From NCBI GenBank assembly GCA_018669475.1, contig JABHCC010000197.1, forward strand, positions 1 through 64,000: a DNA stretch of 64,000 nt, written 5' to 3'. Position 1 is the stretch's first letter. Every line of letters starts with the position of its first letter. Source of the stretch: Bacteroidota bacterium. Lineage in GTDB: Bacteria; Bacteroidota; Bacteroidia; Bacteroidales; UBA12481. A program made the translations under genes and the position numbers. Under the pieces are notes generated by a model that saw only the letters and a program-made list of their open reading frames with translations, was not told the origin of the DNA and did no database searches. Shown piece after piece: positions 1 through 64,000 of this stretch.

Positions 1-158
1 ACTTAATTCCAACGATAGATTTCGACTTGTCCTTGGTGAAAGATAACGCAGCATATGGAGTCTCTTTGTTAATACTTCAAATTAATCAAGTATTTTCCAT
101 TACAGAAAACTATGGTGCTAATCTAACGGTCCTTGGTCTGTTGGTCCCACAGGCCAAA

Positions 159-244
159 GGCGTCACGTCGGCGTCACCATGGCGTCACGTCGGCGTCACC
201 AAAGGCGTCACGTCGGCGTCACCATGGCGTCACGTCGGCGTCAC
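159..244. repeat. Phased octamer array, 8 copies of GGCGTCAC
   Basis: Eight exact copies of GGCGTCAC start at 159, 170, 181, 192, 204, 215, 226 and 237, so the spacing is 11,11,11,12,11,11,11 bp, about one helical turn. At a larger scale the tract is two 45-bp copies (154-198 and 199-243). It is much more GC-rich than its surroundings. It lies 20 bp beyond the stop codon of the TrmH-family gene. Bases 1-158 upstream hold nothing I can recognise. The function is unknown; it could be a protein-binding array or an expanded short tandem repeat. Confidence 0.85.
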
Positions 245-263
245 GTTTTCCCGACTCCCGCTT

Positions 264-788
264 TCACAGCTTCGCCCTTACTTCCCACAAGACAATGCCC
301 ACAGAAACTGAGATATTAAAAGAGTGTTTAGTGCCGGATTGGGGGATTTCAATGCATTCATCCGATAGGTCAACAACTTCCTGATCTACTCCTTTGACTT
401 CATGACCAAAAATCAGGGCGAGAGGGGTTTTTCCATTTAAACTTAGATCTGGTAATTGGGTGCTATCCACTGCCTGTTCAACTGACATAATAGTATATCC
501 ACTGGAGCGAAGGTCTTCAATAGCTTCTTTGGCAGTAGCAAAATATTGCCATGGAACTGAATTTTCGGCTCCCAATGCAGTTTTATGAATTTCACGATGT
601 GGTGGACAGGTACTTATACCACAAAGAATCACTTTCTCAAGTCTGAATCCATCGGCAGTACGAAAAACACTACCTATATTATTGAGACTTCTTACATTAT
701 CCAGGACCAAAACAACCGGATTTTTCTTATTTCTATTGTATTCCTCAGCGGATATCCGGCCTAATTCCTCGTTTTTGAGTTTTCTCAT
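264..788 (-). CDS. TrmH/SpoU-family RNA 2'-O-methyltransferase
   Basis: This 174-residue protein is a SPOUT-class methyltransferase that transfers a methyl group from SAM to a ribose 2'-OH of tRNA or rRNA. All three SpoU motifs are visible: motif 1 (NNIGSVFRTADGF, about residues 36-48), motif 2 (LIFGHEVKGV, about 127-136) and motif 3 (IEIPQSGTKHSFNISVSVG, about 146-164), where the trefoil knot binds SAM. It lacks the N-terminal substrate-binding domain of RlmB, so it is a minimal catalytic-domain protein. The target RNA cannot be read from sequence; TrmL- or TrmH-like tRNA methylation is plausible. It is divergent from sucC, with 121 bp between the starts. The octamer repeat array lies just past its 3' end. 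Confidence 0.9.
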   Translation of the reverse strand: MRKLKNEELGRISAEEYNRNKKNPVVLVLDNVRSLNNIGSVFRTADGFRLEKVILCGISTCPPHREIHKTALGAENSVPWQYFATAKEAIEDLRSSGYTIMSVEQAVDSTQLPDLSLNGKTPLALIFGHEVKGVDQEVVDLSDECIEIPQSGTKHSFNISVSVGIVLWEVRAKL

Positions 789-909
789 TTAATCAAAATC
801 AAGTTTGCTAAATGCAAAGGAAATGAATTATTAATTCCATCTTTGCTAAAGTCAAAAAAAGTTTACAAATTCGTCTTTCTTCACTGAAATTACAATTAAT
901 TAAGAACAC

Positions 910-2109
910 ATGAATCTTCACGAATATCAAGCAAAAAGCATACTCAAGGAGTTTGGGGTACCTATTATTGAAGGGAAAATGGCAGAAACAGTTGATGAGG
1001 CTGTTGCTATTGCTCAGGACATTCATGAGCTAAACCCAACAGATAAGTGGGCAGTAAAAGCTCAAATTCATGCTGGGGGCAGGGGCAAAGGAGGTGGAGT
1101 GAAGATTGCATCATCAATTGAGGAGGTTAAGGAATTTGCTGAGGACATTTTAGGAATGACTTTGGTCACTCATCAAACCGGACCAGAGGGCAAATTGGTT
1201 AGGAAGCTTTTAATTGAACGTGGGATGTATTATCCTAATGCTGACGGTGTAGTTGATGTGAAGGAGTTTTACATGGGTGTGTTATTGAATCGTAAAACTG
1301 GCCGTAATATAATTATGTATTCTACTGAAGGAGGTATGGATATTGAAACTGTGGCTAAAGAAACCCCACACCTTATCTTTACTGAGGAGATTGAGCCAGG
1401 TCTCGGAATTCAGGGATTTCAGGCCAGAAAAATTGCCAGTAATCTGAAGGTGAAAGGTGCAGCCTTTAAAAATATGGTAAAATTTGTTTCAGCTCTGTAT
1501 AAAGCCTATGTAGGAATTGACGCATCGATGGTAGAAATTAATCCGGTTGCCAAGACATCTGATGATCTCATTATGGCTGCAGATGCTAAAGTCAACATTG
1601 ATGATAGTGCTTTATTTCGGCACAAAGACATAGAAAAGATGCGGGATATTCATGAAGAAGACGCATCAGAAGTAGAGGCTTCAAGGTATAATCTGAATTT
1701 TGTTAAGCTTGATGGTAATGTAGGTTGTATGGTAAATGGAGCCGGATTAGCAATGGCCACTATGGATATGATCAAACTATCGGGTGGGGAACCAGCTAAC
1801 TTCCTTGATGTTGGTGGTGCCGCAAGTGCAGAAACAGTTGAAGCCGGATTCCGAATTATTCTAAAAGATCCTGCTGTTAAGGCCATTCTGATAAATATTT
1901 TTGGTGGAATTGTTCGTTGTGACCGTGTGGCTCAGGGTGTTGTGGATGCATATAGATCATTTGGCGTAATACCTGTCCCGGTTATTGTTCGCCTGCAGGG
2001 AACCAACGCTATTGAGGGTAAGAAGTTGATTGATGAATCGGGCTTAGAAGTTAGCTCGGCAATTACTCTTGAGGAGGCTGCCCAATTGGTGAAGAAGATG
2101 ATGGCATAG
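910..2109 (+). CDS. sucC: Succinate-CoA ligase (ADP-forming) beta subunit
   Basis: This is the beta subunit of succinyl-CoA synthetase, the TCA-cycle enzyme that couples succinyl-CoA hydrolysis to ATP synthesis. At 399 residues it is full length. The N-terminal ATP-grasp domain begins with [18 protein letters not shown] and contains the glycine-rich [12 protein letters not shown] segment (about residues 53-65). The C-terminal CoA-ligase domain contains [16 protein letters not shown]. The alpha subunit gene sucD is not adjacent, so the two are unlinked here. The next gene downstream is convergent. A CATCTTTG at 838-845 resembles the Bacteroidota -7 element with one mismatch and could belong to its promoter. 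Confidence 0.97.
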
Positions 2110-2201
2110 TACAAATGAATATGGTGTGAGCACCACACTGATCTATTTAAGGGGCTAATCCTAATTATCAATCAATGTTGTCGTTGACAGGTAGTCCTTT
2201 A

Positions 2202-3449
2202 TTATTGGCGTCTGACCGGCATGGTCATGCATCTTGCTCCACCTCCTCCTCTTGCCAGTTCAGCACCATCAATTGTTATAATGCATTTATCAAAGTGATC
2301 AGGATTAGTTTTACCTGAAATTACGTCTTCAGCCGGTAAGATTTCATAACCGTGTTTATTTAATTCCTCAAGAGTATATACATTACGGTTATAGCCTATT
2401 GCTTTTCCGGGAGCAAAAGTGAAGAAATTAGCTCCACTATGCCACTGTTCTCTTTCCTGGATATATGGATCTCCCGTACCACCACAGGAAATTGTTTTAA
2501 TATCCATACCCAGTTTACGTAAACCATCCGGCAGGTTTTTAACCTGATTAATTGAAACCCGACCCTTATGAATGCTGATTAGTATGGTTTGATGCTTGGT
2601 TTGTTTGCTAATAAGAGGCTCATAAACAAGGCATTCGTCATGATTTAAATTGGTGAAAACCATATCCAGATGAATGAAAGACTCTGGTTTCTTGGGTAGT
2701 TCCTGAACCAGGATGTTCTGAGTCTGACGAGTTTTCTTGAAATGATCAACAAGAAAGTCAATTCCTTTTGTACTAGTTCGCAAGCCAGCTCCTGCCAGAA
2801 GGATTTCATCAGTGACAATCTGGATATCTCCACCTTCTATTGTCAGGTCTTTAGTATTGTTTGTCCCTTTGTCAGGATTAATAGTTGGTGATTTCAGTAG
2901 TGGATGGAACTTGAAAATCGCCTCCATGATTTGTGTTTCTCTCTTTCTGACAGGACTAGCCATATTGCCGATCAGGACTTCCTTCCCAATAACCATGGCA
3001 CTATCGCGTGTAAAAAAGAAATTGTGTAATGGACGAAGCTCATATCTTTCCTGGCTGAGAAAGCGTGAAAGATTGTCACGCCTCAATGGAACTCCTTCTA
3101 TCAATTGTGAGGCAAGGGTTTCATCAGGAATCGAATTCAACTCATCAAACAAAGTGCAATCTTCTTTACCCTGACAGATATCTTTGAGCAGGAATGCTTT
3201 TGCGGCAGGATTGGGTAATATTTCCGTGAGTATTTTTTTTACCTGGTATACTGTACTGACTTTCTCGAGAACTCCTGACAGTTGCAGATATTCAGGTTTG
3301 GCAATATGTAGGTTTAGAATATCTGAATATAATGCTCTTTCAGCATTTGCAGGGGTCATATTTTCCACTTCACTTCCCGGCGTATGCAGTATCACTCCTT
3401 CAAGTTTACCGATCTCAGAATTAATATTCGCCTGATTATGAGTATTCAT
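2202..3449 (-). CDS. arcA: Arginine deiminase
   Basis: It hydrolyses L-arginine to citrulline and ammonia, the first step of the arginine deiminase pathway. Guanidine-group-modifying fold, 415 residues from the chosen ATG. The catalytic signature is present in order: FFFTRDSAMV (Asp), TIEGGDIQ (Glu-Gly-Gly-Asp), HLDMVFT (His) and the C-terminal GGGGARCMTMPVRR with the nucleophilic Cys at about residue 407. The frame extends 26 codons further upstream, but that extension reads like non-coding sequence, and the family begins near MNTHNQANINSEIGKLEGV; I therefore use the ATG at 3449. No carbamoyltransferase or carbamate kinase gene is adjacent, so a complete ADI operon is absent here. It is divergent from the DUF4294 gene. 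Confidence 0.9.
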   Translation of the reverse strand: MNTHNQANINSEIGKLEGVILHTPGSEVENMTPANAERALYSDILNLHIAKPEYLQLSGVLEKVSTVYQVKKILTEILPNPAAKAFLLKDICQGKEDCTLFDELNSIPDETLASQLIEGVPLRRDNLSRFLSQERYELRPLHNFFFTRDSAMVIGKEVLIGNMASPVRKRETQIMEAIFKFHPLLKSPTINPDKGTNNTKDLTIEGGDIQIVTDEILLAGAGLRTSTKGIDFLVDHFKKTRQTQNILVQELPKKPESFIHLDMVFTNLNHDECLVYEPLISKQTKHQTILISIHKGRVSINQVKNLPDGLRKLGMDIKTISCGGTGDPYIQEREQWHSGANFFTFAPGKAIGYNRNVYTLEELNKHGYEILPAEDVISGKTNPDHFDKCIITIDGAELARGGGGARCMTMPVRRQ

Positions 3450-3547
3450 GGCATTTTTATTTTTTTGCGATGCGAAGATACACATTACCCTGAAACATAA
3501 AACGGGGGTAAAACGTTTTATAGGCATAATTCTTGCTATTTTTGATT

Positions 3548-4150
3548 ATGATAAAAACTCTGGTGACCATTATTATAACTACGTGGTTTTTTTTAGGTCA
3601 GGAGATGTCTGCTCAGGTAGTCACTAAAGCTCGTGTTGATTCGGTGATGAATGCGCATGTTCTTGGAGGTGATTCAATTCCCCATATTGACCTTAATGAG
3701 GTTACAGTGAGGCCTGAGCGAGTTTTTAAAAACAGGCGGGATGCGAGAAGATACTGGCGCCTGGTTTATAATCTCAAGAAAGTAATGCCCCTTTCGAAAA
3801 TTGTTGCAGCCATGGTTATCCAAGTGGATGAGCATTTGGATGATTTTGAGACTGATAGGGAAAAACGAAAATACGTAAAGAGTGTGGAGGATAGTTTGTG
3901 GAAAGAATATGAGCAAGATATGCGGAAATTGACAATTTCGCAGGGGAAGCTATTATTTAAATTAATTGACAGGGAGACTTCCGCAACAACATATTTTTGG
4001 ATTCAGGAATACCGTGGCAAGGTATCAGCATTTTTTTGGCAGGGAATTGCCAGATTGTTTAGTTCAAATTTGAAACTTGAGTATAATCCTGACAGTGCGG
4101 ATAAGCTAATTGATGAGCTTATCCGGGATATTGAAAAGGGATATATCTGA
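3548..4150 (+). CDS. DUF4294 family exported protein
   Basis: The 200-residue product has an N-terminal signal peptide (MIKTLVTIIITTWFFLGQ, then Ala-Gln near residue 23) and a DUF4294 body, a family I know only from Bacteroidota. The recognisable core runs from IDLNEVTVRPERVFKNRRDARRY through the K/E/D-rich helical part. No enzyme motif is visible; a periplasmic or envelope role is inferred from the signal peptide only. An earlier in-frame start at 3533 is possible, but the ATG at 3548 gives a better signal peptide. TATTTTTG at 3537-3544 matches the -7 consensus; if used, the transcript would be nearly leaderless. Its TGA abuts the elbB stop codon tail to tail. Confidence 0.75.
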   Translation: MIKTLVTIIITTWFFLGQEMSAQVVTKARVDSVMNAHVLGGDSIPHIDLNEVTVRPERVFKNRRDARRYWRLVYNLKKVMPLSKIVAAMVIQVDEHLDDFETDREKRKYVKSVEDSLWKEYEQDMRKLTISQGKLLFKLIDRETSATTYFWIQEYRGKVSAFFWQGIARLFSSNLKLEYNPDSADKLIDELIRDIEKGYI

Positions 4151-4804
4151 TCAGATAAGCTTTAATAGTTCTCCCACGGTGTTTTTTGCTCCTTCAGCAA
4201 TATCTATCAATGAGCTATCCAGCATATAGCAAGAATTGGTAACAACTTTGTTTTTCCGATCAATGCTAACTTCCTGCTGTTTTGTTTTGATCGATTTCCC
4301 ACCCATTTTGTCAATTGCCTCTGATGTACCGGGATCTTGTCCGATTGTAAGCTCAACCCCGGGAATTAATTTAGCCAGGATTACTGGTGCTATACAAAGG
4401 GCTCCAATAGGTTTACCTGCCTTATGAGTTGCAGTAATTGCAGCCTCAGTTTCAGGATTTATTTTACAATCAGGACCGTCGAATGCAAAACTTGAAAGGT
4501 TCTTAGCTGCTCCAAATCCTCCGGGTAAAAGGAGGACATCAAAATTTGCCACTTCATACTCTGCAAGAGGTTTAATATTTCCCCGGGCTATCCTGGCAGA
4601 TTCAAGGAGAACATTACGGGATTCATCCATTTCTTCTCCTGTTATATGATTGATTACATGATGCTGTTTTATGTCAGGGGCAAATATCTGGTAAGTACAT
4701 TTGTGTAAATCTAAAGCATACAAACTCATTACTGATTCATGGATTTCGGCACCGTCATATACACCGCTTCCTGAGAGGATTACTGCGAATTTCTTAGCTG
4801 ACAT
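4151..4804 (-). CDS. elbB: ElbB-type DJ-1/PfpI-family glyoxalase
   Basis: This DJ-1/PfpI superfamily protein is about 217 residues from the ATG at 4804 and of the ElbB (isoprenoid biosynthesis glyoxalase) type. It starts with KKFAVILSGSGVYDGAEIHE, has the loop LLLPGGFGAAKNLSSFAFDG, and the nucleophile-elbow Cys in PIGALCIAPVILAKL (about residue 136). Family members show weak glyoxalase III activity; the true substrate is uncertain. A start nine codons upstream (4831) is open, but the family begins at MSAKKFAV. The gene is single and convergent with the DUF4294 gene, the two stops sharing the hexamer TGATCA at 4148-4153. Confidence 0.88.
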   Translation of the reverse strand: MSAKKFAVILSGSGVYDGAEIHESVMSLYALDLHKCTYQIFAPDIKQHHVINHITGEEMDESRNVLLESARIARGNIKPLAEYEVANFDVLLLPGGFGAAKNLSSFAFDGPDCKINPETEAAITATHKAGKPIGALCIAPVILAKLIPGVELTIGQDPGTSEAIDKMGGKSIKTKQQEVSIDRKNKVVTNSCYMLDSSLIDIAEGAKNTVGELLKLI

Positions 4805-4868
4805 ATTCAGTTTTGTATTGGTTACACTCAAAATTACTTAATCAAAGGCTATAAACAAATAGATAGCT

Positions 4869-6284
4869 TTATTTTCCTGAGCCCTGCATAACCGTTTTGA
4901 TGGTGTAGATCATGATTTTCAGATCAACCAGCAGCGACATGTTCTCAATATAAAGAATGTCATATTTCAGTCTTTGAATCATTTCATCAACATCTGAGGC
5001 GTACCCGAATTTCACCTGACCCCAGGAGGTGATCCCTGGTCGTACCTTTTGCAGATGGTGAAAATGAGGAGCTTTTGCTACTATCTGGTCAATAAAAAAC
5101 TGCCTTTCTGGACGAGGTCCAACCAGAGACATATCTCCGATCAGAACATTATAGAACTGGGGAAGCTCGTCAAATCGCATCTTTCTCATGAATAAACCAA
5201 AGCGGGTTATTCGGGCATCGTTTTGTGAAGAGAGAGCAGGTCCGGATTTTTCAGCGTCATTTACCATTGACCTGAACTTAAATATGACAAAAGGTTTTCC
5301 GTATCTGCCTATTCTCTCATGGCTGTACAGAATTGACCCGGGCGATGAAAATTTGACCCCCAGTGCCATGAATATCATTGCCGGGGATAGTACTATTAAA
5401 GCGAATATTGACAGTAAAACATCCATTATTCTTTTAAGACTTTCTTCCCAGGTTGGCATCAGGTCATGACTAATCTGGATAAGTGGCGTACCAATAATGG
5501 TGGACATCTTAACCATTCCGGTTAGGATATCATACATGTCTGGAATGACTTTTACAACAACATTACTTGATTCCAGTCGGTTAATAATAGTTTTGAGGAG
5601 TTCATGTTCATGACTCTCAATCGCGATCAAGACAATGCGAACATTATTTTCCTCAATTATTTTGTTAATGTTTTTTAATTCACCCAGATTCGGTAAATGG
5701 CTTGCCATTAAATACTTCTCATAATATCTGACGTTTACAAATCCGATGAATTTATTCCCGGTTGATTTTGGCTGTGACTCCATTTCTTCATACAACTCCA
5801 ATGCCTTCTTATCAGAACCTACAAGCAGAGTAGGGAAACCAATAATTCTCTTATGGATTTTGTGAGTTGATGAGGTAGTAAAACTAAGCCGCGGAATATA
5901 AGTGATTGTAAAGTGAAGCGAGAAAAGAACAAAGAATGAGAGATAATAATTTGTATATACTACTATGGTGTCATCAAGAATCAGGGCAAAGAAGATCAAT
6001 AATACACCAAGGAAGGTTGTTCCAATAGTCTGCCCGAGTTCACTTAATCGGGATTTTCTGTAAACATCTTTATAGTAACCTGTGGTATAATATAATAACA
6101 GCCACAGGGCCGGAAGTATTGCCAAGCCCAGAAAGTAGGAATCATTGAAATCTACCGGAATCGGATAACCAAACTTTTTTGGCTCAAAGTAAATTTTTCT
6201 GAACACAAAGAACAGGGTCCAGCTGGTACCAGCTGTTAAAAAATCACTTATCAGATATTTGGCAACCTGCCTTCTTGGATTCAT
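4869..6284 (-). CDS. Undecaprenyl-phosphate sugar phosphotransferase (WcaJ/WbaP type)
   Basis: This 471-residue polyisoprenyl-phosphate hexose-1-phosphate transferase probably starts exopolysaccharide or O-antigen repeat synthesis at the inner membrane. Four to five membrane segments fill residues 10-135, followed by a CoA-binding-like Rossmann domain (PTLLVGSDKKALELYEEME to about 255). The C-terminal bacterial sugar transferase domain starts at SLKRIMDVLLSIFAL (about 285) and contains KFRSMVNDAEKSGPALS, RKMRFDELPQFYNVLIGDMS and LVGPRPERQFF. The sugar cannot be told from sequence. Its start codon overlaps the upstream lipoprotein stop (TAATG), so the two are probably translationally coupled. 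No other polysaccharide genes are adjacent. Confidence 0.92.
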   Translation of the reverse strand: MNPRRQVAKYLISDFLTAGTSWTLFFVFRKIYFEPKKFGYPIPVDFNDSYFLGLAILPALWLLLYYTTGYYKDVYRKSRLSELGQTIGTTFLGVLLIFFALILDDTIVVYTNYYLSFFVLFSLHFTITYIPRLSFTTSSTHKIHKRIIGFPTLLVGSDKKALELYEEMESQPKSTGNKFIGFVNVRYYEKYLMASHLPNLGELKNINKIIEENNVRIVLIAIESHEHELLKTIINRLESSNVVVKVIPDMYDILTGMVKMSTIIGTPLIQISHDLMPTWEESLKRIMDVLLSIFALIVLSPAMIFMALGVKFSSPGSILYSHERIGRYGKPFVIFKFRSMVNDAEKSGPALSSQNDARITRFGLFMRKMRFDELPQFYNVLIGDMSLVGPRPERQFFIDQIVAKAPHFHHLQKVRPGITSWGQVKFGYASDVDEMIQRLKYDILYIENMSLLVDLKIMIYTIKTVMQGSGK

Positions 6285-7147
6285 TAATAATGGATGAGTT
6301 TGACATTGTCCAGATAAATATTTGCCGTTTCTTCATCTTCCAATTCGAAGGCAGCCCGGATGACTATTCTGAACAATTCAGTAGTACTTGCGTAAGTGGC
6401 TTTTGTACCCAGGTCAACATAGAAGCGTTTCCATCTCTCTGATGGTTTAATATAAACCAATGAATTCCATTCCATCATACCATCTTCGATAAGGTACATA
6501 CCCACCTCGAAACCATTTGTGTTTTTGTAATCGAACTCCAGCAAAACAGGTGTAGCATTTTGTGGAAGCTCAATATCGTCATCAAAATAAGCCTCAAAAT
6601 CTGCTGCATCCTTTGTTAAAAATATTGCACCGCTGTAATTACCTTCTCTTACCACATTACGTTGATTAATAATCGTAGTATCAGAATATACGGGATACAG
6701 AAAACTTACCCCGGGATCTTCAAACTCCTCAATCCACGGAAATTTGCAAACGTCTTTATATGTCGAAACAGGTTCGAGAAGATGAATCTCTTTTTCGTGA
6801 AGTTCCAAATCAATTATCACCGGTTCATAAAATGGATAGGCTATTCGACTGGCTGATATTCCATTTAATTTGATACCAGGCCGAATGGTAATGGTCTGAA
6901 GACCTGTTTCAAGTGTGGGAATAGTAAATGGCATAGTATAGACGCCCATGTTGGTTCCGCCTACACTCATCCAGATATCAGTCATCATATGAGTGGCAGT
7001 TCCACGATCAAATTCGTTTACGACAACCTTGAATGTGTCAATTCTGATATAACTTGGAATTTTTTCGGGCGGATTGATGATTTCACATGATCCGAATAAT
7101 AGAATAGACACGAGGGAAATTATCCCAAAATTAGCTGCTTGTTTCAT
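6284..7147 (-). CDS. Hypothetical lipoprotein
   Basis: I do not recognise a named family. From the ATG at 7147 the product is 287 residues with a lipoprotein signal peptide (KQAANFGIISLVSILLFGSC; lipobox LFGSC, lipid-carrying Cys at about residue 21). The body is rich in beta-strand patterns. Its C-terminal 110 residues (EYDYKNTNGFEV-like core, ending IYLDNVKLIHY) resemble a jelly-roll carbohydrate-binding-like module, a weak inference. It is probably outer-membrane anchored. The nine-codon longer form (7174) would place basic residues and a Met-Lys ahead of the signal, so I prefer the shorter start. It is coupled by TAATG to the sugar transferase, which suggests a shared role in surface glycan work. 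Confidence 0.75.
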   Translation of the reverse strand: MKQAANFGIISLVSILLFGSCEIINPPEKIPSYIRIDTFKVVVNEFDRGTATHMMTDIWMSVGGTNMGVYTMPFTIPTLETGLQTITIRPGIKLNGISASRIAYPFYEPVIIDLELHEKEIHLLEPVSTYKDVCKFPWIEEFEDPGVSFLYPVYSDTTIINQRNVVREGNYSGAIFLTKDAADFEAYFDDDIELPQNATPVLLEFDYKNTNGFEVGMYLIEDGMMEWNSLVYIKPSERWKRFYVDLGTKATYASTTELFRIVIRAAFELEDEETANIYLDNVKLIHY

Positions 7148-7173
7148 AAAAATTACCACCTTATCTGAAACCA

Positions 7174-7205
7174 TTGAAATTGTGTCTTCAAAAGTAGTAT
7201 TTTTG
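7174..7205 (+). promoter_or_regulatory. Bacteroidota-type promoter for pcm
   Basis: TATTTTTG at 7198-7205 matches the -7 consensus TAnnTTTG exactly, and a TTG at 7174-7176 lies 21 bp upstream, the spacing expected for the -33 element. The start point would be near 7211, 13 bases before the pcm ATG. Confidence 0.6.
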
Positions 7206-7223
7206 AATGAAACCCACGAAAGA

Positions 7224-7889
7224 ATGATTAATTCAAGGTTTGATGGCGATGATTTTAAGCATCAGGGGCTTAGAAATCGATTGATAAAAATAATCCGGAA
7301 TAAAGGAATTACAGATGAGGCCGTACTGACGGCTCTTGGCGCAATCCCCCGGCATTTATTTATGGATTCAGGTTTCATTGGTTTTGCTTACAAAGATTCT
7401 GCTTTTCCAATCAGCTGTGGGCAAACCATCTCACAGCCATATACAGTAGCTTACCAGACACAATTGCTCAATGTTGAAGAGCACCAGAAAATACTCGAGA
7501 TAGGAACCGGATCAGGATACCAAACCGCTGTTTTAATAGAAATGGGCGCCAGGGTATACACCATGGAGAGAATCCATACCCTGTCTCTCTCTGCCCGGCA
7601 AATTCTGACGAAATTGAATTTGTCAGCGCATTTTCAATATGGTGATGGGTACAAGGGATTACCGGGATATGGGCCATTTGACAGAATTCTGATTACAGCC
7701 GGGGCTCCTTCTGTTCCTGATGAACTGAAAAACCAACTGAAAATAGGAGGTATATTGGTAGCCCCAATAGGAAGCCCGGAACTCCAGACCATGATTCGTT
7801 GCAAAAGAATTTCTGAGAATGAATTTTCTGAAACAAAGCATGGCGGATTCATTTTTGTTCCGATGGTCGCCGGTAAAACTGAAGACTAA
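7224..7889 (+). CDS. pcm: Protein-L-isoaspartate O-methyltransferase
   Basis: It methylates L-isoaspartyl residues with SAM to start repair of aged proteins. The 221-residue form from the ATG at 7224 has the usual family length. Visible motifs: RHLFMDSGFIGFAYKDSAFP, the GQTISQPYTVAYQ substrate loop, and SAM motif I KILEIGTGSGYQTAVL, followed by FDRILITAGAP. The frame stays open back to 7074, but that would overlap the divergent lipoprotein gene and add non-homologous sequence, so the shorter start is chosen; it also fits the promoter just upstream. The TAA overlaps the next ATG (TAATG). Confidence 0.93.
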   Translation: MINSRFDGDDFKHQGLRNRLIKIIRNKGITDEAVLTALGAIPRHLFMDSGFIGFAYKDSAFPISCGQTISQPYTVAYQTQLLNVEEHQKILEIGTGSGYQTAVLIEMGARVYTMERIHTLSLSARQILTKLNLSAHFQYGDGYKGLPGYGPFDRILITAGAPSVPDELKNQLKIGGILVAPIGSPELQTMIRCKRISENEFSETKHGGFIFVPMVAGKTED

Positions 7890-10702
7890 TGGTCAAATGG
7901 GCAAAGGGTATCTTGATTTGGAGTTTGCTAGGATCCCTCTTGCTGCATTTCGGGAATATAAACGCACAGCAATCCACCCAATCTCTGAGAATGTCTTTCC
8001 ATATTTTTCAGGATGATGGAGGCAGAGGGAATTTTCACGAGGATTCTGTTGCGCATCTGCAATTCTTACATGAACTGAATAAATGGATCAATCAAAAAGC
8101 CATACAGCTTGATACTCTCTATCCAGCTGCTACAACTGACTATGTGCCAAGCTTAGGCATTCAGATAATAGTCGACACAATCCTTTTTCATCAGGATAAT
8201 TATGCATGGAATTGCGAAAAAAATATTGACTCTGAATATATGCGGAAAAGGTATGTTGATCAGGATACCAGCTTGAATTACCGCCAGAAACATCAGACTC
8301 TTCCTGTATTTATCGGGGGGAATTACCCTGTGGTCGGGGGACATAACAGTATGTCGGGCAATAAACGATACATTGCACTTCGCGGTTTATTTAGTGAATA
8401 CCAAAATAAGGAATACAAGCATGCTGTTTATGAATGCAGCAGAAATTTGCTTCATGAAATTGGTCACGCTCTGGGATTAAGCCATAATTTCAGAGAAGGT
8501 GAGCATGGCGATCAATGTGATGAATGTGAGGACAATGGCTGTCCGGTGGAGGGAACTTCTAATAATATCATGGATTACTGGCCTTCATACGGTCATGCAA
8601 TTTCTGTTTGCCAGTATGAAATAATAAGATCTCATTTGGATAGTGAACGGGGTAATATTGCTGATATAATAATAAATGATTCCTGTTACATAAACTCTGC
8701 TGCAGATAAATTGATACTGGTAAATGAGAAACTGAAGATTAGTGACACTGTTTATTTTCATCAATCGGTAGAGATTAAAAATGGAGGAGAGCTATTTGTT
8801 GAGGGATATTTATCCCTGCCGGATGATGCAACTATCCTGGTTCATCCAGGAGGCAAGCTTGTTATCAGTGGTGGAACTATCGGTAATTTATGCGGGGATT
8901 TGTGGTATGGTATTCAGATTGGAAAAGAGGGTGCTGGTCAATATGCAAACCCTCAGGTAATTATTGAGAATGGAGGAGTACTAGCATTTGCCCAAACTGC
9001 ATTGATAATAAATAATCAGGTCAATATTGCTCTTAACAAGTGCAGGTTTATTAACTGCCAAACATCTGTTTTTGCCGGACCTGCTATGAGTGATACATTA
9101 AAAATTCGAAACAGTACTTTTCTGGCAAATAATCGCTTCCCTCACAGTGAAGTAGGAGCCGGATTGCAGCGTTTTATTGCTTGTGAGGGTGCAATTGCAG
9201 ATATTGATAGTTGCATGTTTGTTAACCAGGATCCTTTCAGGACAAATCTTTCAGATGGGGCAGGCAATGGAGTGGAAACCACAGAGGGCACTCTTATTAT
9301 CCGGTCAAGCAGATTTGAAAACCTGAACAGAGGAATATTGGCAATCGGCCGTACCGATACTTCCTATCTCTATGCAGATAATCTTACAATCATTTTTTGT
9401 GTGGCTGGAATACAGCTTTTCCAAACCGCCCGGGCAATCATTAAGAATAGCAATTTCCAAATCGAACGTTTTAATGAACAGATCGCTTTTGGATTATATG
9501 CAGAAGAAATAGCCTGGTTAAATCTGACTGATAATCATTTCTTCTCCTACTTTGGTGGAGAACAGCAGATTGCTGTGCTTATTGATCATCCGAGAGGTGG
9601 AACCCAACTGATTCATGGTAATTCTCTAAGTAAAATGGAATGGGGTATCCTTCATTTGGCTGATACCGGTGAGCCGGCCTGGCCAGAAGATATTTTTGAT
9701 AAAATGGACATGGCCACGCTGAACAGAGATTTAGGATTAGTTTTGATGAATAACACCATCGAGGAGACTAATAATCATTATGCTTTACTCCTACCGGATG
9801 GGAAAGGTTTGACCAGTATGGATTCACCACCTAAGGCATCGGATCAATATTTTGAGGCAGCAGCTCATTGGCCTGTTGGTGGTTTAGCCCTGCTCTCTTC
9901 TTTAAATGAAATTGGACTCATTCAGGGTCCCGCAAAAGGAAATCACCATCTCAGCCTGGATCACAATTTCTATCTTAATGACAGAGCTAACAAAACGAAT
10001 GAATTTTCAGATGATACCATAGCCATGGATCCTAATATTTGGTTTTCGCACTTGCAAACCCAATGGTTAGCGGAATCTTTTCCAGCTCTTATTCCTAACT
10101 CTCTGGTTGAAACCTGGGCCCTGGCTGAGGAAAAGATGTTATCCAATCCGTACTGGGGAAGAAGAAGTCAGGAAAGAGACTTGCATATGGAAGATGTTGA
10201 GATATGGCCAGTTTGGGCTTTACACAAATTAGCGAAACTTTCACATAATACAGTGGTATCAGAGGACTTTACTATTAAAGCAATTTATCAATTAGCCAGC
10301 CATCAGTTTGATGTGCTTGAAGAGGATTGGCATCAAATAGATCTGGTGTCAGGAAATCTTATTCATCATTCCGTCAGGCTGGGAATTCCGATTTTAGAAC
10401 CAGCTTTCAGGCCGCTTGTTCCTGTCAGGGGTGACTACAATTCGGGTTTTAAGGTGTATCCAAATCCTGCAATCAATGAATTGTTTGTCAGACCAGAAAA
10501 AGATTTTTTCAAGACGATAAACTTACCTATTGGTTATAGTGTTTTTGATGCAGATGGGAGCTTGGCTATGCAAGGTCGCATCTGCAATTTCAATGATTTG
10601 AAGCTTAATTTGCTTGGTTTTAAACCTGGCCTGTATATCCTGTCAATTTGGAGCCCAAAAAGATTTCTCGGACGTAGGAAGTTCATTATCTTGCGTGACT
10701 AA
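7889..10702 (+). CDS. Secreted zinc metalloprotease with beta-helix region and T9SS sorting domain
   Basis: The 937-residue protein begins with a signal peptide (to about residue 27, ending INAQ). A matrixin/metzincin-type zinc site HEIGHALGLSH lies at residues 189-199 (His189, Glu190, His193, His199), with a Met-turn candidate NNIMDYW shortly after. A Cys-rich loop (CDECEDNGCP) sits between them. Residues about 260-650 carry many short strand repeats (for example IIENGGVLAFAQTALII, IIRSSRFENLNRGILAI) typical of a right-handed parallel beta-helix. The C-terminus (FKVYPNPAINELFVRPE onward) is a T9SS type A sorting domain, implying export through the type IX system. Its start overlaps the pcm stop. 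Confidence 0.88.
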   Translation: MVKWAKGILIWSLLGSLLLHFGNINAQQSTQSLRMSFHIFQDDGGRGNFHEDSVAHLQFLHELNKWINQKAIQLDTLYPAATTDYVPSLGIQIIVDTILFHQDNYAWNCEKNIDSEYMRKRYVDQDTSLNYRQKHQTLPVFIGGNYPVVGGHNSMSGNKRYIALRGLFSEYQNKEYKHAVYECSRNLLHEIGHALGLSHNFREGEHGDQCDECEDNGCPVEGTSNNIMDYWPSYGHAISVCQYEIIRSHLDSERGNIADIIINDSCYINSAADKLILVNEKLKISDTVYFHQSVEIKNGGELFVEGYLSLPDDATILVHPGGKLVISGGTIGNLCGDLWYGIQIGKEGAGQYANPQVIIENGGVLAFAQTALIINNQVNIALNKCRFINCQTSVFAGPAMSDTLKIRNSTFLANNRFPHSEVGAGLQRFIACEGAIADIDSCMFVNQDPFRTNLSDGAGNGVETTEGTLIIRSSRFENLNRGILAIGRTDTSYLYADNLTIIFCVAGIQLFQTARAIIKNSNFQIERFNEQIAFGLYAEEIAWLNLTDNHFFSYFGGEQQIAVLIDHPRGGTQLIHGNSLSKMEWGILHLADTGEPAWPEDIFDKMDMATLNRDLGLVLMNNTIEETNNHYALLLPDGKGLTSMDSPPKASDQYFEAAAHWPVGGLALLSSLNEIGLIQGPAKGNHHLSLDHNFYLNDRANKTNEFSDDTIAMDPNIWFSHLQTQWLAESFPALIPNSLVETWALAEEKMLSNPYWGRRSQERDLHMEDVEIWPVWALHKLAKLSHNTVVSEDFTIKAIYQLASHQFDVLEEDWHQIDLVSGNLIHHSVRLGIPILEPAFRPLVPVRGDYNSGFKVYPNPAINELFVRPEKDFFKTINLPIGYSVFDADGSLAMQGRICNFNDLKLNLLGFKPGLYILSIWSPKRFLGRRKFIILRD

Positions 10703-10705
10703 TTT

Positions 10706-11353
10706 TTGATTATTATGATTCACAGAAAACAGTTTGTTTTTAATCCTATTCAGGTAAATACCTGGGTGATACATAACGATCATGGTGATGGTGTGATCTT
10801 TGATCCCGGATGTAGCAACCATGCTGAGGAAGCTCAACTCGTAGATTATCTTATGGATATGAAAATCAATCCAGTAGCTCTTCTGGCTACACATGGGCAC
10901 TTTGATCATATTCCAGGAGTAGCTTTCTTGAAAAATAAATATCATTGTCCTTTAAAGGGGCACTCGGATGACCAACTTTTACTTGACCATGCAGTTGAGC
11001 AGGGCAGATTGTTTGGATTTGATTTTGGTGAAAAAAACCCTGTTTTTGACGATTTGCTTTCGGGTGGGCAAACTCTGAAATTCGAAGGTTTGGAATTTGA
11101 GATATTGCATGTCCCGGGGCATTCAATGGGGAGTCTGGCTTACTATTGTAAAGAGGCACATTTTGTTGTTGTGGGTGATGTTCTTTTTAAAGGGAGTATT
11201 GGCCGTACTGACTTACCCGGTGGTGATTATGATACATTAATCGATAGTATTAAAAAGAATCTTCTATGCCTGCCGGATGACACAATAGTACTCTCAGGTC
11301 ATGGCCCTGAAACTACAATAGGGGGTGAAAAGAGCACTAATCCCTTTCTTTAA
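10706..11353 (+). CDS. MBL-fold metallo-hydrolase (glyoxalase II-like)
   Basis: This compact metallo-beta-lactamase-fold hydrolase of about 212-215 residues has the dinuclear metal motif THGHFDHIPG (HxHxDH, near residues 62-71). Further ligands are the His in LHVPGHSMGSL, the Asp in VVVGDVLFKGSIGRTDLPGG and the His in VLSGHGPETT. The IGRTDLPGG pattern places it with the short glyoxalase II-like hydrolases widespread in bacteria, which lack the C-terminal glutathione-binding domain. The substrate is unknown; a thioester is likely. A start at 10715 (third Met) is equally possible. It lies 3 bp after the metalloprotease gene, so the two are probably co-transcribed. Confidence 0.88.
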   Translation: MIIMIHRKQFVFNPIQVNTWVIHNDHGDGVIFDPGCSNHAEEAQLVDYLMDMKINPVALLATHGHFDHIPGVAFLKNKYHCPLKGHSDDQLLLDHAVEQGRLFGFDFGEKNPVFDDLLSGGQTLKFEGLEFEILHVPGHSMGSLAYYCKEAHFVVVGDVLFKGSIGRTDLPGGDYDTLIDSIKKNLLCLPDDTIVLSGHGPETTIGGEKSTNPFL

Positions 11354-11436
11354 ACAAAATAGAATAACCTGTGTTTAATCATACTAAAAGAAAAAATTCT
11401 TCACTTTTTTTATACCTGTTAAATATTTGGTAAACA

Positions 11437-14301
11437 ATGAATATGGATCAATTTATTAATAGACATATCGGTCCCCGTGACCACGAGATTTCAGAAATGC
11501 TTGATCAGATTGGTGCAAGCTCCATGGATGATTTTATCGATTCTGTTGTTCCTGCTGATATCCGCTTGAAAATGCCACTTAATCTGCCAGATGGTATGAG
11601 CGAAGCTGAATATGCTGACAGAATCAAGGAAATTGGTGAGAAGAACAAAGCGGTCAGATCTTACATCGGTATGGGTTATTATGGTACTGTGTTGCCAGCC
11701 GTGATCAAACGTAACGTTCTCGAAAATCCATCGTGGTACACTTCATACACTCCCTACCAGGCTGAAATTTCACAAGGTCGATTAGAGGCTCTGCTGAATT
11801 ATCAGACAATGGTGATGGAACTTACCGGTATGGAAATTGCGAATGCCTCTTTACTTGATGAAGGGACTGCTGCGGCAGAAGCAATGATCATGATGTTTAA
11901 CAAACGATCAAGGGCTCTTGTAAAGAGTGGTGCTAAAATTCTGCATGTCGATAAGAATATCTTTCCTCAGACCCTCAGTGTTCTTGAAACCAGGGCAAAA
12001 CCACTGGGAATTGAGATACGATTAACTGCTGCAACATGTACACAGGATGAAGGTCAGGTTTTTGGGATTATTGTTCAATATCCTTCTGATGATGGGAAAA
12101 TCCTCAACCACAAATCATGTGTTAATTGTATTCACAAGAAGGGTGGTATGATAACAGTTATTGCAGATCTGATGTCCTTGGTTTTGCTTGCGCCTCCGGG
12201 TGACTGGGGAGCAGACATTGTTGTGGGAAGTACTCAGCGTTTTGGTGTTCCGATGGGTTTTGGTGGACCTCATGCCGGATTCTTCGCCACGCGAGAATCA
12301 CTAAAAAGAAGTATGCCGGGTCGCATAATTGGTATTTCTGTTGACCAGTATGGCAATAAAGCATTAAGAATGGCGCTTCAGACCAGAGAACAACATATTA
12401 AGCGTGAAAAAGCAACCTCGAATATTTGTACAGCCCAGGCTCTTTTAGCAATTATGGCTGGATTGTATGCTGCTTATCATGGCCCTAAGGGATTAAAAGA
12501 TATAGCGCTCAGAATTCACCAGGCAGCAAGATCACTTGAAGCAGGATTGAAAAAACTCGGGTATATTCAGGAGAACAAAGATTATTTTGATACACTGAGG
12601 GTTGTCTTACCAGAAGATCTGGATATTAAGAAACTTAAGCGAACTGCTCTGCAACATGATATTAACCTTAGGTATTTTAGTGATGATACTTTTGGTATTT
12701 CAACGGATGAATTGAGTAATGATTCTGATATAAGTGCTTTATTAACAATGCTGGCTGAGGCAGTCGGATTAGAAGCTCCTGAAATTGAGGAATTTGAAAG
12801 CGACCTGGCCTTTGATCCTGGATTTGAGCGTAAATCTGATTTTCTCCAGATACCTTGTTTTAATCGTTATCACTCTGAAACAGAGATGATGAGGTATATC
12901 AAAAAACTTGAACGAAGGGATATTAGTCTTACACAGTCTATGATCCCTCTTGGCTCATGTACAATGAAATTGAATGCGGCGAACTCACTTTTTGCTTTGA
13001 GCTGGGGAGAGTTTGCAAATATTCATCCTTTTGTGCCTGAAGATCAAGTCGAAGGGTATGCTGAGATAATTGATGAACTTGAACAGGATTTAGCCGAAAT
13101 TACAGGATTTCCAGCCTTGTCATTCCAGCCAAATTCTGGTGCAGCTGGTGAATACGCCGGTTTATTGGTAATAAAACAGTACCATGAAGATCGTAGCGAT
13201 CAACACAAAGATATTGTTTTGATACCTGCATCCGCTCACGGAACAAATCCTGCCAGTGCAATCATGGCTGGAGGTAAAGTGGTGGTTGTAAAATGTGATG
13301 AAGCTGGAAATGTGGATATTGAAGATCTTAAAGCCAAAGCTGTAGAGCACAAAGATAATCTGATGGCGTTTATGGTGACCTATCCTTCAACACACGGTGT
13401 TTTTGAATCAGGTATAAGGGAAATGACAGATATCATTCATACAAATGGCGGACTGGTTTATATGGATGGAGCAAATATGAATGCCCAGGTTGGCTTGACA
13501 AATCCAGCTACGATCGGAGCTGATGTTTGTCACCTGAATCTGCATAAAACTTTTGGAATTCCTCACGGAGGTGGTGGTCCGGGAGTTGGGCCTATTGGTG
13601 TTGCTGAGTTCCTAAAAGAGTATTTGCCCAGTCATCCGGTAGTTTCAACCGGAGGAAAAAATGGAGGTGTCCTATCTTCTGCCCCATATGGTAGTGCCTT
13701 GGTTCTGACAATTACACATGCATATATTAAAATGCTTGGTGGAAAAGGTTTGACAAGAGCAACTGAAGTAGCGATGCTGAGCGCAAATTACCTTGCAACA
13801 CATTTAAATGATCATTATGGGGTGTTGTATTCAGGTGATAATGGTCGTGTTGCACATGAGATGATACTTGATTGTAGGTCTTTCAAGCTAGCAGCTGGGA
13901 TAGAAACTTCAGATATAGCACGACGACTCATGGATTATGGCTTTCATGCTCCTACTCTTTCATTTCCTGTACATGAAACCCTTATGGTTGAGCCTACAGA
14001 AAGTGAATCAAAACAGGAACTTGACCGCTTTATTGAGACAATGGTTGCTATTCGTCATGAAATCAGTGACATTGTAGATGGATTAGCTGATCCGAAGAAT
14101 AACGTTTTAATTAATGCCCCTCATACTGCGATGAACATTGGTGATGATACCTGGAGCCATCCATACGGAAGGCAAAAAGCTGCTTTTCCGCTTCCTTGGG
14201 TTGCTGAGAACAAGTTCTGGCCTCTGGTAAGTAAAATAGATAACGGCCATGGAGACAGAAATCTCATATGTAGTTGTATAGGAATAAAAGAATATGAATA
14301 G
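11437..14301 (+). CDS. gcvP: Glycine dehydrogenase (aminomethyl-transferring), P-protein
   Basis: This is the P-protein of the glycine cleavage system, a PLP enzyme that decarboxylates glycine and passes the aminomethyl group to the H-protein lipoyl arm. At 954 residues it is the full-length single-chain form with both halves fused. The N-terminal half starts FINRHIGPRDHEISEML and includes YTPYQAEISQGRLEALLNYQ and GFGGPHAGFFA. The C-terminal half carries SMIPLGSCTMKLNA, the PLP-binding Lys in HLNLHKTFGIPHGGGGPGVG (about Lys704) and the ending PYGRQKAAFPLPW. No gcvT or gcvH is adjacent. AATATTTG at 11422-11429 is a one-mismatch -7 element just before the ATG. I see no glycine riboswitch in the 83-bp upstream gap. 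Confidence 0.97.
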   Translation: MNMDQFINRHIGPRDHEISEMLDQIGASSMDDFIDSVVPADIRLKMPLNLPDGMSEAEYADRIKEIGEKNKAVRSYIGMGYYGTVLPAVIKRNVLENPSWYTSYTPYQAEISQGRLEALLNYQTMVMELTGMEIANASLLDEGTAAAEAMIMMFNKRSRALVKSGAKILHVDKNIFPQTLSVLETRAKPLGIEIRLTAATCTQDEGQVFGIIVQYPSDDGKILNHKSCVNCIHKKGGMITVIADLMSLVLLAPPGDWGADIVVGSTQRFGVPMGFGGPHAGFFATRESLKRSMPGRIIGISVDQYGNKALRMALQTREQHIKREKATSNICTAQALLAIMAGLYAAYHGPKGLKDIALRIHQAARSLEAGLKKLGYIQENKDYFDTLRVVLPEDLDIKKLKRTALQHDINLRYFSDDTFGISTDELSNDSDISALLTMLAEAVGLEAPEIEEFESDLAFDPGFERKSDFLQIPCFNRYHSETEMMRYIKKLERRDISLTQSMIPLGSCTMKLNAANSLFALSWGEFANIHPFVPEDQVEGYAEIIDELEQDLAEITGFPALSFQPNSGAAGEYAGLLVIKQYHEDRSDQHKDIVLIPASAHGTNPASAIMAGGKVVVVKCDEAGNVDIEDLKAKAVEHKDNLMAFMVTYPSTHGVFESGIREMTDIIHTNGGLVYMDGANMNAQVGLTNPATIGADVCHLNLHKTFGIPHGGGGPGVGPIGVAEFLKEYLPSHPVVSTGGKNGGVLSSAPYGSALVLTITHAYIKMLGGKGLTRATEVAMLSANYLATHLNDHYGVLYSGDNGRVAHEMILDCRSFKLAAGIETSDIARRLMDYGFHAPTLSFPVHETLMVEPTESESKQELDRFIETMVAIRHEISDIVDGLADPKNNVLINAPHTAMNIGDDTWSHPYGRQKAAFPLPWVAENKFWPLVSKIDNGHGDRNLICSCIGIKEYE

Positions 14302-14341
14302 AGAAAAAGCCGGTCAGTGACCGGCCTTTCTCGTTTTTTTT
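14301..14341. terminator. Rho-independent terminator after gcvP
   Basis: A perfect 8-bp stem GCCGGTCA/TGACCGGC (14309-14316 with 14318-14325) is extended outward by GAGAAA/TTTCTC pairing and followed by a T-rich run (14334-14341). The A-rich left flank lets it act on the minus strand as well, where the DUF5018 lipoprotein gene ends at 14347. Confidence 0.9.
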
Positions 14342-14346
14342 CGGTT

Positions 14347-15060
14347 TTACTGTTTGTGCAGGTCAACCTCAAAGGCCCAACTATCTTTCGGGTAGCAATA
14401 GCAATAGTAGAAATGCATGGCAGGTGCATTGTCAAAGTGATACATAAATGTGCGCTCTGCATTGGTGGCAGTCCACTTTTTATCAATCCATTGAAATGCC
14501 TGACTTACTGCAATATCCTCATTGGAACCTGATTTTGGATTAAAAGATCCTTTTAATGAGTTGGAGTTCAGATCTCCCGAAATGAGATCTTCCAGCACGA
14601 GGGTCAATGCCCCTTCATCGTCAATTTCAACCTGGACATACATGAGTCCCAGACCAAAGTTAATTGCATTACTTCTCCATGTCCCGACATAAGGTGCCGG
14701 TGCTAATGCAACCAGTGCGTCAAATTCTTTAATGCTGCCGTCTTCGGCTGTCACGGTATACGTTACCGGCGAGGAAAAGTCAGTTGTCTGGCCTGAACCA
14801 GGTGTCAACTCGGCACCTGGAGATACCATAATTGTTGGGATCAGCGAAATAATATCCGCTCCAAAAGGAACGCTTGCGGTGATTGAAGTACCGCTGATAA
14901 CACCTACGATGTTCTGTTCCAGCGCAACATTTTTGCTGGCCTCAAAAATGAAGGACGTAACATCCTTATTGCTGGATAATGGTTCTTCCTTTTGACAGGA
15001 AGAAAGAAAAACTCCTCCTACTACCAGGACGAGGGCCAGTGAAATGAACCTTCGTTTCAT
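14347..15060 (-). CDS. DUF5018-type lipoprotein
   Basis: A 237-residue lipoprotein with signal peptide and lipobox FLSSC (Cys at about residue 22). Residues about 35-120 form an Ig-like beta domain of the DUF5018 type: FIFEASKNVAL, then ISGTSITASVPFGADIISLIPTIMVSPGAELTPGSG, FSSPVTYTVTAEDGSIKEF. This pattern is common in Bacteroidota surface lipoproteins. The C-terminal 115 residues (YVGTWRSNAINFG to the end) look like a small lipocalin-like beta barrel, an inference from strand pattern only. Function unknown. It begins 25 bp after ddl on the same strand and may be read from that operon; the shared terminator ends both directions. Confidence 0.8.
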   Translation of the reverse strand: MKRRFISLALVLVVGGVFLSSCQKEEPLSSNKDVTSFIFEASKNVALEQNIVGVISGTSITASVPFGADIISLIPTIMVSPGAELTPGSGQTTDFSSPVTYTVTAEDGSIKEFDALVALAPAPYVGTWRSNAINFGLGLMYVQVEIDDEGALTLVLEDLISGDLNSNSLKGSFNPKSGSNEDIAVSQAFQWIDKKWTATNAERTFMYHFDNAPAMHFYYCYCYPKDSWAFEVDLHKQ

Positions 15061-15085
15061 GGTAAATTGGAATTATAATTGGTGT

Positions 15086-16075
15086 TCAGCTTTCAATAAT
15101 ATCATCCAATAAAGCACTAAATATCTCACTGGTTTGACGCCCCAGTGCCCTGATCTGTTGAGGAACAATACTATGCTCACTCAAACCCGGTATTGTGTTG
15201 ATCTCAAGAAACCACAACTGATCCTGACTCAAAATGTAATCAACTCTCACCATTCCTTTACATCCCAAAAATGTGTAAATTTTCTTGGATTTCTCCTGGC
15301 AGTTTATTGCCAGTGATTCAGGAATATTTGCAGGTGTAATTTCATCGGCACCACCTGGTGTATATTTAGCTTCGTAATCAAAGAACTCTTTTTTACTAAT
15401 AATCTCGGTAATCGGAAAAGCAATAAATTCCTTTTTCGTGCTTACAACGCCACATGTAATTTCACGGCCAGGGATGAATTCCTCAATGATTACCTCATTG
15501 TCTTCAGCAAGTGCCAGCCCAATAGCCTTGACTAATTCACCAGCCTCATTTACTCTGGATATTCCGCAGCTTGATCCGCCGTTATTGGGCTTGACAAAGC
15601 AAGGTAATCCAACTTGCCTGAGAATATTCTCTGTAGATATCCTTTCATTCTCTCGTATAAGAATGGAGCGTGCAACAGGTATACCAGCCTGCCGGATAAG
15701 ACTTTTGCAAGCATATTTGTTAAATGTAACACTGCTGCAAAATGATGAACATCCTGTAAACGGAATATTAAGTAATTCAAAGTAGGCTTGTAAAATCCCA
15801 TTTTCTCCGGGATGCCCGTGGATAGCATTGAAAACAGCATCAAAATGTGTTGCATTACCATTTGACATGTAAGAGAAATCATGTCGGTTTATCGGAACTC
15901 CCACAGGGCTTCCATTTTTCACAAACCACCCGTCTGAAGTAATTTCCACAAGAGAAGGCTCGTAATATTCTCTGTCAAGGCTTTTCAAAACTTCATGAGC
16001 ACTTTGCAGGGAAATATCCTTTTCAGATGAATACCCACCAGCAACAATTGCAATATGTTTCTTTTTCGAACTCAT
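15086..16075 (-). CDS. ddl: D-alanine--D-alanine ligase
   Basis: It joins two D-alanines with ATP to make the dipeptide for peptidoglycan precursor synthesis in the cytoplasm. The 329-residue length is typical. ATP-grasp architecture: N-terminal KKHIAIVAGGYSSEKDISLQSA, the central NAIHGHPGENGILQAYFELL and FTGCSSFCSSVTFNKYACK, the ATP-binding FVKPNNGGSSCGISRV, then EEFIPGREITCGV, and the C-terminal metal site LEINTIPGLSEHSIVPQQ. It is in the typical Bacteroidota neighbourhood PASTA protein - rluD - ddl, here with a T9SS protein inserted, all transcribed leftward. The gap to the upstream pseudouridine synthase gene is 50 bp. Confidence 0.96.
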   Translation of the reverse strand: MSSKKKHIAIVAGGYSSEKDISLQSAHEVLKSLDREYYEPSLVEITSDGWFVKNGSPVGVPINRHDFSYMSNGNATHFDAVFNAIHGHPGENGILQAYFELLNIPFTGCSSFCSSVTFNKYACKSLIRQAGIPVARSILIRENERISTENILRQVGLPCFVKPNNGGSSCGISRVNEAGELVKAIGLALAEDNEVIIEEFIPGREITCGVVSTKKEFIAFPITEIISKKEFFDYEAKYTPGGADEITPANIPESLAINCQEKSKKIYTFLGCKGMVRVDYILSQDQLWFLEINTIPGLSEHSIVPQQIRALGRQTSEIFSALLDDIIES

Positions 16076-16125
16076 GCTTACTCAAATTTACGAAAAAAGT
16101 GGACTGTTTGTTACAAAATCAGGTG

Positions 16126-17169
16126 TTATTCAGGCCTGTTACTCAGATAAACACGCCATTTCCTGATGACTTCTGATAGATCATCCGGCAGGTCAGTATT
16201 AAAAGACAAGTATTTGCCTGATACCGGATGAGTGAAGCCCAGCTCTTTTGCATGCAGAGCTTGTCGGGGTAGAATATTGAAGCAGTTATGTATGAATTGC
16301 TTATACTTGGTAAATGTCGTTCCTTTAAGGATTTGATTACCCCCATATTCATAGTCGTTAAACAAAGGATGACCGGCATATTTCATATGTATTCGAATCT
16401 GATGTGTGCGCCCGGTTTCCAGTTTGCACTCAATCAGTGATATGTATGACAAATCTTCGAGTAAGCGAAAATGGGTAACAGCATGCTTTCCCTGGTCTCC
16501 ATCCGGAAATACATGCATCAATTTTCGATTTTTTGGATTACGTCCGATATTACCAGTTATCGTACCTTCTTCTTCATCCGGGCTTCCCCAGACCAAAGCA
16601 TTGTAGATGCGATGAGTAGTTTTATTGAAAAATTGATTTCCAAGGTGAGATTTCGCGTGATCATTTTTTGCGACAACCAGTAAGCCACTGGTATTTTTAT
16701 CAATACGATGAACCAGACCAGCCCGGCTATCGGTTCCCTGAAACATCTCAAGTTCCTGAAAATGATAAGCCAGTGCATTTACCAAAGTGCCGGAGTAATT
16801 TCCGAATGCAGGATGAACTACCATTCCTGGCTCTTTGTTTACAACCAGAACATCTTCATCCTCATAAATTATATTGATCGGAATATTTTCAGGGATCAAT
16901 TCAAATTCCCTCTTAGGATAGGATAGCATCACCAAAATCAGGTCATCAGGCTTAACTTTATAATTAGCTTTCACCCGTTGGTCATTGACTATAATGCAAC
17001 CTGCGTCGGCTGCAGCCTTTATTTTTGTTCGGGATGTATCTTCAAGTTTATGCAGGAGAAATTTATCAATCCTAAGGGGATTCTGTCCTTTGTCGGCTAC
17101 AAAACGGAAATGTTCAAACAGTTCTGCTTGTTCGTCAATCTCATCGGAATGTTTCAAAGGTTTACTCAT
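16126..17169 (-). CDS. rluD: RluD-family 23S rRNA pseudouridine synthase
   Basis: The 347-residue RluA/RluD-family enzyme isomerises uridine to pseudouridine, probably in helix 69 of 23S rRNA. An S4 RNA-binding domain (LRIDKFLLHKLEDTSRTKIKAAADAGCIIVND) occupies about residues 32-80. The catalytic domain contains VLVVNKEPGMVVHPAFGNYSGTL and the active-site motif AGLVHRIDKNTSGLLVVAK with the catalytic Asp, then ETGRTHQIRIHMKYAGHPLFND. The first 20 residues are acidic and variable. Assignment to RluD rather than another RluA-type enzyme rests on the S4 domain and the ddl neighbourhood. Its start overlaps the upstream T9SS gene by 8 bp. Confidence 0.9.
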   Translation of the reverse strand: MSKPLKHSDEIDEQAELFEHFRFVADKGQNPLRIDKFLLHKLEDTSRTKIKAAADAGCIIVNDQRVKANYKVKPDDLILVMLSYPKREFELIPENIPINIIYEDEDVLVVNKEPGMVVHPAFGNYSGTLVNALAYHFQELEMFQGTDSRAGLVHRIDKNTSGLLVVAKNDHAKSHLGNQFFNKTTHRIYNALVWGSPDEEEGTITGNIGRNPKNRKLMHVFPDGDQGKHAVTHFRLLEDLSYISLIECKLETGRTHQIRIHMKYAGHPLFNDYEYGGNQILKGTTFTKYKQFIHNCFNILPRQALHAKELGFTHPVSGKYLSFNTDLPDDLSEVIRKWRVYLSNRPE

Positions 17170-19012
17170 GCAAGATTAAGATCTTTTTGTTTGCGATTCT
17201 TTTGTTTTCCTTGTACACCAGTAGAAAATATGTGCCCCCTGACAGACCTCGTAAGTCAATTTGTTTGCTGATCTTCATTGCAGGAACCGCCAATTGTCCG
17301 CTAAGGCTCATTAGATATACTGTAGCCCCTTCCAAATCCTGGCCATACTCTAAATTCATTACATCTGATACTGGATTTGGATAAACCAGCAAGTTGATCT
17401 CCTCTGCCTGTTTGAAAGAGGGATCAAGTCCTGTTTTCTTTGATTTGTTTGCAAACACAGGCCTGATCATAAGGGAGCCTTCGAAGGATGTATTTCTCCA
17501 TTGATCAGCCAGATTATAATACAATTTATCCTGATTATTCGTGTTCAGATCAAACCCGACATTTAAGAAATCACGGGTAACCTGGTACCATCCAATATAA
17601 AAAACTGCGGGAGTTACCTGGGCAGTATCCAGATTGAAACGTTCAAATCCGTTTAAACCATTTGCCAGGCTGGCTTTATTACCATCCTGGAGGTATAGGA
17701 GATCTCCGGGTTGCCCATCAACTTCATTCCAAACAGCCAGGTTAAAATATTTTTGGTTGGCATCGTCGAAACTTCGATTGAAGTACAAGTCGATCCCAAC
17801 GAGAGAATCACCAGGCTGATAGTTATTGAAGCGGCAGGCTACACGTGCATTAACAGTGCCATCACCAACCAGACCATATCCAGCTTCAGCCGTTCCATCA
17901 TCATAAGCATAATAATCTGTAAAAACTTGTTGATACTGGAGGTGGTCATTGCCTGGTATTAAATCTTCTTCGGTGGATTGAATATCCAGTTCAATTGTAA
18001 AAAGGGCAGAATCGGCTGCATCTGATGTGAAACCGTAATTAAATGTGGCATCATACCTGAGCTCTTGAAAAGACTGAATTTCATCTGCCAGTAGTTCTTT
18101 TTCAAATCCGGAGCTTGTGCCATAATTGTCACTTATACTGAATACCGGGGAGTAAAACTTGCGTTCTCCTGACAAATTATTTAGATGAACAGGAAAGATA
18201 GTATTTACTTCGTTTATTCCGGCTTCAAGAAAATGTTCCCATGGTAAAGCACTATAGTTTAATAGTAAAGACCCTGTTGTTGTTTTTAAAGCCAGATCAT
18301 TAATTACAGTATCCTGATAATGTCTGTTTTGAGCCATGTAAACATAATCGATATGCCAATGATCGGCATTTGTTTTCAAACTTGATTCATACGCATTGGC
18401 CAGTGAGGCACGATTACTGAAACGAAATTGAAAACCTGATTGTAAAAATATGGCTCCTCTGACTGGAATCAACACTTGCTTAAACTCTTGTACTGCACTT
18501 CCGGCTTTACCCCATATCCAAACCCATTTGTTTTCACCAGGCGCAAAAAACTCCAGGCTAAGAGAATCTTCAGGTTCAGGTTCATCTCCAAGTCCCTGTG
18601 GCTGGTAATAAAAACTTAGATAAACACTGGTATCTGCACCCACATCTAAATTGATGCTGCGAGAAGTGAGATGATCAGCAATGAAGCCATTTGTGTTTGC
18701 ATCCTCATAAATAGCTCCGGTTGAATCCATTGCATCAAAGCTGGCAACACCATATCCAGGTTGATCAATTGGGAAAGAGTTATTGATAAATACATAATTA
18801 TCTATCCACCTGTTCTGATTCGGGAATACCTGAGTTGAAGAAAAATCGTCAATAAAAGGCAATTCAAGATCTTCGGCCTGAGATTTTACCTGGCTGACTT
18901 GAGTTTTTTGCAATTTATTTGCGGCAATAGATCTTAATTGCTCCTGCGCTGCCAGCCAAGTGGGTGCTAACAGTCCAATTAAAATAATGGCTAAATATTT
19001 ATTAATGCTCAT
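17162..19012 (-). CDS. Secreted T9SS sorting-domain protein
   Basis: A 616-residue exported protein with a signal peptide (MSINKYLAIILIGLLAP to AAQ, about residue 22) and a C-terminal T9SS type A sorting domain (LLVYPNPVSDVMNLEYGQD to the end). The middle is a long beta-rich region without a domain I can name; its first part (residues 50-220: LPFIDDFSSTQVFPNQNRWIDN, then SVYLSFYYQPQG) has the look of a jelly-roll adhesion or binding module. A surface or secreted role is inferred. It is inserted between the PASTA gene (13 bp upstream) and the pseudouridine synthase gene (8-bp overlap), so it is probably co-expressed with these cell-wall and ribosome genes. Confidence 0.82.
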   Translation of the reverse strand: MSINKYLAIILIGLLAPTWLAAQEQLRSIAANKLQKTQVSQVKSQAEDLELPFIDDFSSTQVFPNQNRWIDNYVFINNSFPIDQPGYGVASFDAMDSTGAIYEDANTNGFIADHLTSRSINLDVGADTSVYLSFYYQPQGLGDEPEPEDSLSLEFFAPGENKWVWIWGKAGSAVQEFKQVLIPVRGAIFLQSGFQFRFSNRASLANAYESSLKTNADHWHIDYVYMAQNRHYQDTVINDLALKTTTGSLLLNYSALPWEHFLEAGINEVNTIFPVHLNNLSGERKFYSPVFSISDNYGTSSGFEKELLADEIQSFQELRYDATFNYGFTSDAADSALFTIELDIQSTEEDLIPGNDHLQYQQVFTDYYAYDDGTAEAGYGLVGDGTVNARVACRFNNYQPGDSLVGIDLYFNRSFDDANQKYFNLAVWNEVDGQPGDLLYLQDGNKASLANGLNGFERFNLDTAQVTPAVFYIGWYQVTRDFLNVGFDLNTNNQDKLYYNLADQWRNTSFEGSLMIRPVFANKSKKTGLDPSFKQAEEINLLVYPNPVSDVMNLEYGQDLEGATVYLMSLSGQLAVPAMKISKQIDLRGLSGGTYFLLVYKENKRIANKKILILHE

Positions 19013-19025
19013 AAATCCTGTTCGT

Positions 19026-19880
19026 TCAAAATTTCATCCCGAAAACAGCCAAGCTGTCGCGGGGGAAAAGTGTGGAATCAGCTTCCATTAGTTTTAATGT
19101 ATCTAATGTGAGCCAAATTTCAATTGGTGAGCCCAACTGGGCTTTTTCATTTTGATGGTGAGGGAACTGCTTATAGATTCGTGCCATAATACTATCCTCC
19201 TCATTTGTAATACTTTCATCAAAGACAACTGCTCCAATGTTAAAATGGAGATCTAAGGCAACGTCCTGTGCAGTATCCTGAGTCATGTTAATCAGGTTTG
19301 GTATCAGGTCAACTTCACTACTGAGACCCTGACCCAGAACCAGTGTAATGCCAGATCCTTTTTCAATTGGGGTGCCTGGTTCGATTATTTCACCTCTGAA
19401 CTTCTGCTTCAAGACATAAGTACGTGCGAAATGGGGCTCATATTCGAGACTGTCAACAAATAAACCGTAGCTTTCCAAAAGTCCTTTGGCCTGCCTGAAA
19501 TGCGTGTCTGAAGCATCTGGCATCATTATCATCTCAGGATACCAACTATTTGTGATAAGAAAAACTTTGCGTTTTTTCTTAACCCTGAATCCGGCAGGAG
19601 GATATTGTTCAACAACACTTCCTCCGGCTAAATCAGGATTATAGGTACTATCTTGAACAATCCATCTGAGATTTTTCTGATAACACAACTGATCAACTTC
19701 ATGCAGGCTCATATGTGTAAAATTTGGTACGGGAATTTCTTTGCCATGATCAGTATAAAAATGTAGTGTTATGCGGGTGAGCACTAACAATATAATAATT
19801 ATTGCTGCAGCAATACCCAGATTCTTCCAAAAGACCCTGGATAATAAAAATCGCCAGAATGATATTTTCTTTTTAGGCAT
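19026..19880 (-). CDS. PASTA domain membrane protein
   Basis: A 284-residue protein with a short basic cytoplasmic tail, one membrane helix (about residues 20-41, GIAAAIIIILLVLTRITLHF) and three extracytoplasmic PASTA repeats: EIPVPNFTHMSLHEVDQLCY onward (about 48-112), MIMMPDASDTHFRQAKGLLE onward (116-185) and VDLIPNLINMTQDTAQDVAL onward (190-256). PASTA domains bind peptidoglycan or muropeptides; in Firmicutes they are fused to Ser/Thr kinases, but no kinase is attached here. Its position first in the run leading to ddl supports a cell-wall role. A canonical -7 element precedes it. Confidence 0.88.
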   Translation of the reverse strand: MPKKKISFWRFLLSRVFWKNLGIAAAIIIILLVLTRITLHFYTDHGKEIPVPNFTHMSLHEVDQLCYQKNLRWIVQDSTYNPDLAGGSVVEQYPPAGFRVKKKRKVFLITNSWYPEMIMMPDASDTHFRQAKGLLESYGLFVDSLEYEPHFARTYVLKQKFRGEIIEPGTPIEKGSGITLVLGQGLSSEVDLIPNLINMTQDTAQDVALDLHFNIGAVVFDESITNEEDSIMARIYKQFPHHQNEKAQLGSPIEIWLTLDTLKLMEADSTLFPRDSLAVFGMKF

Positions 19881-19909
19881 AACCCTTTTGCTAAGTTTGA
19901 ACGTTTCAG

Positions 19910-19917
19910 CAAAGATA
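19910..19917 (-). promoter_or_regulatory. -7 element of the PASTA-rluD-ddl promoter
   Basis: On the minus strand this reads TATCTTTG, an exact match to TAnnTTTG. The start point would be near 19904, about 24 bases before the PASTA gene. No TTTG lies at the ideal -33 spacing, so this rests on the -7 element alone. Confidence 0.45.
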
Positions 19918-19970
19918 AAATTATCTTGGCATAAAGAATAATCAAAAGCAGTCTTGACACCTAAGTCTAA

Positions 19971-21059
19971 TTAGTAGGTTTTTAAGGTGTTATACAGGGT
20001 GTCGCGTTCAACCGGAATTCGGCCGGCTGATCTGATAATCCTGGCAAGATCATCCGTTGTAAAAACAGGGTTCTGATCATCTGCTCCAGCCATAGAATAA
20101 ATCTTTGTGGTATCATCTATTGTACCATCCAGATCATCTACTCCAAAATCAAGAGAAACGCTTGCTAGTTCCTTACCTGTCATTGGCCAATAAGCTTTCA
20201 GATGTGGTACATTATCAAGATAAATGCGTGAGACAGCATAATTACGTAAATCTTCAATTGTTGCTACTTCTCCAATTTCAGAAAGTGCATTATTCTCATG
20301 ACGGTATTTGAGCGGGATAAAAGCCTGAAAACCTCCGGTAATATCCTGCAGTTTCCTTATACGATCCATGTGGTCTATCCTGTGCTCGTAAGTTTCAAGG
20401 TGACCATATAAGATGGTAACATTTGAGTGGATGCCTAGTTCATGAGCGGTTTGATGAATGAGCAACCATGTTTCTGAATCAGTTTTGTCATTACAGATTT
20501 TTTTTCTCAGCGTCTCATCAAATATTTCTGCTCCTCCACCGGGTATAGAGTCTAATCCTGCCGATTGGAGAATCTCCAGTCCCTCTCTGTAATTCAATTT
20601 TGCTTTCCTGATCATGAAATCGAGCTCGACAGCCGTAAAGGCTTTAATCTGAAGATCTGGATTCTTTCGTTTGATTGCCCTGATGAGTCCGGCGTAATAA
20701 TGTAAATCTCGTTTTGGGTGAACACCCCCTACAATATGTACCTCAGTTGCACCGGTTTCTTTGAATCGTTCAATTTCTGCAAGCATTTTTTCTTCATCCA
20801 TTTCCCATGCATCCGCCTGACCAACACGTCGTTTGTATGAACAAAAGGAGCAATTATATATGCAGATATTCGTTGGTTCAATATGGAAATTCCGATTAAA
20901 ATAAACCTTGTCTCCATTGATCCTATTTTTTACCTCACTAGCTAAACGGCCTAAAAATCCCAGTTCAGCTTCTTCGAATAAGAACAAACCTTCAGATGGA
21001 TCCAGACGCTCCTGATTTCTTACCTTCTCCTCAATCTTTCTTATTGTATCTTTTGACAT
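19971..21059 (-). CDS. mqnE: Aminofutalosine synthase (menaquinone, futalosine pathway)
   Basis: This radical SAM enzyme joins enolpyruvyl-3-oxybenzoate and SAM to make aminofutalosine, an early step of the futalosine route to menaquinone. At 362 residues it has family length. The [4Fe-4S] motif is CIYNCSFC (CxxxCxxC, about residues 66-73) in HIEPTNICIYNCSFCSYKRR. SIPGGGAEIFDETLRKKIC and the late KIYSMAGADDQNP favour MqnE over the related cyclase MqnC. The gene is single and divergent from the flavoprotein gene at 21145. Its presence implies menaquinone-based respiration made by the futalosine rather than the MenFDHCEB route. Confidence 0.9.
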   Translation of the reverse strand: MSKDTIRKIEEKVRNQERLDPSEGLFLFEEAELGFLGRLASEVKNRINGDKVYFNRNFHIEPTNICIYNCSFCSYKRRVGQADAWEMDEEKMLAEIERFKETGATEVHIVGGVHPKRDLHYYAGLIRAIKRKNPDLQIKAFTAVELDFMIRKAKLNYREGLEILQSAGLDSIPGGGAEIFDETLRKKICNDKTDSETWLLIHQTAHELGIHSNVTILYGHLETYEHRIDHMDRIRKLQDITGGFQAFIPLKYRHENNALSEIGEVATIEDLRNYAVSRIYLDNVPHLKAYWPMTGKELASVSLDFGVDDLDGTIDDTTKIYSMAGADDQNPVFTTDDLARIIRSAGRIPVERDTLYNTLKTY

Positions 21060-21144
21060 ATGTGAAAATCTTGATTTGACCCAAAAATAGACAAATTATA
21101 CATTTTTGGGTACGCCATACTTTTTCCATCTTTGTGACGAAGAA

Positions 21145-22659
21145 ATGAGCGATCAAAAAAAAGCAATAATAATTGGTGCCGGACCGGCAGGGCTGACTGC
21201 TGCATACGAGTTGGCATCGCGTACGAACTACAAAGTCGTTGTACTCGAGGAAAGTGATATGGTGGGTGGGATATCCAGAACGGTTAACTATAAAGGCAAC
21301 CGGATGGATATAGGTGGTCATCGCTTTTTTTCAAAATCTGATCGGGTAATGGAATGGTGGCTGAAGTTTTTACCGGTACAGGATATAGGGTCAGATCCCA
21401 CTCATACCGATCGGCTTATGTTAGTGCGGAATCGCTTATCAAGGATTTTCTATCTAAAGAAGTTTTTTAATTATCCAATCAAATTCAATTGGAATACAAT
21501 TAGCAATCTGGGATTTGTAAGGATAATAATGATTGGATTCTCATATGTCATGGCGCGATTTTTTAAAATTAGACCTGAAAAGAATCTTGAGGATTTTTTT
21601 ATTAATCGTTTTGGCAAAGTATTATACAAAACCTTTTTTAAAGACTACACTGAAAAAGTTTGGGGAGTGAGTTGCGATAAGATTAAGCCAGAATGGGGAG
21701 CTCAGAGAGTAAAAGGTCTTTCTGTTTCAAAAGCTCTGTGGCATGCGCTTATATCTCTCATTCCGAAAGATAATAGTATTAAGCAAAAAGGAACCGAAAC
21801 CAGCCTCATTGACAGGTTCTTATATCCAAAATATGGACCTGGCCAACTCTGGCAAACTGTTCAGGAGGAAGCGGAGAAAATGGGTGTAGAGCTTCTGTTT
21901 AATCATAAGGTCGATCGTATTGAATGGGATCAAAATCAGATAAAGGCTGTCGGTTTTATAAATCCCTCAAGCGGCAGATCCGGATTATTAGAAGGGGATA
22001 TTTTCTTTAGCACCATGCCTGTAAAAAACCTGATTAAAGGCTTTAAACCCATGGCACCCCAGGAGGTTCGTGAGGTAGCTGAGGGACTGATATACAGAGA
22101 TTTTATTGCTGTTGGTGTATTGCTGGATAAAATGCACTTGAGTCCAGACCAATTAAAAACGACCAATTATGTGCCTGACAACTGGATCTATATCCAGGAA
22201 AATTACGTTAAAGTAGGTCGGATACAGGTTTTTAATAACTGGAGCCCATATATGGTTGATGATCCAAGCAAAGTTTGGCTTGGAATGGAATATTTTTGCA
22301 ATGAGGGTGATGATTTATGGAACCTGCCGGATGAGAAATTGTTGAAATTGGCTGTTGATGAACTTACTCAGATAGGTTTGGCTCATCAGAAGGATTTTAT
22401 TGATGGTGTTGTCGTTCGGATGCCCAAAACCTATCCGGCATATTTTGGGAGCTACGACCGTTTTGATGTAATCAGAACTTATACTGATAAGATAAGCAAC
22501 TTATTTCTGATTGGCAGAAATGGTATGCATAAATATAATAATCAGGATCACAGTATGCTTACAGCTATGACGGTTGTTGATAATCTGATTACTGGTAACG
22601 ACTCCCGTGAATCAGTCTGGTCAGTCAATACTGAAGAAGAGTATCATGAAGAAAGCTAA
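21145..22659 (+). CDS. FAD/NAD(P)-dependent oxidoreductase, UDP-galactopyranose mutase-like
   Basis: A 504-residue amine-oxidase/UDP-galactopyranose-mutase-like flavoprotein. The N-terminal dinucleotide fold is clear: [20 protein letters not shown], followed by [33 protein letters not shown]. The C-terminal FAD site is [24 protein letters not shown]. The body has the [28 protein letters not shown] stretch common to a conserved family of polysaccharide-linked flavoproteins. The substrate is unknown; a nucleotide-sugar or lipid-linked intermediate is plausible. The frame opens at 21106, but the protein family and the Met before SDQKKAIII favour 21145. It overlaps the next gene by 14 bp, suggesting joint action in surface glycan synthesis. 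Confidence 0.85.
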
Positions 22660-24391
22660 GTATTTACCTGACTGGATGCTCCTGCTGACAGGTATTGTTC
22701 TTGTGTTAATTTATGCAATATTGCAGATTCCAGGCAATGAGGGATTTAATCCATCAGATGATGGAGTGATTCTGGCTCAGTCATATCGGCTGATTCAGGG
22801 ACAAATACCTCATCTCGATTTTATTAGTATTCGTCCCGTTGGTTCAGCAATATTACATGCAATTAATTTTTTCTCATTTATGCCTCTCGAGATTTCAGCT
22901 CGCTGGCTAACGCTCCTTGAGTATCTTATTTTCTCCCTGGCATGGACCTGGTTGTTTGTTAAGTGCTGGAGAAAACAATCGGTTTTATTGCAAATTCTCT
23001 TACCGGTGATCTTAGGGATTTGGGTATTTATTCTGAACCAAAACCACTACAATCTTTTTCCCTGGACTACAATAGATGCAGTTTTTCTCTTTTCTATGGC
23101 TTTGTTTTTTTATCTATTGCCTCAGAAAAATAATACTAAGCACATTAAATGGCATCGCTTGCTGCTGATCAGTATGTTTGCAGTGAGTGCAAGTCTTTGC
23201 CGTCAAACTTTTGCTTTACCAAGCCTTATTCTGCTCGTTATTTTAGTCTCTCGCTCCCTTATCAGAAAGAAATTTATTGTTTCTTCTCTTGCTATCCTTT
23301 TGGGCGCATTTCCGGGCTGGATTTATCTTGGATTATTGCTAAAACATGGACTAATAAGTGATTTTATTTCTCAAATGACCGGACGAACAGAGCTATGGCA
23401 AACAGGCATTGTACGGTTTGGATATGAATTTTGGCACTCCCCCGCATTGGGTATTTTTCTTGCCCTTGTAGCAATTGTTTTATATAAAAGATTGAGTCAG
23501 GTCAAGCTCAATTGGATGTCTGTATTGCTAAAATCAGGAGGATGGTTTGATCAGTTGTCTCTGCTTCTTGCCGTGCTGATTGCTTTTATGATTTTTATTA
23601 TTCCGACACAGTTGTTTAGCCTGAGTTTTATTTTATTCTGGCTTCTTCTTTCACAGTTCATATTGGCTTATTATCGGCAGAATGTCAAATCTTTTGCAAA
23701 AAGACTTACTGTCTGGATATTAATTCTCGCCTGGACATCTGCCATATCATTAGGTGATAATGCACCCGTTTTTTCTACTGGATTGCTGTTTGGTGGTATT
23801 TTAATCAATACAGTACCCTTTATGCGAATCGGGCTGTTGACAAAGCCCTATCTGAGGGTTATCTGGTACATTGGAATTTCTTCTGTTAGCATTATCTTTC
23901 TCGCTGTTGGGATATGGGGTCAAATGCAAAATAATTACCGGGATCTTGGAGCTGAAAGTTTGCATTTTGGATTGGCTGAAGAATATCCTGAAATGGGACC
24001 AATTAATACAAACCAAAGAACATTCGCCTATTTGCAGGAGATAAATAGAATATACCATCAATTAGATATGCCTCTTGGTAGATTTGTGGTTATTCCCAAC
24101 GGTACTTTGATTTATCCATTACTTGATTCGCCAAATCCATTTCCCCTTGATTGGATGCAGGGGCCGGAGTTTGTTGGACAGGATTCGCTTGTCAGGAAGC
24201 GAATGTCTGATGCTCTGGATAAGGAGGAAATATTTGTTTTGCTTGACAGATTTAATAGTAAGCTATTGGCAGACACTTTATTGCCGATGATGTTTGATCT
24301 TAAATCCTATTCTTACTATGGGGATCTGATTAATCATACCACTGAAACGGATGTTTCTTCAGAATGGTTTACGGTAAGAAAAAGCAAATAA
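22646..24391 (+). CDS. GT-C-like polytopic membrane protein
   Basis: A 581-residue protein with about 11-13 membrane helices and a soluble C-terminal domain of about 130 residues. The first extracytoplasmic loop has [30 protein letters not shown], with the acidic pair placed as in GT-C glycosyltransferases (ArnT, Pmt, GT39), and the proline-rich [14 protein letters not shown]. These suggest lipid-linked sugar transfer in the periplasm, but no family can be named with certainty. I chose the ATG at 22646 since the 13-codon longer form is only frame run-on inside the upstream gene. The 14-bp overlap with the flavoprotein gene suggests translational coupling. Confidence 0.75.
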
Positions 24392-24414
24392 AAAATCCCG
24401 TGTAAAACGGGATT
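24385..24414 (-). terminator. Rho-independent terminator of rpmH
   Basis: The arms AATCCCGT (24394-24401) and ACGGGATT (24407-24414) form a perfect 8-bp stem with a 5-nt loop. Read on the minus strand the stem is followed by TTTTTTATTT, the poly-U tail expected for terminating rpmH; on the plus strand there is no T-run. Confidence 0.85.
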
Positions 24415-24459
24415 CTGAGCACTTGCAGGATAAATCCCGCAATAATATGTTGGGTTAAT

Positions 24460-24618
24460 TTACACTTTGTGACGAGGTTCGTCTGAAACACTCAGTTTCT
24501 TTCTTCCCTTAGCACGACGTGCAGATATAACGTTCTGACCACTTGTTGATTCCATCCGTGAGCGGAATCCATGCTTGTTTTTCCTTTTCCGTTTCGATGG
24601 TTGAAATGTACGTTTCAT
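24460..24618 (-). CDS. rpmH: 50S ribosomal protein L34
   Basis: A 52-residue protein that is almost entirely basic: it begins [20 protein letters not shown] and continues [20 protein letters not shown] to a C-terminal KV, which is unmistakably L34. It has its own consensus promoter (24669-24699) and its own terminator (24385-24414), so it is a monocistronic unit. The leader ends AAAGGGGAAATAAAATG, which contains a Shine-Dalgarno-like AAGGGG 7 bases before the start, uncommon in this window. rnpA, usually next to rpmH in other phyla, is absent; rsmG is upstream. Confidence 0.97.
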
Positions 24619-24668
24619 TTTATTTCCCCTTTAAATATCGTTACAATCCTATGCTATATTTCGGATTG

Positions 24669-24699
24669 CAAAGGTAAATTTAATATTCAAAACAACAAA
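24669..24699 (-). promoter_or_regulatory. Consensus Bacteroidota promoter for rpmH
   Basis: On the minus strand TTTG (24699-24696), a 19-bp spacer and TACCTTTG (24676-24669) match the Bacteroides housekeeping promoter (TTTG, 19-21 bp, TAnnTTTG) at every defined position. The start point would be near 24662, giving a leader of about 44 bases. Confidence 0.85.
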
Positions 24700-24711
24700 C
24701 TTTAGATTGAA

Positions 24712-25335
24712 TTAGTGATCTCTCAAATAGACAATTTGTTTTGAGGCAAAGAATTCTTCTTCTAAGGATTCAGATAAAGGTATTATTTGGCAGCGAGAAC
24801 CAAAAGATGCTGTTTCAGAAGTGAGGTCACCACCTTTCAGCGCTATAAGTCCATTTGACAGATTGCCGGCTGATTTTTTAAAGTACATCGGTTTTATCCA
24901 TGTGTTTAATTGACGCAATGGAGCTACAGCACGGCATACAAATATGTGAAACTTTTCTTTTAACTCTTCTGAGCGTGAATGAATAGCTCTGATATTTGAC
25001 AGTTGAAGAGCATCTGCAACTTCTTGTACAACTTTAATCTTTTTTCCTGTTGAATCTACCAGGGTGAATTGTGTATCGGGAAACATTATTGCAAGAGGTA
25101 GGCCGGGAAATCCTCCACCGGTACCAAGGTCCATTATTTTATGTTCCTTATGGAATGAAAAATGAAGTGCAATACTTAGAGAGTGTAATATATGACGTTC
25201 ATATAAGTGGTCAATATCCTTCCGTGATAAAACATTGATGCGCATATTCCAATAATGATACAATTCATCCATTTGTTTGAATTGATCCTTCTGTTTTTGA
25301 TCAAGAACAGGAAAATATTTAGTCAGTATTTCCAA
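24712..25335 (-). CDS. rsmG: 16S rRNA (guanine527-N7)-methyltransferase
   Basis: RsmG (GidB) methylates G527 in the 530 loop of 16S rRNA; loss gives low-level streptomycin resistance in other bacteria. The protein is 207 residues with INVLSRKDIDHLYERHILHSLSIA and the SAM motif IMDLGTGGGFPGLPLAIMFP, then LVDSTGKKIKVVQEV and VCRAVAPL. The start codon is TTG (25333-25335), placed directly after the sigma-factor TAA with no gap; the family begins at MEILTKYFP, so a rare start and translational coupling are likely. No mnmG is adjacent. Confidence 0.93.
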   Translation of the reverse strand: MEILTKYFPVLDQKQKDQFKQMDELYHYWNMRINVLSRKDIDHLYERHILHSLSIALHFSFHKEHKIMDLGTGGGFPGLPLAIMFPDTQFTLVDSTGKKIKVVQEVADALQLSNIRAIHSRSEELKEKFHIFVCRAVAPLRQLNTWIKPMYFKKSAGNLSNGLIALKGGDLTSETASFGSRCQIIPLSESLEEEFFASKQIVYLRDH

Positions 25336-25926
25336 TTAAACATCCTTGTTTCGAAGAATAGTTGCCAGCAATTCCTTTGCTCTGAAGAGCTGAGCCTTAA
25401 CAGTTCCTAGTGGGAGTATGAGCTCTTTGGCAATTTCTTCGTATGAATATTCTTTATAATACCTCAGATTGACTAATCTGCTATAACGGGGTTTAAGTTC
25501 ATCAACAATTTCTTTCAATAAGATGGCTTTCTGTTTTCTAATCAATTCTTCTTCCGGATCAGGAGACATAGACTGAAGTTGGATTAAACTTTCTTCTTCA
25601 GGATTTCGGCCTTGGTTATCAATAGTTACTGTTTTTCCTTTTTGCCTTCTGATAAAATCAATTGTATTGTTATTTGCTATTTTAAAAAGCCAGGTGCTGA
25701 AAGCAAATTCAGGTTCATAATACTGCAGATTCTTAAAAGCTTTTCCAAAGGCTTCAATAGTGAGATCTTCAGCATCATCCTTATTATGAACCATTTTTAA
25801 CAACATGAAGAAGATAGAATCCCAATATCGATTCAATAACATGGCATAGGCACCCTGATCACCTGCTTTGGCTTTGAGCACCAATTCATAATCTTTTTTT
25901 GCCCTGTTAGATAATTCGGATTTCAT
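25336..25926 (-). CDS. ECF-type RNA polymerase sigma-70 factor
   Basis: A sigma factor of about 196 residues with region 2 (YAMLLNRYWDSIFFMLLKMVHNKDDAEDLTIEAFGKAF, ending FSTWLFKIANNNTIDFIRRQK) and region 4 (LKPRYSRLVNLRYYKEYSYEEIAKELILPLGTVKAQLFRAKELL). A 40-residue acidic linker separates them. No anti-sigma gene is adjacent. Two starts exist: 25932 (10-bp overlap with the GT2 gene) and 25926, which gives the classic ATGA overlap; I use the latter. The gene sits between a GT2 glycosyltransferase and rsmG and has no promoter of its own that I can see, so it is probably expressed from the GT2 promoter. Confidence 0.9.
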   Translation of the reverse strand: MKSELSNRAKKDYELVLKAKAGDQGAYAMLLNRYWDSIFFMLLKMVHNKDDAEDLTIEAFGKAFKNLQYYEPEFAFSTWLFKIANNNTIDFIRRQKGKTVTIDNQGRNPEEESLIQLQSMSPDPEEELIRKQKAILLKEIVDELKPRYSRLVNLRYYKEYSYEEIAKELILPLGTVKAQLFRAKELLATILRNKDV

Positions 25927-27077
25927 TGCCATTTAGTTTTCTTCTTTCTGAAGGTGTTTCCCAAAGCTAAAAATGCTCCAATAAAAGGCCAGAGCAAGTC
26001 ATAGACAAACGAAAGTAACAATAAATTATTTTCTCTCAAACGATTCATACAACGTTTGAAAACCAGGCCTAAAAAAAAGTAGCGTATAAGTATTAGTGCT
26101 GCTACATAAACTGGTAGTATTCCAAAGGCCAGGATTGTAGTTGCCAGGCTGTAAAATAATACTCTGGTAAGGAGTTCAAATCCCAGGGTAATTTTATGAC
26201 TCTTTTTATACCTGGTACTAGTAGTCAGGTGCCTTTTTTTCTGTCTGAGCCATTGTTTAAAGGTTTTTTTAGGATCAGACTGAGTGAAGCTCTCCGGATG
26301 GATTTCAATTACTGTATTATAAAAATCAGCGTTTTCGTTAACAAATAAGTCATCATCACCTGAGGCCAGATTTAAATGAGAGGCGAATCCTTTCCTTTCG
26401 AAAAACAAACTTTTTCGATATGCCATATTGCGACCAACTCCCATATAGGGTCGACCTTTAATTGCCATGGCAAGGTATTGCATTGCAATGTATGTTGTAT
26501 CGGTACGAATCCATTTGTTTAATAATCCCGGTTCAGAAATATATTTACCGTAGCCCAGAATAATTTGTGTCTGGTGCAGGAAATTTGATTGCATATGCCT
26601 AATCCAGTTTGGGTTTACTGGTTCACAGTCAGCATCAATGAAAAGAAGTTGATCGTGATTAGCAGCCTTAATTCCAATAGTTTGAGCCAGCTTCTTCCCC
26701 TGTTTGTAATCTTCTCTGACTCCTATCTCAGTTGTATATAAATTGGTGTATTGTCTTTTAAATTCGTTTAATACATCAGATGTTTGATCGCTTGACCCAT
26801 CGTTAACAACGATTACTTCGAAATCGGGATAAAACTGATTTAATACTGATGGTAAAAAACGTGTCAGGTTTTCAGCCTCATTTCTTGCACAAATGATTAC
26901 TGATACAGGCTCCATAACAGATTTGATGTTGACTTTTTTGTGTTTTGAGACCTGGTTGTAAAGCGATAAGAAATAATATATCTGAACAAAAGCTGTTAGC
27001 ACAAGCAAAACAATCAAAAAAGTCCAGAGCCAAACAGGAGATTCATTGATTTCCAGACTAAGATAGGTTTCAATCAT
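25923..27077 (-). CDS. Family 2 glycosyltransferase, membrane-bound
   Basis: A 384-residue inverting GT2 enzyme with an N-terminal membrane helix (residues 16-38) and two to three C-terminal helices (from about 300). The GT-A domain starts PVSVIICARNEAENLTRFLPS and has the nucleotide-binding Asp in VIVVNDGSSDQT, the metal-binding FIDADCEP (DxD-like), the catalytic LASGDDDLFVNE, and QWLRQKKRHL, the counterpart of the Q-x-x-R-W motif. It probably uses a UDP sugar at the inner membrane to make a polysaccharide or glycolipid. It is first in an operon with the sigma factor and rsmG. TATCTTTA on the minus strand at 27133-27126 is a near-consensus -7 element. Confidence 0.88.
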   Translation of the reverse strand: MIETYLSLEINESPVWLWTFLIVLLVLTAFVQIYYFLSLYNQVSKHKKVNIKSVMEPVSVIICARNEAENLTRFLPSVLNQFYPDFEVIVVNDGSSDQTSDVLNEFKRQYTNLYTTEIGVREDYKQGKKLAQTIGIKAANHDQLLFIDADCEPVNPNWIRHMQSNFLHQTQIILGYGKYISEPGLLNKWIRTDTTYIAMQYLAMAIKGRPYMGVGRNMAYRKSLFFERKGFASHLNLASGDDDLFVNENADFYNTVIEIHPESFTQSDPKKTFKQWLRQKKRHLTTSTRYKKSHKITLGFELLTRVLFYSLATTILAFGILPVYVAALILIRYFFLGLVFKRCMNRLRENNLLLLSFVYDLLWPFIGAFLALGNTFRKKKTKWQ

Positions 27078-27177
27078 TTGACAGTTAGTGCGTTACGTCG
27101 AGTTTTTCTGCATTGTAATCTATTCTAAAGATACTTCTTTTAGCAGCATAGCGAAACAACAAGCCTGAAATTTTACT

Positions 27178-27185
27178 TATCTTTG
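27178..27185 (+). promoter_or_regulatory. -7 element of the tgt-lptG promoter
   Basis: TATCTTTG matches TAnnTTTG exactly and lies 16 bases before the tgt ATG, giving a start point near 27191. No clear -33 TTTG is found at the usual spacing. Confidence 0.5.
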
Positions 27186-27201
27186 GCCTTCACACCGATT
27201 T

Positions 27202-28332
27202 ATGACTTTTACAATACATCAATCCGATAATGAGAGCCAGGCGCGCACAGGTATGTTGAATACTCATCATGGAGTTATTCAAACACCTATATTCATGCCT
27301 GTTGGTACAGCCGCAACTGTGAAAGCAGTTCACCAGAGGGAGCTGCTTGAGGATATTAAGGCAGAAATTATTCTGGGTAACACTTATCATCTGTTCTTAC
27401 GACCAGGAATGGAAATAATAAGTGGTGCAGGAGGATTGCATAAGTTTATGAATTGGAAGAAGCCAATATTAACCGATAGTGGAGGATATCAGGTATTTTC
27501 GCTCGCAGCCAATCGAAAACTATCACCTGAAGGTGCGCATTTCTCATCCCATATTGATGGAAGCAAGTACTTATTCACACCTGAAAAAGTAGTTGATATC
27601 CAACGTACAATTGGTTCTGATTTTATGATGGCATTCGATGAGTGCACACCCTATCCGTGTGAGAAAAAGTATGCCCGTGACTCAATGCATCTAACCCATA
27701 GTTGGTTAGAAAGAGGTATCAAGAGGTTTAAGGAATCTGAAGGATTATATGGATATGAACAATGTTTCATGCCTATTGTGCAGGGAAGCGTGTTTTCTGA
27801 CCTGAGAGCTGAATCAGCTGAGTTTATTGCATCTCAGGGTATGGAGGCTAATGCAATAGGGGGTCTTTCAGTTGGTGAGCCTGTTGAAGAAATGTATGCA
27901 ATGCTTGAAGTAGTGAATAAAATACTACCCCGTGATAAGCCTCGTTATCTAATGGGAGTTGGTACTCCGGTTAATATTTTGGAGGGAATAGCACTGGGGG
28001 TTGATATGTTTGATTGTGTTATGCCTACCCGAAATGGTCGAAACGGAATGTTGTTTACCCGAAACGGAATCATGAATATGAAGAATGAGAAATGGAAAGC
28101 TGATTATTCTTCTTTAGATGAAGAGGGGACTTCATATGTCGATAAGGAATACTCAAAGGCTTATGTCAGGCATTTGATTACGAGTGGAGAAAGGCTTGGT
28201 TCTCAAATTGCGAGTATTCATAATCTGAACTTTTATTTGTGGCTGGTAGGGGAGGCACGTAAACAAATTCAAAACGGAACATTTTCTGCCTGGAAGAAAA
28301 GTATGGTTCCCAAATTGTCGAGTCGACTATAA
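27202..28332 (+). CDS. tgt: tRNA-guanine transglycosylase (queuosine)
   Basis: It exchanges guanine-34 of GUN-anticodon tRNAs for the queuine precursor preQ1. The 376-residue TIM-barrel protein keeps the base-recognition Asp in ILTDSGGYQVFSL, the FMMAFDECTPYP loop, and the nucleophilic Asp in DMFDCVMPTRNGRNGMLFT. The segment that carries the CxCxxC zinc ligands in Zymomonas and E. coli TGT is replaced by SSLDEEGTSYVDKEYSKAYVRHL, without cysteine, although the His of SIHNLNFY remains. From memory, Bacteroides TGT shares this loss, so it is probably a lineage trait and not a defect. It is followed 5 bp later by lptG. Confidence 0.96.
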   Translation: MTFTIHQSDNESQARTGMLNTHHGVIQTPIFMPVGTAATVKAVHQRELLEDIKAEIILGNTYHLFLRPGMEIISGAGGLHKFMNWKKPILTDSGGYQVFSLAANRKLSPEGAHFSSHIDGSKYLFTPEKVVDIQRTIGSDFMMAFDECTPYPCEKKYARDSMHLTHSWLERGIKRFKESEGLYGYEQCFMPIVQGSVFSDLRAESAEFIASQGMEANAIGGLSVGEPVEEMYAMLEVVNKILPRDKPRYLMGVGTPVNILEGIALGVDMFDCVMPTRNGRNGMLFTRNGIMNMKNEKWKADYSSLDEEGTSYVDKEYSKAYVRHLITSGERLGSQIASIHNLNFYLWLVGEARKQIQNGTFSAWKKSMVPKLSSRL

Positions 28333-28337
28333 TTAAA

Positions 28338-29420
28338 ATGCTGGGATTAAAGAAAATAGACATTTACATAATCAGGAAGTTTCTGGGGACTTTCTTTTTT
28401 GCCCTGGGACTTATTATTGTAGTTAGCGTTGTGTTTGATTTCTCCGAGAAAGTAGATGATTTTATTGAACAGAAAGCACCTGTGGGAGCTATTTTATTTG
28501 ACTATTATCTGAATTTTATTCCATATTTCTCAAATCTCTATACTCATCTTTTTGTTTTCATTGCCGTAATCTATTTTACGTCAAAAATGGCAACTCATTC
28601 TGAGATTATTGCCATTCTATCATGTGGCACCAGCTACCGCCGTTTGTTGGTTCCCTATTTTATTGCCGCTAGTATAATTGCTCTTTTTACATTTATTATG
28701 GGCAATTATGTGATTCCACATTCTAATGTGAACCGCCTGAATTTCGAAGAGAAATATTTCAAGAGAATGTACAGGAATCCTGATCGCGATATTCACAAAC
28801 AAATTGCTCCGGGTGTTTTTATTTATTTGGAAAGGTATAATACACGTTCAGATTATGGCACAAGATTTTCAATGGAAAAGATTGTGGATGGCCAGCTTGT
28901 TTCCAAAATGATGGCAGCTAATATAAGATGGGATTCAACAAAGCAAAAATGGAAAGCTCATAATTATTGGATCCGGGAGGTTGACGGACTAACCGAAAAG
29001 TTGACAAGCGGAGTAGATATTGACACCGCGTTGAATTTATTTCCAGAGGAATTTAAGCGAGCCCACAATATTGTTGAGTCAATGCCCACCCCGGAGCTCA
29101 GAGAATTTATTTATCAGGAAAAATCACGAGGACAGGGGAGCGTGCATTATTATATTGAGCTATACCGAAGGTCCTCAGCTCCATTTGCTGTTTTTATTAT
29201 GACTCTGATTGGACTTACATTGTCATCACGTAAATTCAGAGGTGGAATGGGAATGCATATTGGTTTTGGAATTGCCCTGAGTTTCTCATATATCCTTTTC
29301 ATGCAAATATCAAAAGAGTTCTCGATCTCCGGTAGTTTGAAACCATTAATGGGTGTTTGGATACCAAATATCTTATTCTCATTAATCGCATTCTATTTGT
29401 ATCGAATTGCTCCCAAATAG
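28338..29420 (+). CDS. lptG: LptF/LptG-family permease (LPS export)
   Basis: A YjgP/YjgQ-family inner-membrane permease of the Lpt machine, which extracts LPS and hands it to the periplasmic bridge. The 360 residues show the expected two triplets of helices (about 13-35, 55-76, 99-120 and 273-296, 305-325, 330-352) around a periplasmic beta-jellyroll (about 140-265). The start MLGLKKIDIYIIRKFLGTFFFALGLIIVVSVVFDFSEKVDDF is characteristic. LptF and LptG cannot be separated reliably in Bacteroidota by eye; the tgt-linked copy is usually annotated as lptG. Co-transcribed with tgt. Confidence 0.88.
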   Translation: MLGLKKIDIYIIRKFLGTFFFALGLIIVVSVVFDFSEKVDDFIEQKAPVGAILFDYYLNFIPYFSNLYTHLFVFIAVIYFTSKMATHSEIIAILSCGTSYRRLLVPYFIAASIIALFTFIMGNYVIPHSNVNRLNFEEKYFKRMYRNPDRDIHKQIAPGVFIYLERYNTRSDYGTRFSMEKIVDGQLVSKMMAANIRWDSTKQKWKAHNYWIREVDGLTEKLTSGVDIDTALNLFPEEFKRAHNIVESMPTPELREFIYQEKSRGQGSVHYYIELYRRSSAPFAVFIMTLIGLTLSSRKFRGGMGMHIGFGIALSFSYILFMQISKEFSISGSLKPLMGVWIPNILFSLIAFYLYRIAPK

Positions 29421-29528
29421 CGGATGAACCGAGCATGACAAAAAGCATAAGCATTTTGACACAGTCGACGATGATTACTTTTTGTTATGTGAGCTCCATC
29501 CGGCCATTAAAAATCAAAATATAGACTG

Positions 29529-30698
29529 ATGAAAAAGTCGAAGAGTTTTCAAACTGCCAATGTAATAACCACCTCTATTGCTCATTTCTTTCATGATGTG
29601 TACTCTTCATTTTTGGCTCCTTTGCTACCAATGCTGATTGACAAGTTGGGTATCAATCTGTTCCAGGCCGGGCTGCTCTCTGTATTCCAAAGGATTCCGA
29701 CACTTTTCAATCCCTTTATCGGTATACTCGCTGAACGTGTTCATGCAAGATATTTTATCATTATTACTCCAGCGATTACCGCGATGTCAATGAGTTTAAT
29801 TGGAGTGGCACCACATTATACATTCCTGGTAATTCTTATGATAGTCTCAGGATTGAGCTCAGCATTTTTTCACGTTCCAAGCCCGGTTATGATTCGAAAG
29901 GTTTCAGGTGAGCAACCAGGTTTGGGGATGAGTTTATTTATGGTAGGAGGAGAATTGGCCAGAACAGCTGGCCCAATTGCCGTTATTGGAGCTTATTCTG
30001 TATGGGGGCTTGAAGGTACCTGGCGTTTAATGCCGGTCGGGGTGCTTGCTTCACTTGTATTATTTTACCGACTTAAAGATATTGAGATAAGGAAAGATTT
30101 CAGCAAGGAAGACAAGCGTATCAATTATTGGTTGGTGATCAAAAAACTATCACCAATGTTCAGATCATTAACTGGTTTTACCTTTATGTTTGGCGCAGTG
30201 AAATCTTCTCTGACTCTTTATTTACCAACCTATATTGCTGGTGAGGGCTTTTCAATATGGTTTGCCGGCGCTTCTCTTGCTATTTTACAAGCTGCAGGGG
30301 TAATTGGAACTCTGGTGTCAGGAACACTGGCTGATCGCTTTGGGAACCGCCGCCTGCTACGGATTATAGCTGTGGCTACTCCTTTGCTGATGTTCATCTT
30401 TACTCAGGTCAACGCCTTTTGGGGTATACCAGTGTTAATCGTATTGGGCCTTTTCTTATTTGCGCCAAATCCGGTTCTGTTAACTGTTGTAAACGAAATA
30501 GAAACGGATCATAAAACCTTCATTAATGGAACTTACTTTACCATTAATTTCCTGTTGAATGCTGTAATGGTATTGATAATGGGTTGGATTGCCGACAGGA
30601 TAGGTCTTGACATGGCATATAAGTTTTCAATTATTGGTGGAGTATTAGCAATTCCGTTTATCTGGTCAATGAAAAAGGAATCTTACTCAGTTAGTTGA
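29529..30698 (+). CDS. MFS transporter, fosmidomycin-resistance (Fsr) type
   Basis: A 389-residue, 12-helix major facilitator transporter. The N-terminus, SIAHFFHDVYSSFLAPLLPMLIDKLGINLFQAGLL, has the HFxxDxxxxFLAPLLP signature of the Fsr family. The loop GTLADRFGNRRLLR matches the MFS motif between helices 8 and 9 (DRxGxR). Fsr proteins export fosmidomycin and possibly other hydrophilic drugs; the native substrate is unknown. The first 108 bp upstream carry no clear -7 element. Its 3' end overlaps the convergent anti-sigma-like gene by 16 bp. Confidence 0.85.
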   Translation: MKKSKSFQTANVITTSIAHFFHDVYSSFLAPLLPMLIDKLGINLFQAGLLSVFQRIPTLFNPFIGILAERVHARYFIIITPAITAMSMSLIGVAPHYTFLVILMIVSGLSSAFFHVPSPVMIRKVSGEQPGLGMSLFMVGGELARTAGPIAVIGAYSVWGLEGTWRLMPVGVLASLVLFYRLKDIEIRKDFSKEDKRINYWLVIKKLSPMFRSLTGFTFMFGAVKSSLTLYLPTYIAGEGFSIWFAGASLAILQAAGVIGTLVSGTLADRFGNRRLLRIIAVATPLLMFIFTQVNAFWGIPVLIVLGLFLFAPNPVLLTVVNEIETDHKTFINGTYFTINFLLNAVMVLIMGWIADRIGLDMAYKFSIIGGVLAIPFIWSMKKESYSVS

Positions 30699-31123
30699 GT
30701 TTCATGTTCGAAAAAGCGGGAAAGAAAATGATTTAAAAGGAAAAATCCCCAGAAAGCAACAAGCCCCACTCCCAGGAAAACTACCCATTTATTCATGATT
30801 AATTGAGGCAGGCTAAAATTTCGTAGGCTTTCAGCAATATTTAAGGTTCTGAAATCAAAATTAAAGTTTAATGAGCCCAATTCAGGGAGCTTCCAACCAT
30901 CATCGAATGGTGTATTCAGTACTGCAGCAATCAAACAGACTGCCATAACTACACCAACTGACCAAGCGATTATCTTGAATGTATTTCTTTTGGCAACTAT
31001 CTGAGGGATTGGCTTTAGTCGTATTTCTTCCATGATTCTGCCAGATAAGCCCTCAGGTGCCTTCTCCAGACTGAGCTTCTGAAGCAGTGAATTAAGTTGT
31101 TGATCTCTGATTTGTTTTTCCAT
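30683..31123 (-). CDS. Putative membrane anti-sigma partner
   Basis: A 146-residue protein with an N-terminal helical cytoplasmic part (QLNSLLQKLSLEKAPEGLSGRIMEEIRLKP), a membrane helix at about 48-67 and a second at about 112-131. There is no HxxxCxxC zinc motif of the ZAS anti-sigma class. The assignment as a regulator of the sigma factor rests on position: its ATG overlaps the sigma stop codon (TAATG), and the size and topology fit known Bacteroidota sigma partners. It could instead be an unrelated small membrane protein. It overlaps the convergent MFS gene by 16 bp. Confidence 0.6.
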   Translation of the reverse strand: MEKQIRDQQLNSLLQKLSLEKAPEGLSGRIMEEIRLKPIPQIVAKRNTFKIIAWSVGVVMAVCLIAAVLNTPFDDGWKLPELGSLNFNFDFRTLNIAESLRNFSLPQLIMNKWVVFLGVGLVAFWGFFLLNHFLSRFFEHETQLTE

Positions 31124-31707
31124 TACGCTTGCTCTATTAAACTTAATACTTCATCTTTCAGGAGATTCTCCAATTCCTGATAGATTTTTTTTCGGGCTCG
31201 GAATAATTTTACTTTGATATTTGAACGACTCAATCCCGTTATTTCTATTAACTCGTCAATATCAAGATCTTCTAAATAATACGATCTGATAAGTGTTGAC
31301 TCTGAAGGTGAAAGTTTCTCCAGCGCCAAAGCAAGGTATTGCTGCTGTTCTGCCGTTTTAAGAAAGTTAATACCATCATTTATTTCCTCTGGATTCAGAT
31401 CCATAACATCTCCCGGTTCAATATTACGTGAAAACTTCTTCTCATACCGATATTGCGAAATGCTAACATTATATACAATACGATAGAACCATGTTGAGAA
31501 TTTTGCCCCTCTTTTAAACTTGCTTAAACTTTCATATGCCTTGATAAAAGAGAGGTGTACAGCTTCTTCAGCAAGCACCGGATCATGCACGATACCCAAA
31601 CTTAGCCTGTAGGCTTTGTCCTGATACCGACTGATCAGCTCACCGAATTCCTCCTGCTTACCTTTCAGTACTGAATTGATTACCTCAAAGTCTTTTTTAT
31701 CGTTCAT
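31123..31707 (-). CDS. ECF-type RNA polymerase sigma-70 factor
   Basis: A 194-residue ECF sigma factor. Region 2 spans EFGELISRYQDKAYRLSLGIVHDPVLAEEAVHLSFIKAYESL to FSTWFYRIVYNVSISQYRYEKK; region 4 spans LEKLSPSESTLIRSYYLEDLDIDELIEITGLSRSNIKVKLFRARKKI, with a clear helix-turn-helix. The downstream membrane protein is translationally coupled. The upstream region holds an ECF-like promoter on this strand (31744-31718) and a second on the other strand, which suggests autoregulation. Its start is only about 4 nt past the predicted start point, so the mRNA could be almost leaderless. Confidence 0.92.
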   Translation of the reverse strand: MNDKKDFEVINSVLKGKQEEFGELISRYQDKAYRLSLGIVHDPVLAEEAVHLSFIKAYESLSKFKRGAKFSTWFYRIVYNVSISQYRYEKKFSRNIEPGDVMDLNPEEINDGINFLKTAEQQQYLALALEKLSPSESTLIRSYYLEDLDIDELIEITGLSRSNIKVKLFRARKKIYQELENLLKDEVLSLIEQA

Positions 31708-31717
31708 TCAACTGTTA

Positions 31718-31744
31718 GACGTAAAAGTACGGGTTCAGGTTACA
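31718..31744 (-). promoter_or_regulatory. Predicted ECF-type promoter for the sigma gene
   Basis: On the minus strand TGTAACC (31744-31738) is followed after AAC by 17 bp and CGTCTAA (31721-31715), the AAC-N16/17-CGTC layout typical of ECF sigma factors. It lies directly before the sigma gene (start 31707), supporting autoregulation. Its -35 element is one arm of an inverted repeat (31738-31755). Confidence 0.5.
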
Positions 31745-31748
31745 GAAT

Positions 31749-31774
31749 TGTAACCGAAAGTAGAGAAGTGCGTC
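31749..31774 (+). promoter_or_regulatory. Predicted ECF-type promoter for the DUF6249 gene
   Basis: TGTAACC (31749-31755), then 16 bp after AAC, then CGTCATAA (31771-31778). This is the AAC-N16-CGTC ECF arrangement, and the start point near 31781 leaves a 33-base leader. Together with the minus-strand promoter, GGTTACA-GAAT-TGTAACC forms an 18-bp perfect inverted repeat, so the two -35 elements face away from each other and could not both be occupied at once. Confidence 0.5.
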
Positions 31775-31813
31775 ATAAGTTTGAAATTGAAATTTTAACA
31801 ATAAATAATAATT

Positions 31814-32176
31814 ATGGGAGTAGCAATAATATTTGTGGCCATGTTTGCCTCAGCGTTTGGAATCTTTTACATGTTTTTCATGACTCGAAATAAGGAAAGA
31901 ATGGTAATGATTGAGCAGGGAAATAGTCTGTCTTTTGGAAAAGAAAAAAGGGAGCCTCGCCCCAGACGGACTTATAACCCAATAAAATTTGCACTGAAGT
32001 TTGGCATGTTTCTGATTGGTATAGGAATCGGTTTTGTTGTGGCAATTCTTCTTGATCAGGCATTTATGATTGATCAGATTGAAATGTTCATTATTGGTAT
32101 TGTTTTTGTTTTTGGGGGTTTAGGATTGGTTTCCGGATATATCCTCGGACGGAAGATCGATCAGAAAGATCAATAA
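31814..32176 (+). CDS. DUF6249 small membrane protein
   Basis: A 120-residue protein with an N-terminal helix (about residues 2-23), a basic cytoplasmic stretch (NKERMVMIEQGNSLSFGKEKREPRPRR), and two further helices (about 57-77 and 88-110, each glycine-rich). The MTRNKERMVMIEQG core is typical of DUF6249, a Bacteroidota family often found beside ECF sigma genes. No catalytic residues are visible. Its position across the divergent promoters suggests it is a target of the sigma factor. A strong terminator follows at 32197. Confidence 0.75.
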   Translation: MGVAIIFVAMFASAFGIFYMFFMTRNKERMVMIEQGNSLSFGKEKREPRPRRTYNPIKFALKFGMFLIGIGIGFVVAILLDQAFMIDQIEMFIIGIVFVFGGLGLVSGYILGRKIDQKDQ

Positions 32177-32196
32177 TTCATTTCCTCATCAAAGAA

Positions 32197-32233
32197 ACGG
32201 GCTTTTGGATATCCAGAAAGCCCGTTTTTTTTT
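32197..32233 (+). terminator. Rho-independent terminator after DUF6249 gene
   Basis: The stem ACGGGCTTT (32197-32205) pairs with AAAGCCCGT (32217-32225) around an 11-nt loop and is followed by nine T residues. It separates the DUF6249 gene from the export operon that follows. Confidence 0.92.
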
Positions 32234-32270
32234 AACATAATTTAACAAGTAGATATTAAACCGATTCGTT

Positions 32271-32288
32271 GTACTTTTATCAAAGTAC
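32271..32288. promoter_or_regulatory. Perfect inverted repeat upstream of the export operon
   Basis: GTACTTT-TATC-AAAGTAC is an 18-bp perfect palindrome with 7-bp arms, ending 29 bp before the first gene of the ABC/RND operon. A TTG at 32269-32271 and TACTTTTA (32272-32279, one mismatch to TAnnTTTG) overlap it, so it could be an operator covering the promoter. No regulator gene lies beside the operon. Confidence 0.5.
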
Positions 32289-32317
32289 CTAGATGAGAAA
32301 CATTCAAACAATATATT

Positions 32318-33205
32318 GTGAAATTATCCATTGAAGAACTCACTCAAATTTATCGGAATGGCAATCGTGCACTAAAAGATGTTAATCTCGTTATCGAGGA
32401 TGGCATGTTTGGTTTACTAGGACCTAACGGTGCAGGAAAATCCACTTTGATGAAATTATTAGTAACCTTAATGAAGCCCTCAAGAGGTGGGATTACAATT
32501 AACGGTCAGGATCTACAGAAAAACAGAAGACAAGTAAGATCAGTCTTGGGATATCTTCCACAGGATTTTCGGTTTTTCGCTAAATTAAGCACATGGGAAT
32601 TCCTTGATTACTCTGCTCGACTTGCAGGTATCAAGGATAATAAGAAGAGGAATACTGAGGTTGAAACAATGCTTGAGGAAGTTGGATTATTCGATGTGCG
32701 TGACAGAAAAGCCAACAAACTCTCTGGTGGGATGAAAAGACGATTGGGGATAGCTCAGGCTCTTATTGGTGATCCAAAGATTGTTATTGTGGATGAGCCT
32801 ACCACCGGATTAGATCCGGATGAACGAATAAGGTTCAGGAACCTGCTCTCTAAGATGACTGAACAAGAGATGATCATTATTCTTTCGACCCATATTGTTG
32901 GCGATATTTCCAGTACCTGTAACAATATGGCATTATTGAATGAAGGCAAAGTCGTCTTCAATGGCCCACCCGATAATCTGGTTCAAAAAGCCAAAGGTCA
33001 CGTATTTCAGGTTGAGGTAGCAAATTCTGAATTTGAGATGGTAAATGAAAAATACAATGTTATTTCAACGATCCCATCGGTTAATGGTTGGGATATGCAT
33101 ATTGTGGCTGATGAATTAACAGAAATGCCTTCACAATTGGTTGAACCAAATCTGGAGCATGCCTATGTGTACTATATGGAACATGTTTTAAAAAATCAAG
33201 CCTAA
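32318..33205 (+). CDS. ABC exporter ATPase subunit
   Basis: A 295-residue ABC ATPase for an ABC-2 exporter. Walker A is GLLGPNGAGKSTLMK, the Q-loop GYLPQDF, the signature LSGGMKRR, Walker B IVIVDEPTTGLDP and the switch His STHIVGDISS. The C-terminal 75 residues form a small accessory domain (KGHVFQVEVANSEFEMVNEKYNVI) shared with the ATPase domain fused to the RND pump further down. The start is GTG at 32318; the only nearby ATG (32293) is out of frame. It is first in a seven-gene operon and probably pairs with the next gene's permease. Confidence 0.93.
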   Translation: MKLSIEELTQIYRNGNRALKDVNLVIEDGMFGLLGPNGAGKSTLMKLLVTLMKPSRGGITINGQDLQKNRRQVRSVLGYLPQDFRFFAKLSTWEFLDYSARLAGIKDNKKRNTEVETMLEEVGLFDVRDRKANKLSGGMKRRLGIAQALIGDPKIVIVDEPTTGLDPDERIRFRNLLSKMTEQEMIIILSTHIVGDISSTCNNMALLNEGKVVFNGPPDNLVQKAKGHVFQVEVANSEFEMVNEKYNVISTIPSVNGWDMHIVADELTEMPSQLVEPNLEHAYVYYMEHVLKNQA

Positions 33206-33216
33206 AAAAAAAGAAA

Positions 33217-36200
33217 ATGGGATATATGTCAAAAATCCAAACAGTTGCCCGCTTTGAAATGAAAACTCTTTTCAGAAGCTGGTTTTTTCGAATTTTTTCG
33301 GTTCTGACACTTTTTATTTTACTAGGAACCAATATTGGGATGTTAACAGATGGTGGGAATGTTAATCTGGTTATCAGATCCATTGCATCAAATATTCCAT
33401 ATATGAATATGGCATTTCTGAATATTGCACAAGCATTGCTGGCAATATTTCTGGCATCTGACTTTCTTAAAAGAGATAAGAAGCTTGACACTACAGAGGT
33501 TATCTATACCCGTTCAATGACTAATTGGGAATATGTTTGGGGTAAAACATTTGGTGTGCTGATCGTTTTTACGGTTTTGAACATATTGGTTTTTCTCATG
33601 GCCTTGATAATAAACATGGTTGTTTCAGGGGTCGAAGTTGATTATATGGCTTATCTGCTATATCCTTTACTCGTGGGCTTCCCAACTCTGTTGTTTACTC
33701 TTGGACTGGCGTTTTTTCTAATGTCTGCTATTAGAAATCAGGCGGTTACTCTTATATTGTTAATCGGACTGACAGCCTTGAGTCTGTTTTTTGTAAAAGA
33801 TAAAGTCAATCACCTCTTTGATTTTATGGCCTTCACTTTTCCAATGATGTGGTCAGATATGATTGGATCAGGTAATTTATTTGAGATATTGTTACACAGG
33901 GGAATATATTTATTTCTAGGTCTGGCATTTATTTTTGCAACAATACTATTGCTTAAACGTCTGCCTCAATCCCGTCCTTTTTCACTCTTATCTGTAGTTC
34001 TTATGACTGCTTTTTTCATTTTGGGAATTGGAGGTGGAGCTACATATTGGTCAACGTACAATAAAGATCAAAATTTCAGGCAGGAGGTAAAACAACTTAA
34101 TAACGAGGTAAGTAAATTGCCAATTAGCCTTGTGAAATCGTATGATTTAGAACTTGAACATCTGAATAAATCAATATTGGCGAGTGCAAGTCTGCAGCTT
34201 GATGAGCCTGCTGAGAATCTGCCTGAAGAATTAATATTTTCATTAAATCCCGGCCTTGTCATTGATGAGATAAAGCTAAATGGGAAAACTGTTGATTTTT
34301 CACGAGAAATGCATATCATCCGGATCAATAAACCAGGTGATTTGTCAGGAAACGTCGAGCTCCTCTTTAGCTATAAAGGAACTATTGATGAAAGAATCTG
34401 CTATCTTGATATTAAGGATGAGTATATGGCAGTCAAGCATGGACCGGCATTCATAATCGGTTCACCAAAAAGGCATGGCATTATTCAGGATAATTTTGTT
34501 TTATTAACTCCTGAAAGTGTTTGGTATCCAATCTCAGGTGGAACTTTCGGAACAAAGCTGTCTTCAAAACCTGTGATGAATTTTAGCACTTATAAACTAA
34601 ATGTTAAAACTCATGAAGGTCTTACAGCTATTTCTCAAGGGAAGGCTATTGAATCAGGTGATTCCTGGGAATTTACTTCCAACACTCCTTTCAAAGGTAT
34701 TAGTCTGGCAATTGGTGAATATGAGACTAAAACGCTCAACATAGATAGTTTGGAGGTGCAATTGAGTTATTATAAGGATCATAGCGGTTTCCTTGAAATA
34801 CTAGACCTTCTTGAGGATACTTTGCCAACCCTCGTGAAAGCAACATTTGAAGATTATGAGAGAAGCATTGGTCTTGATTATCCTTTCAATTTCTTAAAAT
34901 TGGTTGAGGCCCCGGTACAGTTTTACTCCTATGACAGAGTATGGTCAAAAGGCTATGATTATGTACAACCTGGAGTAATATTTTATCCCGAGAACCTATC
35001 ATTCTTGAGACGTGGAGATTTGGGTAAAGAACTTGAACGTGCGATTGATCGGGCAGTTGAGCGGGATAATCCTGCAAGTGATAAGGATCTTCAGATACAA
35101 GTTTTTAATAATGTAATCAGGAATAATTTTATACAGGGAGAAAGGGATTTCAGGATGATGATGAGAGGTGGAAATATGAACTTCTCCAGTTCGGATGAAA
35201 CACCATACAGCATTTTTCCAAATTATTTTAGTTTCGTTAATAACATAGAATCCAGTGATTACCAGTTAATCAATTCAGCTCTTGAATCCTATATTGGAAG
35301 TAAGAGTGGAGCGCAAGGAGGGTTTGCTTCAATGGGTGGTATATCTGATGAGGAGAAAGCCAATTTAGCTTTGGCTGAACATTCTTTCGCTGAATTAATG
35401 GACCTGCCGGATGAAAAAGATATTCTTCCATCAGTTATTGAGGCGAAGGGAAAGCAACTATTTAATTATTTGGAAGCAGTAATTGGGTCTGAAGAGTTCA
35501 TTACATTTATTACCGAAGAACTCAAAACAACAAGATTTAAAAATCTCAGTCTGCCCGAATTTGGACAGAATGTGATGGATAGATTCAATATTGATATCAG
35601 CGCTTTTCTGGAGAATTGGTACAGTGGTACTGATGTTCCTTCTTTTCTGGTGACTGATGTGAGAAACTACGAAATACAAGATGGTGATAATACTGTTTTC
35701 CAATTGTTCTTCACTATCTCAAATACAGGATCTACAGATGGAATTGTCAATGTTAGTTTCAGAACCGGAGGTGGAGGTGGAGGCCGAATGGGACATGGAG
35801 GTGGGGGTATGAGAAGTGGTGGAAGTCAAACAAGCTACGCCCTGGCAGGACGAGATGATGCTACAAACCTCTTGTATCTTATTCCGGCTGAAACAGCTTA
35901 TGAATACGCAATTATTCTTGACGATCCACCCAGAATGATGTCAGTCAACACATTAATTTCTTCCAATCTCCCTGCTTCAATTGCGTATCCATTTCCTGAT
36001 GTAGAGAAGAAAAGGATGGAAGCTGTTGAAAGTATAAGCGAAACCAAATTGATTACTTCATTGGCTGAAGCTCATGAGCTAATTGTTGACAATGAAGATT
36101 CCGGTTTCTCAACACATGAAGAAGGTTCCTCAAATAAGATGTCAGGATGGCTTGGAATTGATCAGAAAGAATCGGATTTCAAATATCAGGGAATGTATTT

Positions 36201-36642
36201 CTGGAGACCACCAATGACCTGGACACTTACTACTCAGTCGGGTTTCTATGGTGATTATATTCGTTCAGCCTGTTATACGCGAAGTGGGGAAGGTGAGCGA
36301 TTTGTGGAATGGGAAGCTGATATTGAAGAGGCTGGCTATTATGACGTGTATTGTTATCTCAATGAGTCGCTGTCAAGAATGGGCAGGTATCGGGGCCGGG
36401 GTGGAGATCGTGGAGGACGTGGAGGACGTGGTGGCTCTTCTGATATCAGCGATGTCTATCACTATACAGTTTATCATGACGAAGGTGAAGAAGAGGTTTC
36501 AAAGGCATTGTCAAATATTGAGAATGGATGGAATATGTTAGGTTCATTCTATTTTTCACCTGGCAAAGCAAAAGTTAAACTTACTAATGAGAATACTGGA
36601 AAAATGGTGGTTGCAGATGCTATCAAGTGGGAAAAACAATAA
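33217..36642 (+). CDS. ABC-2 permease fused to M1-like and golvesin-like domains
   Basis: An 1141-residue protein of three parts. Residues about 10-280 hold six to seven helices of an ABC-2 permease (FEMKTLFRSWFFRIFSVLTL, AIFLASDFLKRDKKLDTTEVIYTRSM). Residues about 300-830 are an extracytoplasmic region like the M1 aminopeptidases fused to ABC permeases in Bacteroidota, but no HExxH zinc motif is present, so it looks non-catalytic. A glycine-rich stretch (849-867) leads to a C-terminal domain (about 955-1141, DNEDSGFS to VVADAIKWEKQ) matching the golvesin C-terminal-like carbohydrate-binding fold, interrupted by an RG-rich loop (1058-1073). The role is probably export or envelope maintenance with sensing of a cell-surface ligand. 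Confidence 0.82.
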   Translation: MGYMSKIQTVARFEMKTLFRSWFFRIFSVLTLFILLGTNIGMLTDGGNVNLVIRSIASNIPYMNMAFLNIAQALLAIFLASDFLKRDKKLDTTEVIYTRSMTNWEYVWGKTFGVLIVFTVLNILVFLMALIINMVVSGVEVDYMAYLLYPLLVGFPTLLFTLGLAFFLMSAIRNQAVTLILLIGLTALSLFFVKDKVNHLFDFMAFTFPMMWSDMIGSGNLFEILLHRGIYLFLGLAFIFATILLLKRLPQSRPFSLLSVVLMTAFFILGIGGGATYWSTYNKDQNFRQEVKQLNNEVSKLPISLVKSYDLELEHLNKSILASASLQLDEPAENLPEELIFSLNPGLVIDEIKLNGKTVDFSREMHIIRINKPGDLSGNVELLFSYKGTIDERICYLDIKDEYMAVKHGPAFIIGSPKRHGIIQDNFVLLTPESVWYPISGGTFGTKLSSKPVMNFSTYKLNVKTHEGLTAISQGKAIESGDSWEFTSNTPFKGISLAIGEYETKTLNIDSLEVQLSYYKDHSGFLEILDLLEDTLPTLVKATFEDYERSIGLDYPFNFLKLVEAPVQFYSYDRVWSKGYDYVQPGVIFYPENLSFLRRGDLGKELERAIDRAVERDNPASDKDLQIQVFNNVIRNNFIQGERDFRMMMRGGNMNFSSSDETPYSIFPNYFSFVNNIESSDYQLINSALESYIGSKSGAQGGFASMGGISDEEKANLALAEHSFAELMDLPDEKDILPSVIEAKGKQLFNYLEAVIGSEEFITFITEELKTTRFKNLSLPEFGQNVMDRFNIDISAFLENWYSGTDVPSFLVTDVRNYEIQDGDNTVFQLFFTISNTGSTDGIVNVSFRTGGGGGGRMGHGGGGMRSGGSQTSYALAGRDDATNLLYLIPAETAYEYAIILDDPPRMMSVNTLISSNLPASIAYPFPDVEKKRMEAVESISETKLITSLAEAHELIVDNEDSGFSTHEEGSSNKMSGWLGIDQKESDFKYQGMYFWRPPMTWTLTTQSGFYGDYIRSACYTRSGEGERFVEWEADIEEAGYYDVYCYLNESLSRMGRYRGRGGDRGGRGGRGGSSDISDVYHYTVYHDEGEEEVSKALSNIENGWNMLGSFYFSPGKAKVKLTNENTGKMVVADAIKWEKQ

Positions 36643-36667
36643 TCAAGAATCAATAAACCAAAATCAT

Positions 36668-38137
36668 ATGACGAAAATTATTAAGCTACTGATGGGGATG
36701 GTAATATCCTTGTTGATCACAGGATCAACGGAGGCCCAGCAAGTTTTAAGATTTGAAGACGCTATCCAGGTAGCATCCCAGCATAGTCCGGATATAAAAA
36801 GGGTTCGCCTGAGCATGGAGAGATCCGAACAACTACTGATAGCCCAAAGGGCATCACTGAAATCTAATATTAGTTTTACAGTGAATCCTTTGCAATATAC
36901 CCATGATCGCGCATTTGACGAGTATAATAATCAATGGTATACAAAAGATAATCTGAGTAGTCTGGGGGCATTTACAATTTCACAGCCTCTTATCTGGACT
37001 GATGGCAGAGTATCACTTACCAATCAATTACGCTGGCAGAATAGCTACAGTGAGGTAAATGATATTCGCAATAAAAACTTTACCAATAATCTCTATTTGC
37101 AATATGATCAGCCTTTATTTACTTATAACCGAACCAAACAGGTTTTACAGGAACTTGAGCTTGGTCTTGAGAACGCCCAGTTGAGCTTCGCTATGCAAAT
37201 GCTTAATCTTGAAAGGATGGTTGCTCAAAATTTCTTTAATGTGCATCAGCGACAAATGAGTTTGCAGATTTCACAGGAAGAATATGCTAACCAGCTAAAA
37301 AGTTATGAAACCATTAAGAATAAAGTAGAAGGAGGTCTATCCGCTCTTGAGGAATTATACCAGGCAGAACTTAACCTGGCAAATTCACGCTCTGGCCTCC
37401 AAAATGCAGAAGTGGCATTGGATAATGCAAAGGATCAGTTTAAAGTTCAGATCGGACTTGATATTTTTGAGGACATTGCTGTTCTGGCAAATGTAAACCT
37501 TGATTCTGTACCTGTTGATCTGCCTCAGGCAATTGATATGGGTCTTGCTAATCGATTGGAGATTCGTCAGCGACAAATCGATATTCAAAACGCTCAGTTT
37601 GACATGATTCAAACAAAAAGTATAAATGAATTCAAAGGGAATCTTTCTGTTCAGGTTGGTCTGTTTGGAGATAATGAGAAGTTGCCTCAATTGTATGAAT
37701 CACCCACCGATAATGAACAACTCGCTCTGTCTCTTCAGATTCCAATTTTTGACTGGGGAGAGAGAAAAGCAAGAATTGCAGCGGCTGAAGCCACGATAAA
37801 AACATCTGAATTATCACTGGAGGACGAAAAGAATAATATAGTTATTGGTATCCGGGAGGTATACAGAAGTCTGTTGAATCTGATTACTCAAATTGGTATA
37901 GCTGAACAGAGTCAGAAAAATGCTCAGTTAACATACGATATTAACTATGAAAGATATGTTAACGGCGACCTGACCGGTATGGATCTGAATCTGTATCAAA
38001 ATCAGCTTTCTCAGAGTAAGAATGACTATTCAAACGCCATGATAAGTTACAAGCTAGAACTTCTTAATATGAAAATCCAAACACTATATGATTGGGAAAC
38101 ACGTGAATCAGTAGTTCCGGAATCAAAAAAAAAATAA
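36668..38137 (+). CDS. TolC-family outer membrane efflux protein
   Basis: A 489-residue TolC homologue from the ATG at 36668, which gives a clear signal peptide (MTKIIKLLMGMVISLLITG to EAQQ). An earlier in-frame start lies inside the previous gene and is rejected. The body has the two helical repeats of the family, LRFEDAIQVASQHSPDIKRVRLSMERSEQL and LPQAIDMGLANRLEIRQRQIDI, with LALSLQIPIFDWGERKARIAAAEA before the last helices. It forms the outer-membrane channel of a tripartite pump with the adaptor and RND proteins encoded next. Confidence 0.92.
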   Translation: MTKIIKLLMGMVISLLITGSTEAQQVLRFEDAIQVASQHSPDIKRVRLSMERSEQLLIAQRASLKSNISFTVNPLQYTHDRAFDEYNNQWYTKDNLSSLGAFTISQPLIWTDGRVSLTNQLRWQNSYSEVNDIRNKNFTNNLYLQYDQPLFTYNRTKQVLQELELGLENAQLSFAMQMLNLERMVAQNFFNVHQRQMSLQISQEEYANQLKSYETIKNKVEGGLSALEELYQAELNLANSRSGLQNAEVALDNAKDQFKVQIGLDIFEDIAVLANVNLDSVPVDLPQAIDMGLANRLEIRQRQIDIQNAQFDMIQTKSINEFKGNLSVQVGLFGDNEKLPQLYESPTDNEQLALSLQIPIFDWGERKARIAAAEATIKTSELSLEDEKNNIVIGIREVYRSLLNLITQIGIAEQSQKNAQLTYDINYERYVNGDLTGMDLNLYQNQLSQSKNDYSNAMISYKLELLNMKIQTLYDWETRESVVPESKKK

Positions 38138-38144
38138 TTGAACC

Positions 38145-39212
38145 ATGAAACGAAATACACTTTTAAAATCATTTTTAATTCCCTTTTTAGCTCTGGCCAT
38201 TTTAGGTGGTTGTCGGAATGAAGAGGCCGATGTAGAAGCTGATGTGGCTGTTCCTGTCAGTATCTTAGACATTAAATATCAGCCAATTGAGGAGTTTATC
38301 ACAACTAATGGTACCGTACTTGCTACTAAAGAGGTTGAATTAAGTGCTGAGGCAGGTGGCAAGTATAAGCTTATGAATAACCCCAGAACAGGTCGTGTTT
38401 GGGCTTTAGGAGATATTATTAAAACTGGTGATGTCATCGTTTCAATTGAGGATGAAGAATATGTCAATAATATTCAGATAAAATCCAAAGAGTTGAATCT
38501 TGAAATTTCAAAAGACCAATGGGGGAAAATTGAATCATTATACGAAAAAGGAGGAGAGACTCTGAGTACATTGAAAAATGCTGAGCAAACTTTTATTAAT
38601 GCTGAGTATACACTGGCAAATGCAAAACTCCAACTCGCCAAGATGCAGGTTTTAGCTCCGTTTAATGGAGTTATTGTCGATCTTCCATATATCACAGAGG
38701 GGAATAAGATTCAGGCCGGAACACCAGTAGTTTCATTGATGGACTATCTAAACCTATTTATGGAAATACAGCTTCCTGAAAAAAACCTGGCTAGTTTATC
38801 AGTTAATCAAAACGTAAGGATATTGAATTATACAATGCCTGATGATACCCTTTGGGGATCGATTTCACAAATGAGTCCGGCAATTAACCCTGACACACGT
38901 AATTTTAAAGGGATTATTACTGTGAAGAATCCCGGTTTGCGCCTGCGACCAGGAAGCTATGTCAAAGCCGAAATTGTTACCAACAGCAAAGACAGTACTA
39001 TTGTGATTCCAAAAGACATTATCGTTTCACGTCAGCGGGGTAAATCAGTTTTCATCGTTGATCAGAATACAGCCTATGAACGAAGTATAAAAACAGGCCT
39101 GGAGAATCCTGATGAGGTAGAAGTAATTGGTGGGCTTGAGCTCAACAATCGTGTTGTTACTGAAGGATTTGAAACATTAGGTAACAGGTCTAAAGTGAAG
39201 ATCATTCGTTAA
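38145..39212 (+). CDS. Membrane-fusion (periplasmic adaptor) lipoprotein
   Basis: A 355-residue HlyD/AcrA-type adaptor. The signal peptide ends in a lipobox LGGC (Cys at about residue 23), so it is a lipoprotein. The lipoyl domain halves are LSAEAGGKYKLMNNP..GDIIKTGDVIVSIED and LAKMQVLAPFNGVIVDLPYITEGNKIQAGTPVVSL, separated by a short helical hairpin. The beta-barrel follows, and the membrane-proximal domain includes VIPKDIIVSRQRGKSVFIVD. It should bridge TolC and the RND pumps of this operon. It starts 7 bp after the tolC gene and ends 23 bp before the RND gene. Confidence 0.93.
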   Translation: MKRNTLLKSFLIPFLALAILGGCRNEEADVEADVAVPVSILDIKYQPIEEFITTNGTVLATKEVELSAEAGGKYKLMNNPRTGRVWALGDIIKTGDVIVSIEDEEYVNNIQIKSKELNLEISKDQWGKIESLYEKGGETLSTLKNAEQTFINAEYTLANAKLQLAKMQVLAPFNGVIVDLPYITEGNKIQAGTPVVSLMDYLNLFMEIQLPEKNLASLSVNQNVRILNYTMPDDTLWGSISQMSPAINPDTRNFKGIITVKNPGLRLRPGSYVKAEIVTNSKDSTIVIPKDIIVSRQRGKSVFIVDQNTAYERSIKTGLENPDEVEVIGGLELNNRVVTEGFETLGNRSKVKIIR

Positions 39213-39235
39213 TTGAGTAAGGAAAGCACTTCATT

Positions 39236-42200
39236 ATGAAGAAAATCACCCAATTTTCTGTAAATAATCCGGTTACAGTCACCATGCTGATTCTTGGAGT
39301 TCTGCTCCTGGGTTTCATTTCCTTTGGAAAGCTTGGTACTGATCTGATGCCGGAAATGAATAATCCCCGGATATATGTTGAATTATCTGCCGGGGAACGC
39401 CCTCCTGAGGAGATAGAAAAACAGTTTGTGGATCAGATCGAATCGCTGGCTATCCGGCAGGCTGATGTCATAGGTGTATCCTCAGTAACCCGGGTTGGAT
39501 CAGCCCAAATCACAGTTGAATACAGTTGGGACAAGGATATGGATGAAGCTTTTCTTGAGCTTCAAAAAGCCCTCGGATCCTATAACCAAAATAGTGATCT
39601 GGATGAAATCCTGATTACCCAACATGACCCTAATGAGACACCGGTATTGCTTGTTGGGATGACTCATGAAAGCATAAAGGATATGAATGAGCTACGAAAG
39701 GTAGCTGAGAATTATATCCGAAATGAGTTAATCCGTCTTGAAGGAGTAGCTGATGTCAAACTTGAAGGTCAGGAGGTCAATGAGGTTGTTATCACAACAG
39801 ACCCCTACCGGATGGAAGCTTTTGGCGTAACAACAGATATTATCAGTGGCCAGATTCAGAATTATAATCGCAATGTTTCAGGTGGAAGTATTGTGGAGAT
39901 GGGAACCCAGTATATAATTAAAGGGGTAAGCGTATTTGAGGAATTAGAAGATATGCGAAAGCTGATTGTTAGCTTTCAGCAAGCCCAGACCGCAACGGAG
40001 GGTGAAACCCCGGAGCGAATTCCCGTATTCCTTTCAGATGTAGCGAAAGTTGAATTTGAAAATAAGGAGCCAATAAATATTGTCAGGATAAATGGAGAAA
40101 GAAGTATTGGTCTCGGAATCTATAAAGAACCAAAATTTAATACAGTAAAGGCTGTTGAAGAACTGCAGCTGGCCTTTGTAGATATTGAAAAAGCCCTTCC
40201 CGGATACAGCTTTCAAATTATCCAGGATCAGGGGGAATTTATTTCTAATGCTATTGGAGAAGTCGAAACAACTGCTCTGATAGGGATTATTCTTGCCGTT
40301 TTTATCCTGTTTATTTTTCTCAGGAGAATTGGAACCACCCTGATTGCCAGTATCGCAATTCCAATTTCTATTGTCGCTACTTTTAACCTGATGTACTTTA
40401 ATGGCTTAACCATTAATGTCATGACCTTGGGTGGATTAGCTCTGGGAGCAGGTATGTTGGTGGATAACGCAATCGTTGTTTTAGAAAATATTTTCAGGAA
40501 TCTTGAGAAGGGATTATCAGTTAAGGAAGCTGCCATACAAGGTACAGCCGAAGTGGGCGGAGCTATAACAGCTTCTACATTAACTACTATCGTTGTTTTT
40601 CTTCCAATAGTTTACATTCAGGGTGCTTCAGGTGAGTTGTTTAAGGATCAAGCCTGGACAGTTGCATTTTCTCTGCTTAGTTCCTTGATTGTTGCTATCC
40701 TGGTAATTCCAATGCTTTTCTCCAAGTTCATCAAGGTGAAAAAAGGGAGATCGATGACTAAAACAGTTGGATTCAGATGGTATCCAAAAATGCTTAATGG
40801 CTTACTCCGGATGAAAGCCCTGATCATCATATTTGCTTTTGCCTTAGTGGCTGCCAGTGCATTGTTATTGCCAAAAATTGGTAGTGAGTTTATGCCGAAA
40901 ACAGAGACCAGAGAGTTTTCAATGGATCTAAAACTTCCTGAAGGCACTCAAATAGAGCGAACTGAACAAACGGTGAATACGCTTGATCTTATGATAAAGG
41001 AATTGCTTGGGGATAACCTGGAAACCTTGTATGCACGTATTGGTCCTGCTTCGAGTGCAAGCTCATCTACTGCGGTTTTTGAAAATGAAAACACAGCTAA
41101 TATTAAGGTCATGCTCATTGATGAAACAGAAATTTCGTCAAGCCAGACTATCAGACAATTAGGGAAAATAGTCGCCAATATGCCAGACCTGGAAGTGAAA
41201 TTTCTTCAGAATGAGACAGCATTACAGGCTACTATGGGCACCGATGAAGCACCTATAATTGTTGAGGTTGTTGGCGAAGAATTCGAACTGATTGAACCTA
41301 TAACAAACCAGGTTCGGGAAATCATGATGAAATCAACTGAGTTGTTTAATGTGGAAGGAAGTTTCGAAGAAGGAGCTCCGGAGATTGAGGTGGTAATTGA
41401 TCGTTTTCGAGCCGGGGTATATGGTATCTCAGTGGATCAGATAATTGGTCAGCTGCAGGCAGTTCTGACAGGGGCTGATGCCGGACAATTTGAGCATGGG
41501 GGAGAGATGAAAGATATAACTATTAAATTACCCGATGTCAGATTAAGTCAACTAAATGATATTGTTTTAACAGCAGGTGCCAGTGAATTACGTCTGAATG
41601 ATGTGGCCACTATTAGAACAGTTAATGCCCCGAAAGAAATCCGCCGAACTAATCAGAACAGGGTTGGGCAGGTTTCAGCTCAGATCAGGAATATTAAGCC
41701 TATCGATCAGGTTGTTACTGAATTAAATGAACAATTTGCACAGCTGACCCTTCCTCCCGGCTATTATATTCGCCATGCCGGGGAGGAATTGAAACGTAAA
41801 GAATCAATGGGTAGCCTGCGTTTTGCCTTGCTGCTGTCTTTAATATTAGTATACATGGTGATGGCTTCACAGTTTGAATCACTGATTCATCCTTTTACCA
41901 TTATCCTGACAGTACCTCTTGCAGCAGTCGGAACCATATTGTTGTTTTTCCTGATGGGACAAACTCTGAACATTATGGCACTGATCGGACTGATTATGTT
42001 GATCGGAATAGCCGTAAATGACTCAATCATTCTTGTTGATCGGATCAATCAACTAAAATTGCTTGGAATGAAGCGAAAAGAGGCAATAGTTGAGGCCGGA
42101 CATCAAAGAATACGACCTATTCTGATGACCAGTTTAACCACAATTCTAGCCTTATTGCCTTTAACTTTTGGATTTGGAGAAAGTGCATCACTCAGAGCTC

Positions 42201-42340
42201 CGATGGCTCTTGCGGTGATAGGCGGGCTCTTCACTTCTACATTGCTGACACTTATCGTTATTCCATGCGTATATGATGTTCTGGATAAGTTTAAGGAATG
42301 GATATTACCAAGTAGAACCCAGATTAGTGAGCAATTATGA
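39236..42340 (+). CDS. RND efflux pump, HAE-1 family
   Basis: A 1034-residue proton-driven RND transporter of the AcrB/MexB type, with 12 helices and two large periplasmic loops. Helix 1 starts FSVNNPVTVTMLILGVLLLGFIS; helix 4 carries GAGMLVDNAIVVLENIF, keeping the first relay Asp of AcrB (Asp407) but with Asn at the second (Asp408); helix 10 has GIAVNDSIILVDRIN, with no Lys940 equivalent. The same substitutions occur in several HAE-1 subgroups. It overlaps the next RND gene by ATGA, so the two pump subunits are likely made together, possibly as a heteromer like MdtBC. Confidence 0.94.
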   Translation: MKKITQFSVNNPVTVTMLILGVLLLGFISFGKLGTDLMPEMNNPRIYVELSAGERPPEEIEKQFVDQIESLAIRQADVIGVSSVTRVGSAQITVEYSWDKDMDEAFLELQKALGSYNQNSDLDEILITQHDPNETPVLLVGMTHESIKDMNELRKVAENYIRNELIRLEGVADVKLEGQEVNEVVITTDPYRMEAFGVTTDIISGQIQNYNRNVSGGSIVEMGTQYIIKGVSVFEELEDMRKLIVSFQQAQTATEGETPERIPVFLSDVAKVEFENKEPINIVRINGERSIGLGIYKEPKFNTVKAVEELQLAFVDIEKALPGYSFQIIQDQGEFISNAIGEVETTALIGIILAVFILFIFLRRIGTTLIASIAIPISIVATFNLMYFNGLTINVMTLGGLALGAGMLVDNAIVVLENIFRNLEKGLSVKEAAIQGTAEVGGAITASTLTTIVVFLPIVYIQGASGELFKDQAWTVAFSLLSSLIVAILVIPMLFSKFIKVKKGRSMTKTVGFRWYPKMLNGLLRMKALIIIFAFALVAASALLLPKIGSEFMPKTETREFSMDLKLPEGTQIERTEQTVNTLDLMIKELLGDNLETLYARIGPASSASSSTAVFENENTANIKVMLIDETEISSSQTIRQLGKIVANMPDLEVKFLQNETALQATMGTDEAPIIVEVVGEEFELIEPITNQVREIMMKSTELFNVEGSFEEGAPEIEVVIDRFRAGVYGISVDQIIGQLQAVLTGADAGQFEHGGEMKDITIKLPDVRLSQLNDIVLTAGASELRLNDVATIRTVNAPKEIRRTNQNRVGQVSAQIRNIKPIDQVVTELNEQFAQLTLPPGYYIRHAGEELKRKESMGSLRFALLLSLILVYMVMASQFESLIHPFTIILTVPLAAVGTILLFFLMGQTLNIMALIGLIMLIGIAVNDSIILVDRINQLKLLGMKRKEAIVEAGHQRIRPILMTSLTTILALLPLTFGFGESASLRAPMALAVIGGLFTSTLLTLIVIPCVYDVLDKFKEWILPSRTQISEQL

Positions 42341-45300
42341 AGGCAGTAATTAACCGGAAGACTCTCATAGGAATGGCCTTTATCGGGCTCACCCTGCTTG
42401 GCGTGGTGTCCTATCAGAATTTATCCGTAGAGTTATTCCCCAACGCTGTTGCTCCTCAATTAATCGTTCAGATTACCTCTCAGCTTGAGGTTGATCCCTC
42501 CTATATGGAAAGACAGGCAGTGATTCCTGTGGAGGGAGCTATTGGTACGCTTGACGGGATTGAGGAAATGAGCTCTAATGCATCGAGAAGAAGGGGAATA
42601 GTATATATATCCTATCAGCAAGATGTGGATATTAAATATGCAGAACTGAAACTGCAGGAAAAAATGAATGAAATCAGGGATGATCTTCCCGATCAATTCA
42701 TGCTTACTGTTGTGAAGGTTGACCTTGAACAAATGGCTAATCAGGTAATGGGCCTGGAGGTCAGGGGAACCGGCGGTATTAACCGGGTTCGGAATATTGC
42801 CGATGAGGAAATCGTAGAAAAACTGGAAAACATAGATGGTATTGCAGGAGTGGAGGTATATGGAGGACAGGAGAAATCATTAGAGATTACCTTGGATGAA
42901 GATGCCTGTGAAGCTTACGGTATAACACCATTCCAGGTTCGAAATGCTATCAATCAGAATGGGCGATTAAAAACTTTAGCAGGTTCAGTTCTCGACGGTC
43001 AGAAAAAATTGTTCGTCCAGATCACTGCGGAGTATGTCAAACTATCTGACATTGAAACTCTGGTTGTATCCGAGAATGGTCCGATTCTGCTGCACGATGT
43101 GGGTGAGGTGTATTTTGGTGTAAAAGAAGAAACCAGTTTCTCCAGAGTCAATGGACAGGAAGCTATTACTGTTAGTCTTATCAGTGATTCTCAGGCTAAC
43201 CTGATCGATCTCTCACATGATGTTGCAAAAGTGGTCGAACAGCTCAACAGCGAATTAGCTGTCCTGGGGATTGAAGTTGTGGTTAAGGAGAATATGGCTG
43301 AGCTGATGGAGAAAAACATTAACCAGATCATCAATCTGGCTCTTACCGGAGGACTACTGGCCATTCTGATTCTGTGGATATTTCTCAGAAATGTAAGACT
43401 GGTCTTTGCTATTGCTCTGGCTATTCCCATATCTGTTTACACTGCATTTAACTTCTTCTACGCAGCCGATATTTCAATCAACAGTTTGACCCTGGTGGGT
43501 ATGGCTCTTGCCATCGGAATGTTATTGGATAATTCGGTAGTGGTACTGGAAAATATATATAGGCATGCATCCTTAGGGAAAAAGCCAGCTGAAGCTGTTT
43601 TACAGGGAACCAGAGAAGTTTGGCGATCCATTGTAGCAGCCACCCTCACAACTATAACAGTTTTCTTGCCTTTCATATTCTCAGATAATTTTCTTATTCG
43701 AATAATGGGGAACCATATTGGGGTGTCGATTATTTCAACTCTGGTGGTTTCTCTCTTCGTAGCTCTGCTTTTTATTCCCATGTTAACGCATGGATTCATG
43801 TCAAGAAGAAGAGAGAAGAAGCAGGTGGTTTATGAAAAGGTGTCACTTCATAATAGATTGATACAGATCTATGTAGTTGTTCTGAAGGCCAGCATGAGAA
43901 AGCCAGCTCTAACAGTTATTGGTGCCCTGGTTGTTTTCTTCCTGACGATCTTTATTGCCCTTGCTATTTCTACTAATACACTTCAGGAAGCTGAAACAGA
44001 TGAAATCAGGTTGAGTGTTACAATGCCTGGAGGTTCAACTCTTGAGACAACTGACCTGGCTGTTAGAACAATTGAGGAGCGTCTGATGGATGTACTCGAA
44101 AGAGAAGATCTGACTGCTGAAGTGAGAGAAGGAGAAGCCACGCTGACGATGAAGTTGCTTGAGGATTATCAGGATATTGATGGAAGATCTTTACCTGGGA
44201 TAAAAGAAGATATGCAGCTACGTCTTGACAATATAAGGTCAGCAGAAATTGATTTCCAGGAATTTTCAGCTTCATCAGGTTTTTCTGGTGGAGGTGGAGG
44301 TGGTCCAGGTGGAGGTGGTGGAGGCAATGCTGGTGGAGGATTTGAATCCTTTTTGGGAATCGGATCACAGCAGGAAATGGTTATTATCAAAGGGCAGGAT
44401 TTTGATATGATGAGAAATGTTGCCGAAGATCTTGAATACTTTCTTGATGAACTCGACAATATCTCAAGTGTAAATCTGAGTATTGCGGATAACCGGCCTG
44501 AGGTTCACCTTCGTTTTAATACCCGGGAAATGGGTGAAAGGAATGTGCCACTGACCAATGTAACATCTGAATTAAGCTCTTTTCCTTCTGAAATCAACTC
44601 CGGAGCAGTTTTCAAAGATGGGACAGAGGAATATGATATTATTATCAAGATGGAAGTTCCTGAAGATGATGAAGAGCGCACCATGGATGAGCTTAAAGAG
44701 CTCAAAGTGCCTTCATCTGGTCAACAGGCAACATACGATCTGCAAGAATTAGGTGATGTATATTTCTCACGTGGTCTTTCAGATATTGACCGTGTAAATA
44801 GAGAGAAACAGATAGAAGTAACTTATCGATTTGAAAATGAGGTTAATGATTCAAAGGCACTGCTGGATGCAGCCAGAATTGAGATTGATGAATTGGTTGC
44901 CAGTTTAAGTATACCATCTGGTGTGGCGGTAGAAGTTCAACATGAGGAAAATGATTTCAAAGAATTCTATTTCCTTATTGCTGCAGCTTTTATCTTAATA
45001 TTTATGATTCTGGCGTCGGTATTTGAATCATTTGTAACACCGGTGGTTCTTATGTTCACAATACCACTAGCAGGTATTGGCTCCTTCCTGGCTTTGATTT
45101 TTACTGGTAATTCTTTGTTGAACGCTAATACGCTTACAGGCTTTCTTATACTGCTTGGTGTGGTGGTTAATAATGGTATTATTCTGATCGATTATACGAA
45201 TATCCTGCGAAAAAGAGGATACCGCAGATCACGCGCATTGTTAACGGCCGGACTGGCCCGTATCAGACCAATCATGATAACTGCTGTTACTACAATAGTT

Positions 45301-47058
45301 GCTATGCTTCCTCTTGGAATGGGGAAATCTGAATATGTAAGTCTGATTGGAGCTCCTTTTGCTATTACAGTAATTGGAGGATTAAGTGTAAGTACAATTT
45401 TGACTCTTGTTTTTGTTCCAACTCTTTATTCCGGACTTGAGAATTCTCTTGAGTGGATTCGGAACCAAAGATGGTTGACAAAGATATTTATGGCGGTGTC
45501 AGTAATCGGATTAGGACTTGTTATCTACTTTAATGTGGATGCTTTTCTGTGGAAACTCGTTTTGTTCATGCTTGTAGTTGTGGGTATTCCTGCTTCCACA
45601 TGGTTTGTTATGAATAGTCTGCGAAAGGCAAGCTCAAAAGCCATTCCTGATGAAACGGATATTGTTATTCGCATTCAGAATCTGGTTAAAATTTATGACC
45701 GTGATACTAAATTCTCCCGTGAATGGAAATCCGGATTGGAAATAAGAAAACGCTTAGGCCTGACTCGTACATATGAATCAGTCAAAGATCTGGCAATTCT
45801 GATTTGGCAATTACCCTTAATTGGATTCCTGATCTTTTTCGTGTACTTCTATCTTGATTCAAAGATGTGGTTGTTTTTCCTCAGCCTCTTTGTCTATGGC
45901 ACCTTATTAGCTGTATGGCAGCCGATTGGATCCTGGATTGGGAAATCCGGCGGGAGAAAATTGAAGCTCGCAACTTTATTCAGAAGACTTATTCTGTGGG
46001 GATTTCCGGTGTTCTCTGTAATTCTTTTCCACAAGAGATGGGATAACCTGGCCTTGGAGATTCTGATAGCTGTGGTATGGTTATTTGGCCTGATCGTGTA
46101 TTCGACAGCTAAAATTCTAAAAGAGAAGCAAGTTGTGGTCAGTAGGATAAAAGGTCGGTTCGGACTTCTGAGACGTGGTTTTTTCAGAATGGTTCAGTCT
46201 ATTCCACTTATTGGCAAGCAAAAAAAGCCTTTCAAAGCACTGGCTGCTGTTTCAATGGAGATTAGCTCAGGTATGTTTGGTCTGTTAGGACCAAACGGTG
46301 CTGGTAAGACCACTATGATGAGGATAATCTGTGGTATTCTGGAGCAGAGTTATGGGAAGATTTGGATCAGTGGAGTGGATACTCAGGAGAAACGTGAAGA
46401 GTTACAAGGTTTGATTGGATATCTGCCTCAGGAGTTTGGCATGTATGAGAATATGACGGCCGGTGAGTACCTTCATTATCAGGGTATTCTGAAAGGCTTG
46501 ACCGATCCTAAACTTCGTTCAGAGCGTGTAGAATACACATTGAAGGCAGTTCATATGATAGAGAAAAAGGATCACAAAATCGGTTCTTTCTCCGGAGGTA
46601 TGAAACAGCGTATCGGTATAGCCCAGATTTTACTACATCTTCCCAGAATTCTGGTTGTGGATGAACCAACTGCCGGATTAGATCCAAGAGAAAGAATCAG
46701 GTTCAGAAATTTGTTGGTTCAACTCTCACGTGATCGGGTAGTAATATTTTCTACTCATATCATTGAAGATATATCCAGCTCATGTAACCAGGTGGCTGTT
46801 CTCAACAAAGGGGAATTGAAATACCTTGGTGTCCCTCTGGAAATGGCAAAACTGGCTAAAGGCAATGTGTGGCAAGTGGAGGTGAGTGTGAGCGAATTTG
46901 ATAAACTTTCTGAAGAGTATAAAGTGGTTCATCATATGCGTGACGGACAAAAGATCCGTGCACGCCTGTTGGCTGCTGAAAAGCCAATGGAGGATGCTAT
47001 TGAAGTAACTCCATTGCTTGAAGATGCTTATTTATGGATGTTAGGTAAAAAATTGTAA
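42337..47058 (+). CDS. RND pump fused to an ABC ATPase
   Basis: A 1573-residue fusion. Residues 1 to about 1040 are an RND pump: helix 4 LAIGMLLDNSVVVLENIY, helix 10 GVVVNNGIILIDYTN, with a glycine-rich insert at 651-671 in the second periplasmic loop. Then come two helices (about 1046-1090), a lone strand IRIQNLVKIYDRD (1109-1121) typical of the start of ABC domains, a further membrane insert (about 1150-1245) and a complete ABC ATPase: FKALAAVSMEISSGMFGLL, Walker A GPNGAGKTT (1318-1326), signature FSGGMKQR (about 1418), Walker B ILVVDEPTAGLDP and STHIIEDISS. The C-terminal accessory domain matches that of the operon's first ATPase. The reading frame is continuous, so this is not a frameshift artefact. 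Confidence 0.93.
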   Translation: MKAVINRKTLIGMAFIGLTLLGVVSYQNLSVELFPNAVAPQLIVQITSQLEVDPSYMERQAVIPVEGAIGTLDGIEEMSSNASRRRGIVYISYQQDVDIKYAELKLQEKMNEIRDDLPDQFMLTVVKVDLEQMANQVMGLEVRGTGGINRVRNIADEEIVEKLENIDGIAGVEVYGGQEKSLEITLDEDACEAYGITPFQVRNAINQNGRLKTLAGSVLDGQKKLFVQITAEYVKLSDIETLVVSENGPILLHDVGEVYFGVKEETSFSRVNGQEAITVSLISDSQANLIDLSHDVAKVVEQLNSELAVLGIEVVVKENMAELMEKNINQIINLALTGGLLAILILWIFLRNVRLVFAIALAIPISVYTAFNFFYAADISINSLTLVGMALAIGMLLDNSVVVLENIYRHASLGKKPAEAVLQGTREVWRSIVAATLTTITVFLPFIFSDNFLIRIMGNHIGVSIISTLVVSLFVALLFIPMLTHGFMSRRREKKQVVYEKVSLHNRLIQIYVVVLKASMRKPALTVIGALVVFFLTIFIALAISTNTLQEAETDEIRLSVTMPGGSTLETTDLAVRTIEERLMDVLEREDLTAEVREGEATLTMKLLEDYQDIDGRSLPGIKEDMQLRLDNIRSAEIDFQEFSASSGFSGGGGGGPGGGGGGNAGGGFESFLGIGSQQEMVIIKGQDFDMMRNVAEDLEYFLDELDNISSVNLSIADNRPEVHLRFNTREMGERNVPLTNVTSELSSFPSEINSGAVFKDGTEEYDIIIKMEVPEDDEERTMDELKELKVPSSGQQATYDLQELGDVYFSRGLSDIDRVNREKQIEVTYRFENEVNDSKALLDAARIEIDELVASLSIPSGVAVEVQHEENDFKEFYFLIAAAFILIFMILASVFESFVTPVVLMFTIPLAGIGSFLALIFTGNSLLNANTLTGFLILLGVVVNNGIILIDYTNILRKRGYRRSRALLTAGLARIRPIMITAVTTIVAMLPLGMGKSEYVSLIGAPFAITVIGGLSVSTILTLVFVPTLYSGLENSLEWIRNQRWLTKIFMAVSVIGLGLVIYFNVDAFLWKLVLFMLVVVGIPASTWFVMNSLRKASSKAIPDETDIVIRIQNLVKIYDRDTKFSREWKSGLEIRKRLGLTRTYESVKDLAILIWQLPLIGFLIFFVYFYLDSKMWLFFLSLFVYGTLLAVWQPIGSWIGKSGGRKLKLATLFRRLILWGFPVFSVILFHKRWDNLALEILIAVVWLFGLIVYSTAKILKEKQVVVSRIKGRFGLLRRGFFRMVQSIPLIGKQKKPFKALAAVSMEISSGMFGLLGPNGAGKTTMMRIICGILEQSYGKIWISGVDTQEKREELQGLIGYLPQEFGMYENMTAGEYLHYQGILKGLTDPKLRSERVEYTLKAVHMIEKKDHKIGSFSGGMKQRIGIAQILLHLPRILVVDEPTAGLDPRERIRFRNLLVQLSRDRVVIFSTHIIEDISSSCNQVAVLNKGELKYLGVPLEMAKLAKGNVWQVEVSVSEFDKLSEEYKVVHHMRDGQKIRARLLAAEKPMEDAIEVTPLLEDAYLWMLGKKL

Positions 47059-47065
47059 TCTATTT

Positions 47066-47782
47066 ATGGCAACAAATAAAGTACATATAATAGCAGATTG
47101 GTTCTGGCGGATGATTCGCTACAACCTCAAGATCATTTTTGCCAATAAATTTATATGGTTTCTATTGGCGGCACTGGGTTTTTTCATCATGGTTACCCTG
47201 ATTACCCTGTATAATGGTACCATGATAACACCTGGAACAGTGTATAATCTTTTATTATACCCTGGCCTCTTGCTAATTTTCTACCCAACTGTTTTTGGTA
47301 TTCAGAATGATGAAGATAGCCGGATTCTCGAAATTATTTTCGGGATTCCGGATTACCGCTACAAAGTTTGGCTGGTCAGACTGGTGATGATACTTATACT
47401 AATCTTTGGAGTACTTTTTCTTTTATCATGGTTCTGCTCCTGGACTTTGGTGAGTTTCACGCCCATTTACATGGCTTTTCACCTCATTTTTCCAATTTTT
47501 CTGATGGGAACTCTAGCCTTTCTCCTGTCAACAGTGGTAAGGAATGGTATCGGGACAGCCGTAATTATGGTTATTATTGGTATCATCTTCAGTTCTTTAG
47601 CTGAAACTATTGAAAGGAGCAAGTGGAATATTTTTCTCAATCCATTCAAAATGCCTGAACAACTTAGTGAAGCTGCTTGGCTTAGTACGGTTCAGGATAG
47701 CCGGATCATAATTATGGTAGGAATTATTCTAACAATACTAGGTGGCCTAATGAGCATGCAAAGAAGAGAAAAATTCATGTAG
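47066..47782 (+). CDS. ABC-2 type permease
   Basis: A 238-residue permease with six helices (about 26-46, 63-81, 103-128, 133-153, 158-180 and 211-231). Typical ABC-2 features are the early NLKIIFANKFIWFLL, the loop QNDEDSRILEIIFGIPDYRYKVWLVR and the long YMAFHLIFPIFLMGTLAFLLSTVVRNG. It has no ATPase of its own and follows the RND-ABC fusion gene by 7 bp, so its natural partner is the fused ATPase domain. It is the last gene of the operon; the heptamer repeat tract follows. Confidence 0.88.
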   Translation: MATNKVHIIADWFWRMIRYNLKIIFANKFIWFLLAALGFFIMVTLITLYNGTMITPGTVYNLLLYPGLLLIFYPTVFGIQNDEDSRILEIIFGIPDYRYKVWLVRLVMILILIFGVLFLLSWFCSWTLVSFTPIYMAFHLIFPIFLMGTLAFLLSTVVRNGIGTAVIMVIIGIIFSSLAETIERSKWNIFLNPFKMPEQLSEAAWLSTVQDSRIIIMVGIILTILGGLMSMQRREKFM

Positions 47783-47790
47783 ATATTCTT

Positions 47791-47916
47791 AAGACCAAAG
47801 ACCAATGACCAAAGACCGAAGACTTAAATTTGGATGAAGGACAAAGGTTTAAGACTTAAGGCTTTAATCCTATGCCCTTAGTCTTAAGCCTTATGCCCTA
47901 AGCCCTAAGCCCTTAT
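47791..47916. repeat. Heptamer repeat tract with stem-loop
   Basis: The gap holds 7-base units on one register: AAGACCA-type units (47791-47825, five units), AAGGTTT, AAGACTT and AAGGCTT (47844-47864), and CCCTAAG-type units (47875-47916, six units). The central part can fold: 47844-47861 pairs with 47876-47892 in a stem of about 17 bp with one G-T pair and one bulge. It lies between the end of the export operon and the convergent M64 peptidase gene, whose last bases overlap the tract. It may help terminate transcription, though no T-run follows. Confidence 0.7.
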
Positions 47917-49199
47917 TTAGTGTAGTAGGCGATCATGTCTAGAATTGTTTGTCGGCACACGGGACAAAAAGGATCATCTAACCAGTTCATCTTGCATTTT
48001 TGCATAGGACTGTAGATGCCTTTTCCCGTATATAAACCACCTTCAAATGCTCCGAGAACTCCGTTAAATTTTGATGTACGTGGAGTTGGAATCGGAGTGT
48101 TTGATTTGATAAGCTTCTTCCATTTCTTGCTGAAGTCAACAAGAGTTGTAACATTTGGCTGAATGGGCTCATATTTCATGTCAACATAATCATTGTACGA
48201 TACGTCGCTGGTGTAATATTCATCAGCCAGCCATGTCAGGTTGTGTCCGAATTCATGTAACCATACACCGATTGATTTCTCGTTAAATGCTGAGAAAGTG
48301 CCATAATAATTATAAACACCACCACCACCATATTTCTCTGTATTTACAAGAATAATAATCAGATCATATGGTGTATTAGCTGCAATATCACGCACTGATT
48401 TTATGTCAGTAGTCATCAGATATCTTTCAGAATTAAAAGTGTAAAAGTTGGTGTTCAGAATAGTCTCTTTCCAGATATCCTGCCCGGGAATATCAGTTCC
48501 TGATTCTTTACTGGGAGCCTCAACTACCCAGATATTAAAATCATCTTCATGAGCGTCAAATGGATCGGTTTCAAACAGGGCATTCGAAAATTCTTTAGCA
48601 GCATCTCTGAAAAGACCCATTTCATCTTTAGTGAAGCCATCCGGGAGGAAAACAACATCTATTTTTTGAGCAGGATCACCTGAATCATGAACCATATAGG
48701 AATTGTATTTTGGACCTGATTGTTTCTTTATAAAATGATCATTCGGATTAATCAGGTATTCAAATACTTTGTTCAGCTTTGTGCTGCGATCACGACTGTA
48801 TAATTCTAACCTGACTTTTTTCTTTGGAAAAGGGATCAGAACAGTTTCATAGAAACATCTGCTGGTTTCATTGGCTTCTGAAGTAGATTGCCATTCACTG
48901 TACAAACCGGCATACCCTCGTGAGTATATTAATTCATTGGATTTTATATCATATACTTCAACCCGGTATTCACCCCATGCAAATGGATCAATAAGATTTT
49001 TCCTTGGCCCAGACCATTTATCCTCTTTTACCATCTGATTAAAAAAGACTTCTTCGGATGATGCCGTTCCGCAACGATTGTAGTCGAAACGTAAAGTCTT
49101 ATTGGTGAAATAATCATTATATTGTACCTGAGCCTTGCTGCTCGAAACAGGCATGAATAATAATATTGAAATCAGGAGTACAGAAAATAAGTTTTTCAT
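47913..49199 (-). CDS. M64-family (IgA peptidase-like) secreted metallopeptidase
   Basis: A 428-residue exported protein with a signal peptide (to about residue 23, SSSKAQ). Residues about 25-165 form an N-terminal beta domain like M64N, followed by the M64 catalytic domain: KIDVVFLPDGFTKDEMGLFRDAAKE, then the zinc site HEFGHNLTWLADEYY (His315, Glu316, His319). The C-terminal CKMNWLDDPFCPVCRQTI is typical of the family. Members were named from a Clostridium ramosum IgA protease, but the Bacteroidota substrates are not known. No T9SS domain is present, so it is probably periplasmic. The gene stands alone and is divergent from the MscS gene. Confidence 0.88.
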   Translation of the reverse strand: MKNLFSVLLISILLFMPVSSSKAQVQYNDYFTNKTLRFDYNRCGTASSEEVFFNQMVKEDKWSGPRKNLIDPFAWGEYRVEVYDIKSNELIYSRGYAGLYSEWQSTSEANETSRCFYETVLIPFPKKKVRLELYSRDRSTKLNKVFEYLINPNDHFIKKQSGPKYNSYMVHDSGDPAQKIDVVFLPDGFTKDEMGLFRDAAKEFSNALFETDPFDAHEDDFNIWVVEAPSKESGTDIPGQDIWKETILNTNFYTFNSERYLMTTDIKSVRDIAANTPYDLIIILVNTEKYGGGGVYNYYGTFSAFNEKSIGVWLHEFGHNLTWLADEYYTSDVSYNDYVDMKYEPIQPNVTTLVDFSKKWKKLIKSNTPIPTPRTSKFNGVLGAFEGGLYTGKGIYSPMQKCKMNWLDDPFCPVCRQTILDMIAYYTK

Positions 49200-49240
49200 G
49201 ACGGAGGAGTTTATTTATAGTATTGCTTAAAATTACATTG

Positions 49241-49248
49241 TATTTTTG
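49241..49248 (+). promoter_or_regulatory. -7 element before the MscS gene
   Basis: TATTTTTG matches TAnnTTTG exactly. The predicted start point (about 49254) leaves a leader of about 29 bases to the ATG at 49283. The nearest TTG (49223-49225) is 15 bp upstream, closer than the usual 19-21. Confidence 0.45.
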
Positions 49249-49282
49249 TGTTTACCCGATAATTAAACAGTTTCTTAATACT

Positions 49283-50560
49283 ATGGAACAAGAAAAAAAT
49301 CTATTAGAAAGACTTAGTGATGGTCTTAAAGGCATGTTCATCAATGATTGGGGGATGTCTGAAGATTTGGCACGCTGGATTCATATGCTGGTGTTTGCAG
49401 TAGCTATTATCTTAATAGCCTGGGTGGTAGACCGATTAACTAAACAGGTTATTATTGCTCTGATTAGTCGAATTGTAAAGAAAACAAAAACACAGTACGA
49501 CGATATTATTCTGGAAAAAGGAGTTTTTAACCGACTGGCACATATTTCTCCTGCACTGGTTGTTTATTACATGCTTCCGACAATACTTGCGGATTTTGAG
49601 ATCGGAGTTGGATTTTTACAGAGTCTTACTGTAATGTACATGATTATTGTGGGTGTTTTTGTGATAATCTCATTTCTAAATGCTGTAAATGGTATTTATA
49701 ACAAGCGGGAATATGCAAGTAGTATTCCTATCAAAGGCTATATTCAGGTAGTACAAGTGCTTCTGGTAATAATTGGTGCTGTATGGGCATTAAGTGCCAT
49801 TTTTGACTTTGATCCAAAAGGATTTTTTGCCGGACTGGGAGCTTTCGCAGCAGTATTGATGCTGATTTTTAAGGACACTATTCTTGGAATTGTTGCCTCT
49901 GTGCAGCTTACAGCGAATAAAATGATGAGTATTGGAGATTGGATAAGTATGCCGTCTCGCAATGCTGATGGAACTGTGATTGACATTTCTGTAAATACAG
50001 TTAAAGTCCAGAATTGGGATAAAACAATTGCAACAATCCCTACTTATGCTTTAGTATCTGAATCATTTCACAACTGGAGGGGAATGGAAGAATCGGGTGG
50101 TCGCAGAATTAAGCGATCAATCAATATCGATATGGCCAGTGTGAAGTTTTGTACTCCGGAAATGCTCGACAAATATGGCAAGATACAGCTGATTACAAAT
50201 TACATCAATTCTCGTTCAAAAGAAGTGAAAGAGTATAATACAGATAATGAGGTTGATGAAAGTGTCGTGGTGAATGGTCGCCGGATGACCAATATAGGAA
50301 CCTTCAGAAAATATCTTGAAGCCTATTTAATGAATCATCCAAAGGTACATGAAAGTATGACCTTTCTGGTTAGGCAGTTACAGCCGAACGAGCGGGGGAT
50401 CCCAATTGAAATATATGTTTTTAGTACTGTCCAGGCATGGGCGAGTTATGAATCTATACAGGCCGATATCTTTGACCATATACTGGCAATTATGCCCGAG
50501 TTTGAATTACGGGTATTTCAGAATCCTACAGGAGATGATCTGAAAAAACTAGTAAACTGA
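49283..50560 (+). CDS. Mechanosensitive ion channel, MscS/YbdG type
   Basis: A 425-residue channel of the MscS superfamily with four to five N-terminal helices (from about 26, 75, 100, 135 and 170) and the pore-lining helix GFFAGLGAFAAVLMLIFKDTILGIVASVQLTANKM, followed by the beta domain MSIGDWISMPSRNADGTVIDI. The length and the extended C-terminal cytoplasmic domain (including NIDMASVKFC and QPNERGIPIEIYVF) resemble E. coli YbdG (MscM), a low-conductance osmotic safety valve. The 20-codon longer form (49223) would precede the promoter, so the ATG at 49283 is chosen. Confidence 0.9.
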   Translation: MEQEKNLLERLSDGLKGMFINDWGMSEDLARWIHMLVFAVAIILIAWVVDRLTKQVIIALISRIVKKTKTQYDDIILEKGVFNRLAHISPALVVYYMLPTILADFEIGVGFLQSLTVMYMIIVGVFVIISFLNAVNGIYNKREYASSIPIKGYIQVVQVLLVIIGAVWALSAIFDFDPKGFFAGLGAFAAVLMLIFKDTILGIVASVQLTANKMMSIGDWISMPSRNADGTVIDISVNTVKVQNWDKTIATIPTYALVSESFHNWRGMEESGGRRIKRSINIDMASVKFCTPEMLDKYGKIQLITNYINSRSKEVKEYNTDNEVDESVVVNGRRMTNIGTFRKYLEAYLMNHPKVHESMTFLVRQLQPNERGIPIEIYVFSTVQAWASYESIQADIFDHILAIMPEFELRVFQNPTGDDLKKLVN

Positions 50561-50608
50561 TAATTTAATTTGCATACTCATTATCCAAAGTTCATTACTT
50601 TTTAAAAT

Positions 50609-51073
50609 ATGCCCCAAGAAATTGAACGGAAATATCTGGTTGCCGGCGACGAATGGAGAAAGAATTTGTCAGAAGCTGATTCTTCTTTTATTCAACAAGC
50701 CTACTTGAGTGTTGATCCTGATCGTGTGGTAAGGATCAGGATCAGGGATAATATGGCATTTCTTACAATTAAGAGTCGTACAATCAGGTATACTCGTAGT
50801 GAATTTGAGTATCCGATACCTCATCAGGATGCTATCGAGATGCTAAAGCTATGTAAATCTGCGGTTTTGATTAAGAGACGTTATGAGATACATTTCAAGG
50901 GGATGCTTTGGGAAGTAGATGAGTTTCTGGGGAAGAATAAAGGCTTGATATTAGCTGAGATTGAATTGGATCATGAAGATCAGGATTTTGTTAATCCTGA
51001 TTGGCTTGGTGAGGAGGTAACTCATGATTCTGATTATACTAATCTACAATTATCGATGAATGAAGAGGATTAA
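50609..51073 (+). CDS. CYTH domain protein
   Basis: A 154-residue single-domain CYTH protein (class IV adenylate cyclase and triphosphatase fold). The N-terminal EIERKYLV motif (ExExK) that binds metal and triphosphate is intact, followed by RVVRIRIRDNMAFLTIKSR, RSEFEYPIP, VLIKRRYEI, WEVDEFLGKNKGLILAEIELD. Stand-alone CYTH proteins in bacteria mostly hydrolyse tripolyphosphate or nucleoside triphosphates rather than make cAMP. The substrate is unknown here. The stop lies 14 bp inside the next gene, whose start it overlaps, so translation is probably coupled. Confidence 0.93.
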   Translation: MPQEIERKYLVAGDEWRKNLSEADSSFIQQAYLSVDPDRVVRIRIRDNMAFLTIKSRTIRYTRSEFEYPIPHQDAIEMLKLCKSAVLIKRRYEIHFKGMLWEVDEFLGKNKGLILAEIELDHEDQDFVNPDWLGEEVTHDSDYTNLQLSMNEED

Positions 51074-52346
51074 GAACCGGAATATAGTATTTGTCCCCGT
51101 TTGTTTATTGGTGATGTTATTTGCCAATGCCTGTAATCTCTTATCCCCCACGACCTCAAATTCTGGCCAACCTTTAGTTTTGTATGATCCTGGGGCTAGG
51201 GGGCTTCATCCTGATTTTAAAATCTTTCATAATGATGTAAATCAGAGTACTCTGTATTTCAGGATTTTTGCTACTGAACTATTATTTAATCAGGCAAATG
51301 CTGAGACCAGGGATCAAAGTCGTTTGACTCTGATGTATAAACTTTTCAGTTCATTCTCAGAGCAAATTATTGATCACGACGATGACAAGGAGTTTATTAT
51401 TAATAAGAGTGAAGTTGCAGATTATTATACCGGCACGGTAAAAATTCCCACAGAGGAGGGTAAAACTTATCTTCTGGAGATTATTCTAACTGATCAGATC
51501 AGGCAAATAAGTGTGAGAAGTTTTGTACTGGTCGATAGGTTCAATCCAAATACTCAGCAAAACTATTTGGTTTTAACCTATCCGGGAAATAATATTGGTT
51601 TCGAGAAATTTTATTATTCTCAGGAGAGCTTCAGAGTGATGGCAAGCCAATCTGCTGACAAGCAAATGCGTATTGCTTATTACAAACCAGTTGACAATAT
51701 CCCAGCGCCTCCTTTTGTGGCAGATACTCCTCCTGAAGCCCCAAGAGAACCTGACTCGGTGTGGACTATCGAACATAATGATCAAAAGTTGTATCGGCTT
51801 GAAGGTAAGGGTGTCTATGTTTTCTACCCTGATCGTCAAAGCATGAATGGAATGTATTTGTCAAACCTGGGTGAAAATTTTCCTCAGGTGAATACGGCTA
51901 AGGATATGCTTGCACCCCTGCAATACCTCGCTACACGTGATGAATTTGAAGAACTCAGAAATGACTCGGATGTAAAGAAATCTATTGATGAGTTTTGGTT
52001 GGAAAGGGGAGGTAGTTTTGCTACGGCGAAAGAGTTGATTCGTGTATATTATAACCGCGTTGTTTTTGCCAATCTGTATTTTTCAACTGACAGAGATGGT
52101 TGGAAAACAGACAGGGGAATGATCTATCTCCTCATGGGCTACCCCGATGAGGTAATAAAATCTGAAACAGCAGAGGAATGGCGGTATTCCAGCCGGAATA
52201 CAAGCCGTAAATATAGTTTTGAGTTCGAGTTAAGCCCTCATTCGCTAAAGGCTTATGAGTTTGTGCTTAGAAGAACAGAAATTCACCGACCCGTTTGGAA
52301 CCGGGCTTTACAAAGCTGGCGTGAGGGACGCATTTTTAGTTTATAA
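51060..52346 (+). CDS. GWxTD domain lipoprotein
   Basis: A 428-residue lipoprotein with a signal peptide ending in the lipobox FANAC (Cys at about residue 25). A long N-terminal beta region (about 35-270) is followed by the GWxTD domain near the C-terminus (about 340-428): LYFSTDRDGWKTDRGMIYLLMGYPDEV, then EEWRYSS and FELSPHSLKAYEFVLRR. The GWxTD family is common in Bacteroidota and Acidobacteria; its function is unknown. It overlaps CYTH upstream by 14 bp and rlmB downstream by TAATG, so the three form a tight operon. Confidence 0.88.
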   Translation: MKRIKNRNIVFVPVCLLVMLFANACNLLSPTTSNSGQPLVLYDPGARGLHPDFKIFHNDVNQSTLYFRIFATELLFNQANAETRDQSRLTLMYKLFSSFSEQIIDHDDDKEFIINKSEVADYYTGTVKIPTEEGKTYLLEIILTDQIRQISVRSFVLVDRFNPNTQQNYLVLTYPGNNIGFEKFYYSQESFRVMASQSADKQMRIAYYKPVDNIPAPPFVADTPPEAPREPDSVWTIEHNDQKLYRLEGKGVYVFYPDRQSMNGMYLSNLGENFPQVNTAKDMLAPLQYLATRDEFEELRNDSDVKKSIDEFWLERGGSFATAKELIRVYYNRVVFANLYFSTDRDGWKTDRGMIYLLMGYPDEVIKSETAEEWRYSSRNTSRKYSFEFELSPHSLKAYEFVLRRTEIHRPVWNRALQSWREGRIFSL

Positions 52347-53080
52347 TGGAAAAACAAACATATTTATTTGGTATTCATCCTATTATGGAGGCTTATGCCG
52401 CTGGGAAAGAGATGGATAAGGTATTAATCAAAAAGGGGCTTACAGGTGATCATATCAAGGACCTGATGGAGTATATCCGACAATCAGGCACTCCCTTTCA
52501 GATTGTGCCAATTGAAAAGCTGAACCGGATTACACGGAAAAACCATCAGGGTGTAATTGCCTTTACCGCGCTGGTTTCCTATAGTCCTATTGAGGAAGTT
52601 GTTCTCCGGAGTTTTGAAAATGGAGAAACCCCCTTGATCATCGCCCTTGATGGAGTAAGCGATGTTCGTAATCTTGGGGCTATAGCACGTTCAGCTGAGA
52701 TTGCTGGTGCTCATGCTATTCTTGTTCCTGAAAAGGGATCTGCCCAGATCAATCCTGAAGCTATGAAATCATCAGCCGGAGCTTTAAATATTATTCCAAT
52801 CTCCCGTACTTCAAACATGGCTGCTACCTTGAAGAATTTACGAAATTCAGGATTGAAGATTTTTGGTGCATCTGAAAAGGCAGGGACTACATTGTTTGAG
52901 CTAAGCTTCACAGATCCTTTGGTTTTAGTCTTGGGTTCAGAAGATCAGGGTTTATCGCCAGCCATTCTTAGAATATGTGATGAGCTGATCAAAATCCCCC
53001 AAAAAGGGAAGATTGCCTCATTAAACGTATCTGCGGCTGCTGCAGTTATGGTCTTTGAGGTGCTCCGGCAGCGCTTATAG
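52346..53080 (+). CDS. rlmB: 23S rRNA (guanosine2251-2'-O)-methyltransferase
   Basis: RlmB methylates the ribose of G2251 in the peptidyl-transferase P-loop of 23S rRNA. The 244-residue protein has an N-terminal L30e-like RNA-binding domain (YLFGIHPIMEAYAAGKEMDKVLI to about 75) and the SpoU knot: DGVSDVRNLGAIARSAEIAGA, LVLGSEDQGLSP and IKIPQKGKIASLNVSAAAAVMVFEVLRQ. It is last in the CYTH-GWxTD-rlmB operon, and its stop overlaps the convergent PQ-loop gene by 6 bp (53075-53080). Confidence 0.93.
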   Translation: MEKQTYLFGIHPIMEAYAAGKEMDKVLIKKGLTGDHIKDLMEYIRQSGTPFQIVPIEKLNRITRKNHQGVIAFTALVSYSPIEEVVLRSFENGETPLIIALDGVSDVRNLGAIARSAEIAGAHAILVPEKGSAQINPEAMKSSAGALNIIPISRTSNMAATLKNLRNSGLKIFGASEKAGTTLFELSFTDPLVLVLGSEDQGLSPAILRICDELIKIPQKGKIASLNVSAAAAVMVFEVLRQRL

Positions 53081-53374
53081 TGATTCTGCCTTCGGCTTCA
53101 GTTTTCTGTATTTGATTTTGGCAAATACCAGGTAGGTGGTACCCAGAATATTTACCAGATAGTTCAACCATAAGGACCACTGGAAGCTTTTGTCCACAAT
53201 GTTGTCATGTACAATGTATATAAAGACCATAAAGACACCACTGCACCACATAAGTAAAAATGACCAGCTGAAACTGCTCACATCATGAGAACGCCAGGTT
53301 TTCCATACCTGAGGGATAACACCTATGCTTAGAACAATATTGCCAATCCAACCCAATCCTTCGAAAAATTCCAT
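53075..53374 (-). CDS. SemiSWEET/PQ-loop membrane protein
   Basis: A 99-residue protein with three membrane helices (about 8-26, 36-56 and 66-86), the size of bacterial SemiSWEETs. Helix 1 has the PQ-loop motif SIGVIPQVWKTWRSHDVSSFS. SemiSWEETs work as dimers and transport sugars or other small solutes along their gradient; the substrate here is unknown. It is a single gene, convergent with rlmB. The gap to the ABC-F gene is 27 bp on the same strand, so it may be co-transcribed. Confidence 0.82.
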   Translation of the reverse strand: MEFFEGLGWIGNIVLSIGVIPQVWKTWRSHDVSSFSWSFLLMWCSGVFMVFIYIVHDNIVDKSFQWSLWLNYLVNILGTTYLVFAKIKYRKLKPKAESL

Positions 53375-53401
53375 GATAGTATAGTTATATTGTGAAAATC
53401 T

Positions 53402-55330
53402 TCATTTTAACAGATCTTTCTCTTCGTTTGCCTTGCTCCAGGCTTCCATCTCAATTTCTAATTCTTTCTGTAACTGACCAAACTTATGAAATGGATCCCC
53501 TTCAACTATTATATCCGGATCAGCCAATTGCTTCTCTAACTCGGCCAGACTCGATTCAAGGTGACTGATCCTGTCTTCAGATCGTTTTATTTGGGATTCG
53601 AGCTTTCGTTTACCCCGATTGAATTCTTTCTGTTCAAGATATCGTTGTTTATTGTCACTTTGCGTATTCTGAAAAGCCTTCTTTCCAGAGGATTGATCTT
53701 TCCTTTCAATTTCTTTAAGGTTGTCAAACTTTTTCTTTCTCAGGAAGTCAAAAATATTGCCAGTGTGTTCTTTAATCTTTTTTCCCTTAAACTCAAAAAT
53801 CTTGTCAGTTAATCCATCAAGGAAATCCCTGTCGTGTGATACTACAATCAAAGTTCCGTCATATCTGAGCAAGGCATCTTTTAGCACTTGTTTTGATCTT
53901 AGATCCAGGTGGTTGGTTGGCTCATCAAGCAATAAAAGGTTGTATGGTTCCAATAACATCAATGCTAATGCAAGACGAGATTTTTCACCTCCGGATAAAA
54001 CCGATACCTTTTTATCCACATCTTCACCACTGAAAAGAAATGCCCCGAGAATATCACGCATTTTTGGTCGCATATCACCAACAGCAACACGATCGATAGT
54101 TTCCAGTACACTGAGCTTTGGATCTAAAAGATCAGCTTGATTCTGAGCATAATAACCAATTATTACATTGTGACCTACTTTGAGCCCACCCATATAATCT
54201 AACTCACCCATTATAATGCGTGAGAAAGTGGTTTTACCTTCCCCGTTTTTGCCAATAAAAGCAATCTTTTCTCCACGTTCAATAATTATCCCGGCACGCT
54301 TGAGTACATCCAGCGACCCGAATGATTTTGATAATTCATCCGCTTCCACAACAATTGTTCCTGATCTTGGGGCAGGTGGAAATTTGATATGAATGCTTGA
54401 ACCATCGATCTCGTCAATTTCAATACGCTCAAGTCTGTCAAGCATCTTAATACGCGACTGTACCTGTATTGCCTTGGTGTTTTTATATCTGAAACGTTCG
54501 ATGAATCGCTCATTATCAGCAATTAGTTTTTGCTGATTCTGATAAGCAGCCAATTGTTGCTCTTTTCTCTCAGCCCTCAGTTCAAGAAACCGGCTATAAG
54601 GTACTTTGTAATCGAAAGCTTGTCCGAGTGATAGCTCAATAGTGCGTTGTGTTACACGATCAAGAAAAGTTAGGTCGTGTGAAATCAGTAATACAGCTCC
54701 CGGATAATCAAGCAGATAATCTTCAAGCCATTGAATTGATTCAATGTCGAGATGATTGGTTGGCTCATCAAGCAAAAGGGCATCAGGACGCTGGAGTAAG
54801 ATTTTTGCAAGCTCAATACGCATTCTCCATCCACCTGAAAATTCACCTGTTGGCCTGCTGAAATCACTTCTGCTAAACCCAAGTCCCATCAATGTTTGCT
54901 CAATAAGGGCATCCTGGTTCGAACCTCCGATCAGCTGGTGGCGGTCTGTTTTGTCAGTTAATGAATCAATTAACTTGTGATATTCCTTTGACTCATAATC
55001 TGTTCTGGAGGAGATTTGATCAGTTATTTCAGCGATTTCTCTTTCCAGATCCAGAAGCTCTCTGAATGCTTCACGGGTTTCTTCTATTACTGAAGTAGTG
55101 TCAGAGAATATCATATGCTGTGGAAGGTAGCCTAACTGGATTCCTTTAGGTAGCCCAACCTGCCCAACGCTGGGATTCATTTCTCCTGTAAAAAGGCGCA
55201 GAATAGTTGTCTTTCCAGCTCCGTTTTTCCCCACCAGGCCAACTCTTTCACGTGCATTAACTAAGAAGCTGATATCCTTGAACAGTTCTTCATCACCAAA
55301 TCTGACACATACCTGGTTCAGAGATATCAT
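53402..55330 (-). CDS. ABC-F family ATPase (ribosome-associated type)
   Basis: A 642-residue soluble protein with two ABC domains and no membrane segments. First domain: VGKNGAGKTTILRLF, signature FSGGWRMRIELAKIL, LLLDEPTNHLDIES. The linker region contains the AER/QRKEQQLAAYQNQQKL helical arm. Second domain: IGKNGEGKTTFSRII, LSGGEKSRLALALML, LLLDEPTNHLDLRS. A C-terminal coiled coil (about 560-642) follows, as in Uup. ABC-F proteins act on ribosomes in translation quality control, or protect them from antibiotics. Its start overlaps the DUF1643 stop (ATGA). Confidence 0.93.
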   Translation of the reverse strand: MISLNQVCVRFGDEELFKDISFLVNARERVGLVGKNGAGKTTILRLFTGEMNPSVGQVGLPKGIQLGYLPQHMIFSDTTSVIEETREAFRELLDLEREIAEITDQISSRTDYESKEYHKLIDSLTDKTDRHQLIGGSNQDALIEQTLMGLGFSRSDFSRPTGEFSGGWRMRIELAKILLQRPDALLLDEPTNHLDIESIQWLEDYLLDYPGAVLLISHDLTFLDRVTQRTIELSLGQAFDYKVPYSRFLELRAERKEQQLAAYQNQQKLIADNERFIERFRYKNTKAIQVQSRIKMLDRLERIEIDEIDGSSIHIKFPPAPRSGTIVVEADELSKSFGSLDVLKRAGIIIERGEKIAFIGKNGEGKTTFSRIIMGELDYMGGLKVGHNVIIGYYAQNQADLLDPKLSVLETIDRVAVGDMRPKMRDILGAFLFSGEDVDKKVSVLSGGEKSRLALALMLLEPYNLLLLDEPTNHLDLRSKQVLKDALLRYDGTLIVVSHDRDFLDGLTDKIFEFKGKKIKEHTGNIFDFLRKKKFDNLKEIERKDQSSGKKAFQNTQSDNKQRYLEQKEFNRGKRKLESQIKRSEDRISHLESSLAELEKQLADPDIIVEGDPFHKFGQLQKELEIEMEAWSKANEEKDLLK

Positions 55331-55917
55331 AGCGAAATTTTGATTAAATCATATTCATAACCCCACATCAAACCATGTAAAGGCTCTTTTGTGGGCTTTT
55401 GACCCAATACCTGATATACCTGACCAGAATAATGCTCTGCAACAATTTCTTTTACGTCGGCAATACGTTTCCCATATATACCTTTGTCGATTCCTGAAGG
55501 ACCGCCCCAGGCAAAGATAAGCTCATTACTATCTGCCAAAAGCTTTTTAAAAAAATCATTATTATCCGCTCCGATTCCGGCAGCATCACCTTCGCTTTGC
55601 ATTAATTGGTGTAATTCAATTGCATCCGTGGCTCTGAAAGCGAAAATGTTCAGGATATTCAAATATTTTGTTTTCGGAAAACGCTTATAAACAAAGGTTT
55701 CTACCTTCCGGATGGTTGCATCGGATCGTTGCTCATTTGCACTGCTGGGATTCTTAAGAATAACTGTAGTAGTTTCTGAGCGGGATGAATCCAATAAATC
55801 AGGCAGGTAATCCATCTGTAAGGTATACCTGTGTTTCTGGTCAGGTGAAAAATCTGCCCGTATGGTATTAAGATTTATTAGATCGAAATGATCAAGTTGT
55901 CGTCCCAGTCTGGCCAT
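55327..55917 (-). CDS. DUF1643 domain protein
   Basis: A 196-residue cytoplasmic protein matching DUF1643: VILKNPSSANEQRSDATIRKVETFVY, YLNILNIFAFRATDAIELHQLM, GADNNDFFKKLL and the FAWGGPSGI motif. The function is unknown. It is translationally coupled (ATGA) to the ABC-F gene, so it may act in translation or RNA work. A canonical -7 element (55976-55969 on the minus strand) lies 52 bp upstream. Confidence 0.8.
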   Translation of the reverse strand: MARLGRQLDHFDLINLNTIRADFSPDQKHRYTLQMDYLPDLLDSSRSETTTVILKNPSSANEQRSDATIRKVETFVYKRFPKTKYLNILNIFAFRATDAIELHQLMQSEGDAAGIGADNNDFFKKLLADSNELIFAWGGPSGIDKGIYGKRIADVKEIVAEHYSGQVYQVLGQKPTKEPLHGLMWGYEYDLIKISL

Positions 55918-55968
55918 GTTGTCTATATCTGTTTTTCCCCATTAAGTGGGATTATTTTGAATTGGATG

Positions 55969-55976
55969 CAAATTTA
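55969..55976 (-). promoter_or_regulatory. -7 element before the DUF1643/ABC-F operon
   Basis: On the minus strand this reads TAAATTTG, an exact match to TAnnTTTG, with a predicted start near 55962 and a 45-base leader. No -33 TTTG stands at the ideal spacing. Confidence 0.4.
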
Positions 55977-56020
55977 GCTAATCTTAGGTTCTTTCTAAGA
56001 ATAATTTATTTCAGGATTCT

Positions 56021-57172
56021 ATGCTGACAGAAAAAACAATGGATGTAGCCATCATTGGAGCCGGTCCGGGTGGTTCAGCTGTTGCTATGGGCCTGAAAAA
56101 CAGCGGACTACAAGTTGTCTTGATTGATGAATCTAATTTTCCGCGAGAGAAAATTTGCGGAGATGCTATCCCATCATGGGTACTTACCGACCTTGAGCCA
56201 TACTGTGCAGCGATTCATGAGACCTTTCTTGAAACTATGAAACCAGGGATTTTCTCTTCTACTTCAATGCTGCTCTCCAACGGGCAGAAACTGAACTTTA
56301 AATGGGGAAAGCCAGGTTATATGATCCCTCGCTTGCAATTTGATAATTTTCTACTGGACCAAGTTCTTGCATCTGGCAAAATCAGATTTTTCGGTGGTGA
56401 AAAGATCAGTAAAGTACACAAACTTGATTCAGGCTACGAGTTATTCAATTCTGAGGGCAAACTATTGCTCAGATGTCGGGTTTTGATCGGTGCTGACGGT
56501 GCAAGCTCGCTTGTGGCAAAATCAGTGTCTGCCCGGGGAAGTAAAAGTCGTTCAGCCGGACATGCTGTGAGGGCCTATTACAAAAATGTTAATTTGGAAT
56601 CATCCGATACAAGTATGGTCTTTTTCGATAAGGCCTTTTCTCCTGGATATTTTTGGATTTTCCCCCTGCCGGATAATAGGGCAAATGTTGGTTTTGGAAT
56701 GCCAAATACATCCCGCTTGAAAAGGAATATTAAGCTAACAAAGGCTAGTGAAGAATTCATAAAAAGTAATGATTCAGTTACCAGAATACTCAAGAGTGCT
56801 GAATCAGAAGGGCCCTTTAAAGGCGGCATATTACCTTTTGCAGGAAAGTGGAAGCCTCTGGCAGGGCTTGATTATATCTTGGTAGGTGATGCAGCAAATC
56901 TTCTTGATCCCTTCAGCGGAGATGGAATTAGAAATGCAGTGAGAAGCGGTCTGTTTGCCGCAGAAACTATACTTAATGCTTTTCAGACAGGGAAGTTGAA
57001 CCCAGATCTTTTAAAAGCTTATGAAAGCCTGATAAAAAAGCATTTATGGCCTCAGTTAAAGCAAAGAGCCAAATTAGTAAAGTGGGTCGGACGCTTGCCA
57101 TGGCTGGTTCCATTTGTTATCAGGATTGGGAATGTAGGAATAGTGAGTCGATGGCTTAAAACATGGCTGTGA
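56021..57172 (+). CDS. Geranylgeranyl-reductase family FAD oxidoreductase
   Basis: A 383-residue flavoprotein of the GGR/FixC family, which saturates prenyl chains or hydroxylates aromatic substrates. The FAD site is MDVAIIGAGPGGSAVAMGLKNSGLQVVLID, followed by FPREKICGDAIPS, the GGR-type CGDA motif. The second fingerprint is LIGADGASSLVAKSV, and the third is DYILVGDAANLLDPFSGDGIRNAVRSG. A reductase role on menaquinone or other isoprenoid side chains is a reasonable inference for this menaquinone-making organism. Both the first Met (56021) and Met7 are possible starts. Confidence 0.85.
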   Translation: MLTEKTMDVAIIGAGPGGSAVAMGLKNSGLQVVLIDESNFPREKICGDAIPSWVLTDLEPYCAAIHETFLETMKPGIFSSTSMLLSNGQKLNFKWGKPGYMIPRLQFDNFLLDQVLASGKIRFFGGEKISKVHKLDSGYELFNSEGKLLLRCRVLIGADGASSLVAKSVSARGSKSRSAGHAVRAYYKNVNLESSDTSMVFFDKAFSPGYFWIFPLPDNRANVGFGMPNTSRLKRNIKLTKASEEFIKSNDSVTRILKSAESEGPFKGGILPFAGKWKPLAGLDYILVGDAANLLDPFSGDGIRNAVRSGLFAAETILNAFQTGKLNPDLLKAYESLIKKHLWPQLKQRAKLVKWVGRLPWLVPFVIRIGNVGIVSRWLKTWL

Positions 57173-57235
57173 CAGAATAGGTTTTTTCTTTTATTATCAA
57201 ATAGTACATTTACGACTTATTCATAATTTTTTAAC

Positions 57236-58654
57236 GTGGGCAGAAAGAAACAATTGCCGCTCCTCGAGCGGATTACTATTACAGATATTGCAGCTGAAGG
57301 CAAAGCTATAGCCCGAACAGACAACAGAGTTGTTTTTGTAGCTATGGCGGTTCCAGGTGATGTGGTTGATATTCAGGTGCGTAAAAAACGAAAAGGTTTT
57401 TTTGAAGGCCAGGTCGTCAAGATGCATGAGCAATCAGAAATCCGGCAGGAACCTGTTTGTGAACATTTTGGAGTTTGCGGTGGTTGTAAATGGCAAATGC
57501 TGCCATATGCCGAGCAGTTGAAGTTTAAAGAGAAGCAAGTGAGAGATCAGTTATCTCGTATCGGACATATTCAAGACCCACCCGTTCAGGCAATCATGGG
57601 GGCCAAAGAGTCGGAGTATTATCGAAATAAATTGGAATTTACCTTCTCAAATAAACGCTGGTTAACGCATGAGGAAATTAGCAGCCAGGATGGAATTGAG
57701 AATCGCAACGCTTTAGGTTTTCATGTGCCCGGATTATTTGATAAAGTTGTAGACATAAAGAAATGTTTTTTGCAACAGGATCCCAGCAATGCAATTAGAA
57801 TTGCCGTAAGCGATTTTGCACAAAACAATGGTTTGAGCTTCTTTGATTTGCGTGAGCAAACAGGTATGTTGAGAAACCTGATTATCAGAACCGCCTCTAC
57901 CGGGGAAGTTATGGTGATTGTAGCATTTTTTGAAAATGATCAAGCCAGGCGTGAGATGCTGATGAATCATCTTCACACTGCCTTTCCTGAAATTACTTCT
58001 TTAAATTATGTGATCAATCAGAAAAGGAATGACACAATTCTTGACCAGGATATTATTTGCTTCGCAGGAAGTGATCACATCCGGGAGGAAATGGAAGGAT
58101 TGAGTTTTAAAATTGGCCCGAAATCTTTTTACCAGACGAATTCAGACCAGGCATATGAACTCTATAAGGTGGCACGGGAATTTGCTGATTTAAGCGGAGA
58201 AGAAATCGTCTATGATCTTTATACCGGAACGGGTACGATTGCTAATTTTCTGGCTTCTAAGGCAAAGCGGGTAATCGGTATTGAAACTGTACCTGAAGCC
58301 ATTGGGGATGCAAGGTTAAATGCAGAGAATAACGGAATCAGCAATACTGATTTTGTTGTGGGCGACATGAAAGATGTTTTCAATGAGTCTCTTTTTAATA
58401 AGTATGGCCTGCCGGATGTAGTCGTGCTTGATCCACCAAGAGCCGGGATACATCAAAACGTCGTAGATGTTCTGATTAAGGCCAGGCCCAAAAGAATTGT
58501 ATATGTGTCATGTAATCCGGCAACTCAGGCCAGAGATATCAGCTTGATGAGCCAATTCTATTATGTAGAAAAAGTTCAGCCAGTTGATATGTTTCCACAT
58601 ACACATCACGTTGAAAATGTTGCCCTTCTCACGCATAAAAAATCTCAAATCTGA
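57236..58654 (+). CDS. rlmD: 23S rRNA (uracil1939-C5)-methyltransferase
   Basis: The 472-residue RlmD/RumA-type enzyme methylates C5 of U1939 in 23S rRNA. The N-terminal TRAM domain spans about 10-65. Iron-sulfur ligands are present: CEHFGVCGGCKWQ (Cys x5 Cys x2 Cys) and KKCFLQ. The SAM motif is VYDLYTGTGTIANFLA, followed by DPPRAGIHQNV, and the catalytic Cys sits in VYVSCNPATQARD. The start codon is GTG (57236-57238). It is 6 bp upstream of the POT transporter gene, so the two are co-transcribed. Assignment between RlmD and RlmC rests on the intact cluster motif. Confidence 0.9.
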   Translation: MGRKKQLPLLERITITDIAAEGKAIARTDNRVVFVAMAVPGDVVDIQVRKKRKGFFEGQVVKMHEQSEIRQEPVCEHFGVCGGCKWQMLPYAEQLKFKEKQVRDQLSRIGHIQDPPVQAIMGAKESEYYRNKLEFTFSNKRWLTHEEISSQDGIENRNALGFHVPGLFDKVVDIKKCFLQQDPSNAIRIAVSDFAQNNGLSFFDLREQTGMLRNLIIRTASTGEVMVIVAFFENDQARREMLMNHLHTAFPEITSLNYVINQKRNDTILDQDIICFAGSDHIREEMEGLSFKIGPKSFYQTNSDQAYELYKVAREFADLSGEEIVYDLYTGTGTIANFLASKAKRVIGIETVPEAIGDARLNAENNGISNTDFVVGDMKDVFNESLFNKYGLPDVVVLDPPRAGIHQNVVDVLIKARPKRIVYVSCNPATQARDISLMSQFYYVEKVQPVDMFPHTHHVENVALLTHKKSQI

Positions 58655-58660
58655 TAAACA

Positions 58661-60112
58661 ATGAGTAGTTTCTCCAAAGTAATCCATAAATTTCCTTCTG
58701 CCTTTTGGTTGGCCAACACCATGGAACTTTTTGAACGTTGGGCCTGGTATGGTATGTTTATTCCTCTGGCTCTATATCTTACCGGATCAACCGATACCGG
58801 TGCTCTTGGCTTTAGTCAGGTAGAAAAGGGGACCCTGATGGGAACGGTGGTTGCTATCCTGTATTTTCTGCCAGTTATAACCGGAGCAATCGCTGATAAA
58901 TTCGGATACAGAAAGACACTCATTGTAGCATATATTATTCTGGCCAGTGGCTACTTCTTTATGGGAAAGGTGTCATCCTATTCGATGGTTTTTCTTACCT
59001 TTTTATGGGTGGCCTTAGGTGCCGGACTCTTTAAGCCGGTTGTTCAGGCAACTGTTGGTAAAACGACTGATGAAGATACCTCCTCAATTGGCTTTGGAAT
59101 CTTTTATATGATAGTAAATGTCGGTGCATTTATCGGACCTATCGTTGCTTCTTTTCTCAGAGGATTCAGCTGGGAGTATGTTTTTACTATGTCAGCCATT
59201 GCCATTTTAGCCAACCTGGTGATTGTAATTTTCTTCTTTAAGGAACCAGCTCGTGAAAAAAATACCGAGCCTCTTGGAAGAGCTTTGCTGACTGTGTTGA
59301 ATAATATCATGAAGGCCTTGAGTGATGTCAAATTATTGGTTTTTCTAATTCTGATTATAGGATTCTGGACTATGTACAACCAGTTATTTTATACCCTGCC
59401 GGTTTTTATTGATCAATGGGTACATACTGGAGCAATGTTTGACTCTATCCACAATTTTTGGCCGGGATTGGCTAATGCCCTGGATACTCAGAATAATGGT
59501 ACTGTTGCCTCTGAGATGTTAGTTAATGTGGATGCGCTTTTTATCGTGCTCCTTCAAATTGTAGTTTCTACCATTGTCATGAAATACAAGCCATTGAATG
59601 CTATGATTGTGGGTATACTGGTTTGCTCAATTGGAATATCACTTACTCTGCTTACACAAAATGGCTTTTTCCTGATTCTTGCAATCTTCATTTTTGCAGT
59701 TGGAGAGATGTCATCATCCCCCAAAACCTCGGAATATATTGCCCGTATTGCTCCTAAAAATAAAGTGGGGCTTTACATGGGTTGTTCTTTCCTGCCTTAT
59801 GCCGGCGGAAATTTTTTCGCAGGACAAATTTCAGGTGGAGTATATGGAAGAATGTCTGATAAAGTTACTCTTCTGGAAAATGAGGTAGCTTTACAAGGGC
59901 TTGATATTCAGGCCATCTCTGAAACATTTACTCAAAACGATTTTTTTAACCGTGCCGGTGAGCTGATGGGAATGAATCAGTTAGAGCTAACTGATTATTT
60001 ATGGCAAACCTATAACCCATCTAAGATCTGGTATGTGGTATTTGGAATTGGCATTGCCACCGTTATTCTACTTTGGCTGTACGACAAACTGTTGTTGAGG
60101 AGCAAAAGTTAG
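58661..60112 (+). CDS. POT/PTR2-family peptide MFS transporter
   Basis: A 483-residue MFS transporter of about 12-14 helices, proton-coupled. The N-terminus ANTMELFERWAWYGMFIPLALYL is close to the POT ExxERFxYYG motif. The second POT motif is GLFKPVVQATVGKTTDEDTSSIGFGIFYMIVNVGAFIGP, with the conserved FYxxVNxG. The long hydrophilic segment between helices 7 and 8 (about 285-300) and the terminal soluble insert (400-445) are typical. Substrates are probably di- or tripeptides. It is the last gene of the rlmD operon and converges on the LruC gene 21 bp later. Confidence 0.87.
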   Translation: MSSFSKVIHKFPSAFWLANTMELFERWAWYGMFIPLALYLTGSTDTGALGFSQVEKGTLMGTVVAILYFLPVITGAIADKFGYRKTLIVAYIILASGYFFMGKVSSYSMVFLTFLWVALGAGLFKPVVQATVGKTTDEDTSSIGFGIFYMIVNVGAFIGPIVASFLRGFSWEYVFTMSAIAILANLVIVIFFFKEPAREKNTEPLGRALLTVLNNIMKALSDVKLLVFLILIIGFWTMYNQLFYTLPVFIDQWVHTGAMFDSIHNFWPGLANALDTQNNGTVASEMLVNVDALFIVLLQIVVSTIVMKYKPLNAMIVGILVCSIGISLTLLTQNGFFLILAIFIFAVGEMSSSPKTSEYIARIAPKNKVGLYMGCSFLPYAGGNFFAGQISGGVYGRMSDKVTLLENEVALQGLDIQAISETFTQNDFFNRAGELMGMNQLELTDYLWQTYNPSKIWYVVFGIGIATVILLWLYDKLLLRSKS

Positions 60113-60133
60113 ATCTGATAGAAGTAATCCGGG

Positions 60134-61981
60134 TTAATTTTGCCTAAAAATCTTCAAAACATTTCGGTAACCACTTTTTTCATGGTACCAGTCATTCTTG
60201 GAGTTACCACCAGTTTCAGCCCATTCAATGAAATGATTGTAAGCTGAATCTATTGTTGCTTTCTCTTCAGGATAGTCGAAAGTGGATGGTATATCCAATG
60301 CCCAGGGAAGATTTGCTGAGGTTTTAAAATACTGAGAATTTTCTGATGTGGAATAGTCATCACCCGTTCCCAATAAATCCCTGTTCATTTTCACAGTTGG
60401 ATTCTTTCCAAATAAATGGATCTCAACATCTCGCTGTGAGTTTGTGAAAATAAATGGATTATAAGGAGGAGAAACCAGCTCCTGATTAGTCAGACCCCGT
60501 GTAAATTGAATCACTACATCAAAGGTGTAGGGATCTACATCATCAGACTCAGAATTTGTATTTACAAACGAAGATCCGGGATTCATCAGGTAATTCCAGG
60601 CATCTTCAAAAACAATTATTATAGCCTCGTCAGCTCCTTCTTCTGTTCCATTATTTCTGGTTTCAACAATTCCTTCCTGGTGTTGAGTTCCGCTAACCGA
60701 AGACACAAGATTCTGATTAACCGGCAATTCAAAACCAAAGCCATTGTGAAATGATCCACCGATTGCCCTCAGGGTAATCCGTGCAAGAATCTCCACAACA
60801 TTGTTATCAGCATTTCTTACCTGATTAAAACGATAATCGATAATAAGATCATTGAAATCATAGTCACCTTTTGAAGGCCAGAGGTCTTCGAAGGCCAAAG
60901 TTCCTGTACTGTTTTCACCTGGATAATAGTCGTTGAATGCACGCTCAGAATCATCAGGATAATCATCTTCATCATCTGGAATTCCGTCATCATCCTGATC
61001 ATTATCCGTATCGTAATTGGTGGTGATATCATCAATCCAAACCGTTTCCTTATGCCCCTGATCCTGAATGTTTAATTTTAAGAAACTTGTTTTATTCGGT
61101 ATTTCTCCACTAACTGTCAGTGTTTTCCACCCTTTTGCTTTCTTGATATTGTAGTTAGAGTGCCTTTGTGAAAGCTGTTTTCCATTACTATCATAGAAAA
61201 GTAAGTACAGCTTAACTTTAATATCCTTGTCTTTCGGACAAATAGCCTGCATTGTAACGGTAAATTCACCGCTTTCAGTCCAGCTGATTGTTTGAAAAAC
61301 GTCTACCTTTTTTTTGTCTTGCTGCCCTAATTTTAAGGCCGGATTCCCCTCGTAATTTTCTATGCTGGCAGGGGCTTTGTTGCCGCTTGTTTTATACCAT
61401 GTGCCGTCAACGTTCAGATTGCTTCTTACTTTTGATACTGATTCGAGGCTGTTCTCAGAAAAATCGGAATTACCAAATACCGAAGCTTTCAGTCCATGGC
61501 CGGTTTTCAGATCGTCAAAATATGTTTCGTCAAATGGGAATTCGAGATATTGTAAAAAAGATTCCTCATCCGGATTATCCCATCCGTATAGAAATGATAA
61601 TTTGCCAAGACAGGCTGTTGAATAAATATATTCGAAGTTACCTGTTGCTGGCAAATATGCGTACATAACCCCGAGGTTAAGAGGAACTTTGTAATATAAA
61701 TGTGTTTTGTTATCACGTATGATTCCACGCGTCAGGATTCTGAAATTTGTATCCAGTAAATATAATATCTCACCTTCGAGAGACTCAAGACTATCGCCGA
61801 TCAGGTTCATCTCTAATTCCAAATCAACTGTAATTGACAGCGACCAGTTAAACTGCGGTGGAACCTCAAGGGTATTTATATTGTGACTTAATTTAAACGG
61901 ATTGAAGAAAACCTGATTCTGGCATCCGACCAGAGTCAAAATGGCCAGCCCAAGTATCAGGTATTTTTTTTTGATTTGCAT
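60134..61981 (-). CDS. LruC domain surface lipoprotein
   Basis: A 615-residue lipoprotein (lipobox LVGC, Cys at about residue 20). The middle region (about 180-330) looks like a carbohydrate-binding-type beta sandwich. A calcium-loop stretch DTDNDQDDDGIPDDEDD (about 331-347) resembles thrombospondin type 3 repeats. It runs into the LruC domain: FEDLWPSKGDYDFNDLIIDYRF, then RITLRAIGGSFHNGFGFEL and VVIQFTRGL. LruC domains are found in surface lipoproteins of Leptospira and Bacteroidota. The function is probably adhesion or ligand binding. It is a single gene; GAAAGATA (62011-62018, minus TATCTTTC) is a near-consensus -7. Confidence 0.85.
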   Translation of the reverse strand: MQIKKKYLILGLAILTLVGCQNQVFFNPFKLSHNINTLEVPPQFNWSLSITVDLELEMNLIGDSLESLEGEILYLLDTNFRILTRGIIRDNKTHLYYKVPLNLGVMYAYLPATGNFEYIYSTACLGKLSFLYGWDNPDEESFLQYLEFPFDETYFDDLKTGHGLKASVFGNSDFSENSLESVSKVRSNLNVDGTWYKTSGNKAPASIENYEGNPALKLGQQDKKKVDVFQTISWTESGEFTVTMQAICPKDKDIKVKLYLLFYDSNGKQLSQRHSNYNIKKAKGWKTLTVSGEIPNKTSFLKLNIQDQGHKETVWIDDITTNYDTDNDQDDDGIPDDEDDYPDDSERAFNDYYPGENSTGTLAFEDLWPSKGDYDFNDLIIDYRFNQVRNADNNVVEILARITLRAIGGSFHNGFGFELPVNQNLVSSVSGTQHQEGIVETRNNGTEEGADEAIIIVFEDAWNYLMNPGSSFVNTNSESDDVDPYTFDVVIQFTRGLTNQELVSPPYNPFIFTNSQRDVEIHLFGKNPTVKMNRDLLGTGDDYSTSENSQYFKTSANLPWALDIPSTFDYPEEKATIDSAYNHFIEWAETGGNSKNDWYHEKSGYRNVLKIFRQN

Positions 61982-62033
61982 ATCTCATAATCTCTACAAA
62001 TCAAAACTACGAAAGATACTGCTATAAGTTACC

Positions 62034-62792
62034 TTAACTGGGGTGAACTGTTGATTCTTTTTGACTAATGAACAAATTTCCATTTTCTGAACGAGTAGCT
62101 GACACAAGCAAGGGATAGATATCCTCCCGGATACAAAAGTCAAGATCAGCCCCATGACCACAAGATTCCAGAAACTGGTAATGATAGCAAGATGCAAGTA
62201 TGGAATGCAAATCATTCCTGTTTGCCTGATATAGGTGTTTTGCCATAACACACAGGTCATTAGCTATGTAGCTTTGGTCATCCAGCCTCGCCAGGAGAGC
62301 TCCTGCACATAAAAAATCATCCAGTGAGAAGTTTCCATTTGTCCCTGAGCAGGCAAGCAGAATGCTGCCACTGTATAGATTTAGGTAGTCTGCAATTGCT
62401 GAAACATTAAGAAATGAGGCAATTAACACTTCACAACCTTCATGAATATTGTTAAGGGCCTTTGTCCCGTTCGTTGTTGTAAGAATTACTGCCTGAGCTC
62501 CTTCCTTCTCTTCCATAAACTCCAGGGGAGAATTGCCCCGGTCAAAACCCGGAATTTTCTTTGCCTGTCGTTCTCCCGCCAGTATGCTTTGAGGGTACTT
62601 CAGTTTTAAATCTCTGGCATCCTCAATACCGGATACGGGAATAAGATAAGGTGTATTATGAGCCAAAGCTGTAATCATCACTGAAGTAGCCCGCAACACA
62701 TCAATTACTACAACCAGGTCAGCCTGCGATTTTCCTGGTATTTCGTCAGCTGTTAAAGCGATATTGATTCTTTTGCCTGATTTTGTATTCAT
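62034..62792 (-). CDS. comB: ComB-family phosphatase (2-phosphosulfolactate phosphatase-like)
   Basis: A 252-residue protein with the ComB signatures VVVIDVLRATSVMITAL, LAGERQAKKIPGFDRGNSPLEF and VILTTTNGTKALNNI. ComB dephosphorylates 2-phosphosulfolactate in coenzyme M synthesis in methanogens. Bacteria of this type do not make coenzyme M, so the substrate here may be another phosphoester. The operon is pabB-pabC-comB, with an ATGA overlap of the pabC stop and comB start, which suggests a link to the folate or PABA branch. The assignment to the family is firm; the substrate is not. Confidence 0.85.
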   Translation of the reverse strand: MNTKSGKRINIALTADEIPGKSQADLVVVIDVLRATSVMITALAHNTPYLIPVSGIEDARDLKLKYPQSILAGERQAKKIPGFDRGNSPLEFMEEKEGAQAVILTTTNGTKALNNIHEGCEVLIASFLNVSAIADYLNLYSGSILLACSGTNGNFSLDDFLCAGALLARLDDQSYIANDLCVMAKHLYQANRNDLHSILASCYHYQFLESCGHGADLDFCIREDIYPLLVSATRSENGNLFISQKESTVHPS

Positions 62793-63388
62793 ATACGGAT
62801 AGCGCTTATTGGCAATTCGATAGCTTCCTCCCAGGGAAGGAGTGCATTAAAAAGCCTTATGGTAAGGTAATTAAAAATATTTTCCTCCCGGATGGAGGCT
62901 GTGACAATAATCTTCTGTTTTATTAAAGCAGCTCTGCGCGTACCTGCCAGCAAGGGCTTTACAGGAGTGATCCATTCTGAACCTGTGTGAAAGGCAAGGT
63001 TTGTAAAAGTCGTATCAGTGATATGCCCATTGATCACAAGAAGAGGTTCAGCCCCAGATGGAACCCTAAGCCTGGCACTATTAAGAAAATCCCGGTCGGC
63101 ATATTTGTGATGGTAGTTAACATCCGGTAGGTGAACAATTTGCAGTGAAGTTATATTCGGACGAGTGTGAACCTGATATTCCATACTGATCAGGCTCTTC
63201 TCATACAGTATTCGCCATTTATAAAGCCTATTATCCGGAGGTGGGTTGTTATGAAATAATTCTGACAGGGGCCGAAGACTTCGCACTCCGAACAGAGCCT
63301 CCTGTGCCCGGGTGACACGTTCCTCATGCTCCTCAAGGTTATCGGCAGTGCCATTATCTACTCGTATGGTTTCAAGCAAGCGGCACAT
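62789..63388 (-). CDS. pabC: Class IV aminotransferase, aminodeoxychorismate lyase-like
   Basis: A 199-residue fold-type IV PLP enzyme of compact length. The PLP Lys is the K in YHHKYADRDFL, and the C-terminal DTTFTNLAFHTGSEWITPVKPLLAGTRRAALI is typical. It probably converts aminodeoxychorismate to p-aminobenzoate and pyruvate. It lacks the extra N-terminal residues of E. coli PabC (269 aa), but this short form is common in Bacteroidota next to pabB. Its start overlaps the pabB end by 17 bp, and its stop overlaps comB by ATGA. Confidence 0.83.
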   Translation of the reverse strand: MCRLLETIRVDNGTADNLEEHEERVTRAQEALFGVRSLRPLSELFHNNPPPDNRLYKWRILYEKSLISMEYQVHTRPNITSLQIVHLPDVNYHHKYADRDFLNSARLRVPSGAEPLLVINGHITDTTFTNLAFHTGSEWITPVKPLLAGTRRAALIKQKIIVTASIREENIFNYLTIRLFNALLPWEEAIELPISAIRI

Positions 63389-64000
63389 ATACTTTGTCTA
63401 TTAGTTCCTGGTATTCTTTTTCCGGATCACTCATGTGTGTGATGCCGCCTCCGCTTTTAAAAATATATCCGGATGGGCTATTTTCAATATATCTGATCAT
63501 TACTGCAGAATCAAGATTCTTTCCATCAAAAACACCAAATACACCGGTGTAGTAATCTCGTTCATAGGCTTCAATTCTTTGCAATATCTCAACAGTTTTT
63601 GCTTTAGGTGCACCGCAAATACTGCCTGCTGGTAGCAGACTTAATAATATTTCGCCAAGTTGATTCTTGAAATTATCGGCTAAGAGACCACTGATTTCTG
63701 AACTTACCTGAAGAATCTCTTTTTCATGTGTACGTATATGATCGATATAGCGAAACCTGTCTACATTAACATGATGTGCAATCCGGCTCAGATCATTTCT
63801 CATCAGGTCAACAATGGTGTTGTGTTCAGCTGTTTCCTTAATATCTGAAAGTAAAACTTCCCGGGCATTGGGAACAGCCCCGTCTATGGTTCCTTTCATT
63901 GGGAAAGTCACAATACGCTTATCTTTTATCCGAATGAAAATCTCTGGGGAGAATACTACGAATCTGTCCTTAAGCCAAAGCTTGTAAGGTGCATGGCTAT
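63372..64000 (-). CDS. pabB: Aminodeoxychorismate synthase component I, partial
   Basis: Only the C-terminal 208 residues are inside the window; the frame continues through the right edge, so the start is missing. The visible part is the chorismate-binding domain: FSPEIFIRIK upstream, then TFPMKGTIDG, NTIVDLMRNDLSRIA, LLPAGSICGAPKAKTVEIL, YYTGVFGVFDGKNLDSAVMIRYIE and IFKSGGGITHMSDPEKEYQE. The GSICGAPK motif and the neighbouring pabC favour PabB (chorismate to aminodeoxychorismate) over anthranilate synthase TrpE. It is first in a leftward operon pabB-pabC-comB. Confidence 0.88.
   Translation of the reverse strand, partial: SHAPYKLWLKDRFVVFSPEIFIRIKDKRIVTFPMKGTIDGAVPNAREVLLSDIKETAEHNTIVDLMRNDLSRIAHHVNVDRFRYIDHIRTHEKEILQVSSEISGLLADNFKNQLGEILLSLLPAGSICGAPKAKTVEILQRIEAYERDYYTGVFGVFDGKNLDSAVMIRYIENSPSGYIFKSGGGITHMSDPEKEYQELIDKVYVPLA

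Follow-up and report, generated by a model that had tools for sequence, protein, structure and literature searches.

Divergent ECF-type promoters predicted to link an autoregulated sigma factor operon with a DUF6249 gene in Bacteroidales

The window analysed here, a stretch of 64,000 nucleotides from a Bacteroidales genome (contig JABHCC010000197.1), very probably contains an autoregulated ECF sigma factor gene that is accompanied by the gene for a putative anti-sigma factor with two transmembrane segments, and that has a divergently oriented DUF6249 gene as its conserved target. Two divergent promoters of a single type, TGTAACC-N15/16-CGTC, would drive the sigma operon and the DUF6249 gene. 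On receipt of a signal, the neighbouring membrane protein would let go of the sigma factor, which would then activate both its own operon and, in the opposite direction, DUF6249; expression of the two would thus rise in concert, whatever function DUF6249 may have in the circuit. The promoter of the sigma gene and that of its target share the same motif, which is the sequence signature of an autoregulated ECF sigma factor and from which we predict autoregulation.

The sigma protein matches PF04542 (45.8 bits), PF08281 (37.6 bits) and TIGR02937 (sigma70-ECF), all over their cut-offs, and its closest solved chain is SigW (E 3.8e-16). It matches only sigma domains, those of regions 2 and 4, as is characteristic of ECF (group IV) sigma factors. 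Against NF058625, the NCBIfam model of the GFO_1088/PG0214 ECF family, the protein reaches only 70 bits for a cut-off of 130, and two of its relatives score 109.8 and 87.2 bits. Its ATG is directly preceded by an in-frame TGA, so that any start farther upstream would place this stop codon inside the gene. The open reading frame of 146 codons behind the sigma gene has the layout of a transmembrane anti-sigma factor, with an N-terminal stretch followed by a transmembrane segment, as judged by hydropathy only. We call its product only a putative anti-sigma factor, a role that its position and topology suggest, because it contains no recognised anti-sigma domain; neither Pfam nor NCBIfam gives the window protein a match above cut-off. 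A small open reading frame follows the sigma gene in 59 of the 60 order-level loci described below, 55 of them with two predicted transmembrane segments, and the remaining locus ends too early to show it. On the other side, the DUF6249 gene is followed by a hairpin with a T run that resembles a terminator (Table 1), which a consensus scan did not list. Past this hairpin, positions 32318-36642 hold an ABC ATPase gene and then a gene for a protein of 1141 aa with a golvesin C-terminal domain, whose ABC2-membrane and M1-peptidase matches are below threshold. Por_Secre_tail matches number at least 150 in the genome, from the scoring of 150 out of 177 candidates, in keeping with Bacteroidota. Four sister-genus genomes carry a second ECF sigma gene ca. 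4-5 kb from the sigma orthologue (G004:C6:69657-70196, G005:C88:14111-14659, G006:C103:107195-107734 and G011:C177:5952-6497).

Table 1. Features of the sigma-DUF6249 module, in positions of the window
Feature	Position	Strand	Description and basis
Putative anti-sigma factor, 146 aa	30683..31123	-	Position and topology; two predicted transmembrane segments; start overlaps the sigma stop
ECF sigma factor, 194 aa	31123..31707	-	Sigma70_r2 and Sigma70_r4_2 domains
Predicted sigma transcription start	31708..31708	-	10 nt past the C of CGTC, counted as -10; leader about 1 nt long
-10 element CGTC, sigma promoter	31718..31721	-	N17 spacer; sequence, chance test, conservation
Inverted repeat GGTTACA-GAAT-TGTAACC	31738..31755		Sequence, chance test, gap in relatives
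-35 element TGTAAC, sigma promoter	31739..31744	-	Sequence, chance test, orthologue conservation
-35 element TGTAAC, DUF6249 promoter	31749..31754	+	Sequence, chance test, conservation in 45/57 DUF6249 genes
-10 element CGTC, DUF6249 promoter	31771..31774	+	N16 spacer; sequence, chance test, conservation
Predicted 5' leader, DUF6249 mRNA	31784..31813	+	About 30 nt; -10 cytosine rule
DUF6249 protein (PF19762), 120 aa	31814..32176	+	Three predicted transmembrane segments
Hairpin and T run resembling a terminator, past the DUF6249 gene	32191..32231	+	-22.6 kcal/mol, z -6.3

The two promoters lie back to back between the sigma and the DUF6249 genes, and their -35 elements together make up a perfect inverted repeat with 7 bp per arm, GGTTACA (31738-31744) and TGTAACC (31749-31755), around GAAT (31745-31748). 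The TGTAAC hexamers within it have 4 bp between them and their centres are 10 bp apart. The original prediction had described this repeat as giving TGTAACC on each strand, and reading the sequence directly bears it out, together with the proposed distances from AAC to CGTC, which are 16 nt for the plus-strand promoter and 17 nt for the minus-strand one. Its search pattern, TGTAACC-N13/14-CGTC, was two bases short and misses both sites, because the real spacers are N15 and N16. Both sites combine AAC in the -35 element and CGT in the -10 element with a spacer near 16-17, as in ECF-type promoters, and the comparison of relatives presented below supports the proposal that one of them faces the DUF6249 gene and the other the sigma gene. 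In the window, TGTAACC-N10-18-CGTC has two matches, both at this promoter pair, as compared with a mean of 0.05 and a largest count of 1 in 100 shuffled windows, none of which reached two. A scan for sigma-70-type promoters returned 3 sites for 2.8 expected. Just past the plus-strand CGTC, TAAGTTTG (31776-31783) fits TAnnTTTG, the -7 box of the primary sigma factor in Bacteroidota (PMC9723704, PMC7366714); a comparison by eye with two relatives (L007 and L008) did not show it at the equivalent position, and the match is probably due to chance.

Conservation was evaluated at the level of the order by searching 149 genomes with the sigma protein and reading all 60 matches at E <= 1e-24. Ten of these sigma genes sit behind a DUF6249 gene in the same direction, forming DUF6249-sigma operons. 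Upstream of the other 50, within 250 nt, we found an exact TGTAAC-N15-17-CGTC in 48, while the other two have one mismatch each, which falls on the C that opens CGTC in either case; the motif is thus present upstream of orthologous sigma genes, where its absence was to count against the original prediction. Six further loci, either weaker than E 1e-24 or absent from the sigma matches (L016, L140, L141, L144, L145 and L147), extend the set to 56 sigma upstream regions, with the exact motif in 52, as compared with a mean of 0.02 and a maximum of 2 for 1000 letter-permuted motifs (rows dropped as non-ATG duplicate or fragment: L075 and L144). When spacers of 8 to 25 were scanned, solely those of 15 (2 loci), 16 (35 loci) and 17 (15 loci) occurred at the sigma promoters.

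The same motif precedes the DUF6249 genes. We found 59 of them, 45 with the exact motif and 52 with at most one mismatch; excluding two genes cut by contig ends (L072 and L142), the exact motif appears in 45 of 57, for a maximum of 1 with permuted motifs on the same 57 regions. The motif is also specific, since none of the upstream regions of 20 paralogous ECF genes, taken from the weaker sigma matches, contained it even with one mismatch allowed. A divergent DUF6249 gene is present in the stretch read for 38 of the 50 non-operon sigma loci; the 12 loci without it include some that are cut by contig ends, and in three of these genomes a DUF6249 gene that lies apart from the sigma gene, 3 kb away in one of them and on other contigs in two, keeps the exact motif. 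Before the DUF6249 gene of the ten DUF6249-sigma operons, the motif is exact in three, has one mismatch in three and is missing from four, one of which is a paralogous, co-directional DUF6249-sigma pair in the genome of the window (G000:C15:28081-28971, L075). This operon form also appears in several relatives. Two distant loci from a separate search for relatives (26 and 22% identity), with no DUF6249 by tblastn, were not used.

The neighbourhood of both genes extends beyond the order. Across the phylum we sampled 296 genomes, of which 72 have a sigma match at E <= 1e-22, and read the best-scoring 29 new loci. Each of these has DUF6249 as a neighbour, divergent in 26 loci and co-directional in 3. 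Among the 18 loci of the same class, 15 show the exact motif (N17) at both promoters, two have one mismatch before the sigma gene and one, co-directional, has no motif. None of the 11 loci outside the class has the exact motif; six have one mismatch before the sigma gene and five lack it. These six keep TGTAACC and change the first base of CGTC, one of the sites being 84 nt from the start codon. In five loci outside the class (L166, L174, L176, L181 and L184) that base is A or G and the start codon is still 10-12 nt off, which might reflect a drift of -10 specificity. The DUF6249 neighbourhood is thus phylum-wide in our sample, and the exact promoter code is a class-level trait.

The motif by itself shows no enrichment. 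In the whole genome, and with the reversed pattern as a rough control because its word composition differs, TGTAACC-N10-18-CGTC has 5 matches, two of them at the promoter pair, versus 17 for the reversed pattern. TGTAAC-N15/16-CGTC gives 18 versus 19 in the same genome, in a count that omits spacer 17 and hence misses the sigma promoter itself, and TGTAACC-N15/16-CGTC gives 313 versus 419 in the 149 genomes. The weight of the evidence therefore rests on the pairing of the sites, their position and their conservation, on which the identification of both as ECF promoters is strongly supported. The original prediction had offered the motif as a testable handle on the regulon: testable it is, although with another spacer. 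Once corrected, the motif shows no genome-wide enrichment. This suggests that the regulon of the sigma factor is probably small.

Individual sites point nonetheless to a further candidate target. The genomes of eight members of the family of the window contain 32 motif matches, 15 of which are module sites; we inspected 15 of the other 17 (two were without locus) and 12 of them fall inside a stop-to-stop reading frame of 120 aa or more. Only one site outside the module recurs ahead of the same gene in the two genomes of the genus, a TGTAACC-N16-CGTC upstream of an M1-type metallopeptidase gene, at 106 and 43 nt from the ATG (G000:C161:2474-3998, L004 and L234, and G001:C207, L225 and L235). 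Among 12 of 13 matches to M1 homologues that were inspected, the motif is exact in two, the genus pair, has one mismatch in one and is missing from nine, one of which lacks its start on the contig. From its promoter motif, the M1-type peptidase gene is likely to belong to the regulon of the sigma factor as a third target.

Position -10 was assigned to the C of CGTC, as for RpoE of E. coli (PMC8103513), and the sigma mRNA would accordingly start about 1 nt before the ATG, while the DUF6249 mRNA would carry a leader of about 30 nt. The sigma start codon is found 8-14 nt past CGTC in 41 of the 48 exact order-level loci, so that the sigma mRNA is predicted to be near-leaderless. In the other seven, 19-55 nt separate CGTC from the start codon as picked, and two of these have an alternative in-frame ATG at 10 or 11 nt. 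The distance is 8-11 nt in the 15 class-level loci, and that from CGTC to the DUF6249 start codon is 26-101 nt in the 45 exact cases. Within this phylum, leaderless mRNAs amount to 5.5% in Flavobacterium psychrophilum (PMC9723704), and 5' UTRs under 10 nt to about 3.7% in Bacteroides thetaiotaomicron (PMC7366714).

The close packing of both promoters admits several explanations. An exact opposite motif lies within 700 bp of the sigma motif in 40 order-level loci and is absent in 15 of 55. The gap between the hexamers is 3, 4, 4, 4, 4, 4, 5 and 10 bp in the eight divergent loci of the family of the window, all eight being tight, and the centre-to-centre distance is 9-11 bp, about one helical turn, in seven of them; in contrast, the gap is 14-354 bp in 32 other order-level loci and 21-219 bp, from differences of positions, in 15 class-level loci. 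These wide gaps outside the family indicate that the inverted repeat is an incidental result of two identical -35 elements having come close together in a single family, in what looks like the compaction of a small intergenic region. At about one turn of spacing, the geometry makes joint occupancy by two polymerases unlikely and mutual exclusion within this family plausible, so probably only one polymerase would be bound at a time. The original prediction saw in this a switch, with a polymerase on one -35 element blocking the other and the cell alternating between autoregulation and target expression. Steric hindrance would fit this idea, as would the maintenance of the tight gap in the whole family in spite of an identity of just 39-43% between the window sigma and those of the sister genus, but the circuit does not need a tight gap in the rest of the order or class. 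Besides, if a single sigma factor serves both promoters, exclusion would fix their ratio and cap their sum, and it could not choose between them. We thus consider a switch quite improbable. Simple competition for one sigma factor could instead split the polymerase between the sigma and DUF6249 genes in a fixed proportion, set by the strengths of the two promoters and independent of the level of sigma. Such a lock on the ratio, which the family gaps of 3-10 bp would favour, is compatible with the autoregulated circuit and would be an addition to it; it is, however, rather unlikely, since a small intergenic region passed down in this one family may be all that lies behind the short gap, and a functionless compaction is no less likely.

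Two other alternatives concern the identity of the protein that binds these sites. The perfection of the 7-bp repeat could suggest an operator for a dimeric regulator instead of two -35 elements, yet the arms are from 3 to 354 bp apart among relatives, each keeping its own CGTC at N15-17, and single arms with CGTC precede DUF6249 genes located away from the sigma gene, which leaves this explanation with hardly any credibility. It is also conceivable that both promoters are read by another ECF sigma factor of the cell and not by the adjacent one. The genome does contain further ECF-like genes (29 first-look candidates, with three matches at E <= 1e-15), and an overlap between ECF regulons has been suggested for a flavobacterium (PMC9723704). 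Against this, the motif tracks this particular orthologue group, being exact upstream of 48 of 50 orthologues and of none of the 20 paralogues, so we regard recognition by another sigma factor as very unlikely. The adjacent sigma factor would then be the one reading both sites in the autoregulated circuit.

AAC and CGT elements and autoregulation are general traits of ECF sigma factors (PMC8103513). The module shares with autoregulated ECF sigma/anti-sigma operons a protein with sigma-2 and sigma-4 domains, an AAC -35 and a CGT -10 element at its own gene (PMC8103513), and a membrane protein encoded next to sigma. Unlike them, it has a second promoter of the same type, divergent and before DUF6249, a start codon of sigma that nearly coincides with the predicted transcription start and a putative anti-sigma factor outside the recognised families. 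In ECF41, with a regulon reported as small, the motif is TGTCACA-N16-CGTC and a neighbouring COE gene is the main target (PMC3426412); a bipartite motif ending in CGTC and a neighbour gene as target are thus common to both systems. However, the -35 element of the window is TGTAACC and not TGTCACA, its target is DUF6249 and not COE, a putative anti-sigma gene lies behind sigma, and the sigma of 194 aa shows sigma domains only, without the C-terminal extension of ECF41; we therefore do not assign it to this group. The rpoE7 and SMb20530 promoters of Sinorhizobium meliloti also contain TGTAAC near the start (PMC6180224), although this is another phylum and, in our own reading of the sequences given there, the -10 element is CGAA and not CGTC. 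Within the phylum, a CGT box at -10 has been ascribed to ECF sigma factors in F. psychrophilum, where one SM6 promoter precedes an ECF/anti-sigma pair; the SM6 targets named in the part of the source available to us are T9SS genes and others, with DUF6249 not among them (PMC9723704). The accessible part of PMC12596196 makes no mention of DUF or autoregulation. Our search of the literature, in which subscription journals were mostly uncovered, found DUF6249 only in plant gene family work, as far as those texts were accessible, and found no TGTAAC ECF promoter in Bacteroidetes. Likewise, the accessible literature on TGTAAC/CGTC ECF promoters did not contain the module, the papers listed on back-to-back promoters contributed nothing to the question, and neither the promoter-DUF6249 module nor the ECF group has a name in the texts, mostly outside subscription journals, that the search covered.

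As a tentative generalisation, which we hold as doubtful, the window might represent an ECF group without a name in the texts covered that is class-wide, with its neighbourhood phylum-wide, whose core regulon would consist of the sigma factor itself and DUF6249, with a leaderless sigma mRNA in spite of the rarity of such mRNAs in the phylum and, in one family, a double promoter locking the ratio at a spacing of one helical turn. To our knowledge, few ECF promoters are defined in Bacteroidota; a promoter code, TGTAACC-N15/16-CGTC, and a conserved target are now at hand for an ECF group. Since sigma start codons are consistently kept so near the promoter, leaderless translation of a regulator is a sharp prediction, and DUF6249, a family of unknown function, becomes tied to one regulatory circuit.
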